From Trametopsis cervina (lineage: Eukaryota > Basidiomycota > Agaricomycetes > Polyporales > Irpicaceae), in the NCBI GenBank assembly GCA_022385755.1, contig MU278348.1:469035-533034 (forward strand): a stretch of DNA of 64,000 nt, read 5' to 3'. Each line of letters opens with the position of its first letter. Positions within the stretch are counted from its first letter, which is position 1. Both the position numbers and the translations under genes were made by a program. A model generated the notes under the pieces. That model worked only from the letters and a program-made list of their open reading frames with translations. It made no database searches and was not told the origin of the DNA. Shown piece by piece: positions 1-64,000 of this stretch.

Positions 1-1922
1 TTGTAGGAGAACCGGAAAGAGCTCTGGGTGGTGATAGATGGGGTGCGGTCTGGTGGTACGGCTTTATGACATCGCAGATGCAGCGTGCAGGCCCTACATT
101 CGTGAAGGTGCGTCTTCTCCGGTCTCTTCCACTTCTATGGATTAACCTTATCATAGCTCGCACAATGGGCAGCTTCGCGAGCAGACCTGTTTCCAGCTCT
201 ACTGTGCGAACGCATGGGCGCCCTCCACTCCCGGGGGAAAGCCCATTCGTTCAGGCATACAAAGGGTGTCATAGAGCGCGTGTTCCAGAAATCCTTCGAC
301 GATGTATTTGAGGAATTCGATGAGACTCCTATCGGCATAGGAGCAATAGCCCAGGTACATCCTCCCCCAAACTCGTTGTTAATACTATGCTAAACTCGCA
401 GTAGGTCTACCGAGCCACGCTTAAGCGTGATCTAGTACCCCCTTCGCACTTGCCAAACAGGCAAGCTCGTACTTCTGGCATCCCCCTTCCACCTGCCATA
501 ATACAGCCTCCACCTGCTGTCCCAACCAATGCTGTCGCAATCAAGATTTTGCATCCCAAGGTAGACAACATGATACGTCGCGACCTGCGCATCATGTCCT
601 TCTTCGCGCATACATTATCTTGGATTCCAGGAGTTCAATGGCTGTCTCTCCCCGAAGAGGTGGAAGTGTTTGGACAAATGATGCATGACCAACTGGACTT
701 ACGGAACGAAGCACGGAACCTCGAAGAGTTTGAGAAGCGATTCGCAGGACGGAGGCTGCCCGTTATGTTCCCTATTCCATTGCAAAATTGGAGTACCAAG
801 TCTGTACTGATTGAGGAGTACCAGAATGCTCTTTCGCTTGAGTATTTCCTTCGTAATGGAGCAGGGCCCTACAGTGATACGCTTGCTGAAGTTGGACTGG
901 ACGCGTTCTTGGTATGTTCTTGCATTCACGCAAGGCGGTCATTCTGATCACATATCCCAGAACATGCTTCTTCTGGATAATTTTGTCCATTCCGACTTGC
1001 ATCCAGGGAATATCATGATCAAGTTCTCGAAGCCGCTGTCTACTGGTACACTTCTCAAGAACGCGTGGAACTCCCTCTTTCACTCCAAGATCAAAGCGAG
1101 GTTCTCAAGCGACGCCGATGTCTCGCCTCATGTGGTCGACCCTACTACAGACGAGATCGTGGACGAATTGCGTACACTGACGAAGAATCCCCCTGCTTGG
1201 CGCGATGCATTGGCTAAAATACATGAAGAGGGCTACCTTCCTGAGATCGTCTTTATAGACGCAGGCCTCGTCACGACGTTGGACTCTAGCAATCGCGCCA
1301 ACTTCCTCGACCTTTTCCGTGCCATCGCTGAGTTCGACGGATACCGGGCTGGGCAGCTCATGGTATCTCGTTGCCGTACGCCTGAACTCACCATTGACCC
1401 CGAGACATTCGCCCTGAAGATGCAGCATGTTGTGCTGAACGTCAAGCGGAAGACGTTCTCATTGGGTCAGATCAAGATTTCGGACATTCTGCATTCGGTG
1501 CTGAAGGCTGTGAGGGAGCATCACGTCAAGATGGAGGCCGATTTCGTGAATACTGTTATATCGGTGTTACTGCTGGAAGGCATAGGTAGACAGTTGGATC
1601 CTGGCTTGGATTTATTCAAGAGCGCTTTGCCGATCTTGCGGCAGCTCGGCAGACAGATGGGAACACAGGAGAATATTAAGCAGATGGAGAAGCGGAACAT
1701 CGGTGCTTTCTTGAAGGTCTGGCCTCGTCTGTGCTGCGCGGTGAGAACAATCATACTGATAAGGTCTTATGTAGGTCTGGGTATATATGGAAGCTCGCGA
1801 ACTAGCCTCTTCCGCTATGATAGATGCGGATGAGCTCGTGAGATACGATTGGTGTGTATACCGTTCCCTTCTGTGCTATGTCATTGACTTATTGGAGATA
1901 CAGGTTGACTCCGGGCATATGA
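1..1922 (+). CDS. ABC1/UbiB-family atypical kinase (ADCK2/Cqd1-like), 5' partial
   Basis: The gene enters from the left edge. Exons read about 3-107, 157-354, 405-911, 961-1716, 1775-1851 and 1904-1922. Visible ABC1 landmarks, in order, are AGPTFVKLAQWAASRADLFP (a KxGQ-like motif with A in place of G), IGIGAIAQVYRATLKRDL, VAIKILHP with the ATP-site lysine, a QLDLRNEARNLEEF segment, NFVHSDLHPGN (catalytic loop) and IVFIDAGL (metal-binding DAG, a DFG equivalent). It ends in VRYDWLTPGI. Family members are mitochondrial membrane proteins linked to coenzyme Q and lipid homeostasis; the ADCK2/Cqd1 assignment is from overall resemblance and is an inference. The intron at 1717-1774 is ambiguous because the same GTCTGG hexamer follows both splice edges. 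The N-terminus, including any targeting sequence, lies outside the window. Confidence 0.85.
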
Positions 1923-2972
1923 GCCTTAGACCGACGCGGACATCCATTTAGATTTATGCATATACTCTACTAGTACAGTACAGTTCTCACAAAACGCCCA
2001 CTTATTCGCACGTCCCGTTTACTCACGCACTTGGATTGGTGAACAGAGTGATTGTGTCTTGATCCGTTGGCGACCACTTGGTAAGCGAAGAGTCTCTCAC
2101 TACCCCAGATATAAGCTGGGGAAGTACCCACAATTGTCCACATAAGACGTAAGTGTTACGTGGAGCTCTGATTTGATGAGGAGGCCGCAGAAATGGTGAC
2201 CGATGATGACAGGTTGCTACCCATGGAGTCTATCGTGCTAGCTTCTGCAAGATCGCTCATGAGGAGTATTTGTGTGCTTATGTACGTCTGAGAAGATTCT
2301 GAATTCAGCAGGCTTCACGCGTTAATTTCGGGAGGATTATCGGATCGGTCGTGAAGTCTTAGGCTATACAGGATGGGTCCTTAGTCGCCAGCCTTGCGGA
2401 TCGTGGCGGTGAGAGTTAAGCTGAAGAGGGGTATCGATAGCGAATGTTCTGGTTGCGAAGTCTAGTGTACAGCTTCCGACTATGGCGGATTGCGCTGTTA
2501 CTTACTAGGTTTCCTTATCTATATATCAATTCAGTTAGTCTATGAGCACTCCTGTCTGACGATAACGAGGTCATTCAGCTTCATCTAGACCTGGGACTAT
2601 ATAGCGGTGGCAATGAAGAATTGCTGGCCACAAGCTGCGACGGTTGCGTCGAATGAACTGAGCTGCCGCTTTGAGCCTGCCGCGCTACAATTTGGGTACG
2701 TAAAATAACAAGAAATACACGTAAGCTATAGATGGAAAATGACGTCTGTAATTACTGAGATTTCAATAAAGATCCTTGCAACGCTGGCGTCTGATTGGAC
2801 ACGGCATGGCACGGTCCGAGATACTTTGAAGCGCGCTTGGCATTATTTTCGATAATTTCTGAGAATATTCCAGCCGAGTCGAACTTGAACACGGTCGTCC
2901 ACCGAGGTCCGACGTGCACGACGTTCCGCTCGTCCCTTTCCCTTTTCTCTCTTCTACGACGCTTGTCGTCAG
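1923..2972. other. intergenic region, no gene seen
   Basis: About 1.05 kb between the ABC1 kinase gene and glycogenin. No reading frame with family resemblance was found. A short perfect stem, CCCCAG-ATATAA-CTGGGG-like, lies near 2104-2121. The right end should hold the glycogenin promoter and 5' UTR, with CT-rich sequence at 2930-2970. Confidence 0.6.
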
Positions 2973-5900
2973 ATGGCCACTCCTTATGCCTTCGTAACTC
3001 TCATAACTTCCGACTCTTACCTCCCCGGCGCTCTGGCTCTTGTTGCGGCCCTAAAGGACTTGCATCCGACGCCGCCCACTCCTCCCGAAGTCGACTTCCA
3101 GACAGTGTGTCTTGTAACTCCGGAGACAGTAGATGTTGCCTCTATCAAGCTGCTCAGACGGGCTTTTAATATTGTGATTGGTGTGGAGATAATCGAACAG
3201 GAGGACGAGCGGAATCTGCGTCTGCTTGGTGAGTGTTCTTACCCGCTTTGCGATTTTCTTCGTAGCGCCTCCATAGGCATACAGTCGGCTCGCGCATGAC
3301 TGCCAGTGCTCTCCGGCATGAACTACTCGACAGGCGCGCCGCTGTCAACGCGTCAAGAGCCGTCGCGGGTGAACCTATGGGTCACGAGTGCATCCGTCAC
3401 CCGCTACCACGGGAATGACCCGCCCGTCGAGGTCATCGTCCAGCGTGTGCATAATCCTTCACGTTCGAACTTACTGACTGTGCTTTCAACCTCAATAGGT
3501 CGCCTTGATCTCAGCACCGTTCTCACCAAGCTACATATATTCCGTTTAACACAATATTCCAAAATAATCTTCCTCGATGCCGATGTACTACCCCTACGCC
3601 CTATATCTCATCTGTTCAGTTTGCCGCACGAATTTTCAGCCGTTCCAGATGTCGGATGGCCGGATATATTCAACTCGGGCGTACTAGTCATCACCCCGGG
3701 ACAGGACAAGTTTGACGACCTTATGAAACTGCAGAAGTCAAAGGGGAGCTGGGATGGGGGAGACCAGGGTCTATTGAACGAGTGGAGGGGCTCAGATTGG
3801 AACAGGCTAAGCTTCGTGTACAACACGACTCCGACTGCTGCATACACGTGAGTATCCCCTCTGTCATCCATGTTCCGTCCATAAACTCTATCTCCGCGTC
3901 ACGCGTACAGATATGCGCCCGCGTACGAACGGTTCGGCTCAGGAATCGCAGCGGTGCATTTTATTGGAATGGAGAAGCCTTGGAAGGGGCTGCTCTATCG
4001 GTCACCTGGTATCAAAAGCTCCGCAACAATGCTGGGCGACGGCACGAAACGCGTATATAACTATGAAGCTCTCGTGGACCGCTGGTACGACGTCTATGAT
4101 ACCCACTACCGCCAAGAACCGGAGACTCAAAGGAATGACTTCTCTCTGCCGAATTATTCCTCCGTTTGGGATGACGAGACCTCCATCGGTGCCGACTTTC
4201 CTGCAGCAGTCAGCATGCCGGCGTCTGGGTCTGGGGGTGCGTTGGGCCTAGATGACCTAAGGAAGGCTGCCGTGGAAGGTCTCAATACTCTGTCTCCCTC
4301 GTCCTCGAGTTCCATGAGTGCAAGCTCGAGCGAGGGCGAATACCGGTCAATGCCGTTGGAAGGCCGAGTGGACCTCATGCGACCGCAGAAACAGCCTGAT
4401 CTCGATACTCGTAGCGAGCACAACTCAGGCAGCACAGGTGAGCCTTTTGGTTCGTCTGCGCCGTCGCATATACACGCACCATCGGCCGATTCTGGGTATT
4501 TCGGGAACGACGGGCCTCCTACACCTGGGCCGCATGAAGTGCCCAATGCGCCGTACATACACGGTCACTCGCTTCCCCCCACCGAGACGTCGACTCCGTA
4601 TTACGGCCCATCTTCCCGTTCGTCGTCCGGTTCGCAGCAGCGACCCAGTCAGTTCAACAACAGTCTGCAGGTTTTTTACCATCCTCAGACCCAGAGTGAG
4701 CCTGGGCCTGAGTATTACGCAGATTCACACTCGCCACACCAGTTGCATCAGTCCCACTCGTCCCAGCAGCATCAGCCGCCTCAGCAGTTTCAGCAGCAAC
4801 AGTCTCGTAATGTGTTATTTACGCCCCAGCATCGTGATATCCGGTATCCTCAGGATTCTTCAGACTCAGACACTCCTACGCCCCCAGCATCCAGATTTCC
4901 TCCGCATATCGCACGTCAGCTTCCCCCGCAACAGCACAGTCAGCAGCAGTCTCAACAGCACATACACCACGAACATTCGCATTCTCAATCTTACCGTGGG
5001 CATCAGCAGCAGCGTATTTCCAGTGATCAGCCTATAGATCACTGGACAAAGGAACAGCGACCGCGTGGTTCTCGTCGACCGTCTATGGAGACTGATCGGC
5101 CGAAAGCAGTACAGGGCAGGCGAGACTCTTACGGTCAACAGCAGCAGCCGCGGAGAGGTGACATAACTCCCTTGCAACACGAATACCGCAGTCAACAGCG
5201 ACCATATCACACTGAGCATCGGGTCAATTCGCCCATTTTGTCCGGTCAGATTACGCCGACACAGGGGAGCATAAAGGTACAGCAGGCTCATCGAGCCGAT
5301 GGACAGCGTGGCCATGAGCCGCAGCGGTCCTACGGACAGACCAACGACTCCTCTCACAGTCAATTGCGCGTACACTTCCAGCATGATTCCAAGGAGGGCC
5401 GGGAGAGTCACACCCACCACCAGCAGGGTCACAACCATCCGCATCAGCATCCATCTGCCTCGCCCTCCACTCAGCAGCATTTCACTCCTCCTCCACGACC
5501 TCGCTCCCCGCCAAAACTGAGCTGGAATCCGGCCGTTGAACCGCCTCCAAAGGAATCTCCTCCCATTTCTGCATTCCCTGAGGACACGTACTTTCCCAAC
5601 GTATGGGATCAGGCGGGTGATGCTGCGTACCAGTCATCGCCTTCACCTGACCGTCAGGATCGTGCAGAAGTGTTCTTCAGGCTTCCCCCTCAGCCAGTCA
5701 TCCCCGAACAACTCATCCGCGAAGGGCAATATTCTAATGTGCTCGGGCACATAGAACAATCAGACCACGCGCAAGGCGCTTTGTCACCACCTACTCCAGA
5801 TAAGAATAAGGTGCGCGCCGTGTTTCCGTGGGAAGAGAAGCCACGTCACGTCCCTCGACGTGTGTTCCCAAGGACAGACTCCCCTCCCCCGTCAACGAAC

Positions 5901-7427
5901 TATATAGAGTCCGAACGAACATCCTCGCCGGTATCTACACCCCCAATTGTTGCCCCTCTACCTGTCGCACCACAGGCGCCGTCCTCTCCTATACAAGGTA
6001 TACAGTGGGGTGTGGGCTTCTCGAACGCTTGGGATAGCGTCCCAAGTATTCAGAAGTACGCTTCAAAGTTGGCCGGTAGTCCCAAGACATTCCCGCACTT
6101 ATTCATGCAGCAACCCCCGCCCCCGCCGGATGACAATTGGCGGAGACAGTGGAGGGAGCAGAAGGAGAAAGAATGGCAGGATAGGCAGGACGCAAGTAGC
6201 ATGGATGGGGATGATGAAGATGAGAGCGAAAGCGACGACGAGGACCGTCAGTCTGAAGCGATCGCTAAAGGGCGCGGTGGAGGGACCGCATCGAAACGGA
6301 GAGGTTCGCTCAGCAAAAAGCAATACAAGACCCGAGGCGTGCAGGCTTCCCCGGAGACAGATGCGAAAGAGGTGCAAGTTGAGATAATCAAAGCGGATGG
6401 GAGCATCAGACGGATCTCTGTCGCAGTCGGCGATGATACGGCTCTAGCGGAACATGCGGCTGCGGTTGGTCCTTCAACGCTTCCAGCTGACGCAAGGCCT
6501 ACGGCTCCGTCTGTGAAGCCTGCGCCACCGCCGCCGCCAGCGCTCAACACGGCAGGGCTGGGCGTTCGGCGACAGTGGCAGCAGGGCAGTCCTTATGCGC
6601 CTGGGACCGCATTGTTGCCGTCTGCGGTGCCGCGTGACTTCAAGACGGAACCAGAGCAGGTCATAGGCACACCGACGTTGAACACTTCTGCAAGACCTGG
6701 TATGCCATTCCCTTCTATGGCGTCCCCAACTGGGTTACGATCGCCCGCCACACTTGGTTCACCGCGGACGTACTCACCGCCGAAGACTAGATCTCCCCTC
6801 AGGTCTCCGCCGAAAACTCCGGCACCTTCGTCGCCGTTGGCTGCTCCTTCAGCCATGCATCTCTCTTCTCCTCCTCGGGCAGTTTCTCCGGTCAACGCAC
6901 CCATGGTACGATCACCTCGTGGGAGCGTCTCTCAAAACTCGCCACTGGCTGCATCGCCAAGTGGGCTGGCGCGCCCAGGAGGTTCACCTCGTCCTCCTGG
7001 CACGCCTCGCAGAGCGTCTGCCTCATCTTTGCCGAACTCATCTCGCACGGGTTCCCCAGCTGTGAGTGCAACGACTCGCCTGCTACCCTCTCAGTCGACG
7101 CCTTCGCCCAAGCACACGCGCTTCGCCTCTCTCACCTCTCCACTCGCACCCTCAGCATTGCAGCGCACGGCTTCGGTCGACACCAATGTGACGCCATCTC
7201 CGTCGACGACGAATGACTCGGTTATCACTACACCTGTCGATGTGCGCGAGAGGAGAGGTTCGCGGGTGTGGGATCCTGCTCGGGGCGTTGATGTGTTCAA
7301 GCGCGGCTCGGAGGAAGTTTTGGCGAGGTTCTTACGCATGGGCTCCTTCGATGATGAGGATGCCAGTAAGCAGCAGCAACAACAACCCTCACAACAACAA
7401 CCTCAGCAGCAACGACAAAATGTTTAG
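2973..7427 (+). CDS. glycogenin (self-glucosylating glycogen primer) with long disordered tail
   Basis: Exons are 2973-3228, 3499-3847 and 3911-7427 (about 1,373 aa). The first ~330 residues are a GT8 glycosyltransferase: start MATPYAFVTLITSDSYLPGA, the sugar-nucleotide/metal motif IIFLDADVLPLRP (DxD as DAD), FNSGVLVITP, GDQGLLNEW, and HFIGMEKPWK. The enzyme glucosylates itself from UDP-glucose to prime glycogen synthesis. A very long low-complexity region rich in Q, H, P and S follows. The end carries WDPARGVDVFKRGSEEVLAR and FLRMGSFDDEDA, resembling the C-terminal glycogen-synthase-binding element of glycogenins. The first intron is 270 nt, far longer than others nearby. Glycogenin is a known neighbour of the mushroom A locus, which supports the synteny reading. 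Identity is secure; the tail's role is unknown. Confidence 0.95.
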
Positions 7428-8222
7428 ACCTAATTTATTCGGCATCCTCTCGTGGTTTCTGCCCCTCAGTTGCCTTTCATAGACAATCTGTAGCAGAGTT
7501 GTGCGTTTCCTTTTTCCTTTTTCTTACTCTAGTTACACTCATTCCCTGCCATCGTTGCACGCTTAGAGCTACGTCCATTCGTTCCCATTTCTCTCTGTTG
7601 TTTCCTCATACGCCCCGTGTGTATGTCCCATCAATTTCCATTCCCCTGTGTTCAGTGTCCTTCCCATCCTCTATGCCCTCTCTGTGTTCGCTGGCAAACC
7701 TCACTCCATTGCAATTCCGGTGGTAGATACCCATCATTTTTTCTGTTTCAGTGTAGTTACCTGGAAGTTCTTCATCCATACGATCGTACTCGCTTTCTCG
7801 CTTGCCCTCTGAAGATGTTGTGTCCCTTTAGTCCTGTTTATTACCTTTGCAAACCATTCGGCAGTTCATGTAGATACACTTTTCACGCCATTCCTCCAAC
7901 ATGTTTCGTGCCAATTGCAATCCCGTGTTCCGGAGATCTCGTGACTATGACGTCGTGCCCTTGCCACTACTACGTTTTCCCAAAAAGGCAGGTGGCACTT
8001 CGTGGCGTCGCCCAGCGTGGGCCAGCGAGAATGACGTGGGAGCCAGTGCCAACTACGCCACATGCGTATCCCGAATGCCCGCCACCAATGACATCATCGC
8101 TGCCCCAGGCAGGTTGTATATAAGGACGCGCCTGAGACTTGACCCTCTCACTTAACCTTCATACCACGACTCTCATCCACACATCACTCACACAACCCTC
8201 AAACACATCCAACATTAACACA
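7428..8222. other. intergenic region with promoter of the LEA-like gene
   Basis: No gene seen. The left part is CT-rich 3' flank of glycogenin. The right part is the promoter and A/C-rich 5' leader of the next gene, with a consensus TATA element listed separately. Confidence 0.6.
8117..8124 (+). promoter_or_regulatory. TATA box of the LEA-like gene
   Basis: TATATAAG lies about 100 nt upstream of the ATG at 8223 and is followed by a purine-poor, CA-rich leader, a layout seen in strongly expressed fungal genes. This is the clearest core promoter in the window. Confidence 0.6.
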
Positions 8223-9081
8223 ATGGCATCAGTAACTGGACCGTATGTACAACACTGCTCATCTCTATCGCGCGACGTGCTGACGATACACCTCGCAGAT
8301 CTGACGCTCGCTTCGAGACCACCGCTGCCGTCGCAGCGACCGAGGCTTCCACCATCGAACTCCAGAACAACGTTGAGACGAACGCTGCGCACGTTCACGA
8401 GGCTGCCGATGACGCCGCCAAGGCCGCACAGGTAGGTATCCTTTAACATCGCGTACAACTTGAGTAAGACGCTGACGTTCTGTGATTTGCATAGTTCAAG
8501 GTCCCAGCAGCCGGTGTAGCCATCGTCAACCTTGAGGCCGGTCTTGCTGAAAAGACAGACGCCGCAGTTGCGGAGGGGCAGGCCAACACACAAGGATATG
8601 TCCAGCAAGCGAGGGAAATTGCAGGAAGCGCATTGGCGACGGCTGCAGTGAGTTGTACATGCTGCACAACATTCGGTGGGAGATTAACATGAAATCATAG
8701 ACATACCTTCCCACGTCGATCACCGGTGCTTCCACTACGGACAACACCACAACCGCCGGCTCTGGCGTCCTATCGAATCTGTCTTCGGCCGCAGGTACTG
8801 CCGTCGAAACCGCCAAGTCCGCCTACACCACCGCATCGCAAGCTGCCGCACCGCATGTTGAGACAGCAAAGCAAACTCTTCAGCCTCACTACGAGACCGC
8901 AAAGGCAGCCGTCCAGCCCCATGTCGACAGGCTCACAGAAGCAGTGGGCAACACTGTCGGTACCACTCCGTCGAAACCGGCCGATGTTCCCGCGACAACT
9001 GCACCTCTTGAGTCGGGCAATGGTCACGTCGGCGGGCCGTACACAGACAACGGCACAAAGTCAACTGTTGCATCTGTATAA
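8223..9081 (+). CDS. small LEA-like / amphipathic-helix repeat protein
   Basis: Exons are 8223-8242, 8299-8431, 8495-8647 and 8701-9081, giving 228 aa with consistent phases. The protein is rich in Ala, Thr, Glu and Lys, lacks Trp, and is predicted by eye to be mostly amphipathic helix. Near residues 150-190 it has consecutive 11-residue units of the type PHVETAKQTLQ / PHYETAKAAVQ / PHVDRLTEAVG. Eleven-residue helical periodicity is typical of LEA proteins and of lipid-droplet or apolipoprotein-like helices. The tail is Thr/Pro/Gly-rich. There is no signal peptide or membrane span. A role in desiccation or stress protection, or in coating lipid surfaces, is inferred from composition only. A TATA box and short leader suggest strong expression. 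Confidence 0.8.
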
Positions 9082-9240
9082 GCTACGCTGGTGAGGATGC
9101 GATAGAAGTCAGCGAAGAGAGGAGTGCACGTACTTGTATTATCAATGCCTTTTAGGATACCCCCACAATAATGTATAAACGATTGGCCATAATGCCATGA
9201 TACTTCACATCATCATTCACGGACTTGGATTTAGCGTCTG

Positions 9241-10760
9241 TCATGGAGAGAATTCGACTTGCAGAAGATCCTTGACCAGATAGAATTTCTCTTTGAATAG
9301 CGCCTTCAAGCCGACCCTCTCTTCATCCGCGATACGCACACCTTCGTTCGAGATGACGAATTTGATGCCTTTGCCCTTCCCTTTCAGTTGTCGGCTGAGA
9401 CGCGTCAGCGCGCCATGCATATCTGCCCACATCAAGTTTATAGCAGCAGCTTGGACCACAAATACGAAGTTCATGTGAATGGTGACAAACGATACTGACG
9501 GGGGCAGCGTGGCAAGGAGTTGAGGAGCGCAGTCGAGTGCGTTAGAAGAGCCAGTATAGTCGAAGGAAAGTGAGAAGGCGAGCGTAAAGGATTGCAAGGA
9601 CATGCAGGGGAAGAGGGTAAAGTTTCTCATGAGTGCGACGTATGTTCCATCTGCATTTGAACCACAAGATTAGTGTTCTTCACCATGGTGTAGATTCTCC
9701 GACTAGAAACAAGGGACGTACGTTCCATATGTACCTCTGGCTTTGAAACATAGCACACGGGCCTCAGGTCCACGCTCAGCTCTTGCAGGCCACGTCCAAT
9801 CTTCTTCAACAGATTCGTGCATGAGGCCACCTCGCTCGCGTCGTTGATGTGCAGCTGTAGCTTAGTGAGATTCTGCGCCAATGGGGAAACACGTAAAACA
9901 TCCATGATGAAGGATGCGTCGGGGTCCCCGAAGAGTTCGAGCGAAGTTGTGCGCTTCGGTCCAAAAATGGAGGGCGTCGTAGGGCCCGAACCCGGAACAG
10001 GCGGGGCGGGAACAGTGCTGTCAAAGAACTTGAATGGCAGCGCATCCAGGGTGAGATGTATAGGATTGAAGACGTTGATAAACTCCAGGAGCACCCGGTT
10101 TGTGTTCGCGGTCGTACCCACTCTACGCAGTATGAGCTTGTCGAGCGGAACCGTTTGTTCACCTAGTATGGCATTGGCAGCTATAGACGAGAACTCAACG
10201 AACATGGAGTCAAGGGTAACGGAGAGCAGACGCGGGAAGAGTCGGTGCGGTGATACCGAAACCAAGGTTGAGAGCATGGACCATGGGAGCTTGGTCCACT
10301 GACATCCGGAGGGCTTCTGCGTCGAGTACTCGTCCCATACCCAGTGTAGTTCGTCAAAGGTGTCCAGCCCTGCACCGTATATCTCCACAGGCATCTGAGA
10401 AACACTCCTTGGGTCCCATCCCTCGCCCAAGACGCCACGAACTTCGAACTCTCGAACGCTCGCCGCCAGAACGGGATTGCTGTGCATGAACGAGATAAAG
10501 GCACCGAAGTCTGGTATGTCGATATGGTCGTGGTCTTCATGAGCACGTTGCGGCATCGTTAGTACATCCAGACGGACGACCTGGAAGAGAAGGCGGCGCG
10601 CGAAGGTGGACCAGGAAGTGTGGACTAGTGTGCATGTGGAGAGGGTAGGCTTGTCGTCTGTAACCGAGAGATTGTGAAGAATGAGGTGGACAAGTTCAAG
10701 AGGGAGTCGTGGTCTGTGTTCAAAAAACGCAGAGTCGGTTGACAGAAGTGATTCGCTCAT
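9241..10760 (-). CDS. F-box-like / leucine-rich protein 1
   Basis: Two exons, 10760-9722 and 9650-9241, give 482 aa. The start MSESLLSTDSAFFEHRPRLP leads into an F-box-like segment, LPLELVHLILHNL followed by LSTCTLVHTSWSTFARRLLF (residues ~18-60). The rest alternates short hydrophobic strands and helices in the loose leucine-rich style common in basidiomycete F-box proteins (LTLDALPFKFF, LSVDLRPV, LQSFTLAFSLSF). Such proteins usually act as substrate adaptors of SCF ubiquitin ligases; the substrate is unknown. The splice joins VHMEH to GTYVALMRNF. The sequence around the donor (ATGGAACGTACGTC) nearly repeats just after the acceptor (ATGGAACATACGTC), so the exact junction deserves RNA support. 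An upstream in-frame ATG would need to be at or beyond 10811. Confidence 0.75.
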
Positions 10761-10983
10761 CGTACGCTGATTGTGGTAAGGTAGACGGTGGTTGTCGCCA
10801 AACAAGAACAAGACGCGTTGAGGACAATGTCACATTGAGTGACGCACGCGACAGCGAGCTAACCGCACGCCAGCCAAACTGCTTGAGGTCAAGCTCTCTA
10901 GTTATACTGCGACACGCTATATAATTCGTACATGCCTAGATTTATGATCTCATGCTAAAAGAGCTCATAAAGATTCTATAAGT

Positions 10984-12948
10984 TCAGTGCCCATCCTTTA
11001 GTGCCCTCTCCAGTTCACTCCCAACAAGCATATAGAACATTGGCGGGTTCCCCTGAGCACATCCTGTCCACAACAATTCTCCAGGCCCAACGCGTGGTCG
11101 TCGATTGGTGTCCCTCTCAATCTTCCACAGCCATCGCACCCCTTCATATATACGAGAATCGTCCTTGCCATCTACCGCGTACCATTCAAACTGCTTCAAA
11201 GACGGGCACCACTGAGCGATCCTGCGTACTATGTACTGCGTGACGTGGTGCTCATTGCGAGCCTGCCAGGCCTGCATGAGCAGATTGCCATCGTACTCGT
11301 CCAGTTCTGCATCATTTTCGAGATGCAACGCAGCGCGCATGGCGACTAACAGTTCCTCGAATCCTTCCGTGATTTTAGTATGGCCAGTGTGGGTGAGCGT
11401 TAGCATGCTGCCCAGCGTGAGCCCGAATTCTGCGTCGTCCAAATCATATGGCGGAATAACATCGTCCAAGAACTCTACGTAGCCGTATCGCCATGCCCCG
11501 GGCGGTGTCGATGGTTCTTCTTTATAGCCCCATTCATATCCGCCACGACTAACAGGGTGAATGGCCAGCTTTTTCAGGTGCCTAAAATTGGAGGCCATGA
11601 GCGCCACGAAACCCTGCAGAAATCAGCGTCAGCCCATGACTATCAAAAATAGAGTGTTGTAGAGATAGCTGACCATCCAGGGAGCAAACTCTTCTCCCGG
11701 CGAGCTGTCTACACTCGTGGAGATACGGAGTTCTTCAAGTATTGGAAACCAATAGGGGAGCCTCAATAAGATTCCAGTTACCGTGCAGAACTCCGCCGAG
11801 CAAGAATCTATGTCCATAGACAAATTCTGCAGCGCAAGGGCAGTGCAGGCGTAGCGAGGAAAAGGAGAACCTATTGGATGCTGCCACTCAGTGGCATTGG
11901 GAGTCCACGGAATACGAGTGAATGCAAAGTCACGGCATGTGGGAATGCCTCTTTCGTCCGGCGACCAGACCCAAGCCTGCGGATACGGCGCGTGCTCATT
12001 ATACTCCTGCAAGGTAATCTGGCATATGGGTATACCCATCTGGTAAGAAACCACGGTATCCTTCCAGGTGCCAGTGCCGTCGATTAGTTGCAAGAGCGCT
12101 TCTGGACGGATCCGCATATCGGGGGCCATTCCGATGTTGACTTCAAGCAGTGTTGGATGGCAATGAATGAAATGAAAAAGTTCGTGCATATTCATTTCTC
12201 CGCCTTCTAAAGTGAACGCTCGAAGGCTGGGGAACCGGCGGGGCGGCAGATGGGTGGCCATGAAAGCCGACGGTAGAGTCCGGTCGTGATAGAGTGCGAG
12301 AGTAGTTATGGAGGGAAAGATGAACGGGGCATCCGAATCTTCATGCGAAGACCTCTGTGCTTCTTCACCATTGATTGCATACCTGAGGGCCAACCTGACA
12401 GTCCGTAACTTGGGCAGGAGATCCAATCGTGGCCACTCTGCACGGTCCTCCCATGCGAGTTCTAAAGTTTCGAGGTTTGGACAAGAGGCCAGATGATTTA
12501 TTGTGGAGTCTGTACAGACATCCTGCGTCCATCGGAACTCTACAAGGCCAGAGAAAGGGATGCCCTCGTGACGGATAACCTGGTATACCTTCTGCGACTC
12601 ATTAACAGACCGAACACACATGCGCCTGGAAAACATCAACCGCGGGGAACACAATGTCAATATGTGTCATAGACACATCGGCAGCGATACACACCTGACT
12701 AAATGTGCCATATCATCATGTTCCCCGCCCTGCCGAAACCGATACAAAGCGGCGTCATACTCTTCAAATGAGTAGCAGCTTAGATCTTTGACCAGTATCC
12801 GCTCTACAATGGCTTTCAACCGAAAATGAATGCAAGAAAGAGTCTTGAGCGAGCCAAAATAGTAGCTCAGTGTCCCGGGCCTCCTTTCTTCGCCGTAGTA
12901 CAGAAGCTCGCATATGTCGGTTAGAATCTCATCTGGCAAGTGTAGCAA
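10984..12948 (-). CDS. F-box-like / leucine-rich protein 2 (start codon unresolved)
   Basis: Exons 12948-12695, 12625-11674 and 11613-10984 join with consistent phases (611 codons plus stop). The N-terminus reads LLHLPDEILTDICELLYYGE with a following IHFRLKAIVERILV, an F-box-like start. The remainder shows leucine-rich segments (LEEFRW-like repeats, NLETLELAW, LRAFTLEGG, LKKLAIH). The open frame begins at a TTG, and no in-frame ATG occurs before an upstream stop, so a short 5' exon must lie further upstream or the gene is truncated; I could not place it. The last exon begins GFVALMASNF, closely parallel to GTYVALMRNF in the neighbouring F-box gene, with the intron at the equivalent position, so the two look like tandem paralogues. 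Confidence 0.7.
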
Positions 12949-13732
12949 ACTAGTTTTGATACGTGATACTGTCTAGTTCATAGAGTATCTATCAGCACTA
13001 TGAAAACATGCCGAAGTAAATGTGCGCGGCGTACCTTTGCTCGGAGACCTGGTGCCACTGTGAACAATGTCAACTCATTAGCGAAGTCATCGCGGTTTCG
13101 CGAAGCACACACCAGCCAGCTGACCAGTGCGTTTGCGGAGTTGCATTTGACGCATTCTATGAAGCAGGTCGGTGTGAGTGGAATGACCGTCAACTGCGAG
13201 GAGGTAATGTTAAGAACAAGGGCCACACCTGCGCCACAGCGTTTGGTACAACGCGACCCGTCACAGTGTGACACTCGCGTTTCGTGACGTTTCGTGTCTC
13301 TGCACAATCGCGATGTAATCCATGTATAGTGTACACGAGCTGGGAAACCACCCATCCACGCTGATTGAGATAAAATCTTGTGTATACGAGACAACGCACC
13401 ATACTTGGCATCGTGCTTTGGCTGATCAAGGTTGATCTCCTGCTAGGGTACACATCTCCTCACTTGAAGAAAGTCGCATCCTGGTAACTTCCTGCGTTTT
13501 CTTGCCTGCCATTCTACCGCAGCTCAGCCGTCGCCAACCTTCCGCTCGATTTCGAACCTTGTAATGTGCTCGAAACCTTCGCAGACATTATACATAGCCA
13601 CCTACAGCGCAGTCCAGTGAGGTCATCCAGTCGGCATCTTCCGCGCCGAAAGTGGCACGGCATCATCATCATGCCTCTCCAAATCTCGCAAATAACAATT
13701 CATATTGTACCTTTCTTCCTACCACAACGATC
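12949..13732. other. intergenic region, no gene seen
   Basis: Divergent region between F-box gene 2 and the beta-flanking gene. It probably holds the missing first exon of F-box gene 2 and the CT-rich leader of the beta-flanking gene (13480-13730). Confidence 0.5.
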
Positions 13733-15038
13733 ATGGTCAGTGTCCCTCTCGCAAAGTACGAGATCTCACCGCGATGTTTGCTGATCTCGCATCCGCCTCC
13801 AGGATAACTTCATCAAACTCGGAAAGGAATTCTTGGAGAGCCGCAGCCACGAGAATGTGAGCGAGCAGCCCCAGGGCTCCGGCGAAGGTATGTTTCGAGC
13901 CGCGTGTTGTGCACGTTGTGGTAGTGAATGCTGATCTTGCGCGATGCTGCAGGAGGAGGATTCGGCGTCCAAGGCGGACATCAGTACAACTCGCCTGATA
14001 ACCGCCCTCCTGCTGGGTACCAACAAGGCGGCTCTGGAGGCTACGGCGGCGGTCAGCAGGGCTATGAAGGACAAGGACAAGGTTATGGCGGTGGTCAAGG
14101 TCAGCAGGGCTACGGCGGTGGACAGGGACAGGGACAGGGCTACGGCAGCGATCAAGGTCAGCAAGGATACGGCGGTGGTCAAGGCCAGCAAGGCTACGGC
14201 GGCGGTCAAGGTCAGCAGGGCTATGGCGGCGGTCAAGGGCAACAGGGCTACGGTGGTGGTCAAGGTTATGGTGGTCAAGGTGGTCAAGGTCAGGGCTACG
14301 GTGGAGGCGGCTCAGACCGCCCTCAATGTACGTATCTTCCCCAGCACAGATCGCGCATGATGCTCAAAGAACTTGCTTGTTGTTAGTCAACCAGGACGAG
14401 GTCGTCAACAAGGCCGCTCAAGAGGGATCAGGAGATCGTTCGATGTTCTCCAACGCCCTTGGTTTCCTCAACAACAACCACGTACGTCATTGACCGCAGT
14501 CATCTTTCGTCATGTATCACTGATGAGATGACCCCAGGACGAGCACAATCGTCCGGTCGACGAGGAGCACGTCACCGCCGCTCACCAGCAGGCGTACAGC
14601 AATGGCAACGCATCCAGCCTGAGCGCAAGCTCTATGGGTAGCGCAGCTGCTATGCAGGTACGTGATAGCGTCGACTTCATCACATCGCAGCGCTGATGAA
14701 TGACGTATATAGGTGCTGAAGAGCTTCACCAGTGGTGGTGGCAGCAGCGGCGGAGGAGGCTCGCAGACGCAGCTCATCAGTCTTGCGATGGCTGAGGCGA
14801 CGAAGCTGTTCGATGGCGCCGGCGGCGCTTCTTCTGGCAACAAGCAGGACGCTGTCAACAGCGCTGCTATGACCGTCATGAAGCTCTTGGTGCAGTCCAA
14901 GTTCAGCGGAACGACTGGAGGCGGCAACAGTGGTGGTCTGGGAAGCCTCATCGGCATGGTACGTTGACTCTTCTTCCTCGTCGGGTGAACCGGGGCTGAT
15001 GAATGCGTGATCCCTTGTAGGCAAGCAAGTTCATGTAA
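13733..15038 (+). CDS. beta-flanking gene protein (DUF7721-type), intact copy
   Basis: Seven exons: 13733-13735 (only the ATG), 13803-13887, 13953-14327, 14387-14481, 14538-14657, 14713-14958 and 15021-15038. The protein starts M-DNFIKLGKEFLESR and continues with a ~110-residue Gly/Tyr/Gln tract of GYGGGQGQQ units. It ends in a conserved alpha-helical domain: QDEVVNKAAQ, DRSMFSNALGFLNNN, a DEHNRPVDEEHVTAAHQQAY segment, SQTQLISLAMAEATKLFDGA, NSAAMTVMKLLVQSKF and the terminal ASKFM. This matches my recollection of the basidiomycete beta-flanking gene beside the HD mating locus; its biochemical function is unknown. Exons 3 (end) to 7 and the 3' flank are repeated in inverted orientation at 24.6-25.7 kb. 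Confidence 0.85.
14036..14300 (+). repeat. in-frame minisatellite encoding GYGGGQGQQ units
   Basis: About nine 27-30-nt units lie in tandem inside exon 3 of the beta-flanking gene. They encode GYGGGQGQQ with variants (GYEGQGQ, GYGSDQGQQ, GQGYGGQGG). All units keep frame. The composition resembles prion-like low-complexity sequence. Confidence 0.85.
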
Positions 15039-15423
15039 ATCTGATTCAGGGAACAGACTGTAAAGCATCAGGACACTGCTATATTGTAAAGTAGAGAGAT
15101 TGAATCCAATGCTGGTGTACAAGCGTATTGCTTCACGACGTGTCGGCGCCGTGCGGAGCGTATGTGGTGTTGATCTGCGTCGGTAGAGAGCACGGGCAGT
15201 AGATGTGATTCCAGCGAGTTGTCGTTCTAACTGCAGCAATCACGCTGGACGGGAGCAGAGTAAAGAAGACGATGACAGGTATACTGCGCTTGGACCAAGG
15301 TTTTGTCACTCTTGCGAGCATCTTCCAGTAGTTCTTGCGATGGTTGACGAGCATAGTATAGTGCACCAAAAGCACAGTTTCGCTATTCTTGCAAGGACTT
15401 CCAGTAGTTCTTGCGATGGCCGG
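14300..15423 (+). repeat. inverted duplication, copy 1 (beta-flanking gene 3' half plus 3' flank)
   Basis: This segment, from the last Gln/Gly repeat unit through exons 4-7 and about 385 nt of 3' flank, recurs in opposite orientation at about 24598-25716. Coding parts look close to 90% identical by eye, and introns and flank are clearly alignable. The left edge lies within the GQ repeat and is uncertain by about 15 nt. The right edge is near the second short direct repeat. Confidence 0.85.
15311..15419 (+). repeat. pair of short direct repeats in 3' flank
   Basis: Two ~32-nt units, 15311-15343 and 15388-15419, share the core TCCAGTAGTTCTTGCGATGG. A degraded version of both is present in the inverted copy near 24605-24710, so the pair predates the duplication. 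Confidence 0.7.
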
Positions 15424-17837
15424 CGCATTTGCTAGAGTTCAAACCGACGGGTTGCACGAGGGAACCTGGATTGTGCGTAGAAGAGGCTTGATTCGGTTAC
15501 GCGGAGTCTTGCATCGACCTAGGCGGTCAGAAGACGATGACATTTAGGAGGTCCTGATATTTATTCGTTAGACATGAGCATAGAGGCTGCCCGTACTTAA
15601 CAGCGCGAGAGCTGCACGGTTTATGCGTTCCTATAGACCTGATAAGTCCAATACAGCCAGGAGAGCAGACGAATGATATACGATGGCCAACTCGTATTTC
15701 GTGGGTTTGGGCGAGGAGGGCAAGGACGGTTAGAATCGTGCTCTGGGATTCAACAGACTCCCAAGACCAGAGAACGGGATTGGAACCGGGTCTTCGTCGG
15801 GGGTACCACCAAGGGTCGTATATTGCAGGCACGCCTCGCACGGCTAGCGACGGCAATAGACATGGTCAAAGCTCCAGTAGTCGGGCAGATAGGGAATGTC
15901 GGCGTGCGAGGGCAGTGCAGTATGCATCTCGCGTTAGTCTTTGGAGACAAGATCGCCGTGGTGCAAGAGGTAGGAGTCCAAGAGACGGAGATGTGGACAG
16001 AGTAAGGATATTCCCGGCCGATACCGATCAGAGAGAGCGTCGGTGACTCCTTCCTTTCCTGGTCGGGTAGGCCGCTGCCTCTTGACCTTTTGCCCCCATG
16101 TCCACTGCCTGTATCGCCAGCAACTGCTCGCTATCCATTGCGCTTTCTATGCATTTTCCTGCTCGCACCCGGGAGGTACGACAAATCGACTCGGCCGCAT
16201 CGCGCCCTCTGCAGGCGCGTTCGCGCTAATAATGCCACCGAAGGGTGGCGACCAATGGGGACTTGAAAGGGGTAGACGGAGTGCCCGGGACAGTTCAATC
16301 CTCCGAGGGTCCGTATGTGTCGTTGTGGGTGCCGCCAGCCCGTCCCGCGAAGGAGATTAGCTTAACAATTCAGCCTCCCTGCAGCAGCGTGTCGCACAAA
16401 CGCGCATTGGGGATGCTCTAGCTTGACAAGCCATGTGCCCACCAACGAATCACCCTAGATCTCGCATATGTCGCCCGGTGGAGAATGCGTTTCCTCCTGC
16501 AGGTGATGGCGACGTTGCGCTAGCAGCTCTCGAATCATGCGCGATCGCGAGCTAGCGTTTCGCCAGCATCTCGAAGATGTCCTGGGGACCTTCGTGGTCT
16601 CGTGGCGTGGCGATTGCTCGGGAGGCGAGGCAGCTGAATCGCTTTTTGCAGGCACCTTTTGCTAGGATGTCCGGATAGTCAATGCTGCGCCCCATCAGTA
16701 CGGTGATGCACTAAACGCGACTGTCATGCATGGATGACGCACAGAGGCATGTACAAATGGTGATCTTGTGGCTGAAGCCATATCACGCAGCTCGCCAGAA
16801 ACCGTATGGGACTCGGCAAAATTACGGACAGGACCTCGCACCTTGCGTGCCGTAGGGGCCTGGGCAAGTGCAGCACCAGAGGACTCTCGCTCGTCGTTCG
16901 AGCCATTCTGATCTCTCTTGCCCATCAGCGTGCATCGCGCTGGCATCTCGAGAAGGAACTGCCTCGCACCGTGTTGCGGCTGGGTCTGCTGGTGCCCGCG
17001 ATCTGCCATCAGCCCAATCTTGGCTGCCGCTTTTCTGCCAACGCAACCCCGATCAGGCGAAAAGTGCGACCAAACATCTACGAATCGGGCTCCACTCGGC
17101 GTTGCGTGTCGCTTCCTAGACCGGGAAGGCGTGGCTTGGGCGAGAGATGGTGGCTTCGGTGAAGATTCGAGGGTGCTCTTTGCCTTCGTGTTGCCGTCTC
17201 TCGGCTGTGACGACCTGCATTTCGCCCCTTCGAACAGTGCGTTTCCGCCTGCGCACTTACTCACGCCGAGTCATTCGACCTAAGCAGAGCCGCCTGACAC
17301 ACCGTTTCGTGCACTGCTCTAGGCGCACGTCCCCAGGAATGGCCGGCAGCCAACCACGATCGCCGAAAGGACGTAAAAGTCTGGTCATCCCCACGCCCTC
17401 CTTCCGTTTGCGGCGGCTTTGGAAATCACTGCTCAAATGCGCCTAACCACCTTTAAAAACCTGCTCTCGTCACGCTCTGCGCTGCACGTTTTGTCGAATT
17501 CCTCCGTTTGTCCAGGGGTAGTGAGGTGGCGAGTCGGCCAGCGTTACATATCGTGTCACTGGCTCGTCGAAAAGGCACACCAATTTCTGTGAACAAGGCT
17601 TCATCTCGCTGCCAGTTCGGCCCCACTGCCCCGAAATCTCTTGCTGTCTGCTGTTGCTGCTGATCCTTCACGTTCCTTTGCACATCTTCGGCCTGATATC
17701 CGGCCGCTCGGTACCCTCCTTTGGGTCTCTAATCTGACCTTCACCTTCGCCTCTTTTCCAGCCCGTCGTCGCTCGTTAACTCTCTTGCCTTCACCGTCTC
17801 TGTTGGGGGTCGCCAAACGACCTCTACCGTCCGTTGG
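15424..17837. other. gene-poor region, no supported gene
   Basis: About 2.4 kb without convincing coding sequence. A 189-codon minus-strand frame at 16695-17264 overlaps frames of similar length on the other strand and shows no family resemblance. The last 350 nt are CT-rich and probably lead into the gene at 17838. Confidence 0.5.
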
Positions 17838-18498
17838 ATGACTCCCGGCGGCATGTCCTCAAGCACTCCAGAACGCAGTCCGTCGCGGTTGGGCAGCAAC
17901 GTACAGGCTCAACCGTCCCAACAGCTCCCGCCCACCAACCGTCTGCCCAGCTATCGTTCGTCATACTGCGGGCGATACCATCCATATGGACGCCGCGTGC
18001 CCCGTCATGGCCCTCCGATAGACTTGATGGTGCGTGCTCCTCGGCCTCTGTGTCACCCTCTGGGTAGCAATGTATTCACGGCTGTCCATACCCATTTCTA
18101 ATACAGAAAACAATCGATGCTCGGTGTGAGAGCAACAGGGCGAGTATATCCTTGGTAAACACATTCATTACGCACCCTCCTCGTGTCATCTACTAACCCA
18201 TGCGCAGTCTGTGGTGGATGAGGAGGATGAGGAAGAGCTAGACGAAGAGGAGGAGCTCACCGAGCCTCGCGGGGATAGCGATGGTAGTCACCAGCTCTCT
18301 GTGCCTCACGCCAACAAAGCCATGCTGGTGAGGCGCAGGAGCTTTACGGACCTCGTCGTCGTACGTTTTCTGTATTCTCGTCACGAACGTTAACGCTTAC
18401 GTAAACCCGCCTCTTCCTCTCTCCAGGATCTCGCCTTCGCCATGCGCCGCAGCCTGCATTGGAAACGACAGAAATTGAAATTTGTGAAAGACTGCTGA
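17838..18498 (+). CDS. small unrecognised protein with acidic stretch and basic C-terminus
   Basis: Four exons with in-phase joins: 17838-18029, a short exon reading KTIDARCESNRASISL, an exon opening SVVDEEDEEELDEEEELTE, and the last ending at 18498. The protein is about 155 aa. It has a Ser/Pro/Gln-rich N-terminus, an acidic run, then NKAMLVRRRSFTDLV and DLAFAMRRSLHWKRQKLKFV at the C-terminus. I do not recognise the family. The RRRSF motif could be a kinase-site-like or nuclear signal, but that is speculation. Clean splice sites at all three introns and a conserved-looking C-terminal block argue that it is real. It lies between the beta-flanking gene and the HD genes, a stretch often free of other genes in mushrooms. 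Confidence 0.65.
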
Positions 18499-19857
18499 AG
18501 GCCGTTGGACGTGCGGCAGCCAACCAACCCGCGTCCGCCGTCGATCGAAAGAAAGAGCGAACAGTTGTCCGATTGCCTTCCTCGAAAATTCTGCTCCGAC
18601 ATATATCAACGTTCATGTACATGATGACCCCTTTTCCATATTTCCGATCCCCGCACCCACCTCACCGTACATATCACCCCTCCACGTCCGCCCCTCCCCA
18701 TTTCGGTTCATGCACACCTTCGGGGCAAATTCTCTCGAAGACGTGCTGTATTATACGTTTGGTCGTTCGGCATGCATGCAGATGCGCCTTCTGGTATCAT
18801 ACACTTTCTGCTCATACATCACCGAATAGATCCTAGAGATAGACTAGGTAGTGCAAATACGGTTTTCGGCATGGGTGCTGTAGATGTAGCAGTGCCTGAT
18901 GGACCTTGTGCCGTTTGCGGACAATACGATTTTGATTTGGCGTTGATGGTGGGACGGGCACCTCAGACGTCCGACAGTACTCCAAAGGAGCCTCAGCAAG
19001 GCAGGTGTTGCTGTGTGGTCGTAAGCTGGTGCACGAGCTCTCGGTGTAGTGCCTGAAGTGTAACGCAATAAAAATCAAACTTAAGTATGAGAGCTAACCC
19101 CTGCTTGATCTGCCACGGTGGTACTGATCAGAGTTTTACACTGGAGATTCGATTTCAGTTATAAACCAGGCGACATGCACTACAGTTGTAGGTTTATTAA
19201 ACTCGGAAGCGGTCTTCATGAAGAAGCTTATCTGAAGACAGACTGAGAAACGTTTGTTCATTAAAATTTTCCGCAGTACTAATATTACCTCTTCCAAATT
19301 CGCGATGATGGAACTCAGGAAGGGTTGAACGATCTAAGATTTTAAGACTTGCGTGTATGAAATCACTGAGTGATGCCAGGAGGGTGTGACGCCCGGGCAT
19401 ACCATAATGATATAACTCCACAGTTACGCATACATAGATGACTGCACACACTAAGTGACCGGACATTAATGCACTGGTCGTGAACAATGGCCACCAGTGA
19501 CTGCTTATTGTCGTGGCAAGAGCAACTACAGGTACCGGTATCCAACGGCCCGCACACAGGATGTCCAAATACACACAAATAAAGGCCGCTAAAGGCGCCG
19601 GCGGACAATGCACAATATCAAGTGCGCCCGACTTCGGTATTTGTTCACGGTGTGGGTTCCATCATTAGTAAATATGTTCAAGCGCAAATTATTATTGAAT
19701 TAAAACATAGAGCCTTCTACCGTTACAATCTTGAGACGAAAATTATTACACAACCGATGACACAGATGCAATACATGAACACATGGATAAGAAACTTGGG
19801 CAGAGCGGAGACCGCTAACACTTCAGGCTTTGGTGCCGTGGCCGTTGGTAATAAGTC
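18499..19857. other. intergenic region, no gene seen
   Basis: About 1.36 kb, partly AT-rich (19060-19350, 19660-19860). Only short overlapping frames without resemblance to known families. Confidence 0.5.
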
Positions 19858-20290
19858 TTAATCCCTGTCAGACTTCTGCATGATCTCGAGGAAGATCTCG
19901 TACCCACGCCTACGACCGTTCACTGCCTCCATGTTGGCTCTTAATGCCTCGAAGTAGAAGCCTTCGATGGCAGTGCGAAGTTCTTTGTAGTATTCGTCTA
20001 TCCGTACTTGATCAGCACCAGCATTTGGAAAGATAGAGACTGCACTTACACTGATAGACCTTGGACTCATTAACATCCTGGGCATTGCCGTAGAACTTGG
20101 CGATAGACTGACGCAAGTTCCAGACATCTTCGGGATTCATATCCACGACGCTCCTATAGGGTTCCTCGTGGCGGCGGCTGAGGTAGTGGTTGCGAACGTA
20201 GAGGGCGCCGATGGTGTCTGGACTGGCTCGGATGGAGGACCTGCCGCGAGATTCGTTGGAATCCAGCAACGAATCAGAGTGGATCGACAT
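19858..20290 (-). CDS. small unrecognised protein (129 aa)
   Basis: Two exons, 20290-20050 and 20006-19858, join in phase with a consensus GTAAGT donor. The protein starts MSIHSDSLLDSNESRGRSS, then contains IGALYVRNHYLSRRHEEPYR, NPEDVWNLRQSIAKFYGNAQ and a helical tail with EYYKELRTAIEGFYFEALRA and GYEIFLEIMQKSDRD. It looks soluble, mixed helical and charged, with no signal peptide. I recognise no family. The acceptor is CAAG rather than the usual CAG/TAG with a pyrimidine tract. It sits inside the inverted-repeat-bounded segment near HD1, but any role in mating is unsupported. Confidence 0.6.
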
Positions 20291-23137
20291 CTCGAGAGGA
20301 GGGTAGAGGCGTGAAGAAATAAGGAAAAGGAGATAACAAGTAATGAGCGCAGGAGGGGCTTGCTACTGCTGGACGAGGTAGAGACTCACCGCCTTTTATA
20401 TTACGAAGAGAGTTGTTGGCCACAGACTGTGGCCAGGTCACGAGACTTGAGGCTGCGCGTTGACATCCTTTGTCGCCATCATACACGAGGCGCATATCAG
20501 CTCTGGCGCAGATACCAGTCGCAAAGCATCCTTTGTCCGGCAGCCAGTCGCTTTCAAAGCGCCGGCGCGGCTGTGCTGTCCGTGGCCACCTACGCCACTT
20601 TGGTAATCATACTTCAGCACCTGCACAGAGGATAGCTGACTTGGCATAGCAGGAACGCACTTCATCTCATCAAAGACACCGATAGAGCGTGGCCATTTGA
20701 ATGCGCCATTGAGATGCATGCCGACGAGACGATCTGCATTTGACACTTTGTGGCTATGGCCGTCCTGAAGGCTCGTCCGTGACGGCACCCATATTCACTG
20801 GGATAGATAGCCGGGTGGCACAGAGTGTAACGGGCCAGGGAACCCTGTTCAAATGCATACCCAAGCCCTCCTCGACGCCGCGTGTGCAGCGCCACCGCCA
20901 ACGAGTGCTATGGCCACCCCCGCTCGGGCGACTGCAAGGAAGCGCCGTGTCAGCCGTAATGACCGCTAGCAGGTGGCGTTGGCCTTTTCGATATGCTTAG
21001 TCTTAGGGTTATTTATCACAGAGGATCGTATTACGCTGAAAAAGTTCATAATTACACCTTCAACAATATCTATTAGAGTAGTAGCAACGTGGTACAAAAG
21101 ATAGCTTACGATTACTACTAAGAAGCCTCGCGCCCGTCGGGAAAGTAACCGAATAATTACCACCATATCGCAGTAGTCTGGCAGCTATGAAGGCTCAGAT
21201 CATCTGCCGATCACGCCAGACATTGAGCCGATTGTGAGGTTTATTGTGATGGTCGGCTGCAGGAACATCGACTATACGAAGAAACTCTGTTCAGTAGAAC
21301 GTGCGTATTATGAAAGCACGAGCACCCGAAGAATGGCTTGTAGGAAACGCGTCTTGCAAGTGGTCGCATAGTAGAGAGATCAAAGACATGCAAAGCTCAG
21401 ATATTATAGCTGCGAATGGCGTCGTCCACCGAGTGATTGATCTCCAGAAGGGCAGAAGGACAAGCCGTCATCGGAACCACAGTCAGACGAGATGGCCAGA
21501 GCAAGAGTTGGATCTTCTGAGCCATCCACCCCGGAAATCATAGCAGTGCGAAAGGACCAAGTGTAAAGCGAGAGTATGTCAGCCTTCCGAGCAAGAAAGT
21601 CTCAAGTTGTCGCCAGACCCATACGCAGCAGAGAAGACGTTTGCGCCTGACAATCTGGAGTCTATACACAGCCTCGTCAGACCACTTACCTCATACGCCT
21701 GAGCTCTACGTCCAGGGAACTGCGGATTTGTGGGTATACCTGAGCCGGCATATCGCAAACGGATCTAACAGACGGAGTGAGCAACATCCACCGTAAGACG
21801 AATCTGGTTTAACGCACCCTGTGATTATCAACGATCCCATCGCGTCAAGCAGCACCTCGTCCCGGAGCCTTCGCTGAGCTCGGCACTGAGGCAACTTGAA
21901 CCCTTCACAACAGCGTACCACACACCCCGTCTTGGGACGAGGAACAGTGACCGTAGTTGCCGCCGAGAACAAACAATCCTAACACAAAGCAGATTAGCGT
22001 AGGGGGCGGGAAAGGAACAACGCACGATCCGGACCCACAAACGGATCGATTACAAGAGAGAACAAGCACCGTCCTCCGAAAAGGCAAGAGGCCGCCGTCG
22101 ATCCTTGGTGCACACAGGACCACACCGTGCTATCCCGAGGTATCGTCCTTGTACTTTCGCGCCCCGCCATCAATGCCGTTGACTACGCTCCGTCGACATA
22201 GGACTCGTCGGGAGGCGACACGAGACTAGTTGGGCGGAGAGTAGCAGGAGTACCAGATATCCGTGTTTCGGTGAATGCTGAGTTGCTAATTTCCCCTTGT
22301 CTCTGCAGGGAAAGGTGGAATGCGAGATTTCACTGTCCGCAGTGGCTTCATCGATTTGGCGTATTTAAGCAGCTCTTTCCATGGATTGTTCTCTCTCACT
22401 ATCACACTTCTATTCCTCCCACTTCTGCATCTGCTAACTTCTTCTTGCACTGGTCGATACGTCACACTTCGAAATCAAGCACGATAGCGACTGAGGCGAC
22501 GATGTCTTCTGGTCTTCGGAGCTCTCGTGCGATATCTTGCGTTGTGTTTTGTCTTCTCTGGGCTTCTCTTGACAGCTGAGGCTAGTGTGTGCGAGGTCCG
22601 GACTGGAACAACGAGAAAGCGTGGAATTGGGCGCGAGCACTACAAACTGATATACAATAAGGATAGGAATAAATATCCAGGGAGAAAGGTGTGGATGTTG
22701 GGAGTTCGGGGGATGCGTAAGTGTTCAATGTGCGTGTGTTGGTTGGTTTGGATGTGTGATTAGGGTATGCGCTGTGGGACGTGATGGTAAGAAACCTATG
22801 AGTGTGAAAATGAGGTGAGTGTAACAATCTATATGAGTACACGGAGCATCAAACGGAAGAATTTGAGCAGGAGGGGAGTAAAAACGAAAGAAAACATATG
22901 AAAAGCGAGATAAAGAAGCAGAGATGGAGAGTAAAAGGAGTCGAGAACATGCAGATGGAGAAAGAAAGCGAAAAAGCGTAGCTGTGCGGGTATATGGTAC
23001 GTCTTGAAAAATGATGTGCGAGGGAAAGCGTTGACTAGAACTTTGGAGAGCGGCGATCAGAAAGGTGATGATGTGAGTGAGGTGTTATGATCTATGACAA
23101 CATGAGATTGCAGCTACTGATACACAGAAGGCGACAC
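20291..23137. other. gene-poor region downstream of the HD1 remnant
   Basis: About 2.85 kb with no supported gene. At 22520-22770 a frame encodes a signal-peptide-like stretch but opens with GTG instead of ATG. From about 22850 to 22985 the plus strand is strongly purine-rich (GA-rich), possibly 3' flank of the minus-strand HD1 remnant. Confidence 0.5.
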
Positions 23138-24585
23138 TCACGCGTTGGTTTCGATGTTCAAGAGGCTGGCACCCGACGATGATAGCTGAGACAGCAGGCC
23201 CTGCGATGATGGGGTGAATTGGTGCGTTGATGCCGACTGCGACACGTCGAATAGCGGCGAGAGGGTAGGCTCCTCCGAGGAGCCAAACAAATCTTCTGCC
23301 CAGGAAGCCACATCGTCCGGGGAAAGGGATATGTCACATGTGGGAACCACAGGCAGCTGCAGCATATTTTCCGTGTCCAGCGCCAGCGCGGAAGGAGGAA
23401 CATCGATAGCAGCTGCCTTATTGCCAAGCTCTGGGAATTCAGGAATGGCGAATGCGGCAGAATTTGTAATGGAAGCAAACAGCTCGTCAAGTTCCTGACT
23501 GTGTCGTGTGAGTGGTTGGGGCTGTGAGACGATGATAAGTCCATATATTTTGCAACCATGGTATGATAACTGACCTCGGTCTCAGTAGAGACAAAGGTAG
23601 TAACTGCGTCTGTTAGAGTATTGCCTATAGTGTTCACAGGCACATTCACAGTACAGACTAAAGAAGCGGTTAGCTATTGAAGCCTACGGGAGACGATGCA
23701 GACGTACGAGGAGTGACTGTAGTCAAAGTCTCTTGCAAGCCGCTGAAGTCGTGGAAATAGCAGTCAACCGACCCCAAGGCCTCAATGCCGTCATTGGTTG
23801 ACGACAAGTCGGGCACAGGCAAGAGCTCCTTTGCAAAGTCCGCGAAGAATTTATCGACGTCGAAGATAGTGGTGGAATCTTCGGCCTGCACATACGTGGA
23901 AGGAAGGGGAGCGGAGACTGCCTGATGTCTACGTGCACCCGGCTTGGGCAAGCTACGAACGGACCGCGCCTTCTTAGACGCAGCTGGGTAGGCCTCTGTA
24001 GCGGAGAGACGGCGCTTCCTAGACAAACGAGGTGGTTCAACCGTGGAAACGTTAACGGGCGCTACCTCAACGTTCCCACGTGCATCAAATCCCACGAGGA
24101 TATCGAAGGGCGAAAGAGGCATTTGCGGCGCGAGGTCCTGCGGGTCGAAGACAGAATCAAAGGAGTCTTCGTTACAATCCCAGTCTTGATATGGCCCGTT
24201 TCCAGAAATATCATAACGCGGGTACCTGTAAGGCGAGCGTTCAGTAGTGGAAGAGGTCAACGTAACCGAGGGATTCGACCGTAGAGTCTTTCGTGAGCTC
24301 CGAGAGTTGCTTGGTGGCTCCGGCAAGTAAAGTTGAGAGCGGATCTGGGAGCTTCTCGTCATCTTCGCTATCATCGAGGTCAAAGACAAGAGATGGCATG
24401 CGCGAGGTCGTCGAGCTCGGGGTAGATGGCGCCGTCGTCAAATTCGAATGGGAGATGTCGTTCAGTGACGAAAATGGGGAAGGTGACAGTAGACCGTCTC
24501 CTGCACTGGAGGGCGATGCGAGGCTATCAATGGTAAACGATGTGATGCTCGGTGCCACTGTGACAGGCAAGTCTTCAGAAGACAT
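23138..24585 (-). pseudogene. HD1 homeodomain transcription factor, detached C-terminal half (no homeodomain)
   Basis: Exons 24585-24267, 24184-23708, 23657-23575 and 23521-23138 keep frame throughout and give 420 aa from ATG 24585 (MSSEDLPVTVAPSITSF). Features are Ser/Pro/acidic segments (SLVFDLDDSEDDEKLPDPLS), a bipartite nuclear-localisation-like block LSRKRRLSATEAYPAASKKA followed by GARRHQAVSAPLP, and an acidic/Ser-rich tail ending LLNIETNA. The NLS-plus-AVSxPLP arrangement is, from memory, typical of the C-terminal half of mushroom HD1 mating proteins. No homeodomain precedes it; the sequence upstream of the ATG is the inserted beta-flanking duplicate. The first intron is the least certain (donor GTTACG, acceptor CAAG). 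It is called a fragment because its N-terminal half is displaced, although the frame itself is open and could be translated. Confidence 0.75.
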
Positions 24586-24597
24586 GTTGACCTCAAG

Positions 24598-25716
24598 TCC
24601 TCGAAAGAACCACTGGGAGATGCCTCCAAGAATAACGAAGCTCTGGTTTTGGTGCGCTATACCTATGTTCGCCAGCTATCGCAAGAACTACCGGAAGATG
24701 CCCGCAAGAGTGACAAAACCTTGGTCCAAGTGCACTATGCTTGTCCTCGTCTTCTCTACTCTGCAGCAGCGTGATTCCTGCAGTCAGAACGACAGCTCGC
24801 TTGAATTGCATCTACTGCCTGTGCTCTCTGCCAACGCAGATCAACATCACATACACTTCGCACAGCGCCGACACATCGCGAAGCAATATGTTTGTACACT
24901 AGCATTGGATTCGATTTCTCTAATTTACAATATAGCAGTGTCCTGATGCTTTACAGTTCGTTCCCTGAACCAGATTTACATGAATTTGCTTGCCTACAAG
25001 ATACCACGCATTCATCAATCCCGGTACATCTGACGAGGAACAAGAGTCAACGTACCATGCCAATAAGGCTACCCGGTCCGCCGCTGTTACCGCCGCCAGT
25101 AGTTCCGCTGAACTTGGACTGCACCAAGAGCTTCATGACGGTCATGGCGGCACTGTTGACAGCGTCCTGCTTGTTGCCGGAAGAGGCACCGCCAGCGCCG
25201 TCGAACAGCTTTGACGCCTCAGCCATCGCAAGACTGATGAGCTGCGTCTGCGAACCTCCCCCGCCGGTGGAGCTCTTCAACACCTATATGCGTCGTGGGT
25301 TAGCGCTACGATGTGATGGGTAGTCGACGGATGCACGTACTTGCATAGCGGCTGCGCTGCCCATAGAGCTTGCGCTCAGGCTGGATGCGTTGCCATTGCT
25401 GTACGCCTGCTGGTGGGCGGCGGTGACGTGCTCCTCGTCGACGGGGCGGTTGTGCTCGTCCTGGGGTCATCTCATCAGCGATACATGGCGAATGGGAACC
25501 TCGGTCAGCGACGCACGTGGTTGTTGTTGAGGAAGTCGAGAGCAGAGGAGAAGAGCGAGCGATCTCCTGATCCCTCCTGTGCGGCCTTGTTGACGACTTC
25601 GTCCTGGTCAACTAACAACAAGCGACCTCTTTGAGCACCATGCGCGATCTGTCCTGAGGAAGATACTTACATTGAGGGCGGTCTGGGCCGCCTCCGCCGT
25701 GGCCCTGACCTTGCTG
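24598..25716 (-). repeat. inverted duplication, copy 2 (inserted within HD1)
   Basis: This is the reverse-oriented counterpart of 14300-15423. It begins, on the minus strand, within the Gln/Gly repeat (CAGCAAGGTCAGGGC), runs through beta-flanking exons with all donor and acceptor sites kept, and ends about 13 nt before the ATG of the HD1 C-terminal fragment. One six-codon difference in the penultimate exon and scattered, mostly third-position, changes separate it from copy 1. It occupies the place where the HD1 homeodomain should be. Confidence 0.85.
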
Positions 25717-26034
25717 GGTAGGTATATGATCTTCATCAATATCATCCACAGACAGTCCGGCCAATACGGATTGTATTTCATCGTGAAACGAGGCGGTGAG
25801 CCTGTTGGTTTCATCTTCAAGGTCGGCAATGGAGTCGCCAAGCAATGCGACTCTATATATCACAGCAAAGATAGCCGAAATCTCGTCGTCACTAATAGTA
25901 GATTGAAGTTTGGCCTCTTCGAAAGCTGAGCAAAGTGTAGCCCATTTATCGCCAAAGGCCTGTAATGCTGGAGGGTCGGAAAGGATGGCCAAAAAGGTGG
26001 CTTCTGCGTCGTGAAAACGTTCTAACAACGACAT
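24976..26034 (-). CDS. chimeric gene: HD1 N-terminal segment fused to beta-flanking (DUF7721) C-terminal domain
   Basis: Exons 26034-25671, 25611-25517, 25460-25341, 25283-25056 and 24993-24976 give 274 aa with every phase consistent. Residues 1-~106 (MSLLERFHDAEATFLAIL, PALQAFGDKWATLCSAFEEA, VALLGDSIADLEDETNRLTA, SVDDIDEDHIPT) have the layout of the HD1 N-terminal dimerisation/specificity region. They run without a stop into QQGQGHGGGGPDRPQ and then the beta-flanking C-terminal helical domain (FDQDEVVNKAAQ, SQTQLISLAMAEASKLFDGA, MKLLVQSKF, terminal ASKFM). The exon sizes of 95, 120 and 18 nt equal those of the intact copy; the 228-nt exon is six codons shorter. The gene is divergent from HD2, as HD1 normally is. 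Whether it is expressed, and whether it can still pair with HD2 proteins, is unknown. Confidence 0.8.
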
Positions 26035-26765
26035 TGAGGTAGAGGAGTGTGGGATGGTTGAGTTTGCCCCAGCTCGGCGACCAGGGGAAGATATATATGA
26101 ACATAGTCTCTGTAGCTGACCATATAAGGGAACGGATGACAGTCGATCCGATTACTGATATATGATATGAACAATGCCTCACTAGTCTCGTACCCAGACG
26201 TCAAGGTGGTGGCCGGTCGCACTGCTCCCGGGGGTGTCTCAAAAAGGAAAGAGATATGGGGACGAGAATGAGACAGCGACACCACCTCACCCCCAGTCTC
26301 GATCCAGACGTTTGACCGTATGTGGTGATTTCTCCTTTCGGACGAGGGCGATGGCTAATGGGAGAAGGGAAGTCCTATAGTGGTTCTTCCTTGGGCGCTA
26401 GCCGTCCTGATCCGAAGGGGAAATGACCACGAGCGGGAGCCCCGGCGACCGCAACCACTAGGACGTCTGGTTCGAGACTACTCACCCCCGACGTTGTTTT
26501 GTTCTCCTCCCCGTCTCAACTTCCCAGTCCGGAGCGGAGCGACGGGCCGGGGGCCTGAGGCTGGGAACGAGGGGCTCGGCGTCAAGTGCCAATGATTGGT
26601 TGATGACTATTTGGTGGGCTTACATAACCAGTTGACAGTTCGAACTTCGAACAATGTTTACTTATCGCCCACGATTCGCACGCTCACCACGGCTGAGGTC
26701 TCTTATATGCCGCAGGACGCTGTTTGGACGCCCCCTGTCCTGCCCCTGGAAGCTACGCTATAGCG
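26035..26765. promoter_or_regulatory. divergent promoter region of the HD1-derived chimera and HD2
   Basis: The 731-nt spacer separates the two divergent starts, the usual arrangement of an HD1/HD2 pair. It contains TATATATG-like sequence near 26087 on the chimera side and CCAAT/ATTGG half-sites back to back at 26589-26599 on the HD2 side. No gene lies within it. Confidence 0.6.
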
Positions 26766-28471
26766 ATGTCCCCTGCTATGCTGAAGAGCATTCTCGCTCA
26801 CGGCTCTCATCTGCTTAGTCGATTGGGCAACCACTCTCACTCTTCTCATACAACGATCAGTCATGCGCCGTATCAATTACCAGAGCCTCGAGAAATTGTA
26901 ACCGATCTCACCCGTATTGGATGGCCTTTGGTCACCGCAGCAAGAATATCACAACTATATATCGAAAGTGCTGTCGGAATGAAACAGGAATATGAGCATC
27001 ATATAGAGACTGCCACACGAGCTTACATCAACGTTTCCTCTGACGAAGACACAGAGCAAAAATTGGCTCAAATGCGCTCAGTATACTTAGCTTGCTATAT
27101 TCGTCTTTTACAAGACTGGGGTCGTACCATCACATCCCGTTCCGAACGACATCTACCAGCTGTTCAGTCCCCTGCAATGGAGCATCGCCATACTAGCAAC
27201 AAGGCCTCGTCTCATCAGGTTAGCATAATTTCATGCTGATTATTGCAGCCGCCTCATCTCAAAGTCATCATAGGAATCCACTCGAGTCCTGGAAATAGCC
27301 TTTCGCTCCAATCCATATCCTAGTCGAAATGACAAGTTGGCATTAGCCAAAGAGGCCCGCATGGATTACAAACAGGTGCACACATGGGTATGCCGTTTAT
27401 GTTTATGTCGTACATGTCACTTCTGTACTTATACCCGTATAGTTCCAAAATCGCCGTAATCGATCTAAGCGAGATGGTGAGGACCTACGGAGATTGACGT
27501 TCGTCAAAGACGAGGGGTTGTCCCCTACTGCTACAAGCATGTCCCATGATATGTTGGCTATGGATGAGAACTCTGAGTATATCGCGGTGCGTTTATCATC
27601 CTCACATCCTCGTGTAAAGCGAGGACTGACGTTTTGTCCATAACAGAGCATCGAGGTTCAGACACCTACTCCACGAGATGATTCGCATCCTTTTGAACTT
27701 CACATTGCTCCCCACGCTTTTCCATCTCCGTTTCCTCCGTGCTGCGACTATGCTTCAATCCATGCACCGAGCCAAGTGCGATTCGAGACAATATGGCCGC
27801 GATATCCTTCCACCGGAAATCATACCCTGCCTTCCTCGTCAGACAGTGTAGACAGTCTTGCCTCTTCGTTGGCGAGTCTGGTTCTTGAGGACGTTATGGA
27901 GAAGCCACGATCCCCTCTGAACTGCCTAAATACTAGAAGCAAATATAGGACGTCCCAGACATCCTCTGCTTGTTTCCCTTCTGCCGTTTATCCGCCTTCT
28001 GCTCCTCTTTCGGCTCTCGTCCAGGGCGTCAAAGACGTGCGTGGCAGACGAAGTTCTATTCTACAGAAAGCCGCGTCCGTCAAAGGACCTTCCAGCAGCA
28101 AGTCCAACTCCATTGCATCTGCCCGCCATCAACAAAGCACAAGGGCGCGATCATCCCTCCCTCTTCGCGTCCCGAAATCCATGCCTAAACTCGTACGCGA
28201 GTGCACCCATCCCTATTCAGATCGCTCAGAATCGCGGTCAAAAGTCAAGCGCCTCTCCTCCTGTTCCTCGTTATCGTCCATATCTTCCGACAGCAGCTTC
28301 TCTTCCATCGACTCCCTATTTACACCTCCGTCTTCACCAAGAGCTCTTACACCTCAAACCAAGCAGTCCGTCGATTTCATATTCGAACCAATAATTCGTG
28401 ATTTCAATGATTCTCAAATACCACGAGTCTCTCTAGAAGAGGGACTACAAATGAACTGGGATACATATTAG
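26766..28471 (+). CDS. HD2 homeodomain mating-type transcription factor
   Basis: Exons 26766-27218, 27274-27387, 27443-27586 and 27647-28471 give 511 aa. The start MSPAMLKSILAHGSHLLSRL is the first in-frame ATG; the frame extends upstream only through non-ATG codons. Residues ~1-150 are helical and form the presumed dimerisation region. The homeodomain follows at about 155-205: VLEIAFRSNPYPSRNDKLAL, then VHTWFQNRRNRSKRDGED, keeping the W, F, N and R of helix 3. The third-helix TW/FQN codons are split by an intron, as often seen in HD2 genes. The long tail is Ser/Pro-rich with basic patches. HD2 proteins act by forming heterodimers with HD1 proteins of another mating type to control sexual development. 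Here the same-locus HD1 partner is disrupted. Confidence 0.93.
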
Positions 28472-28954
28472 GCTTTCAACTCCTCTTCTTGCTGCATTGG
28501 TACGCCATCGCTTTCGTCCACTTTTGCTCACTGTTTCTCTTTTCCTCCCCGGATCTTCCTCCGCGCTGTCGTAAGCCTATTTTGCTCTGCATCTACTTCC
28601 TTTGCTTTTTGCACCACCAGTATATCCTCATTTCCCCGTGTATCCTTATTGTTCTATTTATCAGCTATCGTATATTGTAGTATAGTATAATTCTCCGTAG
28701 TGGCTCCGTTGACAGGTTGGTGAGGGCACAATGAACAATGGTTGATGTTTGTTGACTGGGTCACAAACCCCGTTCCCACGATAACCAAGTTGAAGATACA
28801 AGATCAAAACCCTTTTCCGCAACGTGTCAAGAATTCGAACGTCTGATACGAAGATCCGAACAAACCCTGTCGCGAACCTCGAGACAATGGACAATACAGT
28901 AGGAGTGATTGTCCTGCGTGAATACAATATCGAACCACCAGCGGGTACCGCAGT

Positions 28955-31444
28955 TCAGTGTCTTCCGGGTACAGATACCTCGTCCTCAATCTTCCACCGT
29001 CCGACCTCAGCCATAGCCTCTGCGTCCCCACTCTCCATTTCAGGTGCGTCCAACAGTGCACTAACCATCTTCCAAGGATCCCTGCCTCCTCCGTATCTTA
29101 GCACCTCATTCTTGTACTTCTCCCCTGTCTCCCTATTCAATGGATCGTGTGCGAATAGTTTGCGCCATACCCGCGAGGCGATGGCTCGATCAAACAGGTA
29201 CGAATAGTATGTGGCTCCGTATCCAAACAGGTGTCCGAATTGCGTTTGCCATGAGGTGCCGGGTACGTAAGGGATCAGTCCGCGAGCCTCATACAGCTGT
29301 GCAAGAGCAGCCGTAGAGTCGAAATTGGGAGAGAGCACAGCCGGAGAGTGGTATCTCTGGTCCAGAGCGGCCAAAAGAATTTGGGTATGCGTGTCAATCG
29401 CCTTGCAAGGATCCTCGTGGTTGTTACCCGATTGTCGAACGGGTAGTTCGCCAGACAGGTCGAAAAGTGAGAGGACGGTAGGTGAGTTGAGGAAGTGTTC
29501 CATAAGAATCGATGGGAGCTCGACAAAGTCCGTTGCACAGCGTGTTCCGGAAACATTCTGGTACTCTGTCCGGCCAATCATGGCTGTGGGGAATGAATGA
29601 GCTCTAGATCTATGATATATCAGAGTAAAGACAGACTTACAATGCATAGCGTGACCCATTTCATGGAACAACGTTAGCACTTCATGCCAGGCCAGGATTG
29701 TAGGCCCTCTGTTGATCGTTGGACGAGTAAATTCGCACAGTAGCACAACTACTGGGAGCTGAAACACGCCGTCCACGCCTCGTATGCGCGCCCTGTGCGC
29801 CACCTCGAACTCGTTTGACAGTGACATAGCCCCAAGGACCGCCTCGTCATCGACACCTGCCAGATCACGGTGTTCATCGTCGTCATCTGTCCTTCTCGAA
29901 CATCGGACGGTGTAGTGGGCTGCACCGCTTGGCTTTCCGCGCCTAGAAAAAAGGTCGGCGTAGATCCACCCTATCACTCCCGATTGTTCATCCACAACTT
30001 CTAGCTTCCGAACGTCAGAGTGCCAGACTTCACCCGGGGCAACGTCTGTTAACCTCAGCGTGATGCCGTATAGGTTTCGGAAGAGTCGGGACAATCCCAT
30101 GAAGACGGTACCGAGGGTTAGTGGAGGAAGTGATACCGGTGGGGCGGGGGGTTCGGGCGGACAATAGTAATCCCTATCCCATGCCTGTATCGTCGGGAAG
30201 GGAGATGTATTGAGATGCTCTTGTTTTCGCAAGCTAAGCGATTTCAATGCTTGCCGAGCGTAAGGACGGGTGTGGTCCATCAAGGCCTCCAGAAAGTGCA
30301 CAACATTCTCTACTTGATATCAGCAACATGCACAAGCAGTTGAGTGAGAGTACGTACCAGGAGATTTGGCCATCTTATCAGTCAAGGTCATGTGTGCAAA
30401 ACTCTCCTTTCCGACCAGTCGGGCAAGCTCTCCGCGAGCATGCAGGAGGCTCTCTAATGTCTCTATTTGCTCTGGGGTACTCGAATTAGCAGCCATATAT
30501 ACTTTTCGTCTTGGCTCCTCTTCCGGGGCAGAATGCATTATCATCTGAGCTTGTAGAGATCCGGGGTATACCACTAGGTCTCGAAACTGTGCTTGTAACC
30601 GTAACCGAGGTCCCATAGTCTTGTCCTTCAAGCCCTTCAGCTCCGAAGGCTTGATGACGGCAGGCGGTCGTGCGCTCGACGTTTCGTTCAGAAACTGCCG
30701 ACCAAGATGTAGGATCTCGGAGGAGAGGGACACGAACTTCGTCCGCTGTGCGGGAGGAAGATTGATGCCCGACTTCTCGAAGTCTCTCCAGAATATCATG
30801 GCCGTCTCGCGTGCCTCTGGACCAAGAGAACGGGATATCTCCGGGTCAGTTAAGACCTCCTCGAGCACCTACGAGAATAGATTGAATATTGTAGTACAGT
30901 ACATGACCGCAGTGGTACGCACATGATAAAGCTCGACATGCGTGTTTAGGACATTCATGAACTCGCACATCTTCTCGTATACATGCTCCGCGCTTTGTAT
31001 CCAAACAGAGTCCGGGTGCGCATTTCTGACCAATTCTGCCAAGTCTATGACACCACATAGCAAGTCGCTGAGCCTGTCCAGGTGCTTCACCACCTTGAAC
31101 AACTCATCGCGCGACTCCCTTGCCCGCACAATCCTCTGTGTCAACAACTCTGCCCTGTGCAAAGTTGAATCTGCCAGCTCGATGAACGCCAGAGGGGTCG
31201 TTAAAAAGCCATGCCCAAACAGCCCCGTAGGGGTGAGGTTTGCCGACCGTCGTCCCGCCTGGGGCATATCGAAATCTGCTATGATGTCTGCATCGTCGGG
31301 AGACGCCGATGCTGTAGAGCTGAGTGTCGTGGCATGTCTCGACACCGCCTCGAGGGCCTGTTTCTTCGCATTGAGGCAGCCTCTGAATCGAAAGGTGGGC
31401 CTTGAGGACGATGCAAGCGCATTCCTGGCAGAGCGCGCGAACAT
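28955..31444 (-). CDS. mip: mitochondrial intermediate peptidase (M3 metallopeptidase)
   Basis: Exons 31444-30923, 30868-30358, 30309-29641 and 29583-28955 give 776 aa, normal for fungal MIP/Oct1. The N-terminus ([20 protein letters not shown]) is Arg/Ser/Ala-rich like a mitochondrial presequence. The zinc site is HEMGHAMH (HExxH), and the downstream metal-ligand region is [32 protein letters not shown] and [16 protein letters not shown] are also characteristic of the family. The enzyme removes an octapeptide from imported precursors after the first processing step, in the matrix. An intron interrupts just after [11 protein letters not shown] is the classical marker next to the mushroom A (HD) locus; here it lies tail to tail with HD2, with about 480 nt between the two stop codons. 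Confidence 0.96.
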
Positions 31445-31860
31445 AAATCTGTGAAGAGGGGAGGAGTTGAGTGTAGCACGACAAACTTGTTAATGGGCGG
31501 CTACGAAGTATGAGCACCCCATCAAAGATTCTAACGAGTTAGCGGCAATCACCGAGCCACTAAGGTGTTTTCCATTCTGGTGCACAGTTTGGCGTTGAGT
31601 TTGAACCTGCCAGCCAGTTTGATGGACGAGCCACGCCCGCAGAAATTGAGACAGCACGCGGACTAGTGGGCGTTGTTTTCCACGATTAGCTCTGCATGCT
31701 AGCAGGTGAGTATACATTGCTTTGGATGCGACCTACTCTAGAGAATCAACGAGATGAACTATGCAGGATGACCACGAAGAAGGTAAGATTGCGATGCAAG
31801 AATGGCAGGGAAAAGCAAGAATCGGGACCAGTAAAAATGTATGAATCGGTGGAAAATAGT
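31445..31860. other. intergenic region, MIP promoter
   Basis: About 416 nt between the DDT/WHIM gene's 3' end and the MIP start, both on the minus strand. No coding sequence seen. Confidence 0.6.
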
Positions 31861-34032
31861 CTACGACTCGTCCATGCTTGAGGTGGGAGATAAACTACCC
31901 TCCAAGCTCTTCTCATACGCATTTCCGTTTGTTTCTATCTCCGCTGAAGACGCACGATCCGCATCATCGGTGACTGAACTCGCGGCTGTTTTATCGCGAT
32001 AACCGTTGAACGCCTTGCCCTCTGAGGCGTCCGCCATGTCGACATCCGTATTTGACGGTCCACTCGCAGCATTCTGCGGCGCAGCAATAGGTTCAACGGC
32101 ATAGACCCAGAATCGGCTCTTTTTCTTGCCCGCGACAGTCTCCACAACCGTCTCGGTAGGCTTCACGGCGGCAGCGCCGTTTACCTTGACCTTTATCCCG
32201 TTCTTGGGGGCGGCAGGAGGTGGAACGGTACCATCCGCGGAACTTGTACTATCAACCGTCCGTGCTCGTTTCGGTGGGGGCACGTCAATTTGCGTGTCCA
32301 CGGGAGCACCCAGTCGAGCGGACCGTCGTTCGCCGCGCCACTCACCCAAATCATCGACGACACGAGAGCTTTTGCCGTTATTGACAGTTGATGTCCGCGT
32401 TGACCGCCGCCGGCCATTTTCATGAACTGCGCGCGTTGAAGGACCGGCTGCAGTCTCGTCATCCTCCATGAGCTCGTCGTAGTCCTCGTCCTCGTCCTTG
32501 TACTCCTCTTCGTCCGGGTCATCCTGAAGAAACGAGACGACAGTTAGTACAGATTGATTGGCACCCAGAAATACAAAACCTCACTTCAACTTCTGGGTCA
32601 TTGAGGTAGGCGTAATCTACACGAGACGCACGTCGACGTGTCCGCGTCTCGCGCACCTCAGCCTGTGCAATCAGGAGATTACGTTGCGCAATCTTCTTCT
32701 TCGCACGTTGTATTCTCTGCGTGGGACAAGGTGAGTAGCGGTTCTCATTTATGCAGAATGAAATCCTAATCCAGTGCGCGAGTATGCTACAAAGGTCATA
32801 ACTCACCGCCAGCTCCGCCTCGATTGCCGGTATTCGCTCTTCCACCACCTTAATGAGCGCAAGATGGGCTAGCTCTAATTTCGGGCGTCGTTCGCCGGGT
32901 TGGGCCTCTGGTGGCGCCGTTTCCTTCAATGTTTCCAGCCAAGCAAGATATTCTTCTTGGGTGGAACATATACACTGGAATGTAGATGTGACCTTCCAGG
33001 GGTTGGTAGACGCATAAACCCGTGGCGAATCTGTAAGGCAGTGACGGCACGGTGAGCCGTGAACGTAAGGTCGAATGCATGATGAGAGGCCGCAATATGC
33101 CGAGCATATGTTTTCAATAATCCCAGGTTGGCAGGCAAATACGCGCAAATAGGGCGCGACGTGGACAGAAGTAGAAAGTGACCATGCACGCACCATCAGC
33201 AATCCAGTATCGCTTCCGTTTGACATCCTGTCCTATGGGATTGAAGAGCAGGTTTTCTTGACTGAAGGGATCACTGGGGGGTGGGGGTGGAGCGGTCGTT
33301 TCTGACTTCTTGTGCTTGTTATGAATCACCCCCCACGCGCGGTCGATAAGAGCCTTGATTTCTGTACTATGGCAGAGCTGCAGTTCAACCAATTGGCGGA
33401 GGATCGTGAGCTGTTCACGAAAGACATCTGTGAACGCTGCCTTAGACGGAAATTATATGGATACACACTTTCATGTCCCAGTCCATCGTCCAAAAGTCCC
33501 CTGTCGAGTCGGAGAATGGATCCACATTCCTCTTTATTTCGTCATCCCAGAATACAGACCTCTCCGGAGTTTTCAAGAACTCCTGGAGGACTGTAGCCAC
33601 AGTAGTTGAGATCACGTCGGAACTTTGGGAGCAGGGCGACGGACACGTCAGCGATCAATGGGCATCATGCCCAAGGGCCCTACAACATGTGCTCACCTCA
33701 AGTTACGCGTCTGGGGTCGCAGATTCTGTATGAATCGTGCAAGAACCTGGGACATTACAGGGTTTGCTTCCTTCACCAGGATAGCATCCTCAAGACTAAA
33801 CACACGGATAACATCCTTCTGTATCAACATAATGACATTGAAAAACATCGCAGCATACGCACTCCATGGGTGAATCCAGCCCTTCCACCTTCGTTTTCAA
33901 TTGCGTGAACTTGCATATGAAGGCATACACAAAGAGAGTCTCCCATCTGTCTCGAGGATGCTTCGCGTCGGATGGAGGACAGACATGGCCTTTTTTCTCA
34001 GCCGGTGCTGCAGGAGTTGGGGTGGCCTTCAT
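31861..34032 (-). CDS. DDT/WHIM-domain chromatin-associated protein
   Basis: Multi-exon gene. ATG 34032 gives MKATPTPAAPAEKKGHVCPP; an upstream GTG at 34080 is not used. A DDT-like domain reads RDRWETLFVYAFICKFTQLK, DSPM-DLEDAIL and VMSQVLARFIQNLRPQTRN. WHIM-like segments follow: LTILRQLVELQLCHSTEIKA with LIDRAWGVI, and IGQDVKRKRYWIADG plus DSPRVYASTNPWKVTSTF. Then come a basic coiled region (RIQRAKKKIAQRNLLIAQAE, RETRTRRRASRVDYAYL), an acidic run (DPDEEEYKDEDEDYDELMED) and a Ser/Thr-rich tail. DDT and WHIM modules occur in ISWI-type remodelling cofactors, so a nuclear role is inferred. Exon edges seen include 33863, 33795-33697 and 33622; others were placed by frame only. Confidence 0.8.
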
Positions 34033-34315
34033 AGCGTGGCCAGATGTTGTGGCATGAAAGAGAGGTGCAGATGTAGTCACGGCTTACGCGCCGACTCATA
34101 CTTATTCCGTCACAGTAAACCAAATATAATGCAAACAAAATCGGGAAGTTGGCCACGTTCTTATTCATGACATGAGTCTCCGACCAATACATATAGCGTT
34201 AGCAACGTGTGGCAAGGCATTTGATCCACATGACGCGGGAAGGAGCAATGATATATTTCCAGGAACAACATGGACAACATGAGTATGAAGACAGGACAAG
34301 ATATCCACCGTTGTG

Positions 34316-34866
34316 TTATCCAGGGCCAACCTATAAGTATATAGGTTAGATACATAAAATACGCATATGAGGGAAACGAACCTTCGGAATGTCGTGGTGC
34401 TCGCTGAGAGACTCCAGCTTGTTATTGAACTCATTTACGCGGTCTTTATGGGTTTTCGTCGCCAGTCTCGCTACTCTCTCTGCCAGCTTCAGATTGACCT
34501 GTCAGTGGCAATACAACACAATGGGAAGACAACTACGCACTCTTCTTTTCTGGGTCTCTTCAAACCGTTTCTCCGCTGCGGTCTTTCTCTCCGTGCTAAC
34601 CACCGTCCTACTCGTTGAGGGACCCGGTGAGCTGGATTTCCGCTCATCTTCTGCAAGAAGCTTCTCCAACTCTCTTGAGCGACTGCTCTCAGTTTCAGCC
34701 TCTTTGTCTTTAGACTTGGACTTGGACTTCTTCTTCCTAAACATACTCGTTAGCTTCCATCGCCCAGACGCACGGTGCATGGTACCCACTTCTTCACTAT
34801 ACCGCCCTCGACGACCCCTCCCTTCAACTTGAGGGTGCCGCCGGGACGAAAGTCGTATTCCGACAT
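34316..34866 (-). CDS. FAM32A family nuclear protein
   Basis: Four exons, 34866-34790, 34736-34541, 34498-34382 and 34330-34316, give 134 aa with perfect phase. The sequence shows the whole family signature: MSEYDFRPGGTLKLKGGVVE at the start, a lysine run (KKKKKSKSKSKDKEAE), RKTAAEKRFEETQKRR, and a C-terminal block LAERVARLATKTHKDRVNEF followed by LSEHHDIPKVGPG. FAM32A proteins are small, conserved eukaryotic nuclear proteins; the human protein has been placed in the post-branching spliceosome as a splicing factor. The last exon encodes only VGPG and the stop. The start lies about 230 nt from the divergent TMEM115-like gene, so they probably share a promoter. Confidence 0.93.
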
Positions 34867-35096
34867 GGCCTCACCAGGAGATGGTGGCTGTCGACCTCCA
34901 GGCGAAAGCAGTCACAAAAGTCACATGCATGGGCTCACCACTATGTCACGCGCCCGTAGGCGGCTCGGAATTCGACAGCGCTCGCGTCTGTGGTCGTCTC
35001 ACCCGTCCACGACAACTTTCTCCACTCTTTCGCTGTGGTACCTCTTGGAAACGGTGTTCTCAGTACAGCCAGTGGACAGAATCTCACCTTCCCAAG

Positions 35097-36411
35097 ATGG
35101 CGGTTCTCTCTACTGCACCTTTACAGCTCCTGGCCTCAATACCGCCGGTTACGCGAGCCTTTACCGCGTTGACGGTCGTTTCATCCCTACTATATTACTG
35201 GCTATGGTGGACGTCGGATAGCGACTTTTCGGTGCCTTGGCTTGTACTGGTCCCAGGCTCAAGTCTATTTTACCCGTGGACCTTTGTGACATCTGCTTTT
35301 GTCGAAACAACTGTAGTAGAGGTTCGTCTACTGCGCACACATACCACATCCCATTTTGCAGCTCATGTTCCGCGTTACAGCTTATCTTCACTCTAATTAC
35401 CATACCGGCTTCTCTGCGGTATCTGGAACGTCTATGGGGAGCAGTGGAAACAATCAAGTTTATTGTCGTCACGATCGCAGTCTCGAATATCATTGCGTTT
35501 GGTCTTAACTGGATCGAATTCTTCGTGCTGCGGCTTCCTTTGTTTCTGTGAGTTTGTACCGCTGTCCCAACCAAAATTTGATGAAACTTAATCCTCCCAG
35601 CTACGGAATGCAATTCCATGGTCAGATGGCACTGCAAATCGGCGTCCTAGTCGCGTTTACGCAGCTGATACCCGAGCACCAGGTCCAGCTGTTTGGTGTG
35701 CTCAAGGCTCGAGTTAAAGTACGCATTACTCATCCTTTACATTGGAACGTCTCCTTATTCCTTGTGACATCATTCAGACGTTGCCTATGACATACGTGAC
35801 CGTTTCGACCGTGATGTGCCTAGTAGGATTCCAAAGTCCTTGGATAGTCATCCAATTTGGCTGGTTAGTGAGCTGGGTGTGGCTGCGGTTCTATAAGAAG
35901 AACGCAGACAGCCTTGGGGGAGGTCCTGTATACGGCGATAGGAGCGAAACATTTGCTCTGGTCTCCTGGTTCCCTCCTTTCATCCAGTAAGCATCTTTGA
36001 CACCGATATATGCAGATGTTCTGACCCACCATCTCGCACAGTAAACCGATAACGTGGCTGGGAAATACTGTGTACAGCATCGCTGTTAAATTCCATCTCA
36101 TCCCCCTCGGTGCTTCGGACGTAGAAGCCCCTAGTTACAGCTCGGTGCCAGGAGGCGCTCGCGCAGAAGCAGAGAGGCGAAGGTCAGCCCTCCTTCTCTG
36201 CGGTTTATTCGAGGCCTTACTAACACGTCACAGAGCTATGGCCTTGAAGGCTCTTGATCAACGTTTAGCTGCAGCACCTGGCGCACCGTCTAGAGTACCT
36301 CCCATCACCCCTGGTGGACAGAGCCAGGGTACATCAAATGTTGCTAATGGCGAGGCTGGTATCCCAAAAGTTTCCGTTGAATCGACGAAAGGAAAGGACG
36401 AGGTAGTATAA
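35097..36411 (+). CDS. TMEM115-like Golgi membrane protein (rhomboid-like fold, DUF1751)
   Basis: Six exons joined by short introns. The protein begins MAVLSTAPLQLLASIPPVTR and contains several hydrophobic segments: FTALTVVSSLLYYWLWW, LIFTLITIPASLRYLERLWG, FIVVTIAVSNIIAFGLNW, QMALQIGVLVAFTQLIPEHQ, YVTVSTVMCLVGFQSPWIV and FGWLVSWVWLRFYKK. The short block YPWTFVTSAFVETTVVE and the RYLERLWG motif are typical of the TMEM115/DUF1751 family. The conserved soluble part after the last helix (LGGGPVYGDRSETFALVSWF) is followed by a low-complexity hydrophilic tail. The human homologue is a Golgi protein acting in retrograde transport. There are no catalytic Ser/His as in rhomboid proteases that I can see. 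COG1, another Golgi trafficking gene, follows. Confidence 0.85.
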
Positions 36412-36722
36412 TCTGCGTAATGACATCCACGAGTTACGGGCTTTATTGTAGTCTGCATTATATGTTGCTTAAGTATCATGAACCATCGGGTCTCTTGCTA
36501 TCTGTACGATGTCATTCACCATCTTCTGCCTAATCGCATTCTTGCTGATGCTGCGCACACATCGACCCAATCTTGAGAATTATCATGCCCACCGCCTTCC
36601 GCGCTAACCACGTGGCTCTGTTTCGAACTCACTACCGCAATACCGTATATGCTTCCTGAGCATAGCAGCCTTCTTCATTGAAGGTACAGACTTCTCTGCT
36701 ACTTCGTCTCCGAAGCCATAAC

Positions 36723-39700
36723 ATGTCTAGACGACCGTCTGTTGCCTCTCTATCTTCCATTGGGTCCGGACTATTGAAGCCTATATCACTGCCAACCGTC
36801 TCAGAAACCGGCACGCGTCCGCAGAGGTCCTTTTCCAATGGCTCTCTCGTTACCCCGTCTCGCTCGGTTTCGTACACTGGGAATCTTGACACCGTCATAG
36901 AACGCAACTCGGACGGCTGGGATCCCGATGAATTATTCACGAAGCATACCGTGGCAGAGGTGAAGGCTATACAGCATCGTCTGAGGTAAGTATTCCTACG
37001 CACCATCCTCGTAGGGCAGCGTTCATGAGGTGCATCTGTGTGTTAGAGCCGATGCGGATGCGAAACAAGAGGAGCTACGCCTTATGGTTGGGTACGTGGT
37101 ATAGCATATCGCGTTGTGTTGCGCTCATCTGTGCTATGAAAGGGCAGGGAACGCTACCGGGACCTGTTGCAGGCATCTACATCTATAATATCGATAGCGA
37201 AGTCGTCTGATAATGTACTGGTTGCCCTCGACGAAGTGCGAAGTACTACATCGTCAATTCGGCCGAAGGAGAGTGCGCAGGCTGCCACAAGGGGGCAAGC
37301 AGGTGCGCTAGATACTCTTTCATGTATGGCTATGCCTGACGTGTTACAGACGAACATCTCCAAGCGTTGCAATCGCTCGCTGCTCATTTGAAGCTCCTCC
37401 TCGATGCTCCGGAACATTTGTGGCGGCTCATCGAGCGCAAGCTATACTTGCATGCCGCTTGGCTGTTCCTGTTGTCCAGAGTGGTACACAGGTCGCTATT
37501 ACGGGATGAAGGCGACGAAGACATAACTTGGCATACGCTGGGAATCCATATATCGGTAATTAGGATCATGTGCAACACAGTTCATTTTAACTAACCCCTT
37601 TTCAGGAACAATTCCCCATAGTACAACGACAATGGGACGCTGTATCTCAGTTCCGCTCGCAGATATCACATAAAGCTACTATGGCATTACGAGAGCAGAA
37701 CTCTTCGCCTCCAGTGAGCTCAGTTACACCATTGTCGCTTGCATTATTGATTTGGATATTAGGAAGTCTGTGCGATCCTGTTAACTCTTCATTTACTGGA
37801 ATCTCGCCCGTTACCCGAGACCCTGGCTACCTTCCTTGCCCAACGGACACGAAGTCTTACTACCAGTTTGAACCGTCCAAAAGAGCGAACCGCCAATGGC
37901 AGTGCAGCTGATCCCACACCTTCGCAGGATGCGAAACCAACGAAGTCAGGAAAGGTTGTCGTCCGCGAGGTCCGACAGAAATTGAAAGCTGCTTTAGACA
38001 TTGTCGTGCGGACCATGGGAATATCGCGCACGGTGTTTATACGTCAGACGGACAACGAGCACTCATTGATGCAAGACGTCTTGCGACATATCCAAGAGGA
38101 AGCTGGTGCTTCCTCGAGGGCTCTCCCCAACGAGATTCGTTTGACAAGCCAGACGCTGCTTTCCTCACTGCCTTCCTCCAATCACTTCCTACTTCTTCCG
38201 GTTACCATCAGGACCTATAAGCCATACGTCGACGGCAGCGCCCTGCTCTCCGGTACTCAGGGTATACAATACAAGACTAAGCTCGGAGAGTGGTTCGGAA
38301 AGGCCATGAAGAATGTACAAGCCGCTATGGATATCTGGTTTGCAGAATTCAGCACCATTCATGACCTTTGGGAAGTCCGACGGTGGTGTGGGGCGTGGCT
38401 CCAATCGACGAAAGGCTTAGACACTCAAGAGATACTCGAGGTCGAAGCCACGCTAAACACTGTGTGCAGGCAACATGCTTTAAGAATATGGAAAGCTGCG
38501 CTGACCGCATCTGAGGTCGCTTTCCGAGAGCGACTTGCATCTGCTCTTGATACAGTCGCAGAAGGTTCGAATGGGGGTACCACAGGTGCGTGTGCTGCAG
38601 CGGCAAACAATTGTCTCGCAGAGTTGCGACTGAACTTCTGCATGAACTTCAGATTCGGAGCCGGTACGGTATCTTTTCCACTCAGATACCGCGCCTTCGA
38701 TATCACATAGCAGTGCTGGATCATCATCAAACGGCATGTCATTTCAAAAATTCCGCGATTCACTACGGCTACAAATGGCAGCGCGCACCCCATCGCTTCA
38801 CGGAGTTCTGAGCACTGTGGAAAACAGTCTCAAAGACCTTCGTACGGATCTGAATATCACTCAGGAAAGTGATATCAACTCTTCGTAAGCACGATCGTTG
38901 ATATATTTGTATCCACGGTTCTAATGTCATCCCAACGTTCCATAACAGTGGTACTTCGGCCACCCCATCGGTGCAGGATTATGTGCCAGATGCCGAATCG
39001 CTATGTGTATCCCTCTGTACTGTATTGCAATCTAAGCTAGATGGTCTATCGACATTGGACGGTGCGTAGGCAACATCAACTGAGCAACGTGGTTCTCATG
39101 CTATCTTCCAGATATACATCAGACTATCTTCATAGGACGGATTGCAAAACATCTCTCTACTTCGAGCGTGTTTATAGAGAGTATCTGCTTCAGCCAAAGT
39201 GCCTCAGAGGGTGAGTTACGGCAATCACATTTTGTCCTATGTTACCGATTTGCATCATCCTCAGAACTACGCGCGCGATTGTATGGGCTCTATGAGCAGG
39301 CCTTGGAGCGATGGCAGCAATACACAGTGACGAAAGTGATCCTCGCTCATTGGGGTCCATCTTCGGGAACTCGTAGTGAGGTACATCCGCTAGATGGTAC
39401 GTACTTATTGCCCCACCCCCACCGCGTAGCTTATGAAGGAAATTTACAGAAGCCGCTTCGCCAAAACCTTCAGCTCGGCTACTGGATACATTGTTGATAT
39501 TGACGTCGGCGATCGCGGAACTGGGCATCCTCGCAGCGTCCGAGACGATGGGGGATTTGGTGAGACGGCTGCTGCACTACTTTGTCGTTGCCCTCCTCCG
39601 CCACCTGGACATAGAGAAGGACCAACAGCCTCCATTGCAGACAGTGTGGGACATGGCGTTCCTACTGGTATTGGTAGAAACATGGGAGTCCGACGATCGA

Positions 39701-40054
39701 CAGACTCGATCGTTAGTGCTTAGTAGCGTGCTACCCTTTACACAGAAGGTACGTTGCTGTGCTTCTCATCATTATGTGAGCTAAACTAGCCCTAATGTGA
39801 CAATCGTTCAGGGTCTGTCGGCAGACCTCCGCAGGAACATGTCAGAGTGGCTGTCGCGCGTGCAAGTGCTATTTGGGCTCCTCCTTCCCGCAACAGTGCC
39901 ACCGCCGGCCGCAGTAGTAGACCAGGGAAAGCCATCAAGCCTCCTGCAGCTGGGCGTGCCTCTCGTTGAAACACAGTATCAACCTGCGTTCGACTTGGTG
40001 AAGCCCTCCGCTCGGTTCGGGCTTCTGCTTGTAGGGAGCTCTGCTGCACGATAG
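36723..40054 (+). CDS. COG1: conserved oligomeric Golgi complex subunit 1
   Basis: Many-exon gene (at least 11). The start MSRRPSVASLSSIGSG is followed by the conserved N-terminal COG1 block LFTKHTVAEVKAIQHRLR joined to ADADAKQEELRLMVGERYRD and LLQASTSIISIAKSSDNVL. Later blocks include LYLHAAWLFLLSRVVHRSLL, EQFPIVQRQWDAVSQFRSQI, EVCAILLTLHLLESRPLPET with LATFLAQRTRSL, and the end YQPAFDLVKPSARFGLLLVG. COG is an eight-subunit tethering complex for intra-Golgi retrograde vesicles; COG1 is a lobe-linking subunit. A confusing frame at 37715-37765 resolves as an intron (GTGAGC to GATATTAG), so the gene is not broken. The neighbour TMEM115-like gene is also Golgi-related. Confidence 0.9.
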
Positions 40055-40488
40055 TTATGAACCTTGTTGTACGTTGTGAGCTGGTCGCCAATAGATGCCA
40101 CCATCCTCGTTAGATAGCCCCCTGATGCCGTAGGGCCGCCGCTGTAGATTTTGATGATGCGACATCAAGATTCTGACGTGAGGATGAACACTTGATGGTC
40201 CAGTACACGCAGGCGGCATACAGTGCGGGAGCTTTGGCTGTACGACTGCTGTACTGTAACACACGTTGTTACATATGTCTCTAACAGCTGATGCCGAGTG
40301 CCCCCTGACGCATGATGGGGATGGGGCTCCGGGATATCTACTTGACCTTGTCCTGCGCCTGATTCATCTCTGTGTGCCGGATCCCCGCCTTCGGTCTACG
40401 ACCCGTGCTGGTTCGCCCTTTTTATGCTCTGGTAGCTTCATAGCTGGACTAGGTGGACTGTGTCCCCATTTTCTTTTGTGGATATAGT
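40055..40488. other. intergenic region
   Basis: About 430 nt between COG1 and the seven-helix membrane protein gene. No coding sequence supported. Confidence 0.55.
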
Positions 40489-42126
40489 ATGGCGGGCGGT
40501 CAAGGTGAGTAGCGATGATCGTTGATGGCAGTCGCTAGCACTGAATAACGCATACTTGCCCATAGACACCGTCCCACAATCTGCTGGCCTCAGGGCTGCA
40601 TTTCTGGCTCTGCATATTGCAGGTGGCTACATTGGTATACCAATCTTAGTCTTAACGTTCTTCTTCTCTAAACGAGTGCAACGACCGGCCACCGTGATCA
40701 ATTTCTGTATAACATGGATCATCTATTCTGTCTCGTACACTCTCCTGTAAGCAGTCATTTCATACATCATCTTCAATTCTCACTCACGATGGCCACCATA
40801 TCTAGCTTCCTCGGAGGTTATCACAATACCCATTCTCCGCCGTTTGAGCTATGTTTGACTCAAGCTGCCATGATACACGGTGCTCCGCCCATGTACGTCC
40901 ATCTAGCATAACATGTTACCCGTCAAATAGACTCTAACATGTCATACAGGGCAGTTGTCGCTGGCCTTGGTGTCGTTGCCCAGGTATGCATACTTTCGCT
41001 AGTCAGAGTGCCGCTGCCTATAACGCGAACGTCCTAGGCATACACGGCCTATCAGCTTCCTTGGCAGAATTGGCATCCTCCGTGGATATCTTTCTGGCCT
41101 GATTGGCTTATTACAACTATGGTAAGTACCTCATCCGACATTGTGTCCATCAAACTTAACCGAGTGTGCGAAGATCGTACTGCCTCCCTACATCGCGTTT
41201 CTCGTATTTGCGTTGATCTCAGCCATGGTTCGTTGTCTCATTGATTGTGTCAATGGAAGAAATGTCTAACAACATAGTCCTGGTAGCTCGGCCATTCACG
41301 CCCGGAGGATGTATCTTCAAATGAACACCTGGCTATATACTGCACCTTCAAGAACCGGCTGGGTCCTTAGTGAGTCGATCGTTTATCATATACGAGTCTT
41401 GTCCCAACTAAGATATTCATTAGTGAGCAATACGCCGTGCCAGGATTCTGTGCTGGGGTTATGGTCTTGATCATCACACTACTAGGTATGCCACCTATCT
41501 ACTCGTTGTCACAATTCACTCATCTTTCTCAACTAGCACTTGCTATCTCGAAGTACTGTCGCGGTTGGCGCACCATCAATCACGCCTTCCCACTTGCCGA
41601 CCGTCGACCAACGCTCTCTCCATTGTTCAGGGTGAATATGCTCTGATATGTCTTCTTTACGCGAACTAACAGGTGCTATAGGTATCCCTATTCTCGCTAT
41701 ACTCGGTCGTGGTTCTGGCGTATGTTTATTGGACTGACGTTTGGTTTGAGTGCTAACGCAAATGTACAGGGCCTGCGTCTCGTACCTCTTTATGAAGGAA
41801 ACCGGAGGAGTCTACATGATACAAGCTGCACGTAAGTGGTCCAGGCAACAATACTAATCATCTGCTGATCATCGCACAGTGCCTATAGTTGCGACAATCG
41901 TGTTCGCTACGCAGATGGTGCGCATCAAGCCCCTAAGATGACAACACACGATCATTGACAGGTTGTTTAGGATATCATGAGCGCGTGGGCATTCTGGAAA
42001 CGCGAGGACGTCTCTCAGGCAATTACGAACCCTGGGTTTGTACCCGGAGGAGGGTGGTCAAGACCCAACAGCGCAGAAATCTCACCGCAACTTATGGGAC
42101 ACGTGATACTATCATCAGGAGTGTAG
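40489..42126 (+). CDS. orphan seven-transmembrane protein (GPCR-like, unassigned)
   Basis: Highly fragmented gene of about ten exons. ATG 40489 (MAGGQ) splices to DTVPQSAGLRAAFLALHIAG. Seven hydrophobic segments can be counted: AAFLALHIAGGYIGIPILVL, VINFCITWIIYSVSYTLL, ELCLTQAAMIHGAPPM with AVVAGLGVVAQ, MIVLPPYIAFLVFALISAM, VPGFCAGVMVLIITLLGIAL, SLFSLYSVVVLAACVSYLF and MIQAALPIVATIVFATQ. A short soluble tail ends in HVILSSGV. The layout (extracellular N-terminus, 7 helices, cytoplasmic tail with FWKREDV) resembles a G-protein-coupled receptor, but I recognise no GPCR class, and no STE3 pheromone-receptor signature is visible. Ligand and function are unknown. Some exon edges are approximate. 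Confidence 0.75.
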
Positions 42127-42392
42127 GGCAACATACGCGAGCGTTGAAGACTCGATCCTAACTAGTATCTTGACGGGGTAGCCACGGCGGTACGTGCGCT
42201 CCTAAGAGAGCACGAATAGCTTTCCTGCGAGATTGCCGTAGCTGGACCGGCCGCGGGTGGCCGCCAACACGCTGCACGTACAGGCGCATCGGCAGTTAGA
42301 CCCACAGGAGGTCGTCACAGGTTTTCACACATTCAGGACAAGTATCGCCAGTGCATGATATATCCGGACACATGTGAGATACAAAGCGATAG

Positions 42393-42832
42393 CTATGCCC
42401 CACCACTACAGACCGCGGACGTGAGTTGCATGTAGGAAGGAATGACTGGGAATGTACGCACACTAGAATGTTATTTCTGTGTGTAAATGATTAGTCTTTA
42501 TTGACTTGCGAGAGAGTTATGAAACTCACATTGGGATGTGGATAAGCTTGACGAAGTAACCAATGAAGCCCATGACGGCGAATCCAACCGCTACGGCCTT
42601 GCAGATCTGAGCGAACTCTGAAATAGTGTTGGTCTATCTGTGTTGCAGTTATATGAGTAGTGAAATGCTACGCACCCTTCTGGGAAGGTTTTGTGCAGCG
42701 AGTCAAGAACTAGTGAAGTCACGATCAATTAGTACTACTGTTCAAGCTAGAAAACGAACCATAGCGCACCTGCTGGCCGTCCTGAATGAACTCCTGGGGG
42801 ACCTCGAGATATTCTTTCAGCTTGTCAGACAT
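42393..42832 (-). CDS. protein translocase SEC61 gamma subunit
   Basis: Five short exons encode about 70 aa: [52 protein letters not shown] with [10 protein letters not shown], and NNILVGGA at the end. The single C-terminal tail anchor and IHIPINNILVG are diagnostic of Sec61 gamma/Sss1, which clamps the alpha subunit of the ER protein-conducting channel. The last splice (exon ending in GT, then GGTGGGGCATAG) is needed to reach the family's normal C-terminus. SEC61 gamma is a recurrent gene in the A-locus neighbourhood of mushrooms. Confidence 0.93.
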
Positions 42833-43136
42833 TTTGCAGTATTAGAGAGAAGGGCTGTAGTTGGGTAATGAGGGGTAAGCTGGTGGTCGACGTGTAAGGT
42901 GTGCTGGCGAAGTCCCTCACGCACCCATGATTCCTCAGCGCCTATGCACGTGGCAGCTGGATCTGGAGATTCGTGTTGCGCTCGCACATTGTGAATTCGA
43001 GAGCGCTTGTTCTCAAGAATTGACCATCACGTTCTTGGATTAGGTGTACGGAGTTGCAGTTCGTTATCACACAGAGGTGAGTCTTGTAGAGAATTGTGGT
43101 AAGAGTACAGCTGAAACGCAACCTTCAGGCGTATGG

Positions 43137-45395
43137 ATGCTCTGGAGGAGGGTCGCGCATACAGTTACACGGCCTCTACCGCGACAATTCACCACTTCAC
43201 GTTCATTGCGTCTACCTAGACGGCATGCGTCAGCGTACTTCTTCCCTAACCTCGATAGGGACGTAGAAGAGAGCGAGCGTACTCTCAAGCCTGCGGCCCC
43301 GAACCTCGATGGATTGGTGCATCGATTGGAAGGCGCGCTCAAGCAAAATCCTGATCATGTCCGGACTGTCTTCTTGAACTACTATGAAGATCCCGCATCG
43401 CTTACTACGTCAACCTCGACAGTGGCGAATCATGGGAAGACCATTTCGGATGCCCTCCGAAAGCTTGCTGCAACAAAGGACATAGACCTCCTGCGCCGTG
43501 TTGTGGATGACATGGAGCGCAAGTGGGGAATACCTGCCGGTACTCAGACCCATGAAGCAATCCTGAAAGGATTGAACGATGTCGGTGATGGCGAAGCGAT
43601 ACTTAACTGGCTTCAGACTATCCCAGTCTCAAGTGCGCCAGATCACGTCCACCTTCGATGGTGGAACAGTCATCTGGAAGACTGTACGCGCCGTAACCTT
43701 AGCTCTCTATTCTGGAAGAGCATGCAAGCCCTACGCTCCGCGCAGCAGTCTTCACCAAATACAGAAACATACCGCCTGGCGTTCAATCACTTGTTGGCAG
43801 AACATCGTGGAACGCCACCGCTACCTCTCGTCCAAGAGTGGGTAGATCGTATGCGCGAGGACGGCGTGCCACTTACTCGGGCGCAGCTTGATTCATTGAC
43901 CGAGGAGTTTGACCGCCGTGGACTCGCCCAAGCCGTGCCAGCCCTGGAACGTATGTACCTTCTGGCCCCCCACGCCGAGGGTAGGGACTCGCTCTGCGCG
44001 GAACGCCTGGCTTCCACCAGTCTCTCAGAAGGCGACCCTTCAGCACATGCATTACTTGGACGTCTACGTCAGCACGCATTCGTCCCCACTACACAGACGC
44101 TGGACGTAATTGCGAAATCGTTGTCGTCCGCAGCAGCGTTGGAGAAATGGGAACGCTGGCTCGAGGTGAAGGCTTCACCGCGAGCATGGGAGATTGTGTT
44201 GGGGCGGCTATTGTCGGAGGGTATGTGGCGACAAGCCCGTGAAACATATCAAACTGCCCTCCGGTGGGGGTACCGCCCGACCGCTGGTATGATACATCCC
44301 GTCCTCCGCACATACTGCTCCCCCCAGCTCTCAAGACCCAGCGATGCGGACATCATGGCAGCACTGGATCTGTTTCGCGAGTATATACGGCTTACATCCG
44401 ATGGAGGGTATGTAGGCCGGCCGATGCCGGAGGCACAGGCGGACTTGCCCTCGTATAACACGCTCCTACGCGCCCTCACGCATTCTCGCCTACACTCGCA
44501 CCATGACGCTGCGGTTTCTCTTATGGAGGAATTACGCGGTCGAGGGATCGTGTTGGACAACATGGCTACGGCGACGTACATCACCCTTCTCATGAAGTTA
44601 TCACGCAATGTTGATCAGGCGTTCAAGGTCTATCAGCTTCTGCACCGACGCCCCGATGGGCAGTACGTTCTGGATCAGCAAGGATACGTTGCGGTACTGA
44701 ATACGTATTGCAAGCTTAGGACCGATAAAGGGCCCGCGCTCGTTGTGCATTTTACGAAGATGCTGAAGGACATGCGCGCCGCAGGTCACGATATTCCCGC
44801 GCAGGTCTACACTATCCTGCTCCGTCAGCTGGCTCTATTGACCACGAAGATGCCTACCGAAGCGCGTCTCGAGGAACTTGCGCAGTATATCCGACGTGTC
44901 CATCACATTCTTACACTCGACCCCACTCTCACTCCTGACACTATACTGTGGAACCAGTTAATGGACACATATCAACGCGCAGGATGCTTTAGGGAGGCGC
45001 TGACGATCTGGGAAACCATGTTTGCCTCTCGTAGACTCGATAACGCGACAATCAGCATCGCGGTGGACGCTTGTGCGTTTTCTGGGCTGGTCGACCGGGG
45101 AAGAAGCATCATGAATCGGGCATACCACTCCGGCTTCCCACTTAACAAACATAACTGGAGCACCTGGGTCGAATGCCTGTGCCGTCATCACAGGTTCGCA
45201 GAGGCGATGAAAGTCCTGTGTATCGATCTGCCAGAGAAAGCTGGGATAGCGCCAGACTTGGACATCGCCAAGATGATACTTCGGTTTGCCAGAGGCTCAC
45301 GGGCGGAATGGGAACTACGAGACCGGATGAAGCGCCAACTACCCCAGTTGTACGCGGCCATCGAGGCCCACAATGCTTCCACTTCTGCGGATTAA
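43137..45395 (+). CDS. pentatricopeptide-repeat (PPR) protein, probably mitochondrial
   Basis: An intronless frame of 752 aa, unusual beside its intron-rich neighbours. The first ATG in frame is 43137 (MLWRRVAHTVTRPLPRQFTT); the Arg/Thr/Ser-rich start without acidic residues is a good mitochondrial presequence. The body is helical with ~35-residue repeat style: SYNTLLRALTHSRLHSHHDA, AVSLMEELRGRGIVLDN, VYQLLHRRPDGQYVLDQQG, LWNQLMDTYQRAGCFREALT, IWETMFASRRLDNATISIAV and WSTWVECLCRHHRFAEAMKV. PPR proteins bind organellar RNA and act in its processing or translation; the target is unknown. A PPR gene near SEC61 and glycine decarboxylase matches A-locus gene order in other mushrooms. Confidence 0.85.
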   Translation: MLWRRVAHTVTRPLPRQFTTSRSLRLPRRHASAYFFPNLDRDVEESERTLKPAAPNLDGLVHRLEGALKQNPDHVRTVFLNYYEDPASLTTSTSTVANHGKTISDALRKLAATKDIDLLRRVVDDMERKWGIPAGTQTHEAILKGLNDVGDGEAILNWLQTIPVSSAPDHVHLRWWNSHLEDCTRRNLSSLFWKSMQALRSAQQSSPNTETYRLAFNHLLAEHRGTPPLPLVQEWVDRMREDGVPLTRAQLDSLTEEFDRRGLAQAVPALERMYLLAPHAEGRDSLCAERLASTSLSEGDPSAHALLGRLRQHAFVPTTQTLDVIAKSLSSAAALEKWERWLEVKASPRAWEIVLGRLLSEGMWRQARETYQTALRWGYRPTAGMIHPVLRTYCSPQLSRPSDADIMAALDLFREYIRLTSDGGYVGRPMPEAQADLPSYNTLLRALTHSRLHSHHDAAVSLMEELRGRGIVLDNMATATYITLLMKLSRNVDQAFKVYQLLHRRPDGQYVLDQQGYVAVLNTYCKLRTDKGPALVVHFTKMLKDMRAAGHDIPAQVYTILLRQLALLTTKMPTEARLEELAQYIRRVHHILTLDPTLTPDTILWNQLMDTYQRAGCFREALTIWETMFASRRLDNATISIAVDACAFSGLVDRGRSIMNRAYHSGFPLNKHNWSTWVECLCRHHRFAEAMKVLCIDLPEKAGIAPDLDIAKMILRFARGSRAEWELRDRMKRQLPQLYAAIEAHNASTSAD

Positions 45396-46185
45396 GCTCT
45401 TATGGTAGCTATCCTGTGTAACTGGTACACAACCCCAGTGCTGGCCCATGATCTTCTCCTGTCAATGTCAACCTTCCTGCCCCATGCTTTGTGGATATCT
45501 GTTTGACGATCTTCGTGGAATTTACGTAGCTATCTTACCAGGGTTGATACGGAGTATGTAACGAGATAAGCCATGACCGCGGGTACCTTGAATGCCAGGA
45601 GCTACAGACACGAGTGCGTAAGAAGCGGGCTGAGGCTGCAAAATACCGCTGCAGAGTGGGCATAGTCGTTGGCGTTGACCGCATTAGCGCCGCTGGAAGA
45701 CGTCTGTCGGCGACCCGAAGAGGAAAGGGGCGGGCGTCGGGGAGCCGACGGAACGGTGTTGAGCGGGGCGGGAAGCTCCGAGTAACCGATGAAAAAGTTT
45801 TTTCAGCTGGCTCGGTTACTTACCGCGCCAGATTAGGAAATTAAGAGATAAGTTTGCTCCCGTTGGCGATAATGCAAGAATTAATTTTGGACTGGGGCGT
45901 GCGTGAGATGGTTGCATGCACAGGCCTCTGGGAGTCTTTATTCCCCTCACTCGCGTCCTCTGCAGCGCTGAAACGCGTCCTAGGACGTGAGAGGGCGCGA
46001 AGAAGGCCGTCAGCGGGTGGGAAGCAAGCGCTGATGCGCTGAATTTTCTCCTCGACGGTCATGCAGACGATAAGCACTTCGTGTACTCGGTGAATGGCTC
46101 GGTGAATGCACTCATGATTTTCTCTATATTTTTGCGGGATGCCCCCTCCAACCTCACCCCACCACCGTAGGCGCAGACGTCCACC
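45396..46185. other. intergenic region, promoter of glycine decarboxylase
   Basis: About 790 nt. Short frames only; nothing resembling a known protein. Contains a G-rich stretch near 45715-45780. Confidence 0.55.
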
Positions 46186-49100
46186 ATGGCTGCTAGACGT
46201 GTCTCTTCCCTGGCGTCGAGGCGAGTGCTGCCAACCCCGCCGCGTTCGCTGACCTCTGTGTCACTCAAGACTCCTAAACGCGGGCTGGCAACGGCGAAGG
46301 CTCCCTCGTCCCTCTCAGGCTCTCTCGACACGTTTTCCGACCGTCATATAGGGCCTGAGGACCATGAGCTTGCATATATGCTCAAGCAGCTGGGGTACGA
46401 GTCGGTCGACGCGTTCGTGAACGCAACCGTTCCCCCTAAGATCCGGGTCGCCGACTCCAGCGTCAGCAATGAGACCATCCCCTCCCTCACAGAGTCGCAG
46501 CTCTTCCAGAGAGCAAGGGAATTGGCGGAGGCCAATAAGCCCTTCAAAAGCTTCATTGGTATGGGCTACCACAACGCTGTCGTGCCCCCTGTTATCCTCC
46601 GTAACGTGAGTCCGTCCGTCGTTGTATGCGTAACCGCTCGATGACCTATGTGTATGCTTCCAGGTGATGGAGAGTCCTGCGTGGTATACTCCATACACTC
46701 CCTATCAGCCCGAGATTGCGCAAGGTGACCCTGCCCATTCAAACGAACGCCCGGATTAGCCTTTTAACGTTACCTTTAGGGCGTCTCGAGTCCCTCGTGA
46801 ACTTTCAAACAATGGTCATGTCGCTGACGTCTATGGACATCGCGAATGCCTCGCTGTTGGACGAATCTACCGCGGCGGCTGAAGGCATGGTGCTCTCATT
46901 CGTGCATGCTGGAAGTAAGCGAAAGTCATTCCTTGTGGACGAAGGCGTTTCTCCTCAGACGCTCGCTGTTCTACGCACACGAGCGAAAGGCTTCGGCATC
47001 CGTCTCGTCATCGGAGACGCGTCAACGCTGGTGCAAGACGAGAAGTTACGCGCTGACCTGTGCGGTGTGCTCGTCCAGTACCCTGACGTGAACGGCAACG
47101 TCAAGGATTTCGCCTCGTTCGCGAAATCCGTGCATGACGCGAAGGCGCTCGTTGTATGCGCTACCGATCTGCTCGCATTGACGATGCTCAAGCCTCCGGG
47201 CGAGTGGGGAGCGGACGTCGTTGTGGGAAACTCTGCTCGCTTTGGTGTACCTGCAGGTTATGGTGGTCCTCATGCCGCTTTCTTCGCGTGTGTGGATGCC
47301 TTGAAGCGCAAGATGCCCGGACGTCTCATTGGTTTGAGCCGTGACACTGAAGGCAATCCTGCTTACCGCCTAGCCCTACAGAGTGAGCAAATGTTTGTTA
47401 TTTCTACCTTTGCATGTTCTGACTGTGTAATCAGCCCGCGAGCAGCACATTCGACGAGAGAAAGCTACCAGCAACATTTGCACCAGCCAGGCATTGTTGG
47501 CGAACATGGCTGCGATGTATGCGGTATACCACGGCCCTGATGGTCTAACGCGTATTGCTCAGAAGGTGCACGCCCTCACTCAACTGCTGAAGGCATTGGT
47601 GGAGAAGTCTGGATACACGATCACCAACAAAGAGTTCTTTGACACTCTGACTATCGACGTCTCCGGTCCAGCTCAGTCCTCCGAAGCAGTCCATAAGGCA
47701 GCAGCTGCAGCTCACATCAACTTGCGCAGAATTGATGACAAACTCGTTGGTGTCAGTCTCGATGAGAGTGTCGGTTTAGAGGACTTGGTCAAGCTCGCGA
47801 ACGTGTTTGCTACGGCCGCGAAGGCTTCTACAATCTCGCCCTTCGATCTTTCAACTGAGGCCATCGGGTCTGTCTCGGTCCCCGCATCATTACAGCGCAC
47901 GTCGCAGTTCCTTCCCCACCCTGTCTTCAACTCCCATCACTCCGAGACAGAGATGCTCCGCTACATCTATCACCTCCAGAACAAGGATCTCGGACTTGTC
48001 CATGCCATGATCCCGCTCGGAAGCTGCACGATGAAGCTCAACAGCACGAGCAGCATGATACCCCTCACGTTCCCCGAGTTCAGCAACGTGCATCCCTTCG
48101 CCCCCCTCGATCAGGTTAGCGGGTACCTGCAGGTGATCAAGGAGCTCGAGGAGGACCTTTGTAAGATCACCGGGTTCCATGCGTGCTCGCTGCAGCCAAA
48201 CTCCGGTGCTGCGGGCGAGTATGCTGGGCTCTCTGTTATCAGGGCGTACCACGCATCCCACGGGGAGTCGCACCGTGATATCTGCTTGATTCCCGTCAGT
48301 GCTCATGGAACAAACCCTGCTGTGAGTGTTCTATTCAGTATGACCTGATGTCTATGTTGCTAATGCTGTGTCGTGCGCAGTCTGCCGTCATGGCAGGCCT
48401 GAAGGTCGTTGCAGTCAAATCATTGGCTGATGGAAGCTTGGATCTCGAGGACCTGAAGGCCAAGGCTGTGAAGCACAAGGATAATCTTGCTGCATTCATG
48501 GTACGATGCGCTCTACAGTGATTATCAGGGATATAAGATCACTAACTCATTGCATATGATAGATTACGTACCCATCAACGTTCGGTGTCTTCGAAGATGG
48601 CGTTCAGGATGTGAGTGTTAGAGACAAGTAAGCTTATCCTTGAAGCTCATACGCCGCACAGGCATGCCGTATTATCCATGAGAACGGTGGTCAAGTCTAC
48701 CTGGACGGTGCGAACCTGAATGCCCAGATTGGGCTAACAAATCCCGCGACTTGTGGCGGAGATGTGTGCCACATGAACCTTCACAAGACCTTCGCGATGT
48801 GAGTTCTCTTAGCCATCTGCGTCGCTTGCAATGTCTTATTCGCATCATAGTCCCCATGGCGGAGGTGGACCAGGAGTTGGGTACGTTGCCAGCATAGCAC
48901 CCGGTTGGACCGTGCTGACATCTTTTCCAGACCTATCTGTGTAGCTGAGCATCTTGCACCCTTCCTTCCAACACACCCGGTCGTTCCTATTGGTGAGGCA
49001 CGAGCCATCGACGCCGTATCTGGTGCGCCCTACGGCAGCGCATCTATTCTGTTGATCTCCTGGGCGTACATCAAGATGCTGGGCGGCGAGGGTCTCTCCG

Positions 49101-49703
49101 ACTCCACGAAAGCAGCGCTGCTGAACGCGAACTACATGGCACATCGTTTGAAGGACCACTACAGCCTGCGTTACAAGAACAAGAACGGTCGCGTTGCTCA
49201 CGAACTGTTGATCGACTTATCCGAGTTCGATAAGTCCGCCGGCTTGAAGGTGACTGACTTCGCGAAGCGGCTGCAAGATTATGGTTTCCACCCTCCAACG
49301 TGCTCATGGCCCATCTCGACATGCATGCTCATCGAGCCCACGGAGAGCGAGACGCTCGAGGAGATCGACCGCTTCTGCGACGCCATGATTCAGATCCGCA
49401 AGGAGGCGGAGGACGTTATCACGGGCAAGCAGCCGAAGGAGAACAACTTGCTGAAGAACGCGCCGCACCCCGTTTCGACGTTGCTCACCGAGAAATGGGA
49501 TAGGCCGTATACTCGCGAAGCTGCAGCGTACCCCATGCCGTGGCTCCGTCAGCGCAAGTTCTGGCCGACTGTGTCTAGGATCGACGACGCGTATGGCGAC
49601 TTGAACCTGATTGTGAGTGTCTTTCTAGTTCTGTCAGCCTGACTGTTGTTAACTTCTTCCGTTACAGTGCGACTGTCCCACCGTCGAGGAGTTGGCCTCA
49701 TAA
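46186..49703 (+). CDS. GCV2: glycine dehydrogenase (decarboxylating), P-protein of the glycine cleavage system
   Basis: About eight exons. The N-terminus [20 protein letters not shown] is a typical mitochondrial presequence. The mature protein shows the paired P-protein halves: [107 protein letters not shown], and the pyridoxal-phosphate lysine motif NLHKTFA followed across an intron by [20 protein letters not shown]. It ends [11 protein letters not shown]. The enzyme decarboxylates glycine and passes the aminomethyl group to the lipoyl H-protein in the matrix. All landmark motifs are present, so the gene looks functional. A glycine dehydrogenase gene is part of the conserved gene set around mushroom HD loci. 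Confidence 0.95.
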
Positions 49704-50279
49704 ACAATGTGTTCCATCTAGACATTTCTTTTTTGGATTCTTGGATGATGTTCTTACGGGTTCTATTTTACTTTAATCGGGCTACTCTATTCCTCTAGAA
49801 GGCCCAGCCCAGCCGGCCGTTGCAGTACAGTGCTTTGTTCAACCACACGCATCGATTTCGTCATGCTTTCTCTCCCCATCGCAATTCTCACATATCATTG
49901 TACTATCCCAATCACGCGAATTCAACATTCAATGTTTTGTTCTTTGCCCCACGAATTTACGAATAACGGCCCCTAAACTACTAGTTATAGTCTACAATCC
50001 AATGGTATGGATACGCCTATTAGTTTGTACTTGGCGAGTCGGCCACGGCAGATTACCCCTCAAACATACTACAAACGGTATGCGTCAGGCATGTCAGCCC
50101 CTCGACGGTCTCCATACCCCGCGGGCAACTGAACCCAACCCAATTTGCCCCTCGTCATGTATATCCTAGTGGCATTCAGTGTACTAAGTTGCCGTAGGCG
50201 ACCGGTGACGACGGTCGGTGCATAAATCGTAGGTAGTCTTCTCGGGCGGAACTATCATATTGTGCTCCGTGCCGACATT
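49704..50279. other. convergent intergenic region
   Basis: About 575 nt between the 3' ends of the glycine decarboxylase and RSC9-like genes. CT-rich after the stop; no coding sequence or repeat seen. Confidence 0.6.
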
Positions 50280-52488
50280 CTAGAGAGCACCAGTCAGACC
50301 AGCATCCACCATCTCGATGATCCATCCCATGAGCGTTTCGTCGGCTATGTGGACTCGGTCTAGCAGGCTGCGCACAGACATGAACGCCTTCCGGCCTCGT
50401 CTCTCGCCTTCGAGCTCACTCGCAGTCCCGCTGATGACCTCCTCGTCGCCCTCTTTCTCTCCGACGTCCTCGATTATTCCCGGGAACCCAAAATGGTCTT
50501 CGTCGACGCGCGGGGCGGCTCCTGCAGAGGCAAACGACGCGCGGTACAGCACGCGGATGCAGAGTAACGCCGTCAGTGCACTCGAGGATGGCTCTTTTGA
50601 AGGGGTGGTGTACTCAAGGTGAGCGGAACGAACAGGTGGGACGGGTCGTGTTGTTGGGTTCGGGATGGGATGCGGGAAGCCCTCGAAAGGGAGTGTAATG
50701 TTGTCGTCCTGTCCGGGATATGTGGCAGCAGGCTGTGATGGCGGTATATGCGTCAATATATGCCCGCGTATGTGTGCTTTCGAGAGAGGACGATGCGAGC
50801 AAGTTGCCCATGTACACGAGACAAGTGGTTCTAATTGCGAGTTGATGTGCGCTTCAAGGACATGTTCATACAGGTCGCCTGGTGATTGGAAATGTGCTTG
50901 TGTGCATTGTCCGCCATCCCATCGACATTGAAAACGATTTATCATGGGCTCGTCCCGCCGCCGTGCTACGCCGCGGACCACGAATCGTTGAGGGGTGCCT
51001 GGGAGGACCATCGCCATGGCGGTCGGGAATACTAAGCTCACATTCTTGATCACCTCGGAGGCCGGCAAAGCGTAGAATCTGTCTTGGTGCACAGCGAACA
51101 CATCCTTGTATAGGTTCCAAAACTCGACTTGAGTAAGCTCCCCAGATTCACTGGCCTGGAACATGATTTGCATCCTATGATCCCGTCTGTGAGCATGCGT
51201 ACTAGACAGCCCAATAGTTGTTCTACTTACCATTCATAACACCTTTGCGGTTCCTGCATCGGCAACAGGCGATCGAATTCTTCCTCTGTGAGGGTGTGTA
51301 TTGGTCCGAGTAGATCCTGCCTTGCGGGGACGGTGAATATACGCGCAGGAAGCTCCACTGTAACCAGCTCTTCTTCCTGCTCTGCTAACATGACTAGAAC
51401 CAGTAATCTGAGGGTTGACCTTAGCTCTGGGCTGAGCAGGAACGCCCTCGTCATGGGTGGATGTGACAGGTGAGTGTAGATATAGTTAAGGGACGTAGCA
51501 ACAAGAGGTTTGTCGTTGACGAGGGGAAGGTAGCGAATAGCAGCAGACATGGCGGCGCTATCTGGTGTCAGGTGTACTGCGTTCGGTGGGTTCGAGAATA
51601 GGAGATGCAGTGTTTCCATTGCAGACAGGATGAGAGCTCGGTCCGTGCTCGCACCTGCAATCTCAAGTAATGGGGGTACCGGGTTCGCGAATAGATGCGA
51701 GTCTGGGGGAGGCAGCACAGACGTACTTGAAATGGACTGTAGCAGATCCACAACGTCCAGCAAAAACTGCACGTTGGTATCGTTGTCTGGCTTCAGTCGA
51801 TGCAACGCCAATAGTATGAGCTCCTGCGTTGTCCGCCTCCCTACGAGCTCCTGCGCGTTCGCCGGGTTGCATGACGCGTTTCGAAGGATGAACATGCATT
51901 CCAACGCGTGTCGGACCCATTGAGACATGTCCTTTGAGGTCGAGAAGAGCGCGTGTGCACCCAGTAGGTCGGTGTAGCCACCTTTGACATACCAGGATGG
52001 CCATTCGAAGAGAGCTTCCGTCAGTCCTGGGAGAGCAGAGAGGATGAATTGTTCATTGTGACATAGTCGACAGAGTCGTTCAAGGGCCCAGGATATCTCA
52101 GAGTCTATACCAGACTTGAGAGCAAGTACCATGCGGTTGTTGGGGACAGGCTCGGTGTACCATCCTATACGAAATGCGCGTTAGGAGCGGTGGCTGAGAA
52201 TAGAAAATATTTATTCCTCACGTTCATAATCATCTGCGAGCGTAGCAGGGCGATATGGTTGGATAGGAGTTATATATGCTCCTGTTATTGAGCGTTGTAC
52301 GGGTGTCTCTGTACGATGAGGCGCGGCAGTGGCGAACGCGGTGCTCATTTTGTCCAGGTCGCGGCGAGCTTCAAGATCAAAATCTCGCTCAACCAGGCGC
52401 GTCGCAGGACCCCGGAACTCCGCGGACTTCTGGAACCTTGAACTGCAAGACCAAGTCGACGGACAAGTTAGAACGAGTACGTGTTCAT
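50280..52488 (-). CDS. RSC9-like chromatin-remodelling subunit (ARID2/Rsc9 relative)
   Basis: Reads as a mini-exon ATGAACAC (52488-52481), then an exon with RFQKSAEFRGPATRLVERDF and RRDLDKMSTAFATAAPHRTE, then two long exons down to 50280. Key parts are WYTEPVPNNRMVLALKSGID, WALERLCRLCHNEQF, an armadillo-like helical region (LLALHRLKPDNDTNVQFLLD), QVEFWNLYKDVFAVHQDRFY, and a C2H2-type zinc-finger-like region CRWDGGQCTQAHFQSPGDLY...H and CTWATCSHRPLSKAHIRGHI. The combination of the LALKSGxxxExxWAL block with C-terminal zinc fingers is what I associate with fungal Rsc9 of the RSC/SWI-SNF nucleosome remodeller. No ARID domain is visible. ATG 52348 is an alternative start if the mini-exon is wrong. 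Confidence 0.78.
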
Positions 52489-52623
52489 GGTTAATATAAT
52501 TACATGCTGCCCTGTACTAACAAGTGCTACTGATTCTATGAAAAAAGTCCTGTCCAAAAAGTGGTAGTCCGATTTTAAAATTAGAAAGTTCGAACATCCC
52601 CCATCCTCCCGTAGTGTCTTGCT

Positions 52624-54562
52624 TCATGCCAAAAATTCATCCAACGCATTGACGGTCTCGGACCAGAACTTTTCAACAACACCTTCCGCAAACCCATTCT
52701 CATCATAGCCCAAGCTCACCCACAACTTGCCGGCAAAAGTGTACCCAAAGAGCAACATCGCGCCATGTCGTTGTCTTGACCCAGTCGTGAGCGTATGGAG
52801 CTTAATAGAAGGGAAGTTGGCATGCTTATAGACCCCATCCAGGTTTCCCAGCAGCGAGAGTCCAATGAGCGCAGTAGATGGAGCCTTTGTGCGAGCGGGC
52901 AGAACGGGTTCACGGGGCTGCTCTTCAGCGGGCGCATTGGAGAGAGGCGGAGTAGGGGGGGACCATGTACCCTTCTCCTTCTCATCGTCTTCTTTTGCCC
53001 ATGCACGAGACCGTTCACCACGCTCCTTTGCCATCTCGTGTGTCCTCGAGATCAAAAGGGGGTTTTTGGCTGCCCGTGCGCTTTGCTCCTTAGCTTGACG
53101 AGCACGGTGCCAAAACACTGCGTCATGCCGAGCCTTGTCGGCAGGTAGGAAGCTCGGGAGTACCACATTGAAATATCCAATTGAAAGGTACCAATACGAG
53201 TCCCGGGGCGATTGAGTCTTGACGGAGAAGTATGGCCGAAGGTTGAGCGCAGAGTACATCAGCACAGGCAACTCTTTCGGACCATCGCCCATCCTCGCCC
53301 AAGCGACGTCACACACTGCAAACAACGCCGCTGAGATAGACACGCCATTAGCCTTGCATTTCTTGAGCATCGCCTTGGTCTTGTCCTCGGGGAATGAGAG
53401 CGTCGGCACGACCGTCTTGCGCTCGGCGTGTTTCCTCCGTGGGAAAGCCTGGCCACCAACTAGTTTCTGCTGAGACATCTGGAAGTCGACGCTCGCAGCT
53501 GCGCGGCGTAGTCTACTCCACTTGACTGGGAGGTTGTCCTCTAGAGCCGCTGGCAGTATGGACGCCTGGCGGTAGAAACATCAATACCAGCGGTCCGAAC
53601 AGTGGGAAACCACTGCTTACATCACCGCTGTCATTCATCCATCGCTCTTGCCATTCAACCTCAAGCGTTCGCTCCAGCTCTTCCGCGCTCCTCTCGCTTC
53701 CCAGCAGCCCAAAAAAGTCGTTGGCGAACTGGTGCAGAGCCATGCCGTCGCCAATGAAGTGCATCGCACAGATAAGGAGCTCGTATTGGCGCGTCAACTC
53801 GTCGGCGTTAGCGGACGGGAGGGAAGAGGATGTAGATTGTGCCGGCGGGGATGGAGTCCGTGGGGGCGTCAGAAGCCCGGGCTCGTCTTCTGGAGGTTGT
53901 GAGAGGACAAGGTACGATAGGCGTGCATTCGAGAGCATTCGTGGGCCATTCAGATACGAATCAATCAGAGCTGATTTCGGCCAGGAATCACGGCATGAAG
54001 TCAGCTTGTAGTTCTCTCCCCGGAATGAATCGAGAAGGTCATACCATCTTTGCCTTGTGTCCGATACTCGAGGTTGATATCCGCGTCCGCGAGGAGGTCC
54101 TGGGAAGATTCCGGGGATTTGTACCTGAGGATCTGGTATGAGCACTGTACACAGTGGATGTGCACGGTGTGCGAGACGGGTGCACTTACACAAAACGAAC
54201 GTCGTCATAGTCATGCATGCTCACATGCGACGCGAGTAATGGGTGACGCAGACGTAAAATGGCCCAGACTGCACGGACTCGAGAACGGTCCACAATGCTC
54301 TCTGTGGCTCTGAAGCCGAGGTGGAGGTACCTACGACAAATAGAGGATGCATGTGAGAATTGTGACAATATTTGCGAGAGATGTAAGCTTACATGTCATT
54401 GACACCAGTTTGTCGGGAAGGCAGAAAATAAGATGCCTCGGTGTCGCCCATCTTCCTCTCGAAGTACCTAGCATCATTATCATGAGGAACAGTTAGCGGT
54501 GAGGGAGTGTCGTGAATATTGGGCAGTTCTGAGGGCACCGGCAAGACGCTCGCTGAAGCCAT
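52624..54562 (-). CDS. alcohol acetyltransferase-like acyltransferase (condensation/BAHD-like fold)
   Basis: Multi-exon gene from ATG 54562 (MASASVLPVPSELPNIHDTP). In order: YFERKMGDTEASYFLPSRQT, YLHLGFRATESIVDRSRVRA, WAILRLRHPLLASHVSM, ALIDSYLNGPRMLSNARLSY, and the catalytic HxxxDG motif as CAMHFIGDGMALHQFANDFF. The C-terminal half has ASILPAALEDNLPVKWSRLR, SISAALFAVCDVAW, and KLWVSLGYDENGFAEGVVEK. A DFGWG motif as in plant BAHD enzymes is not seen. Family members transfer acyl groups from CoA to alcohols or other hydroxyl substrates; the substrate here is unknown. An intron (donor GTATGACC, acceptor ATCAG) joins TQGKD to ALIDSYLNG, and another joins NDSGD to ASILPAAL, so apparent frame breaks are introns. 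Confidence 0.8.
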
Positions 54563-56098
54563 AATAAGGACGAGCAGTGAATGACAATTTGGAGGGGACA
54601 CCAGGGAAATCGAGCGTGCACGTAGACATGGCGGGCATGGTTGATTTAAAGGAGCTCTCAACAAACTTCAAAGTCATACCTGCAGAATTAAGAAAACTGG
54701 AAAGCCTCACGCCGAAGACGAAGTTCAGTGACTGATAATGCCGGCATGTAATAGGTCTGTGACACATGTCAGCATGAGGAGACCAGACGGACCAGTGCAC
54801 AAATACATACACACCTAAATTTGATACTTGTCTCAGTGGTTTTCCATTTGTCCAAGGGGTCTTCGAGGTCATACTTGCCTCAAGGCGCCGTTGACGGTCT
54901 ACTCGGTGAGCGCAGGCCGCCTCTCATCCGCGCACAAACGCGGAAAGCGACTCGCTGCTTACAGTCAGATTGAGCACCATGACGTTCAGTTTCGGCATGT
55001 TCTGCTACAGGGCATTACCATCGGGCGTCACGGGTTCATACTGACCAAATGAACGGAGGTAAATCCCCAATATATTGCAGGGCATGAGTTGCCGTACGCT
55101 GGGTCTTGAGACTCGCTCGCCGTAGTTTGTGGAGCGCGTGCCGACCTATGCTCCGTTCGAGGCTGGTAAGCTCGGTATGCCCATGCAATCGCTGGAAACA
55201 CACCGTTATCTGTTTCGTCGGCCATTGGTGTGGGGTGGGCGGCACTGAGGCTGTCCCCGATCTCTCTCGCATTCAGTAGTTCGGAGGTCGCATCTAGTGT
55301 TTTCAGCAATAAGAACCGTGACAAACGCACATGTCGAGAACTTACGTTTATCTAAATTAACCAACCTGGAATGGTCAGAATCCTAGATATAAACAGCACA
55401 AAAGGTGGTGAGTCAGGTCGCACCACATCGAATCTTCCAGTGCAAAATAGGGAGTTGTCAGGGCCGTTGATAGATAGAGTAGCACAAAGGCCGCCCCCTA
55501 ATCGCTAAGGAACATGTTGCCCCAAGGCTGCTGATCCGCCAGTTCTTCTGCCCAAGGCCTGCATGCAAGGGAAGAGAAGAAGTCAGACTGCCGCTGTCAG
55601 CATCTCGTTACCTTTGACTTGATGAATTTACTGCATGACAACCTGTTTCTGCCTTTGCGTGACCGTACAGTACTGAATTATTCAGGTTCGAGAACAAGAA
55701 CCGGGTCGTGGACTTCGACGTTGCGAGCGAAGTGCCTACAAGCGCTGCCAGCGGAGTTGCGTGCGGCTAACGAGAGCGAACGCCACCATCGCTCTGCTAA
55801 TTACTGTGTACCGCCAGCTGTGAGACTGTACGATATCATCAGCCATAATTAAAAACGTCCAATTCGCCAGGGTATACAACATATATCAACGTGAGCCGTC
55901 TGATGGAGGGGGAGGTATCCAAGTGTCTGTTAACCAAGTCCAAGTCCAGAACGAAGCGGTTCTGTGAGCAGAAGTCCAGGGCATGATATCAGCGGGCCTG
56001 TTGGTAATTATCCATAGTAGCTCATGAGAACTGCAACCCATAGAAAGTCCATGTGAACGATCGACCACGCATAGCGATGAGTCACCTCGCGGTCTCCG
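54563..56098. other. intergenic region, no supported gene
   Basis: About 1.5 kb. Minus-strand frames at 54480-54872 and 55028-55330 lack family resemblance and splice-consistent continuation, so they are not listed as genes. The right end is 3' flank of the O-fucosyltransferase-like gene. Confidence 0.5.
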
Positions 56099-57984
56099 TT
56101 AATGATCATCAGCACCCTTCCGTCCCCAGAGCACCATCCGTGCGGCACCATTCTGCCAGTCCAATACTCGCCTCCTCGATAGCACTGAGAACGTCGACCG
56201 ATCGGTGCCTACGAATCCCTGACCGAGCGACTGTATCGCGGCGTCAAGAATGACTGGATGCCTGTGTACCCACACGATGTCAGAATGTACGACTTGTGAT
56301 ATTGTAGATAGGATTGTCTGTCGAGGTACATACCATCTGCCATATCGCTCGGCGGTCCGCTGCTCGTTGTGGTCCATCTTCACCCAGCCGAGCGCGGTGA
56401 CTTCGTCCCACCATGTCTCGTCTGTCTCGTCGCTGGTCATGATGACTCGCGTCATTGGAATGTTTATTCCCTTCCGCTGAAGCAGCTCTGCCTGTACCTC
56501 CCTATAACAGACTGGATCAGCGGTGCTCGTTATCGGAAACGCCACAAAAGTGTTCATACCTCACACGTCGAGCAATGACGGACAGCGGCGCGAAGCAGTC
56601 ATTGACATCTTCGGCTTCCCAGCACCAGTTCTTGAAGTCTCCGTGGCGCACGTGAACGACAATGTACTGCACGGACGCAGGTGGGTCAGCTGCGAACATT
56701 TTACTGACAGATGGATATAACGTACATCAGGCATGGGTCCGCTTTCAGGGAGACCCAAGGCGCGGTTCACGTATTGAGTAGCGATGCTCTCAATCTCTGG
56801 TGCCCAATGCAGGTACTTCCCGACATATCGCCATTGAGGCGCATACTCGTAATCATATTCAGACGACTGCGTTAGCGGTTAGTTTCCACCAAACTCTGAT
56901 AACAAGGACGGAGACTCACCAGAGACGCGCAGGCGTAGTAGAGATAATCATAGCAAACGACATGTTCGTCAGGTTCCAGAACTTCCCCTAGATGAGGGGA
57001 CGGAAGCGTGTTACCAAGGTTCTTGTTGCGATCTTCCGGGTAGGCGAGACGCGCGAGCGCCCAGAAAGTGCTTCCTTTGTCATGCTCATATCCTGGAATC
57101 ATCTTCACCCAATCAGGGGACCGTGTGTAGGAGACATCTGCGTGGAAGATTATTACAGAGTCACAGATACTTACAAGAAACTCACCAAGGTTCAACCAGT
57201 CCGGTACGAAACTGTTCCGTGGGAAATGTTCATAGTACTGAACAGACTCCCAGATGTTCCAGCACCCTATCGTCTCTACAGCATCGCTCTGAGGATCCTT
57301 CACGTCCAGCCACTCCAGTAGCGGTGTGCCCGACTCCTTGATGAACCGCGGAACGTCGAAGACCTCTCCGAAGGTAATGACCGGGGCATCGCCGCCAATG
57401 TGTGAAGGGGTGAACATAGCAATAATTGGCACTCGGTCGGTAATGATGCCAAGGTAGATCAGGTTCATGTAGGTCATGACGTCGTTCGCTGTAAACGCAA
57501 GCCAAGTGAAAGTTACAATTATCATTCTGCGCACTCATGACATGAACAAGATGAACGCACTCCAGCCTGCAGAGATCCATGACGTTATGTACTTCGTGTC
57601 GGAGCGCAAGTTGTCGCGGAAACGTTCCGTCGGCGCACCCTTGACCCACGGAGGATATTCTACAACTTGGTGGGCATCCTCATGTTGAACAGGAAGGGTC
57701 CAGTTGGTCGTAATACTGTCGTCAGATACCCACGATGGGAACGCGGTTTCTTGCACGTCTCTGGTCGCGCCTAGCCCACGAGAGACCACTTGCGATGCGA
57801 TGAGTGCGAGGGACACGACGGAAGTGAACGCGAGGCAGACGAAGAGTCCGCGTCTTCGGGAGAGCAACGAAGACGGACGACCATAAGCACGAAACTTGGA
57901 GGTCGCCAAGGTTGGTGAAGTGTCAGCGTAGGGCAGGAGCGGCATGCTCGACTGCGACCGTTTGTGACCATAGCTCATGTCCAT
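56099..57984 (-). CDS. O-fucosyltransferase-like type II membrane glycosyltransferase
   Basis: Multi-exon gene from ATG 57984 (MDMSYGHKRSQSSMPLLPYA). A single signal anchor, GLFVCLAFTSVVSLALIASQ, at residues ~47-68 gives a type II Golgi topology. The luminal domain contains DVMTYMNLIYLGIITDRVPI, AMFTPSHIGGDAPVITFGEV, CWNIWESVQYYEHF, VCYDYLYYACAS, and YIVVHVRHGDFKNWC. The H-x-R-x-G-D-F segment matches the nucleotide-sugar-binding peptide of GDP-fucose O-fucosyltransferase-like families (HxRxGD). It ends DWQNGAARMVLWGRKGADDH. The acceptor is unknown. The head-to-head neighbour is a GDP-fucose-transporter-like gene, which supports a fucose-related role. Fine exon edges between 56560 and 56880 are approximate. 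Confidence 0.78.
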
Positions 57985-59194
57985 TGTCGTAAACGACGGT
58001 GGCGAGGGTCGGCCTCTGGGTGGTATTGGCAGGGTAAAGAAACGGTGGCGTCTTTCACATTCATTCCGGGCAATTTGTGGTGGTTGAATTGTTGGGACTT
58101 TGAGAACGGGCTCGGAGGGGACCAGATGGAAGGTCTTCGTTAAACTCGAAATCTGAGATTATTCCGTTATTCGTGAATTATCTGTGTCACGTATGACAGT
58201 CACACGCGCTTGTGAGCACCTGTCCTCCCCTTTCTTTCAGACTCTTCTGTCATCTCCATGATTGCCTTGTTCACATCTCTTGGTTCAGGGGCACATTAGA
58301 GCGAGTAATGGCTGCTTATCTCAGTGCCTTTCTTTCTAAACTTAAGCTTGCAGGGAACCATTGTCGGATGTCTAAAGAACACGGAAACGGAGAGCATCAC
58401 GAGATTGCTGCAATACATATTCTGACTCTGGAATACATGAGTAATCAAAGAATATTGGCCAAACGGCGTACAAGGGGCGATGGTCTTTCTTTGCCGAAGA
58501 GTCCACTGGAGTCTCGGGGGTCTGTGGCCTACCAAACGCCTCGTAAGCCATGCACGCGCAGTGTATACGAATTTGCCTTCCAGTCTACGAGAACTGCTCC
58601 CGCTCATGCGTACATTACGACAGAGCACAGCTGCAGGTTGCAGATTAGATTGCAAACAGCGTACAGATACGCGCCACCATACCAAACCGTGCAAACGGCC
58701 GCCGAAAGTTATACAGGTGGTGACGTTCTGCCGTAGCGACTTCTAACGGCCATCTCTCATCTGCTCCGAGTTCGTATTCTATGCGACAGCGCTGTAGGGG
58801 CATGCCGCTTGTGTAATACAAACTAAGGAGACATGAGCCCGTGTCATGGGTACCGCTGGACCTCCGCCAGGTCTCGGTGCTTCCAGCGATGGTGCCGGTC
58901 AGACCAACGACATGCGGTAGCCGATCATTCATCCGATGTGAGCTCTATGGTCCAAATTCGATGTCAACATCCGCTGACATTTCGCAGACGTCGATTGTGG
59001 AATCATTCTAGATGGCAAAGTGCGGGATGTGTTTTGTGCGCTAGGGGTATGACCTCCACGGGCACGTCCGTGCCATGTTCCTACTTATTCTCTTCCTTGA
59101 ATTACTCTCGTGCTGAAGTGACGAGGTATTGTCTCAATCCCCTTGCGGTCCTCGCTGCTGCTCAGCTCATCCCATCCCGCCACCTTCTCTTACG
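57985..59194. promoter_or_regulatory. divergent intergenic/promoter region between O-fucosyltransferase-like and nucleotide-sugar transporter genes
   Basis: About 1.2 kb separating the two head-to-head starts. No convincing gene lies inside: the 174-codon frame at 58212-58736 shows no family resemblance. It presumably holds both promoters. Confidence 0.5.
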
Positions 59195-60684
59195 ATGGAG
59201 CCTACGACGAACGATGGCAAGCAGACCGCCCTAGTTGCAGGTGTAGTGTCCTTCTACATGGGTGCAGCGCTGGTGGTGAGTCTGATATTATTCCAAAGTA
59301 TCATGTTTGAGAGCTAACATGAGCTCCTCAGATGGTATTTGTGTGCGTATCGCATCCCAGCGTGTGGTATCGAGAACTCACGTTTCTACAGAAACAAGGC
59401 CGTCATGAACGCTGCGCCAGAGCTGCCTCTGCTGTTTCTTCTCAACCAGCTTATTCTCGCAGTCGTGCTTCTGCACGCGTCCGCACTGATTTCGAAGAAG
59501 GTCGAAATCCCGCAGTTGGACTTAAAGACAGCGAGAAAGCTGGCGCCCGTAACCCTGGTCAATGTCATTGGCCTGATCTTCAATATCCTCTGCCTAAGAG
59601 GTGTGGAGGCCTCGTTCTTCCAGGTGCGCTTTGTATTTCGAGTGCCTCCGAAATGAACTCGCTGATATCTCCGTGGGCCAGATTGCAAGAGGCTTGGTCT
59701 TGCCGCTGACCATTGCCGTTTCCTCACTCTCCACGCGCACGGTGCCCACGCGTCGCGTCCTTCTGGCCGCCGGCGTGGTGACGATGGGCTTTCTACTGGG
59801 TGTATCGCCGCAAAAGCTGACTGAACTGCAATGGCGCGCGGCCCCCAGTAGCATCTCCATCATATACGGCGTGTTGTCCTCAGTGTTCATTGCCGTACAC
59901 GCTGTCCTGATCAAGTCGTCTTTGCCCCATGCACACAATTCCTCCATCCAATTGGCGTATTGGCAGAACCTCGGTTCTGCCCTGTTCTTGGCACCATTCA
60001 TCCTCATCCAAGGAGAGTACACCGTATTGCTCGAGTCGATAAACAACCCGGAATGGAGCGGCTCTGTGTTCATCTGGGGCAGCCTCATTACAGGAGTCTT
60101 CGGATTCCTGCTTTGCGTTGCAGGGCTGTTGAGCATCAAGGTCACGAGCCCTGTAACACACATGTTCTCTAGTGTGAGTTTTCTCACTCGCCATGATGGT
60201 TGACGTACAAATCGCTGATTATCCACTTCGCTTTCCATATCTCATGTTTGTTCTGACTGACGGCGCGGATTTTATTATGTGTACAGGCGGCCCGCTCCGT
60301 AATCCAGACGCTATTGGGCGTATGGATTTTTAAGGACCTCCTGACAATGTACGTGCTTCTCTTCCGTTTGTCAGACGATGTGCGATTCGTAGTGCCTGGT
60401 CACGGCGGGGCTGGACGCCGCGTCCTCGACTTCTTATCTTCCTTCTGCTCGAAGTAACGGCATTGGCTGACCTCGGGTTGATATCTTCTTCTCTCCGCAG
60501 CAACCGTGCATTGTCCATTGTTATCATCGCACTGGGTACGATGTACTACACATGGGTCCGGTCCGCTGACACGGCGCCGCCCAAGCCGGCCGTGCACTCT
60601 GTCGACCTCGAGAAAGCAGAACAGGCATTGTCGAGGAGGGCGGACATGAGTGGTGGAGAGACCAGCAAGAACGGAAGCGGGTAG
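59195..60684 (+). CDS. nucleotide-sugar transporter, GDP-fucose transporter-like (SLC35C type)
   Basis: About six exons. The start MEPTTNDGKQTALVAGVVSF leads to FYMGAALVMVFVNKAVMNAA across two introns. Roughly ten hydrophobic segments follow, including LPLLFLLNQLILAVVLLHAS, VTLVNVIGLIFNILCLRGVE, IARGLVLPLTIAVSSLSTRT, RVLLAAGVVTMGFLLGV, SISIIYGVLSSVFIAVHAVL and GSLITGVFGFLLCVAGLLSI. The motif KVTSPVTHMFSSAARSVIQT and the later IVIIALGTMYYTWVRSAD align with the SLC35C1 layout (KxTSPxTHxxSGxAKxxxQT, YTWVR). Such carriers exchange GDP-sugar for GMP across the Golgi membrane. GDP-fucose specificity is inferred from these motifs and from the divergent O-fucosyltransferase-like neighbour. The C-terminal tail is Ser/Gly-rich. 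Confidence 0.83.
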
Positions 60685-61147
60685 GCGGGTAGGCTGATGT
60701 TCTTGATGTCCCTGGCCTGATGGTTATTACGATGTACTCACGCTTTCTATGGACATGGGTGGGATGGACAGGTAGTTTACTTTCTAGATAGACTTACGTA
60801 CCGAATACAGAGAAATTCCTCATACCTGTACGACGTTCACTTCTCCACTATCTGATGACGAAACGATAGCGACCTCGAGGAGGAGTGCACCCTCAGATAG
60901 TACATTTGTGTGCTAGGCGTCGATGTACTGGGGCAAATGCAGATGACGCGCGCGTAATCGACGTTATACAAGCCGTAATTGACCTCATCACTTGAAGTCG
61001 TCTGCATGGTCACTTGTGCTCACGTAGCGTAACTCATTCCGGTACCAACACATTTTCAGGTTCACACCATCGACTCGCGGGACCTGTACCCTTACTACGG
61101 AATTCCAACGCCTCTGTAGTGCCAAGGTTCCGGACCCCATAGAAATC
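60685..61147. other. intergenic region
   Basis: About 460 nt, tandem genes on both sides; no coding sequence or repeat seen. Confidence 0.6.
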
Positions 61148-63324
61148 ATGAGCACAGCTGGAAGCGTTCAACTACCTGTGGAGGTCTGTCATCCCTCACC
61201 GCTTAGCGAGCTCGTCCATTAACCTTCACGCTCACATTTATATATGACATACAACAGATATACATTGAAATTCTACGTTGGATTTCAACATCCAGAGATG
61301 ACCCAAGTGAGCCCACCCTCGTGGGCTGCCTGCAAGCGAACTCCGTCATTCGCGCTGCCGCTTTAGACTCCGGTGTCTGGGAGGCTCCATACCGTGTTCG
61401 CTACACGCATAGCGATGAGGGCCGAGAACAGAAGCGGAGGGAAACATTCAAGGGAAATTGGAGACTCATGTACCAGGAGCGGAGACGAATAGACCGGGAG
61501 GCCCTGCAGCTACTGTCCAAAATCAGGGAGAAGAGGAGTCGAAGACACGAGCGAGCTAGGGTATTCGCCCAAGAGTACTCTTACGACGTATGGGATGCGC
61601 TGAAGCTCGAGTCAGAGATTCCGATATCTGCCTGGTTCCAGGATGGGGTGGAGGAGACCACTGAGCGGGTGCAGAAGGAAGCATTGCCGCGAAAATTCTG
61701 GGCGAAGACGGTCATGGGTGTTATTGCACGCTGCAAGGTGATCAACATGTGGACCAAGACACTGGAAGCGGAAACAGTCAGCTCTGCGTCGTTCGAGGAG
61801 GCAATGGCGGGGCTGTCTGCCTTTTTCGAGATCTCGCCAGCTGAGGTTAGTGGTTATCCAATAAACGTGAGAGGTGGCAGCACTGAATCAGTGCCGTGTC
61901 TGTTGTCGTCATGGTACTAGGTTATCGCTCAGCTGGAGGGTGTGTGTACGACATGCCGAGAACGCCTTACCGCAGAAGGCGTAATTCTCGATCCTACTGA
62001 GCCGGGATACGATTTCTGGCACGTATGTGAGAAGATTCGGGAGGTCCTCCATCAACTGGGCTTCGTTCTCGCAGAAGGTCTGCTGCGCCTCCACATTTTC
62101 CACTGACGAACAACGCCTATCTGACACTATTCCTATCCAGGACCCCATTTTTACACCCTGATGAACCAATTCCCACATTCGTTCCTCCAGCCAGGTCGTC
62201 ATGAGACCATCCCGATGTCACTGACCTACATCTTCGTCGCCGTCGCCCGTCGACTGGGCATCAACGCCGCACCCGCCAATTTCCCTGGGGTGGTGCAGGT
62301 GCACCTGCGTTCTCCCGACCCGTCGGAGCCTCCGAGGCTCCTGGATATGCGCGGAACAGACCCCGCAGCGCCGTTGCCAGGTGCCTCGTTCATCGAGACG
62401 CTGCCCCACATCCTGCCCGCCGCGGATGAATACACGCGCCCGGCGTCGGCGTCCGCGATGCTCTCGCGCGCGTCGAATAATATCATCATGTTCATGCGGT
62501 ACGAGCGGACGTACGGCGAGAACATGTCCTCGCCGTGGTCGCTCGAGGCGCACGAGGCGGCGTTCTACGCTACGTCCTCATGGGTGGTCATGGAGTCCCA
62601 GGCGGAGCAGCTCATACCGTGCCCGCCGGAGTCGAAGCCGCTCGACGTGGTCGCCGTCGTGCTGGATGCGATATGTCCTGCGTTGGAGGACGTGCCGAGG
62701 AGCGCTGTGAGCACGTATTGTCAAAAAGTCCTCGAGTCGGACGAGGAGAAGGCGACGCAGGTGACGTATCGCTCGAAATTCCCCGCCGTGAAGTACTTTG
62801 TGGGTTTGCTTTTCAAGCATAGACGGTATAACTACGTCGGCTGCATATTCGGTTGGGACGTAAGTGCTCTATTTTGAAGTCAACGCTGGTTGGGCAGGGT
62901 TACTCACTGCTACGCTATTTGTTGTGATAGCCGATATGCAAGCAGTCCCCAGCGTGGATCGAAGAGATGAACGTCGAGGCTCTGCCGCACGGTAGAAACC
63001 AGCCGTTCTACCACGTCTTCGCCACAGACGGCCACCCTCGATGTAAGTCTCTCTTCACATTCCTCACATTTCACACATTCCATGGACTCACCATATCCTC
63101 CAGACGTAGCACAGGACAACATCGTCCCCTCGCCGCCGAGCAAAGCAACTCTTCCGTGGCTGTACAAATGCCGCTCAGCTTTCAGTCGGTATTTTGTCGA
63201 CGTCGACCTGGACGCGGCGACGGGGTTGGGACGGCTCATTACGAGCACAGAGCTGCAGAGTGCTTACCCGGAAGACGAACAGTACGGCGCGGGATGGATA
63301 CATGGGTGGTTGGACTCTGACTGA
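61148..63324 (+). CDS. FBXO21-like F-box protein with SirB1-like and YccV-like domains
   Basis: About seven exons. ATG 61148 encodes MSTAGSVQLPVE, which splices to IYIEILRWISTSRDDPSEPT; together VQLPVEIYIEILRWI forms the F-box-like start. Next come a charged helical part (GNWRLMYQERRRIDREALQL) and a SirB1/transglutaminase-like region (TIPMSLTYIFVAVARRLGIN, AAPANFPGVVQVHLRS). The C-terminal YccV/HspQ-like domain reads KYFVGLLFKHRRYNYVGCIF, GWDPICKQSPAWIEEMNVEA and LPHGRNQPFYHVFATDGHPR. This domain order is that of human FBXO21, an SCF substrate adaptor. The protein ends GAGWIHGWLDSD. The exon at 61910-62110 is the least certain: the frame passes through VIAQLEGVCTTCRERLTAEG and a donor near 62080. 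Confidence 0.86.
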
Positions 63325-63608
63325 TTGCATGTGAAGAGACTGGTGCTGTTGCATAGCATGTAGTTACCTTCTATATGTTGGCGTCGGTGACAATCTCGCG
63401 TGTATAGACGGATTCATTGACATGTGCACTATATCAATGCTGTCAAAGCACTACAAATTAGGTTGTTCGAGAAGGTACACTACTGTAGGAGAAGATGGTC
63501 GTGAAAAGATCATGAATACAGTCAACAAACTGTGGTTACAGTGACATCAACCAGGATGGACGAGCGATAACAACGATAGCAAATACAAAGATAGGTATAA
63601 AGATGAGC
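63325..63608. other. convergent intergenic region
   Basis: About 280 nt between the stop of the FBXO21-like gene and the stop of the partial membrane-protein gene; AT-rich, nothing else seen. Confidence 0.6.
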
Positions 63609-64000
63609 TAATGGGATATATGTGAGTGAAGTGTTGACAGGAAATACGATGGATGGTGTTCGGAGGGGCTGGTACCAAGGTCCGGGGTATCAAGTTCCTC
63701 GTGAAGACGACCTATGCCATGGTCTTTCAGCGCCTCGACGACAGAGAGCAATGGAGGTATAGCGAGGATCAATGCAAAGATCTGCACGAGAAGATATTAG
63801 GATGTCAACTTCTAGCATATCTGCGTATATCGTATACGCACCTGTCCGAAACCCCATTGCCCGTCGGAGTTGTCGGCTGCCGGATTCCGTTTGAGTAGTA
63901 ACTCGGTATTGACGATGAAGTACACGACGATGACGACGTGCATGACGGTGAGGGACAGAAACATGGGGTCTACGTAGGCTGTGGGTGGCTTGGGTCGTTG
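63609..64000 (-). CDS. C-terminal end of a membrane protein, 5' part outside window
   Basis: Enters from the right edge. The first visible exon reads YVDPMFLSLTVMHVVIVVYF with IVNTELLLKRNPAADNSDGQ and WGFGQ, then an intron (donor GTGCGT, acceptor GTGCAG), then IFALILAIPPLLSVVEALKD and HGIGRLHEELDTPDLGTSPS before the stop at 63609. Two hydrophobic helices are visible (VMHVVIVVYFIVNTELL and IFALILAIPPLLSVVEAL), separated by the short RNPAADNSDGQWGFGQ loop that includes the conserved-looking WGFGQ. This pattern, last two helices with a WxFGQ loop, is common in basidiomycete multi-pass proteins of unknown function, from memory. Family cannot be assigned from this fragment. Confidence 0.65.

Follow-up and report, generated by a model that had tools for sequence, protein, structure and literature searches.

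A presumed HD1 mating-type gene of Trametopsis cervina continued in frame by an inverted copy of its beta-flanking gene

The beta-flanking gene (beta-fg) has traditionally served as a marker for the HD locus and been regarded as a bystander there. Schizophyllum A-alpha-1 reportedly lacks its HD1 (Z) gene, and self-compatible Coprinus cinereus reportedly carries a chimeric homeodomain protein in which two HD proteins are fused and development is activated (Kues et al. 1994, EMBO J). The gene set of MIP, HD1/HD2 and beta-fg is described in several Agaricomycetes (PMC8305134); most known basidiomycetes have HD1 as the immediate neighbour of MIP (PMC3140503). The MAT locus of Agaricus bisporus contains two beta-fg copies (PMC8305134; PMC10051438), and the beta-fg alleles of this species are highly differentiated (PMC8305134). 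HD haplotypes without one particular HD gene are reported for Hypsizygus marmoreus, whose haplotypes all retain at least HD1.1 and HD2.2 (PMC8686365), and for matA3 of Flammulina velutipes (PMC3140503). Within the C. cinerea pair, the homeodomain of HD1 is dispensable, HD1 carries the NLS and the activation domain, and the homeodomain of HD2 is required (PMC4915694). In Amanita phalloides, NLS peptides are encoded by HD1 only, and models suggest N-terminal pairing (PMC10598064).

The window analysed here is a stretch of 64 kb from the wood-decay fungus Trametopsis cervina (contig MU278348.1, positions 469,035 to 533,034 of the forward strand), and its setting is the HD (A) mating-type locus of this species (MIP - HD1/HD2 - beta-fg). 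Its strain is probably CIRM-BRFM 1824, which appears among the taxa of one comparative paper (PMC8955403). As at the HD locus of other Agaricomycetes, a divergent HD pair lies between MIP and beta-fg; unlike at the usual locus, the presumed HD1 gene is split by an inverted copy of beta-fg and its homeodomain is absent. A second beta-fg copy accompanied by structural rearrangements is shared with the MAT locus of A. bisporus. There, however, each copy stands as a gene of its own next to the HD genes, with none described as lying within an HD gene or fused to one in the accessible parts of those papers, whereas the T. cervina copy is fused into the presumed HD1. In the Coprinus cinereus chimera, likewise, an HD mating protein is fused in frame with another protein of the locus; the fusion there reportedly unites two HD proteins, whereas in T. 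cervina HD1-type sequence runs into an unrelated DUF7721 protein and has neither homeodomain nor NLS nor activation domain. With H. marmoreus and F. velutipes matA3 the locus shares a haplotype that is missing a particular HD gene, the absence of a gene being what those reports describe and a gene fusion being what is found here. No HD::beta-fg fusion was found in the accessible parts of the literature on HD genes, beta-fg, fusions and Trametopsis, a body of text in which subscription journals are little covered.

Along the window, the genes follow in the order beta-fg (+), C-terminal half of the presumed HD1 (-), beta-fg copy (-), N-terminal segment of the presumed HD1 (-), HD2 (+) and a Peptidase_M3 gene (-). 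The original beta-fg lies at 13733..15038 on the plus strand and comprises seven exons encoding 313 aa. Between it and the C-terminal half, over ~8 kb (15.5-23 kb), the longest single-exon frame is at most 189 aa. The presumed HD1 and HD2 are divergent, with start codons at 26034 and 26766, 732 bp apart, which delimit an intergenic region at 26035..26765. The matched part of the Peptidase_M3 gene (29012..30538, minus strand; matches at C1:498046-499572, C1 being the contig of the window) was named MIP-type from its family and position. This gene adjoins HD2 and not the presumed HD1, in contrast to most known basidiomycetes, in which MIP stands beside HD1 (PMC3140503); the HD pair may be inverted relative to the usual MIP-HD1 order (window 26035-31489). 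Beyond the window end by ~5-8 kb, two homeobox genes of general type lie on the minus strand at ~C1:538.1 and 540.5 kb. Elsewhere in the assembly, a second Peptidase_M3 gene was seen at C36:98501-100183, and matches to STE3 pheromone receptors correspond to ~4 genes, all off the contig of the HD locus (three at C15:490440-511542 and one at C11:583239-584202).

The fusion itself begins with the N-terminal segment of the presumed HD1 (25714..26034, minus strand), an open frame of ~106 aa that is presumed to be the HD2-pairing region; its start codon is at 26034 and residue 106 ends at 25717. An in-frame fusion of this segment to beta-fg had been claimed in a first-pass annotation, and splicing and translation confirmed it: the chimera (24976..26034, minus strand; exons 26034-25671, 25611-25517, 25460-25341, 25283-25056 and 24993-24976) encodes 274 aa with zero internal stops and the terminus ASKFM, and its four introns are GT-AG (GTAAGT..TGTTAG, GTGCGT..CCCCAG, GTACGT..ATATAG and GTACGT..TTGTAG). 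Residues 123-203, encoded by exons 2-4 (25254..25609, minus strand), match DUF7721 (Pfam PF24845) at 92.1 bits, over a cut-off of 27, as expected from the DUF7721 tail proposed earlier; the original beta-fg scores 97.5 bits. The N-terminus of beta-fg (MDNFIKLG.. and Gly-rich repeats) is absent from the chimera, and HD1-type sequence stands in its place. The same fusion has been deposited as a hypothetical protein (BDW22DRAFT_1349847; 100% identity over 98% of the chimera). This model agrees letter for letter up to the last intron but does not splice it out, and therefore counts 271 aa instead of 274. Among the 120 matches listed of 371, the HD1 part is covered by one only (P0001), the other 119 covering 47-67% of the query.

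The identity of residues 1-106 was approached through profiles, homologues, predicted structure and position. Against the Pfam profile Mating_N, whose cut-off is 21.4 bits, residues 7-83 scored 15.7 (E 0.016), and the match was reproduced by none of eight shuffles of the segment. When the whole genome was scanned with Mating_N, the sole match listed was a frame on contig C13 (19.3 bits), and the N-terminal segment was absent; the C13 frame, which we take to be GCIP/cyclin-D-binding-like, was set aside as an unrelated match. Against the T. cervina genome, the segment matched its own locus only. AlphaFold predicted four helices (residues 3-16, 21-43, 49-70 and 74-92), with a mean pLDDT per 10-residue block of 82-89 over residues 1-60 and 52-56 over residues 71-90; the alignment behind this model was composed of beta-fg proteins, so that the N-terminal end was modelled with no true relatives to guide it. 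The three-residue TALE homeodomain loop is the mark of HD1. The homeodomain of the neighbouring gene is without it, which makes the neighbour HD2 and, by elimination, its divergent partner HD1. In the first-pass annotation these residues had been assigned to HD1; the position beside an HD2-class gene sustains the assignment, while the Mating_N match stays under threshold and the segment found only itself among 212 candidate homologues. Taken together, position, the sub-threshold Mating_N match and the predicted helices make an HD1 identity likely, and we hold it very probable, mostly from position, that residues 1-106 are the N-terminus of HD1.

The HD2 gene (26766..28471, plus strand; exons 26766-27218, 27274-27387, 27443-27586 and 27647-28471) encodes 511 aa in an open frame with a full homeodomain match (27213-27472 with introns included, plus strand; PF00046, 50 bits, E 2.6e-13). 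Residues 150-199 align to positions 8-57 of the 57 positions of PF00046, 50 on 50, with no TALE loop. Across the whole genome, scans returned five matches to PF05920 and 16 to PF00046, and within the window only the HD2 homeodomain. The presence of an uninterrupted HD1 in the same haplotype had been named beforehand as the finding that would speak against the chimera; none was recognised in these homeobox scans of the assembly, in which 13 loci were read and judged by the general features of HD1, the weakest match (C13, 15.7 bits) being left out. A strong TALE match on C4 was rejected as a second HD1, as it sits deep in a serine-rich frame of 614 aa that is presumably a general TALE factor, and a weak homeobox match on C25 was rejected for having no WFxN motif. 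The loci on C3 and C6 and those at C1:538, 540, 775 and 1290-1291 kb were read as ordinary homeobox factors.

The beta-fg part of the chimera belongs to a longer duplicated block (24601..25713, minus strand), a 5'-truncated copy of 1113 bp that keeps its introns along with a 3' flank of 375 bp. BLASTN aligned it from 25713 to 24601 with the original copy (plus-strand positions 14285-15416; 975 identical columns among 1137 aligned, 85.75%; E 0.0), and a search of the T. cervina genome recovered the same duplicate, so that the proposed duplication and inverted insertion of beta-fg within the presumed HD1 holds at 85.75% identity on opposite strands. Homology sets in with the final Gly-rich unit in exon 3 and extends past the stop by 378 bases in the original and 375 in the copy. 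The rearranged gene had been placed at 24586 to 26034; the upper end stands, whereas the duplicated block ends at 24601, 375 bp beyond the last codon of the chimera at 24976, and 24586 itself lies one base away from 24585, where a second frame that has survived begins with its start codon. The copies differ at 14% of columns and hence did not arise by duplication of a single sequence during assembly. A DUF7721 profile search of the genome gave four exon matches at two places, the original and the chimera, and none elsewhere; as a lower bound, the assembly thus holds at least two DUF7721 genes. A Gly/Gln-rich minisatellite occupies 14057-14290 of the window, within exon 3 of the original beta-fg, with units ~80-86% alike. 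The duplicated block starts beside its last unit, which suggests that the repeat may have aided an ectopic exchange. The two copies also form inverted repeats of 1.1 kb, 9.2 kb apart (interval 15417-24600); recombination between them would flip this interval and move the C-terminal half of the presumed HD1 to the original beta-fg.

Downstream of the insert, a spliced frame that had been overlooked in the first reading is open from an ATG at 24585 (23138..24585, minus strand; exons 24585-24267, 24184-23708, 23657-23575 and 23494-23138). It encodes 411 aa, taken here as the surviving C-terminal half of the presumed HD1. Read from the translation, it contains a bipartite NLS-like basic stretch, RLSRKRR...SKKARSVR, at residues 159-183 (23955..24029, minus strand), which stands in a separate frame, after the stop of the chimera, and is not joined to the pairing domain. 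The homeodomain had been described as missing from this gene, and that description holds: when all three minus-strand frames across 23000-26050 were scanned against Pfam regardless of stops, no homeobox was found, only DUF7721 and weak matches to Cys_rich_CWC and Nucleoporin_N, and the whole-genome scans with PF05920 and PF00046 placed no TALE-type homeodomain at the presumed HD1 gene. Within the 411-aa half, no Pfam family scored over cut-off. Mating_C gave no match in a genome scan in which the control was silent too, and none was reported for this half. A deposited hypothetical protein of 447 aa (BDW22DRAFT_18363) overlaps the half, with a different start and no precomputed Pfam domain; this model was the only homologue among the 7996 candidates listed and scored, and its own locus was the sole match of the half in the T. 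cervina genome. We infer that the N- and C-terminal halves may once have been one HD1 gene, now divided into a pairing end and an end of NLS/activation type. Given that the NLS-like stretch lies apart in the C-terminal half and that the HD1 homeodomain of C. cinerea is dispensable, loss of DNA binding would probably be the lesser defect, and the greater one is probably that the pairing and NLS/activation ends are now apart. If the pattern of C. cinerea and A. phalloides applies, the split rather than the missing homeodomain would disable HD1.

A tree built from 20 rows of the DUF7721 part placed the two beta-fg copies as sisters (support 99/95), with branch lengths of 0.021 for the copy and 0.013 for the original, which indicates that the copy arose from the T. 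cervina lineage and parted from the original once that lineage had separated from the sampled relatives. Between the copies, dN was 0.033 and dS 0.47 (NG86), a dN/dS of 0.07; nine of 167 aligned residues differed, frame and splice sites were retained, and the single coding gap spans six codons. Noncoding differences between 14285-15416 and 24601-25713 amounted to 88 of 605 aligned positions (14.5%, or 0.16 corrected). It was also observed that the synonymous divergence far exceeds this corrected noncoding value. In neutral simulations that started from the original sequence at 7.3% change, half of the noncoding divergence, replacements averaged 26 and were never as few as nine (0 of 5000 runs); at 4% change, nine or fewer occurred in 8% of runs. 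Derived replacements at mostly conserved positions, judged by eye, numbered two or three in the copy (G to D and L to P, with F to S seen in one alignment only) and one in the original (S to N). These comparisons show the beta-fg part of the chimera to be constrained in sequence and not decaying. As the copy perhaps came from an already diverged beta-fg allele, this constraint may predate the insertion and need not be tied to the fusion.

We favour, at a probability of roughly 0.55, the reading that this is an HD1-defective haplotype which mates via HD2 and carries the fusion as a by-product or mild decoy. A DNA-mediated ectopic duplication of the 3' part of beta-fg, inverted and with introns and 3' flank retained, would have broken HD1, the homeodomain region being gone. 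The HD1 promoter would then drive a protein composed of the HD1 pairing domain and DUF7721. Without NLS, activation region or homeodomain, the chimera would make no working heterodimer; its product would at most bind a compatible HD2 unproductively, which would leave the haplotype HD1-defective. Fertility would be retained through the haplotype's own HD2, which could find its partner in the HD1 that a compatible mate contributes. The Hypsizygus haplotypes each keep an HD1 and an HD2, so that they offer no precedent for mating by HD2 only. Counting against a pure by-product, the C-terminal half is still open, and the dN/dS of 0.07 in the beta-fg part reflects more constraint than this reading predicts.

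The same constraint is what a selected mating-locus protein would lead one to expect, one whose HD1 pairing domain links HD2 to DUF7721, or which serves as a decoy lacking an NLS and keeps unpaired HD2 outside the nucleus. The replacement count that neutral runs at 7.3% never reached, the similar branch lengths of copy and original, and the preserved frame and splice sites with one six-codon gap are all in keeping with it. Set against these are the 8% of neutral runs that do reach this count at 4% change on the copy branch, the two or three replacements at mostly conserved positions in the copy against one in the original, and allelic divergence before the insertion, of the kind described in A. 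bisporus (PMC8305134), which could account for the constraint. We regard a selected protein of this kind as unlikely, and more doubtful still that it is a new mating-locus gene, with the HD1 recognition domain on beta-fg, selected as an allele-specific HD2-binding decoy or tether. A further step down in probability, and improbable in our view, is a decaying remnant, in which HD1 has been lost from mating (for example, in a species or strain not needing HD heterodimers) and both halves and the extra beta-fg are becoming pseudogenes. The split HD1, the missing homeodomain and the failure to recognise another HD1 among the homeobox loci read are as such a remnant would have them, but HD2 is open and has its homeodomain, the 411-aa half and the chimera are free of stops and frameshifts, and the beta-fg part is constrained.

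Under a cassette-splicing model, the beta-fg copy would be skipped in some transcripts and the N-terminus joined to the NLS/activation half, giving a homeodomain-less HD1 that would work as in Coprinopsis. The open C-terminal half, the dispensable homeodomain of C. cinerea HD1 (PMC4915694) and 13 frame-keeping donor/acceptor pairs from chimera donors to the C-terminal half, four of them from the first donor, are compatible with this; many in-frame pairs are expected by chance, however, no acceptor stands out, and the skipped interval of ~1.1 kb is long against chimera introns of 56-62 bp, so we consider such splicing very unlikely. We give least weight to a mis-joined contig, in which the beta-fg allele of a second nucleus was brought into HD1. 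Such alleles can diverge strongly (PMC8305134), yet two precise breaks ~1.1 kb apart would be required, the two halves flank the copy in the same orientation with the frame kept, and the copy is far from the ends of its contig of 2.69 Mb (assembly 29.4 Mb, 59 contigs), which makes a misjoin highly improbable.

On the favoured reading of an HD1-defective haplotype that mates via HD2, two such haplotypes should be mutually incompatible. In T. cervina the HD locus has been rearranged and bears a gene fusion, and there is a chance, which can be tested, that the fusion is a new functional protein. Beta-fg is now physically part of a presumed HD gene, its coding sequence open and constrained, and its inverted copies could seed inversions at the mating locus. 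The case offers a test of which part of HD1 is needed, the pairing end or the NLS/activation end, and of whether HD2 by itself suffices for a haplotype to mate. It also offers one of whether a recognition system can capture a flanking gene: if the fusion is a new mating-locus gene, a formerly bystander gene would take part in mating recognition.
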